Shown: positions 1-37,857 of the stretch, in pieces
Position numbering within the stretch: the first letter of the stretch is position 1
Layout of the letters: each line of letters begins with the position of its first letter
Assembly (NCBI RefSeq): GCF_005435165.1
Contig: NZ_SGUC01000030.1
Coordinates: 1-37,857, forward strand
Length of the DNA stretch: 37,857 nt
DNA from: Halorubrum sp. GN11_10-6_MGM
GTDB lineage: Archaea > Halobacteriota > Halobacteria > Halobacteriales > Haloferacaceae
Direction of reading: 5' to 3'
Program-made: the position numbers and the translations under genes
The notes under the pieces: model-generated
What the model was told of the DNA's origin: nothing
Seen by the model: only the letters and a program-made list of their open reading frames with translations
The model's database searches: none

Positions 1-45
1 GCACAGCACCGCCCCGCACCTCACGCCTCCCCAGCCTCGTCGCTC

Positions 46-108
46 ACGCCCTGCGGGCGTTCGCGACTCCCTCGCGCGCGCTGCTTCGCGGTCGCCGACG
101 GCGACCGC
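46..108. repeat. intergenic hairpins at left window edge
   Basis: Two perfect inverted repeats lie here: 6-bp arms with a 3-nt loop at 46-60, and 9-bp arms with a 3-nt loop at 88-108. No convincing gene covers 1-174; the frames here are antisense shadows. The 9-bp-arm, 3-nt-loop shape matches hairpins in the second tnpB element (17285-17333 and 18771-18791), so this may belong to a dispersed palindrome family. Part of it could also act as a terminator for the minus-strand gene ending at 175. Confidence 0.5.
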
Positions 109-174
109 TCGCAGGCACGCGCCATCGCAAACGGTCCGGTAGCCGACTTTCGACAGAACGGCAGCGTCCCCCTT

Positions 175-909
175 TCAGAGCGCCTGCGATAACAGCACCG
201 CGTACGTGAACGCGTTGTAGATGCCGTGGACCAGCCCCGGCACGACCACGTTGTCCGTCCACTCGTAGAGCGCGCCGAGGACCGACCCGAGGACGATGAC
301 GACCCCGACGTACGCCCACTGCTCGACTGGCGTCCCGGAGACGGACGGGAGGTGTATCAGCCCGAACGCGAGGCTGGCGATGAGCACCGCGGGGACGGCG
401 TCGAACGCGCGCCGGACGCCGCCCTGGACGACGCCGCGGAACAGCAGCTCCTCGACCGGGCCGACGACCGCGAGCGACACCGCGATCATCGCGAGGTAGT
501 AGACCACGGGGTCGCCCGCGGGGACGACCGCCTGATTCTGGCCGGTCGAGAGCCCGAGCTGGTCGAGCGCGAACAGCGCGCCGTACTGGAACGCGAACAG
601 GACGATCCCGCCGCCGACGATGATCGCCGCTTCGCGGGCGTCCGGCCGGGAGACGCGGGCGAGCCCCCACTCGCCCGTGATCGCGAGGTAGCCGGCGACC
701 GCGACCGCGAACCCGCCGAACTGGAGCAGCGTCTGAAGGAGCTGGTAGCCGGTCGTGCCCTCGGACACCAGCCCGAGCGAGGCCGCCAGATCCGCCCCCG
801 GCGCGGTGATCGCGCTCGCGACGAGGAGCGCGAACACGATCGCGAACAGCGCGCTCGCGACGCTGAGCACCCGCTCGCCGACCGCCGAGGCCGAGAGGTC
901 GTCGCTCAT
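175..909 (-). CDS. CPBP-family intramembrane metalloprotease
   Basis: Integral membrane protein of the CPBP/CAAX-protease (Abi) family. Several hydrophobic helices span most of its roughly 244 residues. The family motifs are visible: an EE-LLFRG block (Glu-Glu then Arg) near residues 153-159, an FGLIHLP block with a probable metal-binding His about 30 residues later, and a third VHGIYNA block near the C-terminus. Known members cleave prenylated or other membrane substrates, or process bacteriocin-like peptides; the substrate here is unknown. I chose the ATG at 909 (MSDDL) because a TATA-like AGCTAAAC lies about 25-30 bp upstream at 933-940; an in-frame ATG at 921 adds four residues. An IS200/IS605 element begins only about 45 bp upstream of the start, so its promoter region may be altered. 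Confidence 0.85.
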   Translation of the reverse strand: MSDDLSASAVGERVLSVASALFAIVFALLVASAITAPGADLAASLGLVSEGTTGYQLLQTLLQFGGFAVAVAGYLAITGEWGLARVSRPDAREAAIIVGGGIVLFAFQYGALFALDQLGLSTGQNQAVVPAGDPVVYYLAMIAVSLAVVGPVEELLFRGVVQGGVRRAFDAVPAVLIASLAFGLIHLPSVSGTPVEQWAYVGVVIVLGSVLGALYEWTDNVVVPGLVHGIYNAFTYAVLLSQAL

Positions 910-956
910 TACCGGGGACACGGCTCGCGGGGGTTTAGCTGTACCGAGACACTAAT

Positions 957-1008
957 TCCCCTTCCTCAGCGAGCGCCGACCGAACAGGAAGTGCGAACAG
1001 GAAGGGGA
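957..1008 (+). repeat. left-end hairpin of tnpA/tnpB element copy 1
   Basis: TCCCCTTCCT (957-966) is perfectly complementary to AGGAAGGGGA (999-1008) around a 32-nt loop. Copy 2 keeps the same stem with a single change that still allows a wobble pair (18866-18857 with 18760-18751), which supports a structural role in recognition by the Y1 transposase. Confidence 0.65.
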
Positions 1009-1110
1009 TATAGCGTCGCACGGTTCTCATATATTCTACGGTTACAGGCTCACAGGCCAACGCAGTCGTAGCGTTTTTGCAGTAGGGTAGTATAGTAATA
1101 ACCGAACCCA

Positions 1111-1515
1111 ATGGCGTATGACCTCGACTCGGGTGCACACTCGACGTATTCCTTACACTACCACCTGATACTCACCACGAAGTATCGCCGCGGAGTGCTA
1201 ACCGAGGATCGAACCCAATTCCTTCGAGGGGTCATCAGCGGGTTCGCGGACAACTACGGTGTCGAACTGACCAACCTCGACGGAGAAGACGACCACGTTC
1301 ACATCCTGTTCCAAGCAAAACCTACCACAGACCTCGTGAAATTCATCAATACTGTCAAGGGCGCGACTGCCCGACGTATTCGGAACGAATACGAGGATGA
1401 ACTGAAGACCGAACTGTGGGGCGAGTCGTTCTGGAACGACTCGTACTGCCTCATCTCGACTGGGCAGGTGTCGCTGGATGTGCTGACACAGTACGTCGAG
1501 AACCAACGCGAGTAG
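1111..1515 (+). CDS. tnpA: IS200/IS605 Y1 transposase TnpA
   Basis: A 134-residue HUH-superfamily Y1 transposase of usual family length. It excises and inserts the element as single-stranded DNA. The HUH metal motif is His62-Val-His64 within DDHVHIL, and the nucleophile is probably Tyr128 in TQYVENQ on the C-terminal helix. The ATG at 1111 is preceded by AT-rich sequence (GTAGTATAGTAATAACC) that could be its promoter. It ends 4 bp before the tnpB ATG, so the two genes are probably cotranscribed. Nothing looks truncated. The left-end hairpin 957-1008 and right-end repeat 2716-2760 are the likely DNA substrates. Confidence 0.95.
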   Translation: MAYDLDSGAHSTYSLHYHLILTTKYRRGVLTEDRTQFLRGVISGFADNYGVELTNLDGEDDHVHILFQAKPTTDLVKFINTVKGATARRIRNEYEDELKTELWGESFWNDSYCLISTGQVSLDVLTQYVENQRE

Positions 1516-1519
1516 CATC

Positions 1520-2758
1520 ATGTACTACGCCTACAAGTATCGTCTCAAGCCGTCCGATGCCCACCGCGAGGAGTTGGACCGCCACCGAGACATTTGTAGG
1601 CAACTGTACAACCACACGCTCTACCGACTCAACGAGTACCAAGACGAACACGGCGAACTGCCGTCCATGACCACGCTACGGTCGGAAATCCCCGACCTCC
1701 AGAACTGGTGGGACGACCTCTCGGACGTGTACTCGAAAGTGCTCCAAACCGTCGTGGAACGCCTGTTCGACAACCTCAAAAGCCTCTCCAAACTCAAAGA
1801 GAACGGCTACGGCGTCGGCCAACTCAAGTGGAAGCCGCCACGGAAGTTCCGCAGTTTCACGTACAGTCAGTCTGGCTTCAAGCTCGACAAGAAGGGCGGT
1901 CAGACTGTCCTCTCACTCTCGAAACTCGCGGACATACCGATTCGGCTTCACCGCGCCATCCCCGACGACGCGACGCTCAAACAGGTCACGGTCAAGAAGG
2001 AACCGACGGGCGAGTGGTTCGCCACGTTCGGCGTCGAAATGGACCGAGAACCGCCCGAGCCGCCCGAGAATCCCGAACGGTGTGTCGGCATCGACGTGGG
2101 AATTCTCAAGTACGCCCACGACACCGACGGTACGGCAGTCGGGTCGCTCGACCTCTCGGACGAACGGGAACGACTGGAACGTGAACAGCGGTCCCTCTCA
2201 CAGAAAGAACACGGATCGAACAACTGGAAGCAACGGCAACGGGTCGCTGAGTGTCACGCCGACCTGCGACGGAAGCGGCGCGACTTTTTACACAAACTCT
2301 CGGCGTACTACGCCCGAGAGTACGACCTTGTGGCCGTCGAAGACCTGAACGTGAAGGGGATGCTCGAATCACCGTCGAACAGCCGCAACACGGCGTCTGC
2401 CGCGTGGCAGACATTCCTCTCGTTGCTCGAATACAAGTGTGAGCGAGAGGGGACGCACTTCGTGGCGGTCAACCCGAGAGGGACGACCAAGGAGTGCGCG
2501 TCGTGCGGCGTTTCGACCGATAAGCCGTTGTGGGTCCGTGAACACGCCTGTCCCGCCTGCGGGTTAGAGGTGGACCGGGACGCGAATGCGGCGTGGAACA
2601 TCCTTTCTCGCGGCCTCAAAGACGTAGGAGTGGGACACTCCGAATCAACGCCTGTGGAGACTGCGCTCTCTGTGGATACGCCTGTATCTGCAAAGCACGT
2701 CGTAGAAGCAGGAAGCCCTACCCTCAAGGAGCGAACACGCGGTGAGCGAGTAAGGTAG
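1520..2758 (+). CDS. tnpB: TnpB RNA-guided nuclease (IS605 OrfB), copy 1
   Basis: A 412-residue TnpB, typical length. The RuvC residues all appear present: Asp192 in GIDVGILKYA, Glu274 in VAVEDLN and Asp354 in DRDANAAWN. A four-cysteine zinc ribbon (C326, C329, C344, C347) sits between the second and third. TnpB proteins are guided by an RNA made from the element's right end and cut the empty donor site, helping element retention. Its stop TAG (2756-2758) lies inside the right-end inverted repeat, so the 3' end of the gene doubles as non-coding RNA sequence. It is clearly related to the copy at 17242-18528, with the catalytic core conserved and the C-terminal 30 residues divergent. Confidence 0.95.
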   Translation: MYYAYKYRLKPSDAHREELDRHRDICRQLYNHTLYRLNEYQDEHGELPSMTTLRSEIPDLQNWWDDLSDVYSKVLQTVVERLFDNLKSLSKLKENGYGVGQLKWKPPRKFRSFTYSQSGFKLDKKGGQTVLSLSKLADIPIRLHRAIPDDATLKQVTVKKEPTGEWFATFGVEMDREPPEPPENPERCVGIDVGILKYAHDTDGTAVGSLDLSDERERLEREQRSLSQKEHGSNNWKQRQRVAECHADLRRKRRDFLHKLSAYYAREYDLVAVEDLNVKGMLESPSNSRNTASAAWQTFLSLLEYKCEREGTHFVAVNPRGTTKECASCGVSTDKPLWVREHACPACGLEVDRDANAAWNILSRGLKDVGVGHSESTPVETALSVDTPVSAKHVVEAGSPTLKERTRGERVR

Positions 2759-2790
2759 GGTAGTTCACACGCACCGGAAGGGGATCGTCG
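2640..2790 (+). ncRNA. candidate omega/re-RNA of tnpB copy 1
   Basis: In this family the guide RNA overlaps the 3' end of tnpB, runs through the right end and takes its guide from the flank. The tail of tnpB here is unusually conserved at the DNA level with copy 2 (CCTCAAGGAGCGAAC and GTGAGCGAGTA blocks) and folds by a 7-bp inverted repeat. The guide would be roughly 2772-2790 (CACCGGAAGGGGATCGTCG). Haloarchaeal sense-overlapping transcripts at tnpB 3' ends are known. The 5' boundary is a guess. Confidence 0.45.
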
Positions 2791-2816
2791 GCGTCGACCT
2801 CGACTCGCGGAGCGAC

Positions 2817-4103
2817 TCAGTCGATCCGAAGCTCGCGCTTCTCCGCGACCGCCTCGGCCTCCGGGAAGTCGCCGCCGCCGAGCAGCCCGCGGGCCGCCTT
2901 CTTCCCCCACTCGACCGCGGGCTGGGTGAACGTCGAGACGCTCGCGAGCTCGCCGTACAGCACGCAGGCGGACTCCATCCCGAACAGGAGCTCGCCGAGC
3001 GCCCGCTCGTCGACGCGGTCGATCTCGACGCGCACGTTGGGGACGCCGGCGGCCGCGAGGCTCGCCTCCGTCGCCTCGAACTCCGCGTCGAGGAGCCCGC
3101 CGAGCGACGAGCCGCCGAGGTACGCGAGCCCGTCGAGGTCGGTCTCCGGAATCTCGACCGCGGCGCGTTCGGTGGGCCGGATAAGGGAGATCAACTTGTC
3201 CGGCGGCCCGGCGCGGTACAGCTGGAGCTGGGAGTGCTGGTCGGTGGCGCCGAGCGCGCGCGCCGGCGTCTGCCCCAGTCCGTCCTTCCCGAGGCTCTCG
3301 GCCCACAGCTGGGCGAACCACTCCGCGAACGTCTCCAGCGACTCCGCGTACGGCATGACGGCGTTCGTGCGCGCGCCGCGCTCCGCGAGCGCGTACGTCG
3401 CCGCGCCGTAGGCGTAGGCGGGCGACTCGTACAGCGAGCCCGCGAGCGATTCCATCCCGTCGCGCCCCCCGGCGAGGACGGCCTCGACGTCGTGACCCTG
3501 GAGCGCGGCGACCGCGAGGCCGACCGTCGAGAGCGCGGAGAAGCGCCCGGGAACGCCGTCGGGGACCGGGAGCGAGGGGAGGTCGTGGCGGTCGGCCAGA
3601 TCGCGGAGGTTCCCCGACTCGCCCGTGGTGACGAGGGTGCGCTCGGTCCAGTCGACGCCTGCGTCGGCCATCGCCTCGCGCACGACGAGGAAGTTCGCCA
3701 GCGTCTCCGCCGTCGTCCCCGACTTCGAGACCACGTTGACGACGGTGTCGCCGAGCGGGAGGTCGGCGAGCAGGGCCCGGGTGTCGTCGGGGTCGACGTT
3801 GTCGAGGACGTAGGCGTCCACGTCGCTTTCGAGGGCGTTCGACAGCGTCGCCGCGCCGAGCGCGCTGCCGCCGATACCGACCGTCAGCACGGCCTCGGGG
3901 CGGTCGAAGCTATCGACCGCGGCGCGGATAGCGTCCGGGTCCGCGGTCTCGGGGAGGGTCAGGGCGGCGTACCCGAACTCGTCGTCCGCCATCCCGGCCG
4001 CGATCCGCTCGTGCGCGGCCGCGACGCGGTCGTCGAGCCTGTCCAGCGTCGCCGTCGTGAGCCCGGGAGTCGTCTCCAGGGCGTTGCCGAGGTCCACTCG
4101 CAT
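2817..4103 (-). CDS. pgi: glucose-6-phosphate isomerase
   Basis: A 428-residue phosphoglucose isomerase interconverting glucose 6-phosphate and fructose 6-phosphate in the cytosol. The SIS-type sugar-phosphate motifs are present: GIGGSALGA (about residues 76-84), SKSGTTAET (126-134), an ESLGKDG segment, the TDQHSQLQLY block with the probable catalytic His, and the C-terminal EWGKKAA Lys signature. The frame stays open upstream to 5285, but that part is antisense to the DoxX-like gene. The ATG at 4103 (MRVDLGNALE) gives the expected family length and follows a short AT-rich stretch (GCGACTTAAAAACAG read from the opposite strand) suitable for a promoter. Haloarchaea use this enzyme in gluconeogenesis and in feeding the semi-phosphorylative Entner-Doudoroff route. 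Confidence 0.95.
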   Translation of the reverse strand: MRVDLGNALETTPGLTTATLDRLDDRVAAAHERIAAGMADDEFGYAALTLPETADPDAIRAAVDSFDRPEAVLTVGIGGSALGAATLSNALESDVDAYVLDNVDPDDTRALLADLPLGDTVVNVVSKSGTTAETLANFLVVREAMADAGVDWTERTLVTTGESGNLRDLADRHDLPSLPVPDGVPGRFSALSTVGLAVAALQGHDVEAVLAGGRDGMESLAGSLYESPAYAYGAATYALAERGARTNAVMPYAESLETFAEWFAQLWAESLGKDGLGQTPARALGATDQHSQLQLYRAGPPDKLISLIRPTERAAVEIPETDLDGLAYLGGSSLGGLLDAEFEATEASLAAAGVPNVRVEIDRVDERALGELLFGMESACVLYGELASVSTFTQPAVEWGKKAARGLLGGGDFPEAEAVAEKRELRID

Positions 4104-4156
4104 GCGTGTCCCACCGCGCGAGAGCGACTTAAAAACAGGCGCCGAAGGCGCCGCGG

Positions 4157-5260
4157 TCAGTCGGCCGCGAGCGCCGATCCGTCCTCGTCGTCGAGCGCGG
4201 GGCGACCGAACCAGCGGTCGAACGCGAGCGGGCCGGACCCGAGCGTGAAGACGGCCGAGGCCATCCCGAACAGCGCGACGTGAGCGAGGACCGGGTCGTC
4301 CGGGAGCCCGAACAGCGTCGTGGTGAACAGGACGAACGAGAGCGCGACCGCGCCGCGGGTGAAGAAGCCGGCGATCAGCGCGAGCCCCACGGCGATCTCG
4401 GTCACGCCGGCGCCGACGACCCACAGTCCCGGGTCGACCGGGACGACCGACGTTAGGTCGTACTTCTCGACGACGAGCAGCGCGCTCCCCGGGTCGGCGA
4501 GCTTCTGGATCAGCCCGAGGTAGACGAACGAGACGCCCATCCCGACGCGGAGCACCGTCGGCACGTACCGCCGCAGCGGGGCGGTCGACTCGTCGAGGAA
4601 CGACTTCAGGTGGTGGACGGGGTCGACCCGGCCGTAGTACGATCCGGGCGTGCTCGCGACCGCCAGCAGCATGTCGTCGGCGCTCGGGCGGCCGCCTCCG
4701 AGGACCGCCAGCGCGACGAACACGGGGACGAACTCCACCGCGAGGAAGACGAGCGGGTCGACGGCGAGGAACACCCACGCGTAGGTCAAGAGGCCGACGA
4801 CCGAGACGATCCGCGTCGCGAGCCCGAAGAGGACCGCGAAGCCGAGTCCGATGAAGAGGACGCGGAGGAGCGGGCTCGCCCCGGGGTCGAACGCGAGCGT
4901 CGGCGCGAACAGGTACCCTTGGAAGCCGGCACCGACGAGGGGGAGCCCGACCGCGAGCCGGAGCATCCACGGGACGAGGTCGGCGTAGCCGGCGAGCGTC
5001 TCGCGGAGGACGACGACGTCGGTGATCGTGGGGCGGACTCGGAGGTACACGGCCAGTCCGGCGACGGCGAGGAGCCCGGATCCCGCGAACAGCGCCGCGT
5101 TGAACGGATCGGAGAGCACCTCGGCGGTGAACACGACCGCGTCGAGGGGGTCGCCCGAGTCCTCGGTGACGTAGTCGACGTGGGCCGCGACCGGCCGCGC
5201 AGCGAGCGTCGCGAGCAGCGCGAGCGCGGCGACGGCCGCCGATCGGTGGCGAACGGACAT
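4157..5260 (-). CDS. DoxX-family multi-spanning membrane protein
   Basis: A 367-residue integral membrane protein with an N-terminal signal-like helix (residues 8-27, ending in PVAAHVDY) and about eight further hydrophobic segments. The C-terminal half (about 230-350) has the DoxX-like pattern: VLRVGMGVSFVYLGLIQK, then an AGVTEIAVGLALIAGFFTRG helix pair and a final FGLPDDPVLAHVALFG segment. DoxX relatives were named from a thiosulfate:quinone oxidoreductase subunit, but most are uncharacterised, so I assign no reaction. It reads toward pgi with a gap of about 50 bp. Its upstream gap holds the 23-bp tandem repeat array. Confidence 0.8.
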   Translation of the reverse strand: MSVRHRSAAVAALALLATLAARPVAAHVDYVTEDSGDPLDAVVFTAEVLSDPFNAALFAGSGLLAVAGLAVYLRVRPTITDVVVLRETLAGYADLVPWMLRLAVGLPLVGAGFQGYLFAPTLAFDPGASPLLRVLFIGLGFAVLFGLATRIVSVVGLLTYAWVFLAVDPLVFLAVEFVPVFVALAVLGGGRPSADDMLLAVASTPGSYYGRVDPVHHLKSFLDESTAPLRRYVPTVLRVGMGVSFVYLGLIQKLADPGSALLVVEKYDLTSVVPVDPGLWVVGAGVTEIAVGLALIAGFFTRGAVALSFVLFTTTLFGLPDDPVLAHVALFGMASAVFTLGSGPLAFDRWFGRPALDDEDGSALAAD

Positions 5261-5327
5261 ACTCCCAAGTACGGGCCGGACGCACCTAACGGTATTTCTT
5301 CACGAACGATTGGAGAGGACCCTGAGG

Positions 5328-5489
5328 CGACCGTTTCGCCCCGTCGAGAGCGGTCGGTTCGCCCCGTCGAGAGCGGTCGGTTCGCCCCGTCGACCCCCGC
5401 CGGTTCGCCCCGTCGAGAGCGGTCGGTTCGCCCCGTCGACCCCCGCCGGTTCGCCCCGTCGACCTCCCGCCGATTTGCCGCGTCGAGCC
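5328..5489. repeat. 23-bp tandem repeat array, about 7 units
   Basis: Units of 23 bp run at 5328-5350, 5351-5373, 5374-5396, 5397-5419, 5420-5442 and 5443-5465, with a degenerate seventh to about 5489. The core GGTTCGCCCCGTCGA is almost invariant; the last three bases alternate between GAG and CCC. There are no unique spacers, so this is not CRISPR. It fills the gap between the 5' end of the DoxX-like gene and the 3' end of the methyltransferase gene. Confidence 0.9.
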
Positions 5490-5496
5490 CCGTCGA

Positions 5497-6057
5497 TTAC
5501 GGCGCTCGCGCGACGAGCGCGAACGTCTCGGTCCGCGTCTCGGCGCGCTCGACGTCGAATCCGGCGTCGGCGAGCGCGTCGTGTGCGTCGCTCACGGAAA
5601 AGCGCTCGTCGACCGGCGGCCCGTGCTCGCCGTCGCCGTCGGCCGACCAGTCGAAGATGACGAGCCGTCCGTCCGAGCGGAGGACGCGAGCGACCTCCTC
5701 GATCGCCTCCGGGCTCGCGAACTCGTGGTACGTCATCGTCGAGAACGCGCCGTCGAGCTCGCCGTCCGCGAACGGGAGGTCCGACACGTCGCTCGCGACG
5801 AGATCGACGTTGTCGGGGACGCCCTTCTCGCGGTAGTACTCGTGCATCTCGGACTGAACGTCGACGCCGTAGACGGTCTCGGCGTGCTCGGCGACGTCGT
5901 CGGTGTAGAAGCCGGTTCCGCTGCCGAGATCGGCGAGGACGCCGAACGCGTCGGCCGCGAACGGACCGATCAGCTCCTCGGCGGACACCCAGCGATACCG
6001 CACCGCCGGGCGCTCCAAGCGATCGGCGCCGTCGGCGTCGAACGTGTGAAATCCCAT
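5497..6057 (-). CDS. class I SAM-dependent methyltransferase
   Basis: A 186-residue Rossmann-fold methyltransferase. Motif I (LADLGSGTGFYT, about residues 41-52) binds S-adenosylmethionine. The acidic end of strand 2 is YGVDVQSEM, motif II/III is DLPFADGELDGAFSTMTYHEF, and a C-terminal VLRSDGRLVIFDW strand follows. The order matches small Methyltransf_11-type enzymes. The substrate cannot be read from sequence. The ATG at 6057 (MGFHTFDAD) fits the family N-terminus, and an AT-richer block (TTTTAGTGCTCCGCAC on the minus strand) lies about 15-30 bp upstream. Its stop abuts the 23-bp repeat array. Confidence 0.88.
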   Translation of the reverse strand: MGFHTFDADGADRLERPAVRYRWVSAEELIGPFAADAFGVLADLGSGTGFYTDDVAEHAETVYGVDVQSEMHEYYREKGVPDNVDLVASDVSDLPFADGELDGAFSTMTYHEFASPEAIEEVARVLRSDGRLVIFDWSADGDGEHGPPVDERFSVSDAHDALADAGFDVERAETRTETFALVARAP

Positions 6058-6144
6058 GGCCGGTATTGTGTGCGGAGCACTAAAACGCGTCCGGTCGCGC
6101 GGCGATCGTTCTCGGGTCCGCGTCGAACGGTCCCCGACTGCGTC

Positions 6145-7287
6145 TCACCACTCCGGTTCCAGCGCCTCGACGAGCCGGTCGATCTCGGCCTCGGTCGAGA
6201 CGGCGTGGACCGACGCCCGGATCCCGTTCGGGTGCGGCAGCGACCGCACGACGATGTCCTCTCCGGCGAGCCGCTCGACGGTCGCTTCCGGGTCGTCGAC
6301 GTCGATCGTGACGAGCCCCGACTCGTAGTCTCGCGGGCTGAGAAGTCGTCCCTCGGGAACGCCGTCCTTGAGTCGGTCGGTGAGCGACTCGATCCGCGAC
6401 TCGATCGCGTCGAGGCCGACGGCGTCGATCGCGTCGAGCGCCTCGACGAGCCCGACGTGCGCCGCCGCCGTGGTCGTCCCGATCTCGAACCGCCCCGCGG
6501 CGGGCTTGAACTCGATCTCGTCGCCGGTCGGGTCCTCGACGCCCCGGTAGCCGACGGCGCGCGGTGCGAGGTCGGCCGCGGCGTCGCGGTCGACGTAGAG
6601 GAAGCCGGCGCCCCACGGGCCGAGCGTCCACTTGTGACCGGCCGCGGCGACCGCGTCGGCCCCCCACTCGCTCACGTCCATCGCGACCTGCCCGGGGGAC
6701 TGGACCGCGTCGACGAGGGTGAACGCGCCCGCCTCGTTCGCGACCTCGACGAGGTCGGCGACCGGGAGGCGAGTCCCGTGCGTCCACGTGATCGCGCTGA
6801 AACAGACGAGCCGGGCGTCTTCGACCGCCTCGGCGTACGCGTCGCGGTCGACGCGCCCGCTCTCGGTTTCGAGCACGCGCACCTCGACGCCCTCGCGTTC
6901 GAGCCGCTTCCACGGGAGGACCCCGGCCGGGTGTTCGAGGTCGGTCCGAACGACGACGTCGCCCGGCTCCCAGTCGATCGCGCCGGCGACGCGGTTGATC
7001 CCGTCGGTGGTGCTCTCGGTCAGCGCGATCTCTTCGGACTCCGCGCCGACGAACGCCGCGATCCGCTCGCGCACGCGGTCGTACGTCTCGAACGCGTGAC
7101 CGTACGGATCGGTCGTCGCGGACTCGTACTCGTGGTCCTCGACGAACGACGCGGCCGCCTCGACGACGTACTCCGGGCTCGGCCCGTGCGCGCCGAAGTT
7201 GAAGTACGCCGCGTCGCCGAGCGCCGGGACGTCCGCGCGAAGCTCTCTCGGGGTCATACCGTCGTCGTCGAGTTGGATCGTTCTCAT
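6145..7287 (-). CDS. class V aminotransferase-fold PLP enzyme
   Basis: A 380-residue PLP-dependent enzyme of the aminotransferase class V / cysteine desulfurase-like superfamily. The PLP lysine is Lys219 in AAAGHKWTLGPWG, with the cofactor Asp193 in LVDAVQS. An N-terminal YFNFGAHGPSP block and a TESTTDGINRV phosphate-binding segment also fit. I do not see the Cys-containing loop of a true SufS, so a desulfurase role is not supported. Isopenicillin-N epimerase-like or kynureninase-like haloarchaeal paralogues are plausible alternatives. ATG at 7287 is used; an in-frame ATG at 7257 would shorten it by ten residues and still begin before the conserved domain. Confidence 0.85.
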   Translation of the reverse strand: MRTIQLDDDGMTPRELRADVPALGDAAYFNFGAHGPSPEYVVEAAASFVEDHEYESATTDPYGHAFETYDRVRERIAAFVGAESEEIALTESTTDGINRVAGAIDWEPGDVVVRTDLEHPAGVLPWKRLEREGVEVRVLETESGRVDRDAYAEAVEDARLVCFSAITWTHGTRLPVADLVEVANEAGAFTLVDAVQSPGQVAMDVSEWGADAVAAAGHKWTLGPWGAGFLYVDRDAAADLAPRAVGYRGVEDPTGDEIEFKPAAGRFEIGTTTAAAHVGLVEALDAIDAVGLDAIESRIESLTDRLKDGVPEGRLLSPRDYESGLVTIDVDDPEATVERLAGEDIVVRSLPHPNGIRASVHAVSTEAEIDRLVEALEPEW

Positions 7288-7413
7288 GGTGTCGGTTTCG
7301 GCGACTCGGGCCGCGACGGGCGGACCGTGACCGCGACGACGGGTGGGCCTGACCGCGAGGTCGACCCGTGATCGCGTCCCGAGTGGTTCGGCGTGCGACT
7401 CCTTCGGAGACGT

Positions 7414-7752
7414 TCAGGCGGTGTGTTCGCCGACCGCGTCCGCCAGCGCCTGCTCGCTCTGTGCGCCGACCATGCGCTCGACGAGTTCACCGTCCGCGAA
7501 CACGAGCAGCGTCGGGATGCCCTGAACGCCGTACTCCCCGGCCAGCGCCTGGTGGACGTCGACGTCGACCTTCAGCACCGCCGCGTCGGTGTCCTCCGCG
7601 ACCGCCTCGACGGCGGGCTCCATCATCTGACACGGGCCGCACCAGTCGGCGTAGAAGTCGATGAGGACGACGCCGTCAGCGACGTGTTCGTCGAACGCGG
7701 CGGCGTCGGTCAGCTGGATCGGTTCCGCGGGGGTCGCTTCTGTCGAACTCAT
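7414..7752 (-). CDS. trxA: thioredoxin
   Basis: A 112-residue thioredoxin, a cytosolic dithiol-disulfide reductant. The active site WCGPC gives Cys38 and Cys41, preceded by the usual VLIDFYAD strand, and the cis-Pro is in QGIPTLLVF. The frame is open further upstream, but the ATG at 7752 (MSSTEATP) gives a normal length and has a TATA-like CCGTTATTACC at 7774-7784, about 25-30 bp upstream. It stands alone, with a repeat-bearing gap separating it from the aIF1A gene upstream. Confidence 0.95.
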   Translation of the reverse strand: MSSTEATPAEPIQLTDAAAFDEHVADGVVLIDFYADWCGPCQMMEPAVEAVAEDTDAAVLKVDVDVHQALAGEYGVQGIPTLLVFADGELVERMVGAQSEQALADAVGEHTA

Positions 7753-7820
7753 ACCCAGCCGTACGCGCCTCGTGGTAATAACGGTTTTGGATAGAAACCA
7801 CAATACTACGAGAGAAAGCC

Positions 7821-7877
7821 GCGCGTCGTCGGTCCGGCCGCGCGTCGTCAGCCCGTCGGCACGTCGTCAGCCCGCCG
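7821..7877. repeat. 19-bp imperfect tandem triplication
   Basis: Three adjacent 19-bp units (7821-7839, 7840-7858, 7859-7877) share the form GCGCGTCGTCAGCCCGTCG with a few substitutions. They lie in the 262-bp gap 7753-8014 between the thioredoxin start and the aIF1A stop, where I see no gene. Confidence 0.7.
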
Positions 7878-8014
7878 TCGACGCGACACGAGCCGATACG
7901 GTCGCTGTCGGCGTTCGAGATCCCGCGCGACCGGGCGAGCCGACGCTCGAACGGACCGCGTCGAGGGAATGAAAGAGATCGCAAAAGCGGATCGACGGCC
8001 GCGCGGCGCGCTGA

Positions 8015-8299
8015 CTACTGGATGTGGCCTTCGCGGCGGAGCTGGTCGGCGTCCTCGTCCTCGTAGCGCCACTCGACGTTCGCCTTCTCGTCCTGCCAGT
8101 CCCACGGCTCGGCGAGGACGACGTCTCCCTCGCTGATCCACGTGCGATACTTCATGCGGCCGGGGATCCGGCCGAGGCGCTCTTTGCCGTCGGCGCAGCG
8201 CAGCTGAACGTGGTTGCCGCCGAGGTGTTCCGTCACCACGGCGAACACTTCGTCGTCGTTGGGCATCCGCAGATTCTTCCGCCCGGATTCTTCGCTCAT
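8015..8299 (-). CDS. eif1A: translation initiation factor aIF-1A
   Basis: A 94-residue archaeal initiation factor 1A, which binds the small ribosomal subunit A site during start-codon selection. The S1/OB-fold core is clear: [38 protein letters not shown], then [11 protein letters not shown]. An acidic C-terminal tail follows, as usual in haloarchaea. The open frame extends 37 codons upstream, but the ATG at 8299 (MSEESGRKN) matches the family start. A TATA-like CACTTATACG at 8321-8330 sits about 22-31 bp before it, implying a nearly leaderless mRNA. The upstream kinase gene ends at 8407, about 107 bp away, so the two are probably transcribed separately. Confidence 0.96.
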
Positions 8300-8406
8300 A
8301 CCACCCGTAGTGCGCTCGTCCGTATAAGTGGTGGGAGACGCGTGTGTGCCCCCGTCATGCGATCTGTTCCCACGATGACTGCGGTCCGCGACGCCGACGC
8401 AGGACC

Positions 8407-9156
8407 TCACTCCGGGTCGGTGACCGCGGCGGACAGGTCGTCGCGGTCGCCGGCGGCGTCCTCGCGGGACGCGTCTCCGGACCGCGCGCGTTCGGCGGCC
8501 CCCTCGTCGGCGGCCGCGCGTTCGACCCCCTCGCCGCCGGCCGCGCGTTCGGCGAACGCGGCGTCCACCTGCGCGAACGTCTCCGCTTCCGTGCCGGAGT
8601 TGTCGACGACCGCGTGGTCGGGCGCGATCTCGTCGAACAGCTCCTTGAAGTGGAGGTGGATCTCGAAGTCGGCGTCGCTGATCCCGTCCCGGCGCTCGAT
8701 TCGGCGCTCCACCACCGCCTCGTCGCAGACGACCTCGACGAGGTCGAACGCGGCCGCGAGCTCGGCAGCCGTCTCGCGGGCGTCCGCTCGAAACCGCTCG
8801 TCGGCGAATGTCGCGTCGAGGACGACCGAGCCGCCGGCCTCGACGTCGTCGCCGGCGCGCGCGAGGAGTTCCTCGTAGACCGCCTCCGTCTCCGCGTCGG
8901 TGTACTCGGGGTCCTCGAACAGCTCCTTGCGTATCACGTCGGTCCGGCGGATCCGCCCGTTGACGTGGGCGGCGATCCGCTCGGCGACCGTCGTCTTGCC
9001 GACGCCGGGCAGCCCGCAGACGACGACCAGCCGCCCGGTCGACGCCCCGTCGTCGTCGACCGAGGTCGGCCCCGCCGAGTCGATCGAATCTACCGTTTTA
9101 CCGCTCGAAGCGGGCGATTCGGTTCGGTCCGGCGCTCGACCGCCTCGGTCACTCAT
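8407..9156 (-). CDS. P-loop kinase-like ATPase (AAA_33 type)
   Basis: A 249-residue P-loop NTPase of the small-kinase group. The Walker A motif is GLPGVGKTT near residue 50, followed by [11 protein letters not shown], a [16 protein letters not shown] segment, and a RRIERRD lid-like arginine block. The arrangement resembles zeta-toxin/gluconokinase-like or tRNA-kinase-like AAA_33 proteins; the phosphoacceptor is unknown. About 45 N-terminal and 50 C-terminal residues are low-complexity and Ala/Glu/Asp-rich, with no recognisable domain. The C-terminal tail is longer than the catalytic core needs. ATG at 9156 is the first in-frame start. Confidence 0.75.
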
Positions 9157-9319
9157 CTACCGATATCGTCCGGTGTGAGGTAAAAGAAACTTCCCATCGG
9201 GCCGGAGTCTCCGTCACATTCCCGCCGCGTGTCACGAGGGCCGTGCCGTGGAATCGCTCGTGGAGCGGGCTGCGGTATAAGTGTTCCTCGCCGTCTTGCG
9301 GTTTTCGTTTATAAGGGAG

Positions 9320-9394
9320 TGGGTTGGGGCAGATTTGAACTGCCGGCCTCCTCCATGTCAAGGAGGTGTCATAACCGGACTAGACTACCAACCC
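9320..9394 (-). tRNA. tRNA-Val (GAC)
   Basis: A 75-nt tRNA on the minus strand. The acceptor stem GGGTTGG pairs with CCAACCC and the discriminator base is A at 9320. The anticodon stem CCTCC/GGAGG encloses loop TTGACAT, giving anticodon GAC (valine, GTC codons). The T arm GGCAG-TTCAAAT-CTGCC is canonical. No intron is seen and CCA is not encoded. It lies alone between the kinase gene and the M24-fold gene. Confidence 0.97.
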
Positions 9395-9566
9395 GCAGGG
9401 GCTTACTGACGCGTCTCGTCGTTTCCGGGGGACGTAATTGAACCTTTCGTTTCGGGGATCCGGACGAGGCCGGTGACCGACCTCCGATCGACCGACGGCG
9501 CGGCCCCCGAGCCGACGGCTCGACGCCTTTCGACCGTTTTTACCCGTTCGCCGAGCATCCGTCCGT

Positions 9567-10709
9567 ATGGTCGATCTCGCCGCCCGCACGGAGAGGCTCG
9601 ACGCGTACCTCGCCGAGCGCGGGCTCGAAGCGGTCTGGTTCGCACGTCCGAACGGCTTCGCGTGGCTCACCGGCGGCGACAACGTCGTCGACGACGACGG
9701 GACGACCGGCGTCGCGGCCGCCGGGTACGACGGCGACCTCCGCGTTATCACCGACAACATCGAGGCGGACCGGCTCGCCGACGAGGAGCTGCCGGACGCG
9801 TTCGCGGTCGAGTCGGTCCCGTGGCACGCCGGCTCGCTCGCCGAGGCGGTCGCCGAGCGGTCGCCCTCGCCCGCGGCGGCGGACTTCGACGTGCCCGGCT
9901 TCGAGGCCGTCGACGGCAGCCGACTCCGGCAGCCGCTCACCGACGACGACGTCGAGCGGTACCGCGAGCTGGGCCGCGAGGTCGCGGCCGCCGTCGAGAC
10001 CGTCTGCCGGAACCTCGAACCCGAGGACCCCGAGTACGAGGTCGCGGCCGGGATCGACATCTCGCTCGCGTCCCGCGACGTCGACACGCCGGTCGTCCTC
10101 GTCGGCGGCGCGGAGCGGGCGGGAGCGTACCGCCACTACACGCCGACCGACGCGGCGCTCGGCGACTACGCGCTCGTCTCCGTCACCGCCGAGCGGGCCG
10201 GGCTGTACGCCTCGATGACCCGGACCGTCGCGTTCGACGCCCCCGACTGGTTCGAGGAGCGCCACCGCGCCGCGGCCCGCGTCGAGGCCACCGCCCTCCG
10301 GGCCACCGAGGCCGCCGCGGCCGGGACGCTCTCCGGAGACGACGGTGAGGCGTCCGATTCAGATGCCCCCGACAGCGCCGGCGACGTGTTCGAGGCCATT
10401 CGGCGGGCGTACGACGCGGTCGGCTTCCCGGACGAGTGGGAGAACCACCACCAGGGCGGCGCGGCGGGCTTCGCGGGCCGCGAGTGGTTCGCGACGCCCG
10501 ACGGCGACGAGACGGTTCGGCGGCCGATGGGCTACGCGTGGAATCCGACGGTCCGGGGGACGAAAAGCGAGGACACGCACCTCGTCGCGCCGGACCTGAC
10601 GGAGCGGCTCACCAAGACGGGTCGCTGGCCCACGCACGAGGTCGAGCCGGTCGACGTCGCGGGCGTCGACCCCGAGCCGGTCGAGCTACCGGCGCCCGTG
10701 ATTCGGTAG
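9567..10709 (+). CDS. M24-fold (pita-bread) protein, probably lacking metal site
   Basis: A 380-residue protein with the two-domain layout of Xaa-Pro aminopeptidases and creatinase: an N-terminal domain (FARPNGFAWLTGGDN) and a C-terminal M24 domain from about residue 140. The M24 landmarks remain as scaffold (YRHYTPTDAAL, ASMTRTVAF, NHHQGGAAGF, RGTKSED). At the positions of the first two metal-ligand aspartates, the usual VDLGA and SD-TRT become VSVTA and ASMTRT. The first C-terminal Glu position reads WNPTV. A metallopeptidase activity is therefore doubtful; a creatinase-like or binding role is possible. Upstream, CCGTTTTTACCCG at 9534-9546 is a plausible TATA about 25 bp before the ATG. Confidence 0.8.
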   Translation: MVDLAARTERLDAYLAERGLEAVWFARPNGFAWLTGGDNVVDDDGTTGVAAAGYDGDLRVITDNIEADRLADEELPDAFAVESVPWHAGSLAEAVAERSPSPAAADFDVPGFEAVDGSRLRQPLTDDDVERYRELGREVAAAVETVCRNLEPEDPEYEVAAGIDISLASRDVDTPVVLVGGAERAGAYRHYTPTDAALGDYALVSVTAERAGLYASMTRTVAFDAPDWFEERHRAAARVEATALRATEAAAAGTLSGDDGEASDSDAPDSAGDVFEAIRRAYDAVGFPDEWENHHQGGAAGFAGREWFATPDGDETVRRPMGYAWNPTVRGTKSEDTHLVAPDLTERLTKTGRWPTHEVEPVDVAGVDPEPVELPAPVIR

Positions 10710-10786
10710 GACCGGCGGTCGCGCGGGTGGAGAGAGACGGCCCCCGTCTCGACCGGTCGCACCGTCGCCGGTCGAGACTCGACCGC

Positions 10787-12175
10787 TCAGTAGACGTACT
10801 CGCTCTCGTCGATCCCGACGTAGTCCTTCTTCACCCGGCGCTTGTTCCACTTGTAGCCGAGCAGGAGCTTCATCGACTCCCAACCGGAGCGGTACGGCTG
10901 CGAGAGGAGTCCGTCGCCGGCCTCGGCGGCGAGCATCGCATCCGCGGCACCGATGACCCGGTTCCAGTCGTCCGGCTCGTACTCCGCGACCATGTCCGCC
11001 ATCGTCACGTTGCGGACGACCTCGTCGCCGATCGCCTCCTTCCAGCGGCGGTTGTACGAGGCCAGGTCGCCCTCGGCGGCGAGTTCGCCCGCTATCGCGC
11101 CGGTGCGGACCGCGACGTGGTCGCCGCCCTCGTGGAACGCCGACGTGGTCCCCATCGCACCGCCCGCGACCGCGATCCCGGCGTCCACCGGCGAGTCGAT
11201 CGGTCGGGTCGACGAGATCGGGTACGTCTCCGTCCCGTTCCGCTTCCCGGCGTCCTCGACGAGGGGAAAGTCCTCCTCGACGTCGTACTCGTCGCCGTAC
11301 TGCCACTCCAGGAGCCGACGAATGTACTCGCCGCCCTGCGGGATCGACTCGTCGTCCTCGCGGAGGAGGGCGTACTCCGACGCGTCCACCTCGTCGATGT
11401 CGAGGCCGATCGGCATCGTCAGCCCGATCCGGCAGACGCGGTCCGCGTTGGGGAAGATCCACGGGTACGCGGTCTCGCCGGGCATCACGCCCCACCAGAA
11501 GACGATGGCGTCGTTCACCGCCTCGAACACCTCCTCGGGGACGCGGCGGTACTCCTGATAGGCGATGTGGTTCGCCGTCCGGGACGCCAGCCGCTCGGAG
11601 GCCTGCGCGTCGGCGGGGAGGTACTCGTCGAGGACGCGGTTCGTCACCGTCCGCTGCGGCCCGTCGGCGAGCACGACGAAGTCGGCGCCGACGGTCCCGC
11701 CGTCGGCGAGTTCGAGCGTGTGACGCGGGTCGTCGCTACCGGGCGCGGCCGAGGGGTCGGTGTCGACGCCGCGGACCGAGGTGCCGACGCGGTACTCGGC
11801 GCCCGCGTCCTCGGCGCGGTCGCGGAGCCAGTCGTCGAAGCGCGCGCGCTGGAAGGTGTAGCCGAACTTGTCGTACGAGGAGTCGATGCCGGTGGAGGTG
11901 AGCGTCGCCGACTCGTCGGGGCCGCGAAACTCGGCGCGGTTCAGCTCGCGCTGGACCACGCCCTCGTCGAACTCGTCGGGGTGGATACCCATGATGTCGA
12001 CCCAGTAGTCCAAGATGCCTGCCGCGTCCGTCGAGTCCGGACCGAGACGGTCGCGGTCGGCTCGGGGGACTCCCTTCTCGATGACCAGCGCGTCCGCGCC
12101 GCCGGTCGCCGCCGCGTGCGCCGCGGACGACCCGGCCGGCCCACCGCCCACGATCGCGACGTCTACGCGTTCCAT
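10787..12175 (-). CDS. geranylgeranyl reductase-family FAD oxidoreductase
   Basis: A 462-residue flavoprotein. The N-terminal FAD-binding motif is VDVAIVGGGPAGSSAA, and a central ADFVVLADGPQRTV segment and a C-terminal GGAMGTTSAFHEGGDH block (second FAD motif) follow. This layout belongs to the geranylgeranyl reductase group, which in archaea saturates isoprenoid chains of membrane lipids; several paralogues per genome are normal and only some act on core lipids, so the substrate is inferred. The ATG at 12175 starts right before the FAD motif. Upstream TATTAAATTC (12199-12208) is a good TATA about 25-33 bp away. It is divergent from the symporter gene. Confidence 0.85.
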   Translation of the reverse strand: MERVDVAIVGGGPAGSSAAHAAATGGADALVIEKGVPRADRDRLGPDSTDAAGILDYWVDIMGIHPDEFDEGVVQRELNRAEFRGPDESATLTSTGIDSSYDKFGYTFQRARFDDWLRDRAEDAGAEYRVGTSVRGVDTDPSAAPGSDDPRHTLELADGGTVGADFVVLADGPQRTVTNRVLDEYLPADAQASERLASRTANHIAYQEYRRVPEEVFEAVNDAIVFWWGVMPGETAYPWIFPNADRVCRIGLTMPIGLDIDEVDASEYALLREDDESIPQGGEYIRRLLEWQYGDEYDVEEDFPLVEDAGKRNGTETYPISSTRPIDSPVDAGIAVAGGAMGTTSAFHEGGDHVAVRTGAIAGELAAEGDLASYNRRWKEAIGDEVVRNVTMADMVAEYEPDDWNRVIGAADAMLAAEAGDGLLSQPYRSGWESMKLLLGYKWNKRRVKKDYVGIDESEYVY

Positions 12176-12213
12176 ACCCCGTGAGGTCTCTGTCCAGCTA
12201 TTAAATTCACGGT

Positions 12214-12261
12214 CCCCGACGCGAGTCGGACTCGTTTCCCCGACACGAGTCGAACCCGTTC
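12214..12261. repeat. 24-bp tandem duplication
   Basis: Two adjacent 24-bp units (12214-12237 and 12238-12261) of the form CCCCGACNCGAGTCGNAC plus CGTT match at most positions. They lie between the divergent reductase and symporter genes, immediately upstream of the reductase promoter. Confidence 0.65.
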
Positions 12262-12339
12262 GTCGTTTCGGCGGGGCCGCCGGGCGCCGAACCAGTTCGT
12301 CGCCACGTCGGCGGACAATCCCCCGCTACCGTGTCGGTG

Positions 12340-12400
12340 TACAATCGATCACAGTTGATGATCATAAGTAAGAGCGCCGGAGAGACACGTTTTTACGGGG
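12340..12400 (+). promoter_or_regulatory. symporter promoter with palindromic AT-rich motif
   Basis: GTTTTTAC at 12389-12396 is a plausible TATA about 30 bp before the symporter ATG at 12426. Just upstream, an AT-rich island contains the perfect palindrome ATGATCAT (12358-12365) beside a GATCACAGTTGAT partial inverted repeat. It stands out from GC-rich surroundings and might be an operator, but no regulator is known here. Confidence 0.35.
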
Positions 12401-12425
12401 GTAAGCGGATTCATCCGGCACACCA

Positions 12426-13781
12426 ATGGCACGCGAGACGTGGGCGACCCGGATGGGGTTCATCCTCGCCGCGGTCGGCAGCGCGGTCGGACTCGGGAAC
12501 ATCTGGCGGTTCCCGTTCATCACCGGCCAGTACGGCGGATCGTCGTTTCTGATCACTTACCTGGCGTTCGTCGCGCTGATCGGGTTCCCGGCGATCCTCG
12601 TCGAGTTCGTCATCGGGCGGCGGACGGAGCGGAACCCGGTCGGGGCGCTCCGGGAGCTCGGCAGCGGCGTCTGGTCGTCCGTCGGCTGGCTGTTCGTCGT
12701 CACCGGCTTCGTCATCCTCTCGTACTACAGCGTCGTCGCGGGCTGGTTCCTCCGGTACACGCTCATCGGGATCACCGAGGGGTTCACGACCACTGACCCG
12801 GCGGCCGCGGACGCGCTCTACCAGTCGGTCTCGACCGGGCTCGACACGCTCGCCTTCCACGCCGTCTTCATGCTGTTCGTCGTCGGTATCATCGCCGCCG
12901 GCGTTCGGCGCGGGATCGAACTGAGCGTGAAGGTGATGGTCCCCGCCATCCTCGTGCTGCTCGTCGGACTGGCCGCGTACGGGTTCACGCTCGACGGCGC
13001 GAGCGCGGCGTACGCCTACTACCTCTCGCCCGACTTCGGGACGATCGCGGCGAACTGGACGGAGATCCTTCCCGCCGCGGCCGGGCAGGCGTTCTTCACG
13101 CTGTCGCTCGGGATGGGCGTGATGATCACCTACGCCTCCTACCTCGGCGAGGACCGGAACCTCGCGGCCGACGCCGGGATCATCGCGACGCTCGACACGC
13201 TCGTCGCCGTCCTCGTCGGCTTCGTCGTCTTCCCGGTCCTCTTCTCCGTCGGGATCGAGCCGGGGGCGGGCGGCCCGGGCGCGATATTCGTGAGCCTCAC
13301 CGCCGCGTTTGCGGGCATTCCCGGCGGTCGAATCCTCGGAGTCGTCTTCTTCGGCATGGTCGGGATCGCCGCGCTCTCCTCCGCGATCAGCATCCTCGAA
13401 GTGCTCGTCTCCTACCTGATCGACGAGGTCGGCGTCGCCCGGGTCCCGGCGTCGGCCGCGCTCGGCGCCGCGGTGTTCCTGCTCGGCGTCCCGGTGACGA
13501 TCGACTCGATCTTCCTCGGCCTGTACGACGGGCTCGCGGACGGCATCCTGCTCGTCCTCGGTTCGCTGCTGCTCGCGCTGTTCGTCGGCTGGGTGATACC
13601 GAACGTCGCCCGGCAGGAACTTCGGACGGGGATCGCGGATGTCGGCGGCCTCGACGCCGCTTGGATCTGGGCTGTCCGGCTCCCGATCCTGATCGTCGTG
13701 GTCGTCGTCCTGTACCTCGGCGTCGTCGACTACGTCGGCTTTCTCACCGGTGACTTCGCCCAGTGGCTGGCGGCGCGGTAG
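12426..13781 (+). CDS. neurotransmitter:sodium symporter-family transporter
   Basis: A 451-residue membrane transporter of the SNF/NSS family (LeuT fold), importing amino acids or similar small solutes with sodium. The family N-terminus is unmistakable: WATRMGFILAAVGSAVGLGN followed by IWRFPF in helix 1. About eleven hydrophobic helices follow, including GVMITYASYLGEDRNL and a helix-8-like region FFGMVGIAALSSAISILEV. The substrate is not predictable. The gene is divergent from the reductase and convergent with the AIM24-like gene. Its stop codon lies within the first unit of a 17-bp tandem repeat. Confidence 0.93.
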   Translation: MARETWATRMGFILAAVGSAVGLGNIWRFPFITGQYGGSSFLITYLAFVALIGFPAILVEFVIGRRTERNPVGALRELGSGVWSSVGWLFVVTGFVILSYYSVVAGWFLRYTLIGITEGFTTTDPAAADALYQSVSTGLDTLAFHAVFMLFVVGIIAAGVRRGIELSVKVMVPAILVLLVGLAAYGFTLDGASAAYAYYLSPDFGTIAANWTEILPAAAGQAFFTLSLGMGVMITYASYLGEDRNLAADAGIIATLDTLVAVLVGFVVFPVLFSVGIEPGAGGPGAIFVSLTAAFAGIPGGRILGVVFFGMVGIAALSSAISILEVLVSYLIDEVGVARVPASAALGAAVFLLGVPVTIDSIFLGLYDGLADGILLVLGSLLLALFVGWVIPNVARQELRTGIADVGGLDAAWIWAVRLPILIVVVVVLYLGVVDYVGFLTGDFAQWLAAR

Positions 13782-13841
13782 CGAGGGCGGTGCGGTAGCG
13801 AGGACGGCGCGATAGGAGGGGTGTGCGGTAGCGAGGGCGAT
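13775..13841. repeat. 17-bp tandem repeat, 4 units
   Basis: Units at 13775-13791, 13792-13808, 13809-13824 (degenerate) and 13825-13841 share GCGGTAGCGAGGGCGGT. The first contains the stop codon of the symporter gene; the array fills most of the convergent gap to the AIM24-like gene. Confidence 0.75.
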
Positions 13842-13871
13842 GCGATCGCGGGTCGGCGTCTCGTCGCCGCC

Positions 13872-14528
13872 TCAGACGTGCTCCTCGCGCGGCTGGACCA
13901 CGACGAAGCCGCCGTCGCCGTCGAAGCGCATCTGGTAGCGCTCGCCGGACTCCTGACCGATCATGTCCGAGAGGCTCCGGTTCACCTCGACGTCCGGGGA
14001 GGTGCCGCCCCACGCGACGGTCGCGCTCGGGTCGGTCGACACCGGCGGTTCGAGGACGATCGGGTCGCCGTGAGTCGTGATCGCGACGTAGCCCGGCCCT
14101 TCGAGGTAGACGTTGCTGAAGCCGCCGGCGAGCGCGCCGGCGAGGCTGTCGATCGTGTTGATCTCGTAGGAGAGCGACTCCTCGAAGGCGAGCACGTCCT
14201 CGCCGTTGACCGTGATAGACTCGCCGGCGTCGAGCTCGACGACCTGGACTTTCTTGCCGTCGTCAGCGAAGTAGACGTGGCCCTGTCCCTCCACGGCCAT
14301 GATCGGCGTCCCCTCGCCGGTGGCCGCCTCCTTGAGGAAGCCGGTGATGCCGCCCTCCGCGGAGGCTTTCCCGGTGAACGATACGTCGCCCGTGAACGCC
14401 ACCATCGATCCGGCCTTCGCCATGACGGTGCCGTCGACGTCGACGTCGAGGGTGTAGCTGTTCTCGCGCTGGAACGGTTCCGCGCTGTCGGTCGGTGCGT
14501 TCGCGGCGGTGAACTCGTCTAGGTTCAT
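13872..14528 (-). CDS. AIM24-family protein
   Basis: A 218-residue protein of the AIM24 / TRAP-like beta-rich family. Typical segments are TVMAKAGSMVAFTGDVSF, GHVYFADDGKKVQVVEL, EDVLAFEESLSYEI and a GPGYVAITTHGDPIVL strand. Prokaryotic members are widespread but of unknown function; the yeast namesake affects mitochondrial inner-membrane organisation. No signal peptide or membrane helix is seen. The open frame extends upstream to 15260, but that part is antisense to the ccdA gene. The ATG at 14528 (MNLDEFTAAN) gives a full-length protein and has TATCACTTAAGAAG about 45-55 bp upstream. Confidence 0.85.
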   Translation of the reverse strand: MNLDEFTAANAPTDSAEPFQRENSYTLDVDVDGTVMAKAGSMVAFTGDVSFTGKASAEGGITGFLKEAATGEGTPIMAVEGQGHVYFADDGKKVQVVELDAGESITVNGEDVLAFEESLSYEINTIDSLAGALAGGFSNVYLEGPGYVAITTHGDPIVLEPPVSTDPSATVAWGGTSPDVEVNRSLSDMIGQESGERYQMRFDGDGGFVVVQPREEHV

Positions 14529-14665
14529 GGTACGGGGACCGAACCGTCCGGTTCGGCTGTTCGGAGATTTCGCGGTATCACTTAAGAAGCTACGGGAGCG
14601 ACGGCAACCGTCCGCACGGACCGACGACGGGTCCGTCGATCGGTCGACCGGAGAGGTCCCAGCGG

Positions 14666-15331
14666 TCAGTACACGACCAGCGCGAGGTACAGCTGTCCGA
14701 TGCCCGCGGCGATCATCACGGCGCCGGCGATCCGCTTCAGGAGTCCGGCGTGGGCCATCACCCGATTCGCGTTGCTGACGAGCCCGACGCCCGTCGCGAC
14801 GGTCGTCGCCGCCATCAGGGCCGCGACGGTGCCGGCGTAGACGGCGAGGACGAGGACGGCCGTCTCCGACGGGAGCGCGATCGCTCGGGCGACGACGCCG
14901 AGGAACACGGGGGCCACGCAGCCCGCGCCGGCGAGAGCGTACCCCGCGCCGAAGACCCCGAAGCCGAACACGCTCGCCCGCCGCTCGGGCAACGGCACCG
15001 ATATCGACGGCGCGCGCCCGGCGACCACGAGCAGCCCGAAGAGAATCAACAGCCCGCCGACGAGGGTCTCGAACACCGTGATGTTCGACAGCGTCGAGTA
15101 GCCGACGCGGACGGTCGCACCCGCGAGCAGCGCGAACGTCGCCAGCACCCCGACGGCGGCCGCGACGCCGCGTGCTCCCGCGCCGAGGACCGACGCGGAG
15201 TCGGCGTCGACGGAGTTCACGTAGAAGCCGACGTACCCCGGCAGGAGGGGGTACGCGCACGGCGAGAAGAACGTCGCCACGCCCGCGGTCACGGCGAACG
15301 GAACGTTCGTCGCGAGCGAGACGTCGGTCAT
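14666..15331 (-). CDS. ccdA: CcdA-type cytochrome c biogenesis / thiol transporter
   Basis: A 221-residue, six-helix membrane protein of the CcdA/DsbD family, which carries reducing equivalents across the membrane to extracytoplasmic thioredoxin-like proteins. The paired cysteines lie in FFSPCAYPLLPGYVGF (helix 1) and AGAGCVAPVFLG (helix 4). The length is normal. It follows the TlpA-like gene by about 34 bp and the SCO-like gene upstream of that, so the three probably form one minus-strand operon; CcdA would keep TlpA, and perhaps SCO, reduced. ATG at 15331 (MTDVSLATNV). Confidence 0.92.
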   Translation of the reverse strand: MTDVSLATNVPFAVTAGVATFFSPCAYPLLPGYVGFYVNSVDADSASVLGAGARGVAAAVGVLATFALLAGATVRVGYSTLSNITVFETLVGGLLILFGLLVVAGRAPSISVPLPERRASVFGFGVFGAGYALAGAGCVAPVFLGVVARAIALPSETAVLVLAVYAGTVAALMAATTVATGVGLVSNANRVMAHAGLLKRIAGAVMIAAGIGQLYLALVVY

Positions 15332-15365
15332 CGGTCGTCCCGTCGGGTCACCGTTCGAGGCTCCG

Positions 15366-15923
15366 TCATCGGTCGAGCGCCCGCTCGATGCCCGCGACGA
15401 ACTCCTCGGTGGTGTGGGTCCCCGAGGTCGCCCAGCGGACTCGCCCGGAGGCGTCGACGGCGCGCGCGCTCGGATAGCTCCCGACGTTGAGCCGCGCGGC
15501 GAGTTCGGCGGAAACGTCGGCCGCGACGAGCCAGTCGCCGTCGTTCTCGTGCCACCACTCGACGACCGTCTCCTCGCTGACCGCCTCGCCGACCGGCTCC
15601 GTCGTGACGGAGACGAACAGCACCTCGTCGCCGACCCGGTCGTGGGCCGCGGCGAGGTCGGGCATCTGCTCGGCGCAGGGGGGACACCACGTCCCGAAGA
15701 AGTCGACGAACGTCGGGCGGTCGGGGGCGGGAAGCGTCACCTCGCCGTCGCGACTACCGGGCGCCTCGATGGTGTCGAGCGTCACCGGCTCGACCGGCGC
15801 CGGAGCGTCGCCGTCGGCCTCCCCGCCGCCGAGTGCGTCGGGCACCCCGCCGGTCGCGACGGCGCCGGCCCCGCCGAGGACGCCGACGCTCGCCAGTCCC
15901 GCCAGCAGGTGTCGTCGCCTCAC
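15366..15923 (-). CDS. TlpA-like membrane-anchored thioredoxin
   Basis: A 185-residue extracytoplasmic thiol-disulfide protein. The N-terminus MRRRHLLAGLASVGVLGG looks like a Tat or uncleaved signal anchor. The thioredoxin-like domain has active site WCPPC in FFGTWCPPCAEQMPDL near residue 78, with the family DRPTFVDF strand before it. The start is GTG at 15923, overlapping the stop of the SCO-like gene by three bases (GTGA), which indicates translational coupling. It likely reduces thiols in cytochrome c or copper-delivery proteins, fed by CcdA encoded next. Confidence 0.9.
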   Translation of the reverse strand: MRRRHLLAGLASVGVLGGAGAVATGGVPDALGGGEADGDAPAPVEPVTLDTIEAPGSRDGEVTLPAPDRPTFVDFFGTWCPPCAEQMPDLAAAHDRVGDEVLFVSVTTEPVGEAVSEETVVEWWHENDGDWLVAADVSAELAARLNVGSYPSARAVDASGRVRWATSGTHTTEEFVAGIERALDR

Positions 15924-16624
15924 GCCGTGACCACCTGCCGGAAGTCGTCGACGATCCGTTCGACGTCGGTGGCGGGGCCGCGCGGGTACGCGCGCTCGAC
16001 GATCCCGCGCTTGTTCACGAGCAGGATGAGCCCGTAGTGCGGGAACGCGTACTCCAGGTTCTCGTACCCCTCGGCGTCCGTCTTCTCGATCACGAGCCCG
16101 AAGTTCTCGTCCATCAGCTCCACGCCCGCCTCGTAGCTCTCGGGGCGGAGGAAGTGCCAGTTACCGGCGTCGAGGTCGACCCCGCGCCGGCCCGCGTACT
16201 CGCGGAGCACCTCGGCCGTGTCGCGCTCGGGGTCGAACGTGAGCGGCAGGAACGCGGCCTCGTCGCCGAACCCCTCCTCGGCCGCGACCTCCTGAACGCG
16301 CCGCAGCCGAAGGATGAGCGCCGGACAGACGCCGTCGGGGCAGCTCGTGTAGAAGGAGGTCCACAGGAACGCGCGCTCGCCCTCGAACCCCGCCGTCGAC
16401 ACCTCCTCGCCCGAGATCGGGTCGGGAACGGTGAACTCCGGCATCTCGTCGCCGTGGATCGGGTGGACCGGATCGCCGCGCGTCTGTTCCGGCGGGTCGA
16501 GGACCGTTCCGTCGGCGCCGTATCCGCCCGATTCACCGAGGACGCCGGCGCAGCCGGCGGTGGCGGTCGCGCCGGCGACGACGCCGGACGCGGCGATCGA
16601 GCGGAGGAAGTTGCGGCGGTCCAT
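15920..16624 (-). CDS. SCO1/SenC-type copper chaperone lipoprotein
   Basis: A 234-residue SCO-family protein, which delivers copper to the CuA site of haem-copper oxidases or acts as a thiol reductase. A Tat-like MDRRNFLRSIAASG leader leads to a lipobox (TAGC, Cys25), predicting a membrane-anchored lipoprotein. The SCO fold is shown by LWTSFYTSCPDGVC, LPLTFDPERDT and the ligand His196 in YAFPHYGLILLV. The cysteines C95 and C100 are four residues apart (CPDGVC) rather than the canonical three (CPDVC). The ATG at 16624 is chosen over upstream codons because the signal peptide starts there. Confidence 0.9.
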   Translation of the reverse strand: MDRRNFLRSIAASGVVAGATATAGCAGVLGESGGYGADGTVLDPPEQTRGDPVHPIHGDEMPEFTVPDPISGEEVSTAGFEGERAFLWTSFYTSCPDGVCPALILRLRRVQEVAAEEGFGDEAAFLPLTFDPERDTAEVLREYAGRRGVDLDAGNWHFLRPESYEAGVELMDENFGLVIEKTDAEGYENLEYAFPHYGLILLVNKRGIVERAYPRGPATDVERIVDDFRQVVTA

Positions 16625-16833
16625 GTCGTTGTCCGACCTACGTGGTCGCTCGTAAATGAACCCCGCGGCTGGTGGCGCGCGATGAACACGACCGCTAACC
16701 GCCCGCAGGGTGCGCCCAGCGGCCGTGACCGGGCCCCGCTCCGGATTCGGTTCGGTGGACGAACGTCCGGTACCTCCGTGGTACCGCGACCCTCGCAAGG
16801 GTTATCCCCGGCCCGGCTGTGTGTTTATTCGCA

Positions 16834-17040
16834 ATGGCAAACGGTAAGGTTGATTTCTTCAACGACACTGGCGGCTACGGTTTCATCTCGACTGACGACG
16901 GCGACCTCGACGACGACGAAGACGTGTTCTTCCACATGGAAGACGTCGGCGGCCCGGACCTCGAGGAGGGTCAGGAAGTGGAGTTCGACATCGAATCGTC
17001 CCCCAAGGGACCGCGCGCGACGAACCTCGTCCGCAACTAA
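16834..17040 (+). CDS. cspA: cold-shock domain protein
   Basis: A 68-residue single cold-shock-domain protein. The OB-fold nucleic-acid motifs are present: NGKVDFFNDTGGYGFIS (RNP1-like) and DVFFHMEDV (RNP2-like). It binds single-stranded RNA or DNA as an RNA chaperone. It is acidic in the DDGDLDDDED loop, as common in halophiles. The ATG at 16834 (MANGKVDFF) is preferred to the GTG/ATG-like codons upstream. AAGGGTTATCC (about 16796-16806) is a possible TATA region about 30 bp upstream. Confidence 0.96.
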   Translation: MANGKVDFFNDTGGYGFISTDDGDLDDDEDVFFHMEDVGGPDLEEGQEVEFDIESSPKGPRATNLVRN

Positions 17041-17204
17041 CCCCCACGTAGCGGACGGCGCGTCCGCACGCACTACCGGATTTCGGCCGTCGCTCGACGC
17101 GATCGACGCCTATCTCCGTTTCTCTCACACTTATCACCGCTCGACGAGCGATAGCGTTTCCCTCGGTGAGCGACGCTTCGTTTGACAAGCGGCGCGCATC
17201 GACC

Positions 17205-17350
17205 CGTCGTCGCCGCGATCGACCGTGTGAACTACCCCACCCTACTCGCTCACGGCTGACGCCGTTCGCTCCTTGAGGGTGTCGTCAGAACTCGGAGAGT
17301 TCTGACTGCTAACCAGAAGTCTGCGACTTCTGGTGATGGGGCTTCCTGTT
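17205..17350 (-). ncRNA. candidate omega/re-RNA of tnpB copy 2
   Basis: By analogy with copy 1, the guide RNA should cover the 3' part of this tnpB, the right end, and a guide of roughly 17223-17205 on the minus strand. Two strong hairpins (17313-17333 and 17285-17305) and a third weaker one (ACGGC-GTCA-GCCGT near 17252-17265) would be in this transcript. Boundaries are inferred. Confidence 0.4.
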
Positions 17351-18528
17351 TCCACGACGCGCTTTGCAGATACAGGTGTATCCGCAGGGAGCGCAGTCTC
17401 CACAGGCGGTGATTCGGAGTGTCCCACTCCTACTTCGTCAAGACCGCGAGAAAGGATATTCCACGCCGCATTCGCGTCTCTGTCTGCCTTGAATCCACAC
17501 GACGGACACGAATGCTCACGCACCCACAACGGTTTGTCCGTCTCCGTTCCGCACGACGTACACTCTTTGGTCGTGCCTCGGGGGTCTACGGCAATGAAGT
17601 GCGTGCCTTCGCGTTCGCACTTGTATTCGAGCATTCGCAGGAACGTTCCCCACGAGGCCCCGCCTCGATTCCGAGAGTTGCCGGGGAGTTCAACCAATCC
17701 CTTCGCATTTAAATCCTCAACGGCCACAAGGTCGTACTCACGGGCATAGTAGTTCGATAATTTGTGGAGGAAGTCTCGGCGCTTCCGTTTCAGGTCGGCG
17801 TAACGTTGGGCAACCGTCTTACGTTGTTCTTCCCAGTTGTTTGAGCCGTGTTCCTTCCGAGAGAGTTCACGTTGGGCACGTTCCAATCGTTCGCGCTCGT
17901 CGGAGAAATTTGGTGACTCGACAGCGGTTCCGTCCGTATCATGTGCGTACTTCAGGATACCAACGTCAATCCCAACGACTCTCTCTGGATTCTCCGACTT
18001 CTCAGGAATGCTTTCGTCTACGTCGATGCCGAACGTAGCGAACCACTCGCCCGTAGGTTCTTGTTTGACCGTGACCTGTTTGATGGTCGCGTTCTCGGGG
18101 ATGTCTCGGTGAAGGTGAATCGGTATCTCACCGATTTTGCTCAACCACAGGACAGGCCGACCACTCGTATTCTCGAGTTCGAAGCCGGACTGGTTGTAGG
18201 TGAGCGACCGATACTCCCGAGGCGGCTTCCACTTGAGCATCCCTACGGCGCGTCCGTTCTCCTTCTGTGCTTTGAGTGTAGAGAGGTTGTCGTAGACGCG
18301 TTTGACGACCATCTGTAACACTTTCGAGTGAACGTCGTTCAGGTCGTCCCACCACGATTTGAGGTCGGGGAGCGTTCCCTGTACCTTGTAGCGGGCTGGA
18401 ATCTCGTCGGTCTCGTTGAGTTTGTAGAGGACGTGATTGTAGAGTTGCCTACAAGTATCGACGTGATGTAGAAGCGTCTCGGAGAGGGCTTCTGGTGGCT
18501 CGAGTCGATACTTGTAGTTGTAGTGCAT
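17242..18528 (-). CDS. tnpB: TnpB RNA-guided nuclease, copy 2
   Basis: A 428-residue TnpB. The RuvC triad appears intact: Asp188 in GIDVGILKYA, Glu271 in VAVEDLN and Asp351 in DRDANAAWN, with zinc cysteines C323, C326, C341 and C344. It is strongly similar to copy 1 but is not a recent duplicate, since divergence is spread through the protein. Near the C-terminus, after VETGSP, it has about 19 extra residues (ITRSRRLLVSSQNSPSSDD) translated from two 9-bp-arm hairpins missing in copy 1. The ATG at 18528 directly follows the TAG of the small ribbon-helix-helix ORF, so the two are coupled. Confidence 0.94.
   Translation of the reverse strand: MHYNYKYRLEPPEALSETLLHHVDTCRQLYNHVLYKLNETDEIPARYKVQGTLPDLKSWWDDLNDVHSKVLQMVVKRVYDNLSTLKAQKENGRAVGMLKWKPPREYRSLTYNQSGFELENTSGRPVLWLSKIGEIPIHLHRDIPENATIKQVTVKQEPTGEWFATFGIDVDESIPEKSENPERVVGIDVGILKYAHDTDGTAVESPNFSDERERLERAQRELSRKEHGSNNWEEQRKTVAQRYADLKRKRRDFLHKLSNYYAREYDLVAVEDLNAKGLVELPGNSRNRGGASWGTFLRMLEYKCEREGTHFIAVDPRGTTKECTSCGTETDKPLWVREHSCPSCGFKADRDANAAWNILSRGLDEVGVGHSESPPVETALPADTPVSAKRVVETGSPITRSRRLLVSSQNSPSSDDTLKERTASAVSE
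17285..17333. repeat. twin perfect hairpins inside tnpB copy 2
   Basis: Two palindromes, each with 9-bp arms and a 3-nt loop: TCAGAACTC-GGA-GAGTTCTGA (17285-17305) and CCAGAAGTC-TGC-GACTTCTGG (17313-17333). They lie in the 3' coding end of tnpB and in its predicted guide-RNA region, and correspond to an insertion relative to copy 1. Confidence 0.9.
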
Positions 18529-18654
18529 CTATGACTCTCGTTCCTCGATGAGTTCGTCCAGTTTCTCTTGGACGAACGAGGAGAGGTTCAGGTGGTTGTC
18601 CTGAATCCACTCCTCTTGCTCGTCGCGGATGGAGATGTTTTTGCGAGTCGTCAC
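18529..18654 (-). CDS. 41-aa ribbon-helix-helix (CopG-like) protein
   Basis: A short ORF starting with GTG at 18654 and ending with TAG (18531-18529) that touches the tnpB ATG. It reads VTTRKNISIRDEQEEWIQDN followed by HLNLSSFVQEKLDELIEERE and a final Ser. The basic beta strand (TRKNISI), a first helix (RDEQEEWIQDN) and a second helix after NLSSFV match the ribbon-helix-helix fold of small DNA-binding repressors and antitoxins. Two strong features support it: its exact coupling to tnpB and an AT-rich promoter-like stretch (TATTTGTGTATTTTGTG, 18681-18665 minus) just upstream. A role in repressing the element is inferred. Confidence 0.8.
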   Translation of the reverse strand: MTTRKNISIRDEQEEWIQDNHLNLSSFVQEKLDELIEERES

Positions 18655-18770
18655 AACACACTATACACAAAATACACAAATAAGAGTTGCGATTACGTGG
18701 GCCTGTGGGTCGGTTGTCGCGGAGTGTTTGGAAGACTATGACGGCGCTGTATCCCCTCCCTACTGCGCCC

Positions 18771-18817
18771 TCAGAACGCGAAGCGTTCTGATGTGCGAAC
18801 GAGAGCTTGCTCTCGTT
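18771..18817. repeat. twin perfect hairpins in left end of copy 2
   Basis: TCAGAACGC-GAA-GCGTTCTGA (18771-18791) and AACGAGAGC-TT-GCTCTCGTT (18798-18817) each have 9-bp perfect arms. They occupy the loop of the conserved left-end stem. The first resembles the right-end hairpin at 17285-17305 (both begin TCAGAAC and end TTCTGA). Copy 1 has neither. Confidence 0.9.
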
Positions 18818-18841
18818 AACGCTACTCGGTCGCTTCGCACC

Positions 18842-18872
<31 letters not shown>

Positions 18873-18877
18873 GCCTG

Positions 18878-18890
18878 AATACATAAATAC
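18878..18890 (+). promoter_or_regulatory. radB TATA box
   Basis: AT-rich ATACATAAATACG lies 25-34 bp upstream of the radB GTG start, the position expected for a leaderless haloarchaeal mRNA. The tnpB element ends about ten bases further upstream, so the core promoter survived the insertion but everything beyond it is element sequence. Confidence 0.7.
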
Positions 18891-18912
18891 GAGCGCGGGC
18901 AAGTCCTCACCA

Positions 18913-19620
18913 GTGAGCGATCCGATCCCGACCGGCTGTCGCCCGGTCGACGAGCTGTTGGGCGGCGGCTTCGAGCGCGGCGTCGTCACGCAGGTGTACG
19001 GGCCGCCGGCCGCGGGGAAGACGAACCTCGCGCTCGCCGCGGCGGTCGAAGTCGCCGCCGGCGGCGACCGCGCCCTCTACATCGACACCGAGGGGCTCTC
19101 GATCGACCGCTTCGAGCAGTTGGCGGAGGGACGCCTCGACCGGGACGACGCGGACGAGGCGGTCGAGGAACTCGCCTCGCGGCTCGTCATCTCGGAGGCG
19201 TACGACTTCGACGACCAGCGCGAGGCGGTCCGCGACGCCGAGGAGCTCGCCGAGGAGGTCGAGCTGATCGTGTTGGACTCCGCGACGGGATTCTACCGAC
19301 TGGAGCGCGCCGGCGACACCGAGGGCGGCGAGTCGCTCCGCAAGGTCGCGAAACAGGTGACGCACCTCCTCTCTTTAGCCCGGCGCCACGACGTCGCCGT
19401 CGTCATCACGAATCAGGTGTTCACCGACCCCGACGGCGACCGCGACCGCGCGCTCGGCGGCAACACCCTCAACCACTGGACCGGCGCGATCGTCCGCGTC
19501 GACCGGTTCCGCGGCGGGAACCGACGAGTGACCCTCGAAAAGCACCGGTCGAAGCCCGCGGGCGACACGGCCACGTTCCGGATCGTCGCCGACGGGCTCG
19601 CGGAGGGAGCGGACGGGTAA
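18913..19620 (+). CDS. radB: DNA repair and recombination protein RadB
   Basis: A 235-residue RecA-family ATPase of the euryarchaeal RadB type, a RadA paralogue that assists homologous recombination. The Walker A motif is GPPAAGKTN near residue 31, preceded by the family GCRPVDELLGGGFERG start. Walker B is ELIVLDSATGFY and ITNQVFTD follows. The N-terminal HhH domain of RadA is absent, as usual. The GTG at 18913 (VSDPIPTGC) is preferred over an in-frame ATG at 18847, because that ATG is inside the mobile element and would add 22 unrelated residues. Confidence 0.95.
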   Translation: MSDPIPTGCRPVDELLGGGFERGVVTQVYGPPAAGKTNLALAAAVEVAAGGDRALYIDTEGLSIDRFEQLAEGRLDRDDADEAVEELASRLVISEAYDFDDQREAVRDAEELAEEVELIVLDSATGFYRLERAGDTEGGESLRKVAKQVTHLLSLARRHDVAVVITNQVFTDPDGDRDRALGGNTLNHWTGAIVRVDRFRGGNRRVTLEKHRSKPAGDTATFRIVADGLAEGADG

Positions 19621-19690
19621 CCGCCCGGCCGACGGCAGGAGTCACGAGAAAGAAGTTCGGTCGTCGGTCCGCCGCTCGGCACCTACCGGC

Positions 19691-20830
19691 TCACAGCTCG
19701 CCGAGCTTGCGGAGGAGCTGGCCGCGGTACTCCTCGTCGGCGTTGACGCCCTTGATCTCGAGGACGTTGCGCTCTAGCTTGTCGAGCGCGACGTGGAACG
19801 CGTGTTCGGCGCCGTACCCTTCGCCGGAGCCGCCGACCTGCCCCTCGTTGGTGCGGAGGCGGATCTGACACTGGATCAGGGGCGTGCCGCGGAGTTTCTC
19901 CTTGTGCGCGTGGAGCCGGACGTGCGCGTGGATGACGTGCATGTCCGCGTACTTGTCCGCGACCTGTTCGATGGACTCGACGATGTGCTCGCGGCTGGTA
20001 CCCTCCAGCAGGTCGACGTTGGTGATCTGGACGTCCATCGAGTCCTCCTCGGTGAACGTGAGCGCGCGCAACACGTCGGTCTTCGTCACCATCCCGGCGA
20101 CGGTGTCGGCGCCCTCTGGCGTGACGACCAGCCCGGAGACGTCGTTGTCGAACATGCGCTCGACGACCTCCTGTGCGGTTTCGTCGTTCGTCGCCGTGAC
20201 GACCGGGCTGGACATGATGTCGTAGACGGGGATGTCCAGCATGCGGTCGATGTCGCCGGCGCGGTCGCCGCTGCCCTGCCGCTCCTGGTCGCGGACGACG
20301 AACTCCACGATGTCGTTGGTGGTGACGACGCCGACGAGGTCGCCGTCGTCCCCGAGGACGGGGAGCCGAGAGACGCCGTTCTCGCGGAGGCGGTTGATCG
20401 CGCGGCCGACGCTCTCCGTCTCGCCGATACCGATCACGTCCTCGGTGGCGATCTGGCCGACGGTGATCGCGTCGAGGCTGTCGATGACGGCCTCGAGGAT
20501 CTGGTCGACCGTGACGATGCCGTAGAGCTTCTCGCCCTCGTAGACGGGCGCGATCTTCACGTCGCCCTCGACGAGGAGCCGGGCGGTCTCGCGGACGTCC
20601 TCGTGGCGGTCGACGGAGGGCGCGGGCTTCATCACCGCGGACACCTTCGTGTCGTCCTCCATGCGCGAGCGCATGAGCTGTTTCTCCCCGACGACGCCCG
20701 CGTACTCGCCGTCCTCGACGACGACGATCCCCTTCGGGTTCTCTCGCTCGAAGATAGAACGGACCTTGGCGAGACGCTCGTCGACGTCGACCTCGACGTA
20801 TTCCGGCACTGCGATATCAGAGATGTTCAT
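19691..20830 (-). CDS. four-CBS protein with ribosome-hibernation-like C-terminus
   Basis: A 379-residue protein with two Bateman modules: four CBS repeats over about residues 1-270 (VRSIFERENPKGIVVVEDG; DVKIAPVYEGEKLYGIVTV; GVSRLPVLGDDGDLVGVVT; DVSGLVVTPEGADTVAGMV). CBS pairs sense adenosine nucleotides in many families. From residue 275 a separate domain begins (MDVQITNVDLLEGTSREHIV) with alternating strands and helices resembling the S30AE/HPF fold of ribosome hibernation factors, ending in a helix with EHAFHVALDKLERNV. An energy-sensing, ribosome-associated role is inferred. Archaeal CBS-domain ribosome-dimerising proteins have been reported, but I cannot verify orthology. It converges on radB. 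Confidence 0.8.
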   Translation of the reverse strand: MNISDIAVPEYVEVDVDERLAKVRSIFERENPKGIVVVEDGEYAGVVGEKQLMRSRMEDDTKVSAVMKPAPSVDRHEDVRETARLLVEGDVKIAPVYEGEKLYGIVTVDQILEAVIDSLDAITVGQIATEDVIGIGETESVGRAINRLRENGVSRLPVLGDDGDLVGVVTTNDIVEFVVRDQERQGSGDRAGDIDRMLDIPVYDIMSSPVVTATNDETAQEVVERMFDNDVSGLVVTPEGADTVAGMVTKTDVLRALTFTEEDSMDVQITNVDLLEGTSREHIVESIEQVADKYADMHVIHAHVRLHAHKEKLRGTPLIQCQIRLRTNEGQVGGSGEGYGAEHAFHVALDKLERNVLEIKGVNADEEYRGQLLRKLGEL

Positions 20831-20956
20831 GGTCCGTTCTGAAGGTTCGACGGGCCGGGTATTGAAAGTGCGGGAGTCGTCGCGCGCGGCGATGACCGTC
20901 GTCTGACGGTCGAAACCCGCCTGAAGGTATTTGAGCGTCGAGGCCGGAGTTCCGTC

Positions 20957-21097
20957 GTGAAGCTCTCGACCGCGCTGATCGCCGTCGGGATCGCGCTGAT
21001 CGTGATCCCGCTACCGGTCCCGATCCCCTTCGTCGGCGTGATCGCCGGCACCCTCGCGCTGCTCGTCGGACTGTTCTTCCGTCTGTTCGGCGTCTGA
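20957..21097 (+). CDS. 46-aa small membrane protein
   Basis: A short ORF with a GTG start at 20957 and TGA at 21095-21097. Almost all of it is hydrophobic: VKLSTALIAVGIALIVIPLP, a PVPIPF turn, then a second helix ending in LLVGLFFRLFGV. This predicts a two-helix hairpin with a proline-rich loop. AGGTATTTGAG (20931-20941) is a possible TATA 20-25 bp upstream. I recognise no family. Codon use looks haloarchaeal and the gap otherwise has no gene. It precedes the HAD gene on the same strand. Confidence 0.7.
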   Translation: MKLSTALIAVGIALIVIPLPVPIPFVGVIAGTLALLVGLFFRLFGV

Positions 21098-21125
21098 GGG
21101 TCGATCCCCGATGCTCGCGACCGAG

Positions 21126-21171
21126 CGTTCGGCGTCCGAGACACCGACCGCTCGGCGTCCGAGACAGCGAC
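21126..21171. repeat. 23-bp tandem duplication
   Basis: Units 21126-21148 and 21149-21171 (CGYTCGGCGTCCGAGACA core) differ at two positions, with a decayed third beginning at 21172. They lie between the 46-aa membrane protein gene and the HAD hydrolase gene. Confidence 0.7.
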
Positions 21172-21219
21172 CTCTCGACGTGTGAAAGCTTTTTGCCCGT
21201 TACCCACGCACGGCGATGC

Positions 21220-21897
21220 GTGTACGACGCCGTCGTCTTCGACAACGACGGGGTGTTGGTCGGGCGGACGTCGTTCGACACGCTCCGCGAGGCCGCGTGG
21301 GACGCGTTCGTGAGCCTCGGCGTCGAGGACCCGGACCTCGCCCACGTCGACGACGTGGCCGTCGGCGTCGACCCCGCGACGCTGACCGACATCTGCGAGC
21401 GCTACGGCGTCGACCCCGCGGAGTTCTGGCGGGTGAGAGACGAGGTCGCGAGCGCGGCGCAGATCTACGCCGCCCGGAAGGGACAGAAGACGCCCTACGA
21501 CGACGTCGACGCGCTCCGCGCGCTGGACGCCTCGCTCGGTATCGTCTCGTCGAACCAGCAGGCGACCGTCGACGCCCTCCTCGACCACTTCGGGCTCGCG
21601 GGCCACTTCGAGGTCGCGTACGGTCGGGAGCCGTCGGTCGCCAGCCTCTCGCGCAAGAAGCCCTCGCCGTACTACATCGAGCGCGCCCTCGAAGACCTCG
21701 GCGCCGAGACGGCGCTGTTCGTCGGGGACAACGAGTCGGACGTCCGCGCGGCCGACAACGCCGGCATCGACTCCGCGTTCATCCGGCGCCCGCACCGGCG
21801 GTCGACGGAACTCGCCTGCCACCCGACCTACGAGATCGACGACCTCCACGACCTCGTGAGCATCTGCGGGCGAGCGCCGGGCGGCGACTCGGGCTGA
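21220..21897 (+). CDS. HAD-superfamily hydrolase (phosphatase-like)
   Basis: A 225-residue HAD hydrolase. Motif I is VVFDNDGVLV with the Asp-x-Asp nucleophile pair, motif II is LGIVSSNQQAT, the motif III Lys lies in LSRKKPSPYYIERAL, and motif IV is ALFVGDNESDVRAA. A helical cap lies between motifs I and II. This is the phosphoglycolate-phosphatase-like class (subfamily I); the substrate is unknown. The GTG at 21220 places motif I seven residues from the N-terminus, as usual; the longer TTG frame from 21193 adds nine residues with little support. Confidence 0.85.
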   Translation: MYDAVVFDNDGVLVGRTSFDTLREAAWDAFVSLGVEDPDLAHVDDVAVGVDPATLTDICERYGVDPAEFWRVRDEVASAAQIYAARKGQKTPYDDVDALRALDASLGIVSSNQQATVDALLDHFGLAGHFEVAYGREPSVASLSRKKPSPYYIERALEDLGAETALFVGDNESDVRAADNAGIDSAFIRRPHRRSTELACHPTYEIDDLHDLVSICGRAPGGDSG

Positions 21898-21934
21898 CCG
21901 CAATCCTGAACTGTGCCCTCGACGAGTCGGATCC

Positions 21935-22663
21935 GTGTCCACGCCCTCCGCCCGCGTCGAGTCCCGCCGTCGTGTCGATCGGGACGCGCTCGACGCCGTG
22001 ATCGCGGGGTATCACCGCGCCGAACGCGCCGCCAGCTGGGGTCTCGCGCTGCTCGTCATCTGCGCGTTCCTCGGGGCCGTCGCCGCGCTCTCACTCTGGC
22101 CCGGCGTTGCGGTCGCTCTCGTCCTCGCCGTCGCGCTCCGCGTGCCGGTGTTCCGGCGCACCGGCTCGGTACGGCTCCGGACCACCGCGTCACCGGACGC
22201 GGTCGCCGAGGAGTTCGCGTCGGTGACGCCGCCGATCCTCGCGTTCCAGTGGGGCGTCGCCGACGGGGTCCGCGAACCCCCTGACGCGACGGCGGCGTAC
22301 GCGTTCTCCTACCTCCTCGGCCTCCGTACCGCCGCGATCGACCTCGACGTCGACCTCAACCGGGTCGAAGGCGAGGGGACCGGCAGCGCGGCGACCGGCG
22401 ACGGGGACGACGTCGACCGCGAGAGCCCGGTCGCGACGATCGAGATCGAGGGGACCGCCCGCGGAAAGCCGTGGGGGTCGTACGCGGTCGCGGTGCGCGA
22501 GGCGCCGGACGGCGGGAGCGTCGTCGACGTCGAACTGCGGCCGACGCGGCGCTTTGACCTCCGTATGCTTCCGCAGGGATGGGTCGCCGACCGGTACTAC
22601 GCCGACGCGCTGGCCGCGCAGGGGTACGAGGTCGTCGAGCGGTCGGTGTCGCTGACGCGGTGA
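21935..22663 (+). CDS. haloarchaeal two-helix membrane protein, unknown function
   Basis: A 242-residue protein that I do not recognise. A basic N-terminus precedes two adjacent hydrophobic helices (about residues 34-52 and 55-69: WGLALLVICAFLGAVAAL and GVAVALVLAVALRVP). After these comes a soluble domain of about 170 residues rich in beta-strand pattern, with a conserved-looking GWVADRYYADALAAQGY near the end. It starts with GTG at 21935, 37 bp after the HAD gene, so the two may be cotranscribed. Confidence 0.65.
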   Translation: MSTPSARVESRRRVDRDALDAVIAGYHRAERAASWGLALLVICAFLGAVAALSLWPGVAVALVLAVALRVPVFRRTGSVRLRTTASPDAVAEEFASVTPPILAFQWGVADGVREPPDATAAYAFSYLLGLRTAAIDLDVDLNRVEGEGTGSAATGDGDDVDRESPVATIEIEGTARGKPWGSYAVAVREAPDGGSVVDVELRPTRRFDLRMLPQGWVADRYYADALAAQGYEVVERSVSLTR

Positions 22664-22702
22664 CCCGCGCGGCGGCGACGCGTTCGCGAGCGCGTCGTCG
22701 GT

Positions 22703-23242
22703 TCACGCGACGAGTTCCGCTTCCGGCGCGTCGACGACGGTCCGGGAGACGCCCTCCGCGTCGTCCGCGCCCCTGACCTCGATTCCGCGCAGTCGGAAGG
22801 CGAACGCCGCGTCGTTCCGCGCCGCGGGCGACCGGGGACGGAGGGCGGTCTCGGCCTCCTCGCCGTCGTCTTCGTGGACCACGACCACGTCGCCGTCGCT
22901 GAACTCGACGTGCCGAACGTCGCGGGCCGGCACGTCGACGCGGGCGTTCTGGAGCGCCGTGACGGCGACGCCGGCGAGCGCCGTCGCCAGCGGGAACGCC
23001 GCGACCCCGATACCCTGCCCGGACCCGAGGGTCCACTCGATCAGCGCCCCGAACAGGGCGATCCCGCTCGCGACGGCGGACCAGCCCACCTCGCGGCCGA
23101 CGGGGGGTACTCGGCCGTTCGCGAGCGTCCGGAGGCTCGTTTCGGCCACGCGAGCGGCCTGCTTCCGGATCCGTATCTCGTCGGGGGCGACCTCGACGCG
23201 CCCCGCGGTCGTCGCGAACGACCACGTCCCGGTCCGGGTCAC
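22703..23242 (-). CDS. haloarchaeal membrane protein, unknown function
   Basis: A 179-residue protein starting with GTG at 23242. Residues 1-25 look like a small beta domain (WSFATTAGRVEVAPDEIRIR). Two closely spaced hydrophobic helices follow (GWSAVASGIALFGALIEW and AAFPLATALAGVAVTALQ), then a soluble tail with FSDGDVVVVHEDDGEEAE. Its layout, two helices plus a beta-rich domain, resembles the neighbouring convergent gene at 21935 without obvious sequence identity. Function unknown. The 227-bp gap to the aldo/keto reductase gene holds nothing I can assign. Confidence 0.6.
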   Translation of the reverse strand: MTRTGTWSFATTAGRVEVAPDEIRIRKQAARVAETSLRTLANGRVPPVGREVGWSAVASGIALFGALIEWTLGSGQGIGVAAFPLATALAGVAVTALQNARVDVPARDVRHVEFSDGDVVVVHEDDGEEAETALRPRSPAARNDAAFAFRLRGIEVRGADDAEGVSRTVVDAPEAELVA

Positions 23243-23469
23243 GCGGCGCGAGGGCCGGCCGACGCTCGCTCGACGGGCGACTCCGACGGTCCGGAGCCGG
23301 GAGGCCGACTCCGAGGAGGGCGGGCTACCATCGACGCGCGGCGCTACGGACGCCTCCCAGGTAAGTGATCGCGTCGCACGTGCGGCGGCGCGGCCGACTG
23401 CCCTCGCCGCGACGACCCCGTCGCCGACGTGACGGGAGGCTTTTCTCCGCGTCGTCCGGACTCCGGGGT

Positions 23470-24282
23470 ATGGACCTCCCGCCCGTCGGTCTCGGCACGA
23501 TGGGAATCGACGACCCGGAAGCGGTCGCGACCGCGCTCGCCGCCGGCTACCGCCACGTCGACACCGCTCGGATCTACGACAACGAGGCGGTCGTCGGCGA
23601 GGGGCTCGCCGCGGCGTTGGCGGAGCGCGACGGCGTCGCGGGCGACCGCGAGGACGCCGCGAGCGACCTCGACCGCGAGGACGTCACCGTCGCGACGAAG
23701 CTCTGGATCGACGACCTCGCCGCCGACGCGGCCGCGCCCGCGGCCCGCGAGAGCGCCGACCGGCTGGGAGTCGACCGGATCGATCTGTTGTACGTCCACC
23801 GGCCGCGCGGCGACTACGATCCCGAGGCGACGCTCCCGGCGTTGGACCGCCTCGTCGACGAGGGGCTCGTGCGGAACGTCGGCGTCTCGAACTTCGAGAT
23901 CGCGGATCTCGACCGCGCGATCGACGTCCTCGGCCGGCCGCCGGCGGCCCATCAGACCGAGCTTCACCCGCTGTTTTACCGCCCGGCGCTGCTCGATCAC
24001 GCCCGCGAACACGGCTACCCGGTCGTCGCCTACTCGCCGCTCGCCGGCGGTCGCGTGCGCGAGGTAGACGCGGTCGTCGACGTCGCCGAGGCGCACGGGA
24101 CGACGCCCGAGACGGTCGCGATCGCGTGGGCGGCCGCCAAGGAGCCGGTGGTGCCGATCCCGAAGGCGTCGACCGCGGCCCACCTCCGGGCGAACCTCGC
24201 GGCGGCCGACCTCGACCTCGACGACGCGGAGGTCGCCGCGATCGACGCGGTCGAGCGCGAGACGGAGCTGTTCCCGGAGTAG
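23470..24282 (+). CDS. aldo/keto reductase
   Basis: A 270-residue NAD(P)H-dependent reductase with the AKR TIM barrel. The catalytic tetrad is present: Asp31 and Tyr36 in HVDTARIYDNE, Lys77 in VATKLW and His110 in LYVHRP. Cofactor-side motifs GVSNFEIADL, YSPLAGG and VPIPKASTAAHLRANL follow. It resembles 2,5-diketo-gluconate reductase-like AKRs; the carbonyl substrate is unknown. The ATG at 23470 (MDLPPVGLGTMG) is preferred over an upstream ATG because the barrel begins there. An acidic insert (about residues 52-70, DREDAASDLDRED) is a halophilic loop. Confidence 0.9.
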   Translation: MDLPPVGLGTMGIDDPEAVATALAAGYRHVDTARIYDNEAVVGEGLAAALAERDGVAGDREDAASDLDREDVTVATKLWIDDLAADAAAPAARESADRLGVDRIDLLYVHRPRGDYDPEATLPALDRLVDEGLVRNVGVSNFEIADLDRAIDVLGRPPAAHQTELHPLFYRPALLDHAREHGYPVVAYSPLAGGRVREVDAVVDVAEAHGTTPETVAIAWAAAKEPVVPIPKASTAAHLRANLAAADLDLDDAEVAAIDAVERETELFPE

Positions 24283-24375
24283 TTGATCCACAGAAACGGA
24301 TCGAATTAGTTTCAGATACGGCTCGATACACACGATCCCGGTTCACTTTTACCTCGGGGGCGACGACGGCCGCAC

Positions 24376-25269
<894 letters not shown>

Positions 25270-25358
25270 GCGGGCGCTGCGGGGTCGGTGAATCCGGCGC
25301 TGTCGGTTGTAATCAGGAACTGCGGTTCGTTTTATAAACAGAGTCGGTGCGGCCGCGC

Positions 25359-26789
25359 TCAGTCGTCGTCGTCGGCCGCGGCGGCGCGGTTCCGGATCTC
25401 GATCCGGCCCTCGATCGCGGGGTCGATGCCGCGCTCGCGGGCGTAGTCGGCCAGCACCTCGTACTGAATGTCGGCCTCGTCGATCCGGTGACGCTGCGCG
25501 AGCGTCGGGAACTCGTGGTCGGAGTGGAGCAGGTACTCCGAGACGGCGACCGTGTAGCGCGCGTCGGGGTCGATCGGCTCGCCGCCGACGGCCGCCTCTA
25601 GGATGAGTTCGGCGTCGTCGTCCCAGACGACGCGGGCGTTCGAGACGTGTCCGTGCCACCAGTCGTCCTCGCCGAAGTCCACGTCGGGTGCGGCCATCTC
25701 GCGGAACACGTCGCCGAGCTCCGCGCCGGAGACCGACGCGAGCGCGACCGGCTCCTCGAACGGGATCAGGGAGATAAGGTCCGCCTTCGTCACGTCGCCG
25801 ACGAACGGGTCGCCCTGTCGGAGCCCGCCGGCGTTCGACAGCCCCACGTCGGCGTCGTGAGCCCACCGGAACGCGTCCGCGACGAAGTTGCCGACGCGAC
25901 ACTCTCCGCCGTGGACCACGTCCCCGGAGCGCGCGATCGGCTCCTCGACGACGTCGACGGTCTCGTCGAGGTCGGCGGCGGCCATGCGCTCCGCGAGCGC
26001 GTCCGCGAGCCCCGGCGCGGGGTCGGCCCCGTCCGGTTCGTGGAGCGTCGCGGTCGCGGGGGCGGCGTCGAGGTCGACCTCGGCCACCGCCTCGCCGTTG
26101 ACCCCGGGCCGGACGAGCAGCGTCCCTTCGACGACCTCGTTCCGGCGGCTATGGATGTGGCCGCCGAGGACCGCGTCGACGTCGAGATCGCGAGCGAGGT
26201 CGTCGTCGCCCGCGCCGAGGTGAGAGAGGATCACGACGCGGTCGAGCGCGTCGCGGTCACCTCCTTCTCTTCCCGGCCCGCGCTCGGCGACCGCGGTCCG
26301 CATCTCGGCGAGGGCGTCGCGGGCGGCCGCGACGGGGTCGTCGAAGGAGAGGTCGGCCGCCATCGGGTTCAGCGAGTTCGTCGCGGGATCGGTGACGCCG
26401 ACGAACCCGACGGTCGCGCCGTCGACTTTCAGCGTCGTCCACGGGACGACCCCCTCGTCGCGGCCGAAGGGCTCGCCGGCCTCGTCGCGGACGTTCGCCG
26501 AGACGAACGTCGCGGGCGCGTCGGCGACGAGGCCGCGGAGCGCGTCGGGACCGTAGTCGAACTCGTGGTTGCCGAACGTGTCGAGGCGGGTGTCGGTCGC
26601 CTCGTAGAAGTCGAGGACCTGCCTACCGGTCGCGACCAGCGAGAGGACGCCCGGGGCGGTCGTGTCGCCGGTGGCGACGACCGCGGCGTCGGGACCCGAG
26701 AGCGCTCGGATCCGGCCGGCGAGGCGGGCCGCCCGTTCGGGGGCGTCGAAGACGTTCTCGATGTCGGAGTAGTGAACGAGACGGACCAT
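25359..26789 (-). CDS. 5'-nucleotidase/UshA-like metallophosphoesterase
   Basis: A 476-residue two-domain protein like UshA/5'-nucleotidases. The N-terminal metallophosphoesterase domain has FGNHEFDYG, VVILSHLG and LGGHIHSRRNE. The C-terminal 5_nucleotid_C domain begins near residue 260 and has NFVADAFRW, LSNAGGLRQGD and TVAVSEYLL. The first metal motif reads HYSDIEN, with Glu where the family normally has His (D-x-H). No signal peptide is seen, so it seems cytoplasmic, unlike bacterial UshA. ATG at 26789 is immediately before the first strand. Upstream CTTTTTAAGC (26817-26826, minus) is its likely TATA, divergent from the L7Ae operon. Confidence 0.88.
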   Translation of the reverse strand: MVRLVHYSDIENVFDAPERAARLAGRIRALSGPDAAVVATGDTTAPGVLSLVATGRQVLDFYEATDTRLDTFGNHEFDYGPDALRGLVADAPATFVSANVRDEAGEPFGRDEGVVPWTTLKVDGATVGFVGVTDPATNSLNPMAADLSFDDPVAAARDALAEMRTAVAERGPGREGGDRDALDRVVILSHLGAGDDDLARDLDVDAVLGGHIHSRRNEVVEGTLLVRPGVNGEAVAEVDLDAAPATATLHEPDGADPAPGLADALAERMAAADLDETVDVVEEPIARSGDVVHGGECRVGNFVADAFRWAHDADVGLSNAGGLRQGDPFVGDVTKADLISLIPFEEPVALASVSGAELGDVFREMAAPDVDFGEDDWWHGHVSNARVVWDDDAELILEAAVGGEPIDPDARYTVAVSEYLLHSDHEFPTLAQRHRIDEADIQYEVLADYARERGIDPAIEGRIEIRNRAAAADDDD

Positions 26790-26896
26790 TCGATACGCGA
26801 GTAGAGGAGTGAACGACGCTTAAAAAGCGCGGAGTCCGTGCGTCCGCCGATCCTCGCCCTGTGATCCCCGCTCGCACACCCGCCAGACATTGAAAG

Positions 26897-27020
26897 CGCT
26901 TTTATGGATGTCCGGACTACGATGGGGCACAGCCTCTGTGGGGTTGATGATGTGCCGTTCCGTTAGGGACCGACCACGGGACGGGCACGCGAGCCCGCAC
27001 GGAGGATAGGTGAACAACAT
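26897..27020 (+). promoter_or_regulatory. L7Ae operon promoter and long structured leader
   Basis: GAAAGCGCTTTTATGG (26893-26907) looks like BRE plus TATA, placing transcription start near 26930 and leaving an 85-90 nt leader, unusual beside the many leaderless genes here. The leader can form CACAG-CCT-CTGTG (26928-26940) or, alternatively, GGCACA with TGTGCC (26926-26931 with 26951-26956), plus CGGGC-ACGCGA-GCCCG further down. Shine-Dalgarno-like GGAGG (27001-27005) and AGGTGA (27008-27013) precede the ATG at 27021. Confidence 0.6.
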
Positions 27021-27383
27021 ATGCCCGTTTACGTAGACTACGACACCCCGGCAGACCTCGCGGAGCGATCCCTCGAAGCGCTCGAGGTCGCCCGAGACAC
27101 CGGCACCGTGAAGAAAGGAACCAACGAGACCACCAAGGCCGTCGAGCGCGGCAACGCGGATCTCGTTATCGTCGCCGAGGACGTCTCCCCCGAGGAGATC
27201 GTGATGCACCTCCCCGAGCTCGCCGAGGAGAAGGGGATTCCGGTCGCCTTCGTCGACACGCAGGACGAAGTCGGTCAGGCCGCCGGCCTCGAAGTCGGCT
27301 CGGCCGCCGCCGCCGTCGTCGACGCCGGCGACGCCGCCGACGACGTCGAGGACATCGGCGAGAAGGTCGCGGAGCTCCGATAA
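27021..27383 (+). CDS. rpl7ae: 50S ribosomal protein L7Ae
   Basis: A 120-residue L7Ae, a kink-turn RNA-binding protein that serves in the large ribosomal subunit and in archaeal box C/D and H/ACA RNPs and RNase P. Signature segments are [17 protein letters not shown] and [18 protein letters not shown], followed by IPVAFV. It is the first gene of the conserved archaeal cluster L7Ae-S28e-L24e-Ndk, with a gap of only 6 bp to the next gene. It has a good Shine-Dalgarno (AGGTGA, 7-nt spacing), unlike most genes in the window. Confidence 0.97.
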
Positions 27384-27389
27384 CCTCCC

Positions 27390-27614
27390 ATGAGCGCAGA
27401 AGAGGGCACCGGCGACTCGACGACCGCGGAGGTCATCGAGGTCGTCGGCAAGACCGGGATGCACGGCGAGGCCATGCAGGTCAAGTGCCGCATCCAGGAG
27501 GGATCGAACCAGGGCCGGATCATCACCCGGAACGTCCTGGGTCCCGTCCGTCTGGGCGACGTGCTCCAGCTGCGGGAGACCCAGCGCGACGCCGACTCCA
27601 TCGGAGGCCGATAA
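27390..27614 (+). CDS. rps28e: 30S ribosomal protein S28e
   Basis: A 74-residue S28e of the small ribosomal subunit (OB-like fold). Family motifs are [39 protein letters not shown] and the terminal [16 protein letters not shown]. It starts 6 bp after L7Ae and ends 3 bp before L24e, so it is cotranscribed and probably translationally coupled. Confidence 0.97.
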
Positions 27615-27617
27615 CCA

Positions 27618-27812
27618 ATGGTCGAGACACGCACCTGCGACTACTCCGGCGAAGAGATCGAGCCCGGCACGGGCACGATGTACGTGAAGAAGGACGGACA
27701 GATCCTCCACTTCGTCGACTCAAAGGCGGAGAAGAACTACTTCCTCGGTCGCGAGGCGCGCGACCTCGAGTGGACCGAGGAGGGTAACCGCGCGGGAGGC
27801 GACGAGCAGTGA
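27618..27812 (+). CDS. rpl24e: 50S ribosomal protein L24e, zinc site degenerate
   Basis: A 64-residue L24e. The core is clear: [20 protein letters not shown] and [20 protein letters not shown] followed by DLEWTEEG. Canonical archaeal L24e carries a four-cysteine zinc ribbon (CxxC and CxxxC). Here only Cys7 remains; the other positions read Ser (CDYS), Val (HFVDSK) and Ala (SKAEKN). The fold must be held without zinc. Its stop overlaps the ndk GTG by four bases (GTGA), indicating coupled translation. Confidence 0.95.
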
Positions 27813-28288
27813 GCCACCACGACGAGCGCACCTTCGTGATGGTGAAGCCCGACGGCGTCCAGCGCGGCCTCATCGGCGAGATCGTCTCTCGCTTCGAGGA
27901 CCGCGGGCTCAAGCTCGTCGGCGGCAAGTTCGTCCAGCTGGACGAAGAGCTCGCCACGGAGCACTACGGCGAACACGAGGACAAGCCGTTCTTCGACGGC
28001 CTCGTCGACTTTATCACCTCCGGCCCCGTCTTCGCGATGGTGTGGGAGGGTGCGGACGCGACCCGACAGGTCCGCGCGATGGTCGGCGAGACCGACCCCG
28101 CCGAGTCCGCCCCGGGTACGATCCGCGGCGACTTCGGCCTCGACCTCGGCCACAACGTGATCCACGCGTCGGACCACGAGGACGAGGGCGCCAACGAGCG
28201 CGAGATCGACCTGTTCTTCGACGACGAGGAGCTCGTCGACTACGACCTCGACACCTCGGCGTGGGTGTACGAGGACGAAGACCACTAA
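27809..28288 (+). CDS. ndk: nucleoside-diphosphate kinase
   Basis: A 159-residue NDP kinase transferring the gamma phosphate between nucleoside triphosphates and diphosphates. The N-terminal [18 protein letters not shown] and the active-site segment GHNVIHASD with phospho-acceptor His119 are intact; the family more often has HGSD, here HASD. It starts with GTG overlapping the L24e stop, the last gene of the ribosomal cluster. A T-rich stretch (TTTCTCACTTTTCG, 28305-28318) just after the stop may terminate transcription. Confidence 0.97.
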
Positions 28289-28427
28289 CGCGGCCGCTCT
28301 CGGATTTCTCACTTTTCGTCGCCACTCGTCCGCTGAGCCCTTGCTCAACCGACACACCGCGTTTCCGGTGAACGGCGCTGAGGACTCCGGTTCGGTCGTC
28401 CGGTTTTCCGGAACGAACCGTATATAA

Positions 28428-28440
28428 ACGACTGCGGCAA
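28428..28440. promoter_or_regulatory. orphan TATA-like box between ndk and beta-propeller gene
   Basis: CCGTATATAAACG is among the best TATA-like sequences in the window, yet both flanking genes end toward it (ndk stop 28288, propeller stop 28452). Read leftward (TTTATATACGG) or rightward it would start a transcript with no obvious ORF. It may serve a small RNA or an antisense transcript. A 5-bp-arm hairpin TCCGG-TTTT-CCGGA is at 28398-28411. Confidence 0.3.
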
Positions 28441-28451
28441 CCGCCGCCGGC

Positions 28452-29708
28452 TCAGGTGTCGACCGCGATCGCGGTCCCGTCGTCGGCGACCACGATCACC
28501 TCGTCGCCGCCGTCGCCCGTCACATCGGCGAACAGGGGACCGCCGTAGGCGACGACCTCGCTCGGCCCGCCGCGGGCGATCACCTCGCCCTGTTGGGTCA
28601 TCGCGAGTACCTCGCCGGCGCGGTTGACCACGACCGGTGCGCGCTCGCCGTTCCCGTCGACGTCGGCCATGCGGGGCTCGTTGATCCGCGTCGTCGCGCC
28701 GTACTGCTGTTTCCAGACGACCTCGCCGTCGAGGAGGTCGACGGCCCACACGCTCCCGGAGCCGCCGACGTACACTCGGCCGGGGTCCGCGTCGCCGACG
28801 GCGACCGGGAGGTCCTGAAGCCCGACCTCGTACCGGTCCGTGCCGTCGCTCGTCTCCAGCAGCTCAAGGTTCCCGTTCGCGCCGCCGAGCGCCAGCACCG
28901 GGCCGTCCCGGCTGTCCGCCGCGTTCCAGCTCAGCGGGTTGACGCTCGGCTCCGTCGTCCAGCGCGCCTCGCCGCTCGCGTCGAGCATGTGGACCGTCGC
29001 GGGGTCGCCCGCGGTCGTCAGCACCGCGAGTCCGCCCCGCTCGCCGGCCTCGGCGTCGGGCTCGACGACGAGCGGTCGGCGGTCGACGTCGCCCGGCAGC
29101 GAGGCCTCGGCGACCGCCTCGCCCGCGGCGTCGACGACGCGGACGTTCCCGCCGGTCGTGACCGCCGCGACCTCCCGACTCCCGTCGCCGGTGAGATCGC
29201 CGACTGCGGGCCGAACTCCGGCGGGGCCGCCGAGGTCGACCGCGAACCGCTCCGTCCCGTCGCCCGCGTCGAGGACGACGAGTCGGCCCGACGCCGTCGT
29301 GAGCGCGACGACCGTGTCGCCGCTGAGCGTCCCCGTGGTGAGTCCGCTGACGGCGACTGGGTCGTCGCCGTCGGCGTCGTTCCCGTCTCCCGACCCGTCG
29401 CCACCGCCCCGCTCCGCGTCCGGCCCGGCGATCGGGGCCGTCCAAGGCGTCTCGTCGGTCCCGACCACGGTCGCGCGGACGACGCGCGACCCGTTCTCGA
29501 CCGCGGGTCGGAGGAGGAGGGGATCGCCGTCGACCGTCGCGACCACGGCGCCGCTGCCGTCGTCGCCGGCCGCCGGTTCGGACTCCCAGACGACGGTGGT
29601 CTCCGTGGTGGCGTCGTCGACGCCGACGAACGCGAACAGCGACACGCCGACGCCGGTCGCGCCGCCCGCCAGCAGGATCAGCGTCGCGAACAGGACGCGT
29701 CGGTCCAT
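28452..29708 (-). CDS. membrane-anchored PQQ-like beta-propeller protein
   Basis: A 418-residue extracytoplasmic protein. An N-terminal helix (VLFATLILLAGGATGVGVSL, residues 5-24) is a signal anchor. The rest is a repeat-rich beta propeller: WD/PQQ-like blades such as GRLVVLDAGDGTERFAVDLG and GSVWAVDLLDGEVVWKQQYG, mixed with FG-GAP-like calcium-type loops (VGDLTGDGSREVAAV; MADVDGNGERAPVVV; FADVTGDGGDEVIVV). A 20-residue Gly/Asp-rich linker lies near residue 105. It is probably a structural or binding protein on the cell surface; no catalytic residues are evident. It starts with ATG at 29708. Confidence 0.8.
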   Translation of the reverse strand: MDRRVLFATLILLAGGATGVGVSLFAFVGVDDATTETTVVWESEPAAGDDGSGAVVATVDGDPLLLRPAVENGSRVVRATVVGTDETPWTAPIAGPDAERGGGDGSGDGNDADGDDPVAVSGLTTGTLSGDTVVALTTASGRLVVLDAGDGTERFAVDLGGPAGVRPAVGDLTGDGSREVAAVTTGGNVRVVDAAGEAVAEASLPGDVDRRPLVVEPDAEAGERGGLAVLTTAGDPATVHMLDASGEARWTTEPSVNPLSWNAADSRDGPVLALGGANGNLELLETSDGTDRYEVGLQDLPVAVGDADPGRVYVGGSGSVWAVDLLDGEVVWKQQYGATTRINEPRMADVDGNGERAPVVVNRAGEVLAMTQQGEVIARGGPSEVVAYGGPLFADVTGDGGDEVIVVADDGTAIAVDT

Positions 29709-29753
29709 TTGAACCCCTTTCGGGCGTCGCCGTGAAACGGTTGTCGGATGCGC

Positions 29754-29801
29754 CCCTCCGCTCCGCGACGGTCCGGGCCCTCCGCTCCGCGACGGTCCGG
29801 G
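29754..29801. repeat. perfect 24-bp tandem duplication
   Basis: Units 29754-29777 and 29778-29801 are identical (CCCTCCGCTCCGCGACGGTC plus CGGG). They lie in the gap between the start of the propeller gene and the end of the carbonic anhydrase gene; perfect identity suggests a recent duplication. Confidence 0.85.
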
Positions 29802-29828
29802 TATCGGACCCGGGAGCGACGCCGACCG

Positions 29829-30584
29829 CTACAGCAGCGTCGCCACGTGGTCGGCGCGCGCCTCGCCGACGAGGTCGCGCAGCGTCGCGGGGTCGCGCTC
29901 GCCGTCGGCGTTCACGAGGTAGACGGCGCCGTCCCGGTCGCCGTAGACGCCGTGGAGGTCGTAGACGAAGCCGTACACGGTCGCGTCCGCCGCCTCCTCG
30001 CGTTCGCGGGCGAACGCGACCTGCGCGTGGACGTTGTACTCGACGAGGCGGTCGCGGACCCGGGCGTCCTCGCCCGAGTCCCGTCCGTTTTTCGGGGCCG
30101 AAACGGCATCGTCCTCACGGAGCGAAACGGCGTCGTCCGCCTCGCCGCCGACGGCCGGGTCGTCAAGCCCGTCCTCGACGATCGGCACTAGCGCCTCGAC
30201 GGCGGCGCGGACGCCCGGCTCGGGCGGGAACTCGCCGGTTCGAGCCGCCGTGAGCGCGGCATCGACCGCGCCGCACCCGGTGTGCCCGACCACGGCGAGG
30301 ACCTCGGTGTGGGTGTGACGGAGCGGGTACGCCACGCTCCCGTCGAGGACGCGCTCCCCGTCGACGACGGCGCTCACGCGGTTGCCGATGGCGCCGGCGG
30401 TGAACAGGAATCCGGGTTCGTCGACCGCGAACATCCCCTCTTGGGAGACGCGCGAGTCGGAACAACAGACGGAGACCACGCCGGGGCGCTGGTCCTCCCG
30501 GTGGCGGTCGAAGGCGCCGGGCGCGAGCGCAGCGACGTGCTCGTCGTTGCGGTCGAGGAGGTCGGCGAGGATCCCGCGATGCAT
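29829..30584 (-). CDS. beta-class carbonic anhydrase
   Basis: A 251-residue beta carbonic anhydrase hydrating CO2 to bicarbonate. Zinc ligands are Cys41, His101 and Cys104 (CSDSRVS and VVGHTGCGAVD), with the Asp43-Arg45 dyad intact. An acidic insertion of about 30 residues (about 150-175, EADDAVSLREDDAVSAPKNG) lies between the core helices. The C-terminal YGFVYDLHGVYGDRDGAVYL strand matches the family. ATG at 30584 (MHRGILADLLDRN) gives the normal start. No signal peptide is seen, so it is cytoplasmic. Confidence 0.93.
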   Translation of the reverse strand: MHRGILADLLDRNDEHVAALAPGAFDRHREDQRPGVVSVCCSDSRVSQEGMFAVDEPGFLFTAGAIGNRVSAVVDGERVLDGSVAYPLRHTHTEVLAVVGHTGCGAVDAALTAARTGEFPPEPGVRAAVEALVPIVEDGLDDPAVGGEADDAVSLREDDAVSAPKNGRDSGEDARVRDRLVEYNVHAQVAFAREREEAADATVYGFVYDLHGVYGDRDGAVYLVNADGERDPATLRDLVGEARADHVATLL

Positions 30585-30700
30585 ACCGTCTCGACCCGCC
30601 GGAGCGACAAAAACGCCGTGGGCGCTCGGGCCGTTCTCCGCGCGAGCGGGGCTCGCCGACGGCGGACGTGCCGACCCGTCACCCTCGGAACCGGCGGCTG

Positions 30701-30835
30701 TCAGGCGACGAGCCCGACGACCGAGACAAGCACCCCGACGACGAACACCGCGAGGAGCGCGACCGTCGCGAGCACGACCGCGGGCGCGAGCGCCTCTTCG
30801 TTCTCGTCGAGGACGAGGTCTGTCATGTTCTGCAT
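30701..30835 (-). CDS. 44-aa single-helix membrane protein
   Basis: A short ORF with ATG at 30835 (a second ATG at 30826 gives 41 residues) and TGA at 30703-30701. It reads MQNMTDLVLDENEEALAPAV then one long hydrophobic helix (VLATVALLAVFVVGVLVSVV) and ends GLVA. An acidic N-terminal stretch and a single C-terminal transmembrane segment suggest a tail-anchored-like small protein. A T/A-richer GTTCAAACC about 25-30 bp upstream may be its TATA. No family is recognised. It lies between the carbonic anhydrase and solute-binding protein genes. Confidence 0.65.
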   Translation of the reverse strand: MQNMTDLVLDENEEALAPAVVLATVALLAVFVVGVLVSVVGLVA

Positions 30836-30903
30836 GTGCGGTCCCTCGGCGCCGCGGGGTTTGAACGCTTCGACCGAGGCCGCGCCCCCGCCGAGCCGGC
30901 CCG

Positions 30904-32568
30904 TTACTGGTCGATCCAGACGTTGTTGTAGTCGCTCAGGACCCGCGGGTTGTACTGCGAGCGCGGGTGGGCGACGAAGTCGTTGACGTAGTCGCGGACG
31001 CCGATGGAGACGCGCAGGCTGTAGCTGGGGAGGTGGACCCGGTCTTCGAGCAGCGTCGGGATGATCGACTCGTACAGTTCGCGCCGCTCGTCGATGTCGC
31101 TGGCGCGCCGGGCCGCGATGATGTCGTCCATGAGGCTATCGTTCTCGTAGTAGGTCCCGTTGGTGGCGCCGATCTGGCCGTCGTGGAACAGGTTGTACAC
31201 GTACGAGTCCGGGTCGGGACCGCCGAGCCACCCCAGCGCGTACATGTTGTAGTCGTCCTCGTTGCCGGTGTCGTACGTGTCGAGGAAGGTGCCCCAGTCG
31301 TAGCGGCGCACCTCCGCCTCGTAGCCGGCCTCGTTCAGGCCGTTCGAGACGGAGACGCCGATCTGTTCGCGGAGGTCGTCCGGCGGGACGATGATCCGGA
31401 AGTTGTAGTCCTCCGGGACGCCCGCGTCCGCGAGCAGCTCCGCGGTGCGGTCGATGTCGCGGTCGTGCCCGATGTCCGCCCACTCATCGGTCGGGAAGTC
31501 CCACGAGTCCGCGACCGGGAGCGGCACCGGCGCGTAGTTGCGCTCCCCGGCCGGCTCGATGAAGTTCGAGACGGCCTGGTCCATCGAGACGGCGTAGTCG
31601 ATCGCCTCGCGGACCTGCGGGTCCGCGGTCGGCCCCTCGTTGCAGTTGAACGCGATGTAGTAGTAGGAGATGCCGGGCTCCGACTGGAGCGACATGTTCT
31701 CCGCGCTCTCGACCGTCTCCCACGTCTGGGGCGTGATCCCGTCGGCGACGTCCGACTCGCCGGTCTCCAACGAGACGACGCGCGTCGTGCTCTCCTCGAC
31801 CGGCTCGAACCGGAGCCGGTCTAAGTGCGGCAGCGTGTCGCCCCAGTAGTCGTCCCACTTCACCAGGTCGACGAACTGCCCTTCGGTCCAGTCGTCGAAC
31901 TCGAACGGCCCCGAGCCGACCGGCGATTCGAGGTTGAACGCGTCCTTGTCCGCCTCGCGGACCGACTCGGGGACCACGCTCCGCGTCAGCGCGAGCGTGT
32001 AGAAGGGCCCGTACCCGTACTGGAGATCGATCTGGACCGTCCGGTCGTCGACGACCTCGACGGTGTCGATCATCTCCACGTCGGGGGCGTTGGCGGTCTC
32101 CTCCTCGACCGGTGCGGTCAGTGAGTACCGCACGTCCTCGGCGGTGACGGGGTCGCCGTTCTGGAACCGCGGTCCATCGCGGAGCTCCACGATGTACCGC
32201 GTCCCGTCCCGCTCGACGGTCGGCTCCTCGCGGGCGAGGTGCGGGACCGGGTTCGTCCGCTCGTCGTATGCGTACAGCGGCTCGAACACCTGCGAACACA
32301 CCTGCTGTGAGTAGATGTCGTTGACGACGATCGGGTCGAACTCGATCGGCGACACCTGCTGTGAGTACACCAGCTCGCCGCCGCTGACGGGCTCGCTGCC
32401 GTCCCCGCTCCCGACGTCGGTCCCGTTGCCGTCGGTTCCGTCGGTTCCGTCGGTTCCGTCGCCGCCGTCGGAGCTGCGGCCGGCACAGCCGGCGACGGCC
32501 CCTGCCGTCACTCCGGTCGCGACGCCGCGGAGCACGCGCCGTCGGGACCGATCGAGTTTCTGTGACAC
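30904..32568 (-). CDS. ABC transporter substrate-binding lipoprotein, family 5
   Basis: A 554-residue extracytoplasmic solute-binding protein of the peptide/nickel (SBP_bac_5) class. The leader has a Tat motif (DRSRRRVLRG) and a lipobox (AVAGC, Cys29), so it is exported folded and lipid-anchored. A low-complexity Gly/Thr/Asp linker (TDGTDGTDG) follows. Body motifs include RFQNGDPVTAEDVRYSL, SYYYIAFNCNEGPTADPQVR and a C-terminal RRELYESIIPTLLEDRVHLP. Ligands are usually oligopeptides. No permease or ATPase genes are visible nearby, so it is either an orphan or served elsewhere. It starts at ATG 32568. Confidence 0.92.
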   Translation of the reverse strand: MSQKLDRSRRRVLRGVATGVTAGAVAGCAGRSSDGGDGTDGTDGTDGNGTDVGSGDGSEPVSGGELVYSQQVSPIEFDPIVVNDIYSQQVCSQVFEPLYAYDERTNPVPHLAREEPTVERDGTRYIVELRDGPRFQNGDPVTAEDVRYSLTAPVEEETANAPDVEMIDTVEVVDDRTVQIDLQYGYGPFYTLALTRSVVPESVREADKDAFNLESPVGSGPFEFDDWTEGQFVDLVKWDDYWGDTLPHLDRLRFEPVEESTTRVVSLETGESDVADGITPQTWETVESAENMSLQSEPGISYYYIAFNCNEGPTADPQVREAIDYAVSMDQAVSNFIEPAGERNYAPVPLPVADSWDFPTDEWADIGHDRDIDRTAELLADAGVPEDYNFRIIVPPDDLREQIGVSVSNGLNEAGYEAEVRRYDWGTFLDTYDTGNEDDYNMYALGWLGGPDPDSYVYNLFHDGQIGATNGTYYENDSLMDDIIAARRASDIDERRELYESIIPTLLEDRVHLPSYSLRVSIGVRDYVNDFVAHPRSQYNPRVLSDYNNVWIDQ

Positions 32569-32585
32569 GCGCTCCCTTTCGGCTC

Positions 32586-32598
32586 GGTATATAAATCA
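32586..32598 (-). promoter_or_regulatory. TATA box of substrate-binding protein gene
   Basis: GGTATATAAATCA (minus strand TGATTTATATACC) lies 18-30 bp upstream of the ATG at 32568 and is a strong haloarchaeal TATA match, consistent with a leaderless mRNA. Confidence 0.7.
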
Positions 32599-32707
32599 CC
32601 GGACACACGGGCAGTGTTCGACCCAACGTCGGACAACCGGAGACAATTTCTGGTAACCTGTCGTCGTCGACGTGTTTTTGTGCGTCGGGCGTGGCGGATA
32701 CGCCAAG

Positions 32708-33382
32708 ATGCCACGCGAACAGTACCAGACGAAACTGGAGGGACTCCGCGACGACGTCCTCTACATGAGCGAGCTGGTCGCCGAGCGCCTCCGGATGGGG
32801 CTCGACGCCCTCGAACGGCAGGACGAGGAGTTGGGCGAGGAAGTGATCACCGGCGACGCCGAGATCAACGACCTCTACCTCGAACTGGAGGGGCAGTGTA
32901 CCGACCTCATCGCGCTCCAGCAGCCGGTGGCCGGCGACCTGCGGTTCATCGCGGCCTCGTTCAAGATCATCACCGACCTCGAACGGATCGCGGACCTCGC
33001 GACGAACCTCGGCGAGTACGCCAAACGGGCGGACCGCGAGGTGTTCCCCGACGTCGACGTCCAGCGCATCGGCGACGATACGCTGGCGATGCTCGACGAG
33101 GCGATGGAGGCGTACGCCCAGTCGGACCCCGAGCGCTGTTTCGCCGTCTCGGAGGCCGACGACGACCTCGACGCCGCCTGCGAGGCCGCGAGCGAGCTCG
33201 TCGTCCGCGACCTGATCGAGCGCGACGAACTCCGCGACGACGAGGACGTGGAGGCGACGATGCGGAACGTCTCGCGGCTCCTCCTCACGATCCGCGACCT
33301 CGAACGCGTCGGCGACCACGCCGTCAACATCGCCGCCCGGTCGCTGTACATGATCGAGAACGACGACGAGCTGCTGTACTGA
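32708..33382 (+). CDS. phoU: PhoU-family phosphate uptake regulator
   Basis: A 224-residue protein with two PhoU helical bundles. The paired family motifs are LQQPVAGDLRFIAASFKIIT (followed by DLERIAD) in the first repeat and MRNVSRLLLTIRDLERVGDH in the second. PhoU binds metals and modulates the Pst phosphate transporter and its sensors. No pst genes are in the window. The ATG at 32708 (MPREQYQTKL) is preferred over 32672; CGTGTTTTTGTGCG (32668-32681) is the probable TATA 27-35 bp upstream, divergent from the substrate-binding protein gene. Confidence 0.93.
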   Translation: MPREQYQTKLEGLRDDVLYMSELVAERLRMGLDALERQDEELGEEVITGDAEINDLYLELEGQCTDLIALQQPVAGDLRFIAASFKIITDLERIADLATNLGEYAKRADREVFPDVDVQRIGDDTLAMLDEAMEAYAQSDPERCFAVSEADDDLDAACEAASELVVRDLIERDELRDDEDVEATMRNVSRLLLTIRDLERVGDHAVNIAARSLYMIENDDELLY

Positions 33383-33393
33383 CCGCGAAGCGT

Positions 33394-34800
33394 TCAGGTC
33401 ACGATCTCGAAGCGGGCCCCGCCGTCCCTCCCGTCGGTCGCCGACACCTCCCAGCCGTGCGCGTCGACGATGCGCTCGACGATCGCCAGCCCGAACCCGC
33501 TCCCGTCCTCCCGGGTCGTGTGTCCCTTCTCGAAGACGCGCTCGCGTTCTTCCGGCGGTATGCCGGGGCCGTCGTCCTCGATGAACACGCCGCGCTCGCC
33601 CGGAAGGACGCCCGCGGTGAGCGAGACGCCGCTGCCGCCGTGTTCGACGGCGTTGCGGATGACGTTCTCCAGCGCCTCGGTGAGCCGCGCGGCGTCGCAC
33701 GACAGCGTGACGCTTCCTTCGATCCGCAGGCTGCTCTCCGGCGCGCGGACGTTCTCGTAGCTCTTCGCGACGACCTCCTCGTACGGGACCGGCCGCCGAT
33801 CGCCGAGCGTCTCGCCCTCCTTCGCGAGCGTCAGCAGCTCGTCGATGAGATCGCTCATGCGCGCGACGGCGTCGCGGGCCGTGTCGATGCGCTCGTTGTC
33901 GACCTCCGACGCGGCGAGGCTGAGGTTGCCGGCGGCGACGTTCAGCGGGTTCCGCAGGTCGTGCGACACGGTCGCGGTGAACTCCTCCAGCTGGTCGATC
34001 GTCTCGGTCAGCTCCCGCTGGTACAACTTCCGGTCCGTGATGTCGCGCGTCAACCCGACGAGCGACGTGACTTCGCCGCTCTCGTCGGTGATCGGTTTAC
34101 ACCGCGACTCGACCCAGAGCTGTACCGCGTCCGATTTCTCGACCCGGTACTCGACGACCTGCGAAGTCCCGTTCGACGCGGACTCCATCGCCAGCCGAAC
34201 GCGGTCGACGTCGTCCTCGTGGATCCGATCGAGGAACCCCGTCGGGTCCGTCCGGAGCGCCCCCTCCGTCTGGCCGAAGATCGCCTCGTGGCCGTCGTTG
34301 ATGAAGTACAGCTCCTCCCACGTCGGCGAGAACACCCACCACACCTGGTCCGTCACGGCGGCGATCTCGCGGAGCCGCCTGTTCGTCCGGTCCCGTTCGC
34401 GCTGCGCCCGACGGTGCTCGACGTAGGTGACGATCTTCCGGGCGAGCAGGGGCGCTTGGTTTTCGATCGTGTCTTGGATGACGTAGTCCGTGACGCCGGC
34501 CTCGATGCTCTCGCTCGCGACCGCCTCCGTTCCGGTGTTCGTAAAGAGGAGGAACGGGAGGTCGGGGCGGTCCTCGCGGACCCGTCGCAGGAACTCGACA
34601 CCCGTCGTGTCCGGCATGTGGTGGTCACAGAGCACGCAGTCGATCGGCTTCGCGTCCAGCAGTCGCTCCCCCTCGGCGGCGGAGTCCGCCGCTTCGATCC
34701 GGAGCCGATCGCACTCGTCGCGGAGCCGCGTGGAGACCAGCTCTCGGAGCTGGTCGTCGTCGTTGACGTACAGCAACCGAACGGGCCGCTCGCTACTCAT
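33394..34800 (-). CDS. REC-PAS-histidine kinase signalling protein
   Basis: A 468-residue soluble haloarchaeal sensor. An N-terminal receiver domain (1-115) has acidic pocket residues near Asp14-Asp16 and phosphoacceptor Asp59 in CVLCDHHMPD. A PAS domain spans about 148-258 (WWVFSPTWEELYFINDGHEA). HisKA carries His280 in ATVSHDLRNPL, and the ATPase domain has N, G1 (DDGPGIPPE) and G2 (GSGFGLAIV) boxes. The receiver position that is normally Lys reads Gln109 (TDYVIQD). No transmembrane segment is seen. It is convergent with phoU (gap 11 bp), so a phosphate-sensing link is possible but only by proximity. Minus-strand CCAATTACTAACC (34834-34822) is a possible promoter. Confidence 0.92.
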   Translation of the reverse strand: MSSERPVRLLYVNDDDQLRELVSTRLRDECDRLRIEAADSAAEGERLLDAKPIDCVLCDHHMPDTTGVEFLRRVREDRPDLPFLLFTNTGTEAVASESIEAGVTDYVIQDTIENQAPLLARKIVTYVEHRRAQRERDRTNRRLREIAAVTDQVWWVFSPTWEELYFINDGHEAIFGQTEGALRTDPTGFLDRIHEDDVDRVRLAMESASNGTSQVVEYRVEKSDAVQLWVESRCKPITDESGEVTSLVGLTRDITDRKLYQRELTETIDQLEEFTATVSHDLRNPLNVAAGNLSLAASEVDNERIDTARDAVARMSDLIDELLTLAKEGETLGDRRPVPYEEVVAKSYENVRAPESSLRIEGSVTLSCDAARLTEALENVIRNAVEHGGSGVSLTAGVLPGERGVFIEDDGPGIPPEERERVFEKGHTTREDGSGFGLAIVERIVDAHGWEVSATDGRDGGARFEIVT

Positions 34801-35014
34801 GTCTTCCCGACCGGGACCGACTCGGTTAGTAATTGGCGTCTAATACTCATGTCTGATATCCTCTTTCCTCGGCTGTCGGGGGAGGCTTCAGCCCGCCGAA
34901 CCTCGACTCAGTCGGCGGCGGCCGCGGGCGCTTTCCGCGGCTCCGAGCGCGCGTCGATTCTCTCGGACGCCGGCGCCCATCGTCTCGGCGCGCCGACGAA
35001 TCCGACACGACCCG
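34801..35014. other. 214-bp intergenic gap
   Basis: Contains the kinase gene promoter at its left side and no convincing ORF. A short imperfect hairpin (GAGGCT-TC-AGCCCGCC region near 34883-34898) is near the middle. I see no further structure. Confidence 0.4.
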
Positions 35015-35374
35015 TCAGTTCTTTTCGACGAGTTCGCCGTACTCGTTGGTCTCGTAAGGTCCGCTTCCGCTGTCATGCCCGACGGTCTCCGAGCGCTCGC
35101 GCCGTGACTCCGGGGCGTTCGAACCGGTCCCTGTCGACACCGGGCTCTCCTTCTGTGACGAACGGCCGGTCGCGTGGCCGGCGCTCGTGTCGTCCGCCTC
35201 CGCCAGCGTCGAGAGCAACCCTCCGACAAACCCGACGATGTAGGGGAGTGCGTTCACCACCAACAGCCCTAAGACGATCACGGACGCGACCGCGATGAAA
35301 AACAGTAGAAACAGGAGGCCGAAGACGGCCGTCAGGACATCCGAAAGGGCGGAGAGTGGGACCAGATGGACCAC
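35015..35374 (-). CDS. small membrane protein with disordered polar tail
   Basis: A 119-residue protein that I do not recognise. After VVHLVPLSALSDVLTAVF come two closely spaced hydrophobic helices (about residues 14-39 and 42-63, LLFLLFFIAVASVIVL and VVNALPYIVGFVGGLL). A polar, Ser/Thr/Glu-rich tail of about 50 residues ends in ETNEYGELVEKN. The frame continues upstream into the IS6 element. I chose the GTG at 35374 because minus-strand GGTTTAATATTC (35410-35399) is a TATA 26-36 bp before it. The IS6 insertion lies 53 bp upstream of the start and leaves this box intact. Confidence 0.6.
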   Translation of the reverse strand: MVHLVPLSALSDVLTAVFGLLFLLFFIAVASVIVLGLLVVNALPYIVGFVGGLLSTLAEADDTSAGHATGRSSQKESPVSTGTGSNAPESRRERSETVGHDSGSGPYETNEYGELVEKN

Positions 35375-35398
35375 GCCGTAAAACGTGTTGAATTTCCT

Positions 35399-35410
35399 GA
35401 ATATTAAACC
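35399..35410 (-). promoter_or_regulatory. TATA box of the small membrane protein gene
   Basis: Minus-strand GGTTTAATATTC lies 25-36 bp upstream of the GTG at 35374 and about 16 bp inside the left target duplication of the IS6 element. It fixes the likely start and shows the insertion missed the core promoter. Confidence 0.6.
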
Positions 35411-35418
35411 TTCGTCCG

Positions 35419-35426
35419 GGGGTCGG
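35419..35426. repeat. left 8-bp target-site duplication of IS6-type element
   Basis: GGGGTCGG is identical to 36117-36124 on the other side of the element. Eight-bp duplications are typical of IS6-family insertion. Confidence 0.9.
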
Positions 35427-36116
35427 CGCGGTGTTAAGTTAAGGAAGAGGCGGAGCGAAGTTCTAGTGCCTATGCCAGAAATCGCCCGCCTCACCGAGTG
35501 TACCGAGTGGATCGACTTGGAGTTTGTGGAGCGAGAGCGGACACCCCGGTCGATCATTGAAAAGGGTATTCGCCACCATCTCGCAGGATTATCACTTTCG
35601 AATACAGTTATTCTTCTTGAGGAATTGGGTGTCAAGAGAAGTCGTGTCGCTGTTCACAACTGGGTACAGAAAGCTGATTTACAGCCAGCTGGCGGTGAAA
35701 GCCCGGATCGCGTTGCGGTCGATCAAAAGGCGATCCGGATCAATGACGAGCAGTATTGGCTGTATGCTGCCGTCGATCCGGAAACAAACAGAATCCTTCA
35801 TTCACGGCTATTTCCGACGTACACGATACCGATCGCACGAGAATTTCTCACAGAATTGGCCGAGAAACACGACGTTGAAGACGCCCTGTTTCTCGTCGAT
35901 GACGCCGACGATCTGATCGGTGGGCTCCGCCGCGAAAACTATAGCTACCGCGTCGAACAACACGGCTTCAGAAACTCCGTAGAACGTGTCTTTAGAGAAG
36001 TAGAACGACGAACCTCTTCGTTTTCAAACTGTTTCAGCCACGTCGATCCACCGACCGCGGAAAACTGGTTACAAGCCCACGCCGTCTGGTGGAATCATGT
36101 TTAAGTTAACACGACG
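35427..36116 (+). mobile_element. IS6-family insertion sequence (690 bp)
   Basis: The element is bounded by inverted repeats CGCGGTGTTAAGTTAA (35427-35442) and, at the right, the complement of CGTCGTGTTAACTTAA (36101-36116), matching at 13 of 16 positions. It is flanked by a perfect 8-bp duplication GGGGTCGG. It holds a single DDE transposase gene. Base composition is visibly more AT-rich than the surroundings. The perfect duplication shows a simple insertion, not a recombination-derived composite. Confidence 0.93.
35472..36104 (+). CDS. IS6-family DDE transposase
   Basis: A 210-residue transposase of haloarchaeal IS6 type (ISH15-like). The DDE residues are in VAVDQKAIRI (first Asp), FLVDDADDLI (second Asp region) and SVERVFREVERRTSSFSNCF (Glu). 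The N-terminal helix-turn-helix region includes RTPRSIIEKGIRHHLAGLSL, followed by VKRSRVAVHNWVQKA. Length is normal for the haloarchaeal group and no frameshift is seen, so it may be active. ATG at 35472 (MPEIARLTEC). The stop lies within the right inverted repeat. Confidence 0.93.
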   Translation: MPEIARLTECTEWIDLEFVERERTPRSIIEKGIRHHLAGLSLSNTVILLEELGVKRSRVAVHNWVQKADLQPAGGESPDRVAVDQKAIRINDEQYWLYAAVDPETNRILHSRLFPTYTIPIAREFLTELAEKHDVEDALFLVDDADDLIGGLRRENYSYRVEQHGFRNSVERVFREVERRTSSFSNCFSHVDPPTAENWLQAHAVWWNHV

Positions 36117-36124
36117 GGGGTCGG
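36117..36124. repeat. right 8-bp target-site duplication of IS6-type element
   Basis: GGGGTCGG, identical to 35419-35426. It lies 7 bp beyond the stop codon of the coiled-coil gene, so the insertion just missed that gene. Confidence 0.9.
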
Positions 36125-36131
36125 CGAGGGC

Positions 36132-36785
36132 CTACGACAGCCGGAGGTCGGACACGTCCTCGTCGTCCAACTCGCCGTCGAGGTCGTCGAACACCGCCTC
36201 GGGGTCGAGCGATTCCCCCTCCGTCGTTCGCTCTCGTTCGAACTCGGCGTCCCACTCGTCGCGGAGCTGCGAATCGCCGTGGAGGCGGTCGGTCGACGCA
36301 GAAAAGGACTCGACCACGTCACGAGCGGCGACGCCGGCGGTGTCGAGCCGCTGGGTCATCTCCTCGATGGTCAGCTTCTCTTGGGAGAACATCTCGACTA
36401 ACTCCTCGCGGTCGAGTTCCATCAGGCGCTCCCAGTACCGGTCGTTACGGAGCTCCCGCATCTCGTAGACGTTGAGGAAGTTAGACACCGTCTGGGACAT
36501 CTGGTCCACGACGTCGAGTTTCCCTTCAACCGTTTCGAGGCGGTCGTTGACGGCCTCGGCCTCACGGAGGGCGGTTTCTGCCGCGTCCTCGTCTCCCGCC
36601 TCGCGGGCCTCCATGTACCGTTGTTTCAGATTCTCGTGTTTCTCCTTGAGGCGGTCGCGATCGGTCGAGAGCTGCTCGCGTTTCGCGTTGAGTTCGACCT
36701 GCTTGTCGCGGTGTTCGGACCGGTCGAGTTCGAGCGGATGAGTCGTGTCGTCGCCGAAGAGGAGCGTCGAGAGTCGGTCGATCAT
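36132..36785 (-). CDS. coiled-coil protein with ESCRT-III/Snf7-like layout
   Basis: A 217-residue, highly charged helical protein with no signal peptide. An amphipathic N-terminus (MIDRLSTLLFGDD) is followed by a long helical hairpin over about 22-110 (ELNAKREQLSTDRDRLKEKH; then ETALREAEAVNDRLETVEGK and VVDQMSQTVSNFLNVYEM). A shorter helix (LMELDREELVEMFSQEKLTI, 121-140) and an acidic C-terminal helix with VFDDLDGELDDEDVSDLRLS end it. Length, basic-to-acidic polarity and helix order match Snf7/ESCRT-III and, less closely, PspA/Vipp1. The gene upstream, 41 bp away on the same strand, is a Vps4-like ATPase, the usual ESCRT-III partner. The assignment is inference; a plain coiled-coil adaptor is the alternative. 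ATG 36785 is chosen to give MIDRLSTLL directly after the gap. Confidence 0.6.
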   Translation of the reverse strand: MIDRLSTLLFGDDTTHPLELDRSEHRDKQVELNAKREQLSTDRDRLKEKHENLKQRYMEAREAGDEDAAETALREAEAVNDRLETVEGKLDVVDQMSQTVSNFLNVYEMRELRNDRYWERLMELDREELVEMFSQEKLTIEEMTQRLDTAGVAARDVVESFSASTDRLHGDSQLRDEWDAEFERERTTEGESLDPEAVFDDLDGELDDEDVSDLRLS

Positions 36786-36826
36786 GTGGGTACGAATGTG
36801 GGGGGAATTTGTAGTTGTTGGGTGTG

Positions 36827-37857
36827 TTACCGCTCGCTTCGAGCGGACGGCCCCGTTCCGTACTGCGCGTTCCACTCGTCGTACTCGGATATCTCCGCCG
36901 CCGACAGCGACGCGCTCGTCTGCTCGAACGCCGTCCCCACGTCTCTCGGCGTGATGGGCTCGATCGTGAGGTCGTAGTCGCGCGCTCCGCCGAGACCGCG
37001 GTCAGCAACGGAGACGAGATCCGGGTTCGACCGGCGCACCATCGCGTCCACCGAGCGCCGACACAGCGCCTCGATGTCGCTCCCGGTGAACTGTCGGTCC
37101 ACGCAGGCGGAGGCGATCGCGGCCGCGGGCGAGGCGGCGCCGGTCGCGTCGACACCGTCCGGGGCGAACGTCGTCGGCGGCGAGTCGGCGAACTCGACTC
37201 CCCCGCGAACGCTGTGGATCCGGACGACCTCTTCGGCGGCGTCGACGCCCGGTAGCGGGATGAGGAGGCGCTCGGGGAAGCGTCGTCGAACCGCGTTGTC
37301 GAGGTCGGCCGGCTTGTTCGTCGCGCCGAGGACCATCACGAACTCGTCTCCCCCCTTGTCGATCCCGTCCAGCTCCGAAAGGAGGGTGTTCAGCACCCGC
37401 CGAGACGTCTGATCGGAGTTGTCGTCGCGCGACTGCGTCAGCGCGTCGATCTCGTCGAGGAACACGACCGACGGACTCATCTCCGCCGCGAGGTCGAACA
37501 GCGCGGTGATCTGTTTCGACGACTCCCCGAAGTACTTCGACAGGAGACCGCCGAGCTTCACGTCGAAGAACGTCGCGTCGAGCGACCCCGCGACCGCCGA
37601 TGCCAACAGCGTCTTTCCGGTCCCCGGCGGTCCGAACATGAGAACCCGGTCGGTCGCGGCGACCGCCGAGGGCGTCCCCTCCACCGCACCGAGCGCGATC
37701 GCACGCTTCAGTCGGTTCTGAACAGATTCCAAGCCGCCGATATCCTCCCAAGTCACCTCTGTCTCCGAGACGAACGACTCGACGCGGCTCTTGAACTCCC
37801 CGTCGTCTTCGGAGTCACTCGAACCGCTCCCACCCGCCCCGCCGCTGCCGCCTGTTC
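36827..37857 (-). CDS. Vps4-like (meiotic-clade) AAA ATPase, N-terminus outside window
   Basis: A single AAA module of the Vps4/katanin/spastin type; the frame stays open to the window edge. From the left edge of the protein as seen: a Gly/Ser linker (TGGSGGAGGSGSSDSEDD), then FKSRVESFVSETEVTWEDIG followed by GLE, the meiotic-clade entry motif. Next come Walker A GPPGTGKT, pore loop LLSKYFGESSKQ, Walker B VVFLDEID, a sensor-1-like VLGATNKPADLD, and arginine finger VRRRFPERL. A C-terminal helix region includes FTGSDIEALCRRSVDAMVRR. Such enzymes remodel filaments such as ESCRT-III. The linker before the AAA core suggests a further N-terminal domain (MIT in Vps4) lying beyond position 37857. The GTG at 37756 is not likely the true start. 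Confidence 0.85.
   Translation of the reverse strand, partial: TGGSGGAGGSGSSDSEDDGEFKSRVESFVSETEVTWEDIGGLESVQNRLKRAIALGAVEGTPSAVAATDRVLMFGPPGTGKTLLASAVAGSLDATFFDVKLGGLLSKYFGESSKQITALFDLAAEMSPSVVFLDEIDALTQSRDDNSDQTSRRVLNTLLSELDGIDKGGDEFVMVLGATNKPADLDNAVRRRFPERLLIPLPGVDAAEEVVRIHSVRGGVEFADSPPTTFAPDGVDATGAASPAAAIASACVDRQFTGSDIEALCRRSVDAMVRRSNPDLVSVADRGLGGARDYDLTIEPITPRDVGTAFEQTSASLSAAEISEYDEWNAQYGTGPSARSER

What the first reader, a model, noticed from the sequence alone, without database searches (positions are those of the whole stretch)
18529..18654. A ribbon-helix-helix mini-gene fused by start/stop contact to tnpB
The 41-codon GTG ORF ends with TAG exactly abutting the tnpB ATG and occupies the place of tnpA. 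It looks like a CopG-type DNA-binding protein. It may repress tnpB and its element, or the ends of other copies, giving an element with nuclease plus repressor but no transposase.
Basis: partly seen in the sequence, partly recalled or inferred. Interest (0 to 1): 0.5.

Follow-up and report, generated by a model that had tools for sequence, protein, structure and literature searches.

The report
Self-repressing TnpB element without transposase
A small mobile element in salt-loving archaea carries an RNA-guided DNA cutter together with a tiny DNA-binding protein that very probably turns down their shared promoter, which would explain how elements that lack a transposase keep their nuclease in check.

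Summary
The 41-codon GTG ORF (18529-18654, minus) ends in TAG abutting the tnpB ATG. It is a real gene: relatives occur in 148 of 391 genomes of the class; in 88 of 90 inspected loci it lies within 7 nt of a tnpB start; in-frame pN/pS is 0.16. It is probably a minimal ribbon-helix-helix (RHH) protein, though profile evidence is weak. Its promoter carries three 6-bp boxes at 9-bp steps (18655-18678) between a TATA-like element and the start codon; direct repeats at lag 9 are strongly enriched over the family (z 21.5). In close TnpB relatives the slot holds RHH, DUF2080 or TnpA, never two; DUF2080 loci carry an 11-bp repeat instead (z 15.7). Box sequence follows the two variable strand residues of the RHH. 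The element has defined ends and empty sites in relatives. Best explanation: the RHH autorepresses the RHH-tnpB-guide-RNA operon. The operator occurs once in this genome, so repression of other copies here is not supported. New variant of IS1341-type elements; no binding or expression data.

The parts
18529..18654 (-). RHH mini-gene (41 aa, GTG start, TAG stop abutting tnpB)
17242..18528 (-). tnpB, RNA-guided endonuclease, 428 aa; candidate RuvC residues D188, E271, D351 and zinc-ribbon cysteines C323, C326, C341, C344 invariant among 7 relatives (roles of the residues recalled)
18655..18660 (-). operator box 3, TGTGTT, directly before the GTG start
18664..18669 (-). operator box 2, TGTGTA
18673..18678 (-). 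operator box 1, TGTGTA
18679..18684 (-). TATA-like element CTTATT(T), about 25-30 nt upstream of the GTG; a leaderless mRNA is inferred
   Evidence: class consensus; function inferred
18685..18883 (-). left end of the element; conserved core CAGGCGCTAAGTCCCC begins at 18877; outer edge about 18883 (plus or minus 2)
17227..17300 (-). right end; conservation stops after GTAGTTCAC whose last base is 17227; the guide part of the predicted guide RNA would follow outside. This range overlaps the tnpB 3' part and the insert at 17280-17337.
   Evidence: guide RNA inferred from established TnpB biology
17280..17337 (-). 58-nt double-hairpin insert in the tnpB 3' part / presumed guide-RNA scaffold region, absent from the 7 other copies aligned
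18769..18820 (-). 52-nt double-hairpin module in the left end, present in some copies only (also L105, L107)
18884..18890 (+). insertion site: TATA-like TTTAAATAC in front of a Rad51-family gene (about 18913-19620 +); uninterrupted in relatives

Best explanation
The mini-gene is an autorepressor. Its 41-aa product very probably forms RHH dimers whose beta-ribbon reads 6-bp TRYRYA boxes. Two or three dimers sit side by side on boxes 9 bp apart, between the TATA-like element and the start codon, and block transcription of the RHH-tnpB operon, whose 3' end should also be the precursor of the TnpB guide RNA. The abutting stop/start couples translation of the two proteins. The element is thus a transposase-less, IS605-type unit with a nuclease and its own brake; TnpA made by sibling elements with similar ends probably moves it. 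Shown (by sequence): the gene, the pair, the boxes, their spacing, their link to the RHH gene, the element ends and the empty sites. Inferred: fold, binding, repression, coupling, guide RNA, mobilisation in trans.
For: Coding and pairing. Slot: RHH, DUF2080 or TnpA, never two, in 114 TnpB loci (48 RHH, 58 DUF2080, 4 TnpA, 4 none of which L007, L145 and L212 are truncated; copies of one locus from two collections are not removed). A further 19 full-length TnpB loci of the genus at 60% identity or more gave 9 TnpA, 4 RHH, 4 DUF2080, 2 none; 21 at 48-55% gave no partner. Operator: TRYRYA pairs at 9-10 bp in 81 of 111 RHH upstream regions (shuffles 4.9) against 4 of 48 DUF2080 regions (0.4). Motif-free repeat spectrum: lag 9 z 21.5 for RHH; lag 11 z 15.7 and lag 9 z -0.9 for DUF2080. 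Partner swaps: at least 18 changes on the TnpB tree, 5 forced by starred branches, so the repeats go with the partner gene, not with tnpB. Specificity: of loci with strand RKNIS 41 of 43 have TGTGTA/TACACA upstream, of RKTIS 0 of 26. Residues 4, 7, 10, 13, 16, 24, 25, 27, 32, 33, 36, 37 are invariant among 63 distinct sequences, whereas strand positions 6 (N/T) and 8 (S/T) vary. RelB, an RHH repressor, reads hexads [A/T]TGT[A/C]A, and Ser/Thr at the start of helix 2 is conserved in such proteins (PMC2812701, passages); here S25 is invariant.
Against: No binding, expression or translation data. AlphaFold2 on 19 relatives gave one continuous helix 11-40 (pLDDT 82, pTM 0.40), not strand-helix-helix; an obligate dimer modelled as a monomer may explain this (PMC4803016, passage, says minimal RHH proteins would be mostly disordered as monomers). 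No family model passes its cut-off: CcdA E 0.049 for this copy, best 0.002, in 12 of 18 family members. hhalign against haloarchaeal PF01402 members: probability 16%, 20 column-shuffled controls 0.07-13%. Boxes and gene are immediate neighbours and can move together, so their link could partly be hitch-hiking; on well-supported branches only 6 independent pairs exist, median 5 concordant, 0 opposite, 1 tied, p about 0.06. The TRYRYA pattern was made after seeing the data (the lag test was not). 30 of 111 RHH loci lack a strict 9/10-bp pair.
Confidence: 0.72

Rival explanations
1. Antitoxin-like module: the RHH protein binds TnpB (or its ribonucleoprotein) and inhibits the nuclease directly, besides autoregulating the operon, as type II antitoxins do.
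For: Weak similarity to the antitoxin family CcdA; bicistronic small-gene-first order; both alternative small partners could belong to antitoxin-type DNA-binding classes (RHH; DUF2080 as AbrB-like is recalled, not tested); antitoxin DNA-binding domains are HTH, RHH or SpoVT/AbrB (PMC4803016, passages).
Against: At 41 aa the protein is about the size of a bare RHH domain (CopG 45 residues per protomer, PMC4803016 passage), with no tail for a toxin. The 48-55% identical TnpBs of the same genus show none of the three partners. Partner genes swap on closely related TnpBs.
Confidence: 0.1
2. Transposition accessory factor: the RHH protein takes part in strand exchange or end recognition in place of TnpA.
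For: It sits in the tnpA slot, and elements with it have moved.
Against: At 41 aa it is too small for a known transposase domain. The boxes lie at the promoter, and the triple-box pattern is not at the element ends or elsewhere in the genome. Sibling TnpA elements share the end motifs.
Confidence: 0.05
3. Activator or promoter-architecture protein: the RHH raises rather than lowers tnpB transcription.
For: Only binding is suggested by the sequence; RHH proteins can activate (recalled).
Against: The boxes lie between the TATA-like element and the start codon, box 3 touching the start codon; occupation there should block polymerase.
Confidence: 0.08
4. Relic ORF: a chance or decayed reading frame without function, kept only by linkage.
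For: It is mostly unannotated: of 28 plasmid records with a match, 17 have no listed gene there (that gene table is incomplete).
Against: pN/pS 0.16, in-frame stops in 2 of 111, junction kept in 88 of 90.
Confidence: 0.02

Closest known systems
IS1341-type (TnpB-only) members of IS200/IS605 elements in haloarchaea
   Same: tnpB without tnpA, defined left and right ends, many diverse copies (PMC3119063 passages).
   Different: Carries a conserved small RHH gene in the tnpA slot with its own promoter repeats; no such gene is mentioned in the passages read.
DUF2080 family transposase-associated protein (PF09853 / NF033496)
   Same: Small protein in the same slot directly upstream of the same TnpB clade, with its own promoter-proximal repeats.
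   Different: Unrelated sequence; repeat period 11 rather than 9 bp; already named by NCBI, while the RHH gene matches no NCBIfam model.
RHH repressors of small operons (CopG, Arc, RelB, CcdA)
   Same: Length, strand pattern, invariant serine at the start of helix 2, tandem hexamer boxes at the own promoter; RelB hexads are [A/T]TGT[A/C]A (PMC2812701 passages).
   Different: The downstream gene is an RNA-guided nuclease, not a toxin or replication protein; sequence similarity is below all family cut-offs.
TldR (TnpB-derived RNA-guided transcription factors)
   Same: A TnpB-family protein linked to transcription control (PMC13418256, abstract in listing).
   Different: Here the presumed repressor is a separate RHH protein and TnpB keeps its candidate catalytic residues.

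Membership tests
Ribbon-helix-helix (CopG/Arc/MetJ) superfamily | Match to a curated RHH family model over its cut-off | tested here: not met
   Only sub-cut-off CcdA (12 of 18 members, best E 0.002; cut-off 22.4 bits); no NCBIfam model; no relevant PDB sequence
Ribbon-helix-helix (CopG/Arc/MetJ) superfamily | Strand-helix-turn-helix sequence pattern with polar strand residues and Ser/Thr capping helix 2 | tested here: met
   R4, I7, R10, S25, F27, L32, I36 invariant in 63 distinct sequences; pattern judged by eye against PF01402 members
Ribbon-helix-helix (CopG/Arc/MetJ) superfamily | Predicted fold | tested here: inconclusive
   AlphaFold2 monomer shows one helix 11-40; hhalign to haloarchaeal PF01402 members 16%, controls up to 13%
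Ribbon-helix-helix (CopG/Arc/MetJ) superfamily | Tandem or inverted short boxes at the own promoter | tested here: met
Ribbon-helix-helix (CopG/Arc/MetJ) superfamily | Dimer that binds DNA by a beta-ribbon | not testable with these tools
   needs protein
IS1341-type element of IS200/IS605 | TnpB with RuvC and zinc-ribbon residues, no TnpA in the element | tested here: met
IS1341-type element of IS200/IS605 | Defined ends, and an uninterrupted insertion site in relatives | tested here: met
   exact edges uncertain by 1-2 bases
IS1341-type element of IS200/IS605 | Right-end guide RNA | tested here: inconclusive
   Rfam search of 16800-19700 gave no guide-RNA family; conserved right end present
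Type II toxin-antitoxin module | Antitoxin with a toxin-binding tail, and a toxin-family partner | tested here: not met
   41 aa, bare domain length; partner is TnpB, not a toxin family; toxicity not tested

The most novel reading that the evidence does not exclude
These elements use an exchangeable slot: in one TnpB clade the gene before tnpB is a transposase or one of two unrelated DNA-binding autorepressors, each with its own operator of a different step (9 or 11 bp). The repressor makes a zygotic-induction switch: on entry into a naive cell TnpB and its guide RNA are made in a burst, then shut down. Two strand residues of the RHH set operator classes that act as immunity groups between incoming and resident elements.
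Probability: 0.3. Interest if true: 0.8.

Novelty: new variant of a known kind. Interest (0 to 1): 0.6.

Why it matters
Many haloarchaeal tnpB copies have no tnpA next to them; genome analysts called this unusual and suspected stringent copy-number control without naming a device (PMC3119063 passages). A small repressor with a visible operator is a concrete candidate and makes the question testable with one promoter and one 41-codon gene. If right, transposon nucleases of the kind from which Cas12 arose are under transcriptional autorepression in archaea. The match between two strand residues and box sequence, if binding confirms it, offers a natural set for reading how RHH proteins choose DNA.

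Tried and rejected
Ends of other copies as targets: the triple-box pattern with up to 3 mismatches occurs once in this genome (control, the pattern read backwards: 5). Fold by AlphaFold2: one helix, not informative; no fold search was run on it. PDB by sequence: nothing relevant. Rfam: no guide-RNA family in 16800-19700. Phage records: no RHH match. PADLOC: no hit for the RHH; TnpB hits Cas12f/u-type models, as expected of relatives. A fused RHH-TnpB suspected from a 623-aa open frame (G221) was not found: at L044 the RHH stop lies 3 nt before tnpB.

Rows dropped: 28 loci with broken or truncated TnpB were left out of the tree, and near-copies over 97% were merged. Four RHH loci (L119, L142, L146, L175) and one DUF2080 locus (L207) had no anchor and are not in the upstream counts. 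Several DUF2080 upstream regions are mis-anchored (by eye L140, L143, L202, L208) and were not removed. The further RHH hits beyond the loci read were not inspected. Loci of one genome held in two collections are counted twice; near-identical upstream regions were merged.

Literature: no report of an RHH gene paired with tnpB was seen in the ten searches made of an open-access library that lacks most subscription papers. Papers were seen as passages only, or as abstract starts in listings.

Full report
Observation. The downstream gene is a TnpB nuclease whose candidate RuvC residues D188, E271, D351 and zinc-ribbon cysteines are invariant among seven relatives (their roles are recalled).

Is it a gene? 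The 41-aa sequence finds relatives in 148 of 391 genomes of the class and 50 of 86 genera. I read 90 loci: the window, the 29 best-scoring hits and 60 further listed hits of my choice. In 88 of 90 the stop lies -4 to +7 nt from the tnpB start. pN/pS is 0.16 in frame and above 2 in the other frames; 2 of 111 copies have an in-frame stop in the part tested. It is real and under purifying selection.

What else sits in that slot. Of 114 TnpB loci (5 of this genome, 80 from genome contigs, 29 from the genus), 58 have DUF2080, 48 RHH, 4 TnpA and 4 none; none has two. Three of the four without a partner are truncated (L007, L145, L212). NCBIfam names the DUF2080 genes 'DUF2080 family transposase-associated protein' (E 2e-17 to 6e-19, 4 of 4 given); it has no model for the RHH gene. 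In a further genus sample, 19 loci at 60% identity or more gave 9 TnpA, 4 RHH, 4 DUF2080, 2 none; 21 loci at 48-55% had none of the three. So the slot belongs mainly to one TnpB clade; exceptions exist: L073 (RHH with a TnpB 32% identical) and an Actinarchaeum pair (47% RHH identity, overlapping the start of an annotated transposase). On a tree of 142 TnpBs the partner label needs at least 18 changes, 5 of them forced by well-supported branches (many branches are weak): partners have been swapped repeatedly.

The promoter. Upstream of the RHH start lie three 6-bp boxes at 9-bp steps: TGTGTA-TTT-TGTGTA-TAG-TGTGTT-GTG in the window (18655-18678), just after a TATA-like CTTATT(T). Across 111 non-redundant RHH loci, 81 have a TRYRYA pair at 9 or 10 bp (4.9 in shuffles); of 48 DUF2080 loci 4 do (0.4). 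That pattern was drawn up after looking. A repeat spectrum that knows no motif gives the same answer: direct repeats peak at lag 9 for RHH (z 21.5; lag 11 z 4.1) and at lag 11 for DUF2080 (z 15.7; lag 9 z -0.9). Box 1 may be flipped to TACACA at the same place (e.g. L015, L035, L047). Related elements with different partner genes thus carry different repeats, as expected if each small protein reads its own operator.

Specificity. Strand positions 6 (N/T) and 8 (S/T) are the main variable strand residues. Loci with RKNIS have TGTGTA or TACACA within the 36 nt upstream in 41 of 43 cases, RKTIS in 0 of 26, RKNIT in 4 of 21, RKTIT in 2 of 20. Box 2 is TGTGTA in 37 of 43 RKNIS loci; RKTIS has mostly TACGTA or TGCATA, RKNIT mostly TGCGCA or TACGCA. 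With relatedness taken into account the trend always goes one way but is thin: on supported branches six pairs, median 5 concordant, 0 opposite, 1 tied, p about 0.06; within S8 loci only three pairs. Gene and boxes are close neighbours, so joint transfer is a partial alternative.

Fold. The sequence has the RHH look: RKNISIR strand, short helix, LNLSS turn with an invariant serine, then SFVQEKLDELIEER. Support from models is weak: CcdA below cut-off in 12 of 18 members, hhalign 16% against up to 13% in shuffled controls, and an AlphaFold2 monomer with a single helix, which speaks against or is uninformative. I put the RHH fold at about 0.85.

The element. Ten left ends were chosen and nine aligned; they share a core from CAGGCGCTAAG (18877) inward and differ outside. 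Of 14 right ends chosen, 8 could be aligned; they share sequence up to TAGTTCAC, ending at 17227 in the window, and differ after it. With the element cut out, the flanks match contiguously in 30 of 43 other genomes of the genus; eight read in detail show GATCGACC-[AG]TTTAAATAC-GA uninterrupted. The element is therefore about 17227-18883 and sits in the TATA-like stretch before a Rad51-family gene. TnpA-bearing siblings L004 and L006 and the DUF2080 element L003 of the same genome share the end motifs (L005 shares only the right one), so TnpA in trans is plausible, not shown.

Mechanism. The most economical reading is autorepression of the RHH-tnpB operon: boxes between TATA-like element and start codon, a gene of minimal repressor size in first place, translational contact with tnpB, and operator identity that follows the protein's strand. 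Because the TnpB guide RNA is made from the TnpB mRNA in a studied system (PMC10278001, title and abstract start in listing; processing of such RNAs in haloarchaea, PMC8303175 passages), one repressor would set both nuclease and guide. The operator pattern occurs once in this genome, so other copies here are not targets.

What is known. Haloarchaeal tnpB copies without tnpA are long known and were called unusual, with suspected copy-number control (PMC3119063 passages). Post-transcriptional control of such genes by SmAP1 and antisense RNA has been proposed (PMC10134880 passages). In H. lacusprofundi one paper took a 118-aa upstream ORF, similar to a TnpB N-terminus, for a possible TnpA (PMC10544981 passages); that is another locus. 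I saw no report of the RHH gene in the ten searches made.

Verdict. Observation confirmed; interpretation partly supported and enlarged. New variant of a known kind, with a clear and cheap test.

Noticed in passing
window 17280-17337: 58-nt double hairpin (z -6.9) inserted near the tnpB 3' end, in the presumed guide-RNA scaffold; the 7 other copies aligned lack it. A similar insert sits in the left ends of L020 and L107. It may be a small mobile repeat and may harm this copy's guide RNA.
   Followed up: partly
window 18769-18820: 52-nt double-hairpin module (z -4.6) in the left end, present also in L105 and L107 but absent from most other copies aligned.
   Followed up: partly
window 1520-2818 (+) with tnpA just upstream (L005): A second TnpB element in the window, 68% identical, with an adjacent tnpA; its tnpB frame has one internal TAG.
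   Followed up: no
upstream of DUF2080 genes, e.g. L121, L144, L159: DUF2080 partner genes have 11-bp direct repeats (such as GTCTATCCATA GTCTATACATC) between a TATA-like stretch and the start, suggesting a second, unrelated autorepressor in the same slot.
   Followed up: partly
window 18884-18890 and left flanks of L016, L019, L020, L021, L105, L107, L110: Left ends follow TTTA/TTAAC-like stretches; in the window this is the TATA-like element in front of a Rad51-family gene, so insertions may favour archaeal promoters.
   Followed up: no
L073 (G316) and L295 (Actinarchaeum plasmid): RHH gene next to other TnpBs (32% identical in L073), hinting that the RHH module also moves between TnpB lineages.
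   Followed up: no

What the first reader, a model, noticed from the sequence alone, without database searches (positions are those of the whole stretch)
36132..37857. Vps4-like ATPase paired with an ESCRT-III-like coiled-coil protein in a haloarchaeon
Seen: a meiotic-clade AAA module with a flexible N-terminal linker, and 41 bp downstream on the same strand a 217-aa protein with an amphipathic N-terminus, a long helical hairpin, a helix like the Snf7 alpha-4 region and an acidic C-terminal helix. Known: Vps4/CdvC disassembles ESCRT-III/CdvB polymers, and their genes are commonly adjacent in archaea that have them; Halobacteria divide with FtsZ and are generally considered to lack Cdv. Inferred: a haloarchaeal membrane-remodelling module (vesicles, repair, viral exit or defence). 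The adjacent small two-helix membrane protein could be an anchor.
Basis: partly seen in the sequence, partly recalled or inferred. Interest (0 to 1): 0.8.

Follow-up and report, generated by a model that had tools for sequence, protein, structure and literature searches.

The report
Haloarchaeal ESCRT-III/Vps4 membrane-remodelling gene cluster
This salt-loving archaeon carries a version of the ESCRT machine that eukaryotic cells use to pinch and repair membranes; such haloarchaeal versions were already catalogued in 2024, but here the genes sit in a larger accessory cluster that also includes a predicted DNA-cutting enzyme.

Summary
On the minus strand, a Vps4-type AAA ATPase (36827-37855, cut by the contig end) is followed after 41 bp by a 217-aa protein with an ESCRT-III-like hairpin. 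The missing N-terminus lies on contig C160 of the same genome. It is a MIT domain: the eight best structural matches among 350,542 PDB chains are Vps4 MIT domains. The ATPase groups with Thermococci and Archaeoglobales Vps4, apart from the genome's own Cdc48 and PAN. The 217-aa protein is a diverged ESCRT-III: fold and post-hairpin sequence support it, the hairpin sequence alone does not. Vps4 is next to an ESCRT-III-like gene in every locus examined.

It is not a new kind: Makarova et al. 2024 described haloarchaeal "Main" and "Halo_FHA" ESCRT systems, and this locus fits them. FtsZ is present, so division is unlikely. The system is accessory (about 3-5% of haloarchaeal species sampled), sometimes plasmid-borne.

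Possibly new: a Mrr-type nuclease with intact catalytic residues, full-length only in ESCRT-bearing genomes (7 of 7 best hits among 391) and often inside the operon. Makarova's main text does not mention it; the supplement could not be read.

The parts
36827..37855 (-). Vps4-type AAA ATPase, C-terminal 342 residues (Gly-rich linker, AAA module, C-terminal helix region); the N-terminal MIT domain lies on contig C160:198-419 of the same genome
   Evidence: AAA 8.9e-39; N-terminus; tree; MIT fold
36132..36785 (-). 217-aa diverged ESCRT-III-like protein (amphipathic N-terminal helix, long helical hairpin, short helices, acidic tail)
   Evidence: Snf7 5.6e-4, under cut-off; fold; post-hairpin match; homologue beside ESCRT-III and Vps4 genes on plasmids
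36786..36826 (-). 41-bp gap between the Vps4 and ESCRT-III genes, same strand (probable co-transcription, inferred)
35015..35374 (-). small membrane protein with two hydrophobic helices and a long tail ending YGELVE...; directly downstream of the ESCRT-III gene in H. californiense
35418..36116 (+). insertion sequence (transposase about 35472-36104; weak DDE_Tnp_IS240 hit 0.071) between the ESCRT-III and membrane-protein genes; absent at this site in H. californiense; not part of the system

Best explanation
This is the Vps4/ESCRT-III core of an accessory haloarchaeal ESCRT system of the type Makarova et al. called Main or Halo_FHA. Shown here: a MIT-AAA ATPase with intact catalytic motifs; two ESCRT-III-like paralogues in the same cluster (202 aa on contig C160, 217 aa in the window); small membrane proteins; a 168-aa protein and a 686-aa coiled-coil protein found with Vps4/ESCRT-III in other archaea too; a putative FHA protein; a Mrr-type nuclease; and kinases and a PP2C phosphatase in related loci. 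Inferred: the ESCRT-III-like proteins assemble as filaments on the inner face of the cell membrane, positioned by the small membrane proteins and the coiled-coil adaptor; Vps4 hexamers bind their tails through MIT and thread subunits through the pore, which remodels and disassembles the polymer; phosphorylation, read by the FHA protein, switches assembly. The likely outcome is membrane budding, sorting or repair under particular conditions, not cell division.
For: MIT: the 74-residue N-terminus folds at mean pLDDT 91 into three helices, and the top eight of 350,542 PDB chains are Vps4 MIT domains; a sequence profile picks Sulfolobus Vps4 MIT 2w2u and 2v6y and CdvC 4lcb among its natural hits. 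Vps4: the window AAA joins Thermococci and Archaeoglobales Vps4 at 100/99 support, apart from the genome's own Cdc48 and PAN; those relatives pass the Vps4_C cut-off. ESCRT-III: fold matches; with the hairpin cut away, a match to Thermococci/Archaeoglobales ESCRT-III over 45 columns at 29% identity (score 26.9), and to all other families at 20.4 against a maximum of 16.2 in 100 column shuffles; a profile of related ESCRT-III-like proteins finds CdvB2 and CdvB first in the PDB. Adjacency in all loci examined. Seven tubulin/FtsZ-superfamily genes in the genome.
Against: No polymer, membrane or ATPase assay. Pfam Snf7 on the 217-aa protein is under its cut-off (20.1 against 27.3 bits). Its hairpin matches seryl-tRNA synthetase about as well as ESCRT-III, and VIA Z-scores of 9-10 are shared with unrelated hairpins; Foldseek E-values are all above 0.3. 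Vps4_C in the window protein is below its cut-off (E 0.044). No clear MIT-interacting motif was seen in the tail by eye. The C125-C160 junction is inferred, not sequenced.
Confidence: 0.88

Rival explanations
1. The cluster is an anti-virus or plasmid-conflict system: the ESCRT module senses or reshapes the membrane under kinase/FHA control and the Mrr nuclease is the effector that cuts DNA. (Not exclusive of the best explanation: it names a purpose for the same machine.)
For: Mrr-type nuclease with invariant E, D and QxK, full-length only in ESCRT-bearing genomes, in or near the operon in Halorubrum, Halobaculum, genome G374 and Halarchaeum; patchy spread; plasmid location; catalytic part matches PADLOC mREase_IV and PDC-S02.
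Against: No nuclease of this family in several ESCRT loci (L043-L046, L052, L054, L056). PADLOC hits cover only generic catalytic or kinase domains. No known defence system matched as a whole. Patchy spread fits any accessory trait.
Confidence: 0.2
2. The 217-aa protein is not an ESCRT-III polymer subunit but a generic coiled-coil adaptor or substrate of the Vps4-like ATPase; the ESCRT-III function is carried by the 202-aa paralogue alone.
For: Weak sequence signal; the SerRS control scores nearly as high, in the hairpin. Several loci have Vps4 with a single ESCRT-III-like gene and no 217-aa type (L043-L046, L048).
Against: Post-hairpin match to other ESCRT-III families exceeds all shuffles; the gene lies beside the second ESCRT-III gene and Vps4 in Halomicrobium and Halarchaeum; helix layout.
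Confidence: 0.1
3. A Cdv-type cell division module.
For: A Vps4/ESCRT-III pair, as in CdvC/CdvB.
Against: The genome has seven tubulin/FtsZ-superfamily genes including two strong hits; the 217-aa gene is absent from nearly all sister species.
Confidence: 0.02

Closest known systems
Main-clade euryarchaeal ESCRT systems (Makarova et al. 2024, PMC10936438)
   Same: Vps4 with MIT, ESCRT-III genes, and two companion proteins that fit the description of arCOG08177 (Cas2-like N-terminus) and arCOG09748 (coiled coil, C-terminal winged helix); homologues of both sit beside Vps4/ESCRT-III in Thermococci and Archaeoglobales loci.
   Different: One ESCRT-III gene lies downstream of Vps4 in Halorubrum; a putative FHA protein and a Mrr-type nuclease are present. 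arCOG profiles were not available to confirm the assignment.
Halo_FHA ESCRT systems (Makarova et al. 2024, PMC10936438)
   Same: Haloarchaeal; a small FHA-type protein, kinase and phosphatase neighbours, sometimes arCOG08177/09748. One of our loci is on plasmid pHmuk01 of Halomicrobium mukohataei, a species already used as source of an ESCRT-III-like query by Liu et al. 2021 (PMC8281802).
   Different: Mrr nuclease not mentioned in the main text; the FHA assignment here rests on a weak hit (Yop-YscD_cpl, 0.15).
CdvB/CdvC of Sulfolobales
   Same: ESCRT-III plus MIT-AAA; Sulfolobales Vps4 MIT is the closest solved fold.
   Different: The cell has FtsZ-family genes and the module is accessory.
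PspA/Vipp1
   Same: Same superfamily hairpin (PspA Z 11.1).
   Different: PspA has no Vps4 partner (established knowledge); Pfam PspA_IM30 15.2 bits, below cut-off.

Membership tests
Vps4 (ESCRT-IV) | N-terminal MIT domain | tested here: met
   On C160:198-419; top eight PDB matches are Vps4 MIT. Pfam MIT on the single sequence is weak (0.017), 1.1e-4 in the best member.
Vps4 (ESCRT-IV) | Single AAA module with Walker A/B and pore loop | tested here: met
   AAA 8.9e-39; motifs read.
Vps4 (ESCRT-IV) | Groups with Vps4, not with Cdc48 or PAN | tested here: met
   100/99 support with Thermococci and Archaeoglobales Vps4; no named Sulfolobus or eukaryote Vps4 was in the tree.
Vps4 (ESCRT-IV) | Vps4_C terminal helix | tested here: inconclusive
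   E 0.044, under cut-off; relatives L062 and L064 pass.
Vps4 (ESCRT-IV) | ESCRT-III gene in the neighbourhood | tested here: met
   All loci examined.
ESCRT-III superfamily | Long alpha1-alpha2 hairpin followed by short helices | tested here: met
   AlphaFold model, mean pLDDT 70; Snf7 core rmsd 0.9 over 78 residues.
ESCRT-III superfamily | Sequence profile match (Snf7) | tested here: inconclusive
   5.6e-4 but 20.1 bits, below cut-off 27.3; SerRS control nearly equal in the hairpin; post-hairpin signal above shuffles.
ESCRT-III superfamily | Less acidic core, acidic tail | tested here: met
   Net charge per 100 aa -9 in the hairpin, -25 in the tail.
ESCRT-III superfamily | Membrane-bound polymer; MIT-interacting tail | not testable with these tools
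Main-clade / Halo_FHA ESCRT system | arCOG08177, arCOG09748 and FHA companions | tested here: inconclusive
   Proteins that fit the description found in the same cluster; arCOG profiles not available; FHA-type hit weak (0.15).
Cdv division system | No FtsZ-based division in the same cell | tested here: not met
   Seven tubulin/FtsZ-superfamily genes in the genome.
Cdv division system | CdvA | not tested
   No search for CdvA was run.
Mrr-type restriction endonuclease (361-aa companion on C160) | Mrr_cat domain with catalytic E, D and QxK | tested here: met
   Pfam 3.8e-23; E240, D268, Q282 and K284 invariant in six homologues. Activity not tested.

The most novel reading that the evidence does not exclude
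A nuclease-armed ESCRT system: in several haloarchaeal lineages a phosphorylation-controlled ESCRT-III/Vps4 membrane machine is genetically tied to a dedicated Mrr-type DNA nuclease with its own N-terminal helical domain, which would link membrane remodelling to DNA cutting, for example in defence against virus entry or exit, DNA uptake or plasmid conflict.
Probability: 0.3. Interest if true: 0.85.

Novelty: new member of a known kind. Interest (0 to 1): 0.5.

Why it matters
Haloarchaea include genetically tractable species and divide with FtsZ, so an accessory ESCRT-III/Vps4 system there would let one ask what ESCRT does apart from division. The recurring nuclease partner, if confirmed, would be a functional clue that the published comparative study does not discuss in its main text.

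Tried and rejected
Viral contigs: no relative of the 217-aa protein. Profile search of the 217-aa family over the class: many weak hits at profile positions about 35-100; the ones I read out are seryl-tRNA synthetase coils, so they were used as a negative control, which lowered my trust in the hairpin similarity. Solved-structure search of the 217-aa protein alone gave only designed and generic coils. The 168-aa companion profile against the PDB: nothing, so its Cas2 likeness rests on the paper. Mrr full-length profile against the PDB: nothing at 0.001. The PADLOC IetA hits of the ATPase (7e-37) only reflect the shared AAA module. JetC and LmuB hits to the coiled-coil proteins were set aside as coil matches. 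Genome G364 matched the MIT-linker query weakly (1.5e-4) but no Vps4 or ESCRT-III gene was found there, so it was dropped. The first hhalign of A2 against A5 shared one sequence between the two sides and was redone without overlap.

Full report
Observation. The window is the whole of contig C125 of a genome of 3.32 Mb in 200 contigs; its nearest relative with the locus is Halorubrum californiense, of the same genus. On the minus strand a AAA ATPase runs from the contig end to 36827 and is followed after 41 bp by a 217-aa ORF, 36785 to 36132. Pfam gives AAA at 8.9e-39 and, for the 217-aa protein, Snf7 at 5.6e-4, under its cut-off.

The missing N-terminus. Halorubrum californiense DSM 19288 (G033, loci L010, L021, L050; 94% identity over the 217-aa protein; named) has an intact gene of 442 aa starting MNVDGYKRDILRNQYEELL. 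The same 74 residues are encoded, 100% identical, at C160:198-419 of the window's genome, so the gene is broken by the assembly in its Gly-rich linker. The outermost bases of C160 do not continue the ATPase, so the junction is inferred from H. californiense, with which both contigs are collinear. The 74 residues fold into three helices at mean pLDDT 91. The eight best matches in the PDB are all Vps4 MIT domains, archaeal and human. A profile of eleven N-termini finds Sulfolobales Vps4 MIT and CdvC among its natural hits, although some designed helical repeats score higher there.

The ATPase is a Vps4. In a tree of AAA modules it joins Thermococci and Archaeoglobales Vps4 with 100/99 support and stands apart from the genome's own Cdc48 and PAN modules. 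Those relatives pass the Vps4_C cut-off; the window protein only hints at it (0.044). A second, very diverged haloarchaeal type (Halobaculum, Halonotius, Haloquadratum, Halorhabdus) has a similar N-terminus but forms a separate long branch.

The 217-aa protein. The model (mean pLDDT 70) has an N-terminal helix, a long hairpin and four short helices. A blind search returns Asgard ESCRT-IIIB, CdvB, Snf7, CHMP2A/3, PspA and Vipp1 repeatedly, with no E-value below 0.3. VIA gives Z 11.2 for Asgard ESCRT-IIIB, 11.1 for PspA and 10.0 for Snf7, but unrelated hairpins also reach 9-10, so the fold alone is not proof. As a control I used haloarchaeal seryl-tRNA synthetase coils: the window family matches their hairpin at 93% hhalign probability, about as well as it matches all other ESCRT-III families together (95.7%), but over 59 columns against 122. 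With the hairpin cut away, the remaining part still matches Thermococci/Archaeoglobales ESCRT-III over 45 columns at 29% identity (YWERLMELDREELVE against IWDKLRNVEPEQLEQ; score 26.9). The match to all other families scores 20.4, above the best of 100 column shuffles at 16.2. A profile of related ESCRT-III-like proteins finds CdvB2 and CdvB first in the PDB. Core and tail charge differ as in ESCRT-III. I conclude that it is a diverged ESCRT-III, with good but not complete certainty.

The cluster. Around the two genes (C160/L049 and L021/L050) lie a second ESCRT-III-like gene (202 aa), a 147-aa protein, a divergent pair of a 168-aa protein and a 686-aa coiled-coil protein, a 217-aa putative FHA protein, a Mrr-type nuclease and two small membrane proteins. 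Related loci add Ser/Thr kinases and a PP2C phosphatase. In every locus with a Vps4 of this family an ESCRT-III-like gene is in the immediate neighbourhood.

Known or new. Makarova et al. 2024 (PMC10936438) identified archaeal Vps4 by a MIT domain or ESCRT neighbours, and defined Main, Halo_FHA and Halo_adaptin clades in Halobacteriales, with arCOG08177, arCOG09748, an FHA family, kinases and phosphatases. The cluster fits that description. Liu et al. 2021 (PMC8281802) already used a Halomicrobium mukohataei ESCRT-III-like protein as a query; one of our loci is on plasmid pHmuk01 of that species. The window is therefore a new member of a known kind.

What may be new. The 361-aa neighbour on C160 carries a Mrr_cat nuclease domain (3.8e-23). 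Homologues are in the operons of Halobaculum saliterrae (L048, overlapping PP2C, two genes from Vps4) and genome G374 (PP2C-Mrr-FHA-Vps4-ESCRT-III-membrane protein), on the Halarchaeum plasmid pCBA1220-02 within the same cluster, and on pHmuk01 about 34 kb from the ESCRT genes. In genome G175 (Halomicrobium katesii by its contig) it is 1.3 Mb away on the same scaffold. Over 391 class genomes the seven best hits (E 9e-165 to 3e-63) are all in ESCRT-bearing genomes; the next hits score far lower, mostly cover the catalytic domain, and lie mostly in ORFs of other lengths. The 168-aa family, a marker of the system, occurs in 16 of 322 genomes (5%), so the association is unlikely by chance even if only four lineages are independent (inference). 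Catalytic E, D and QxK are invariant in six homologues. Makarova's main text contains no mention of restriction, Mrr or endonuclease; its supplementary tables could not be read here, so novelty of this link is not established.

Mechanism. Shown: gene content, domains, gene order, patchy distribution (2 of 52 genomes of the genus by the 217-aa protein; about 10 of 391 by the MIT-linker query), plasmid copies, and FtsZ-family genes in the same genome. Inferred: ESCRT-III filaments on the membrane, Vps4 binding through MIT and disassembling them, regulation by kinase, phosphatase and FHA, and a role in budding, sorting or repair. The nuclease raises the possibility of a defence or DNA-handling role, for which there is no direct evidence.

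Noticed in passing
   Followed up: yes
window 35015-35374; L049:6468-6899; L021:7292-7645 and 15740-16000: The two kinds of small membrane protein in the Halorubrum cluster share a C-terminal YG[EQ]L[VT]E motif; among 137 called ORFs of the related loci only theirs matched. Possible shared docking tail.
   Followed up: partly
window 35418-36116: Insertion sequence between the ESCRT-III gene and its downstream membrane-protein gene, with near-matching inverted ends (TGTTAA.TTAA) and a repeated CGGGGGTCGGCG at both sides; no ORF broken.
   Followed up: partly
L048:5589-6710, L052:7472-8611, L054:7532-8695, L056:7851-9005: A second, strongly diverged haloarchaeal Vps4-like ATPase with a MIT-like N-terminus, beside an ESCRT-III-like gene and usually an FHA-type gene.
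   Followed up: partly
L097, L136 (pHmuk01 48-107 kb) and L098 (Halarchaeum pCBA1220-02): Very large plasmid-borne clusters around the ESCRT genes with several Ser/Thr kinases, PP2C, TCP-1/cpn60-like proteins and repeat proteins, and a Fic-family and a vWA protein on pHmuk01.
   Followed up: no
window 33394-34800: Gene of response-regulator/histidine-kinase type between phoU and the cluster here, absent at this place in H. californiense.
   Followed up: no
L021:13934-14989 / L050:12636-13691: The Mrr gene of H. californiense is split into two ORFs, with an ambiguous residue near the split; sequencing error or real break not decided.
   Followed up: no
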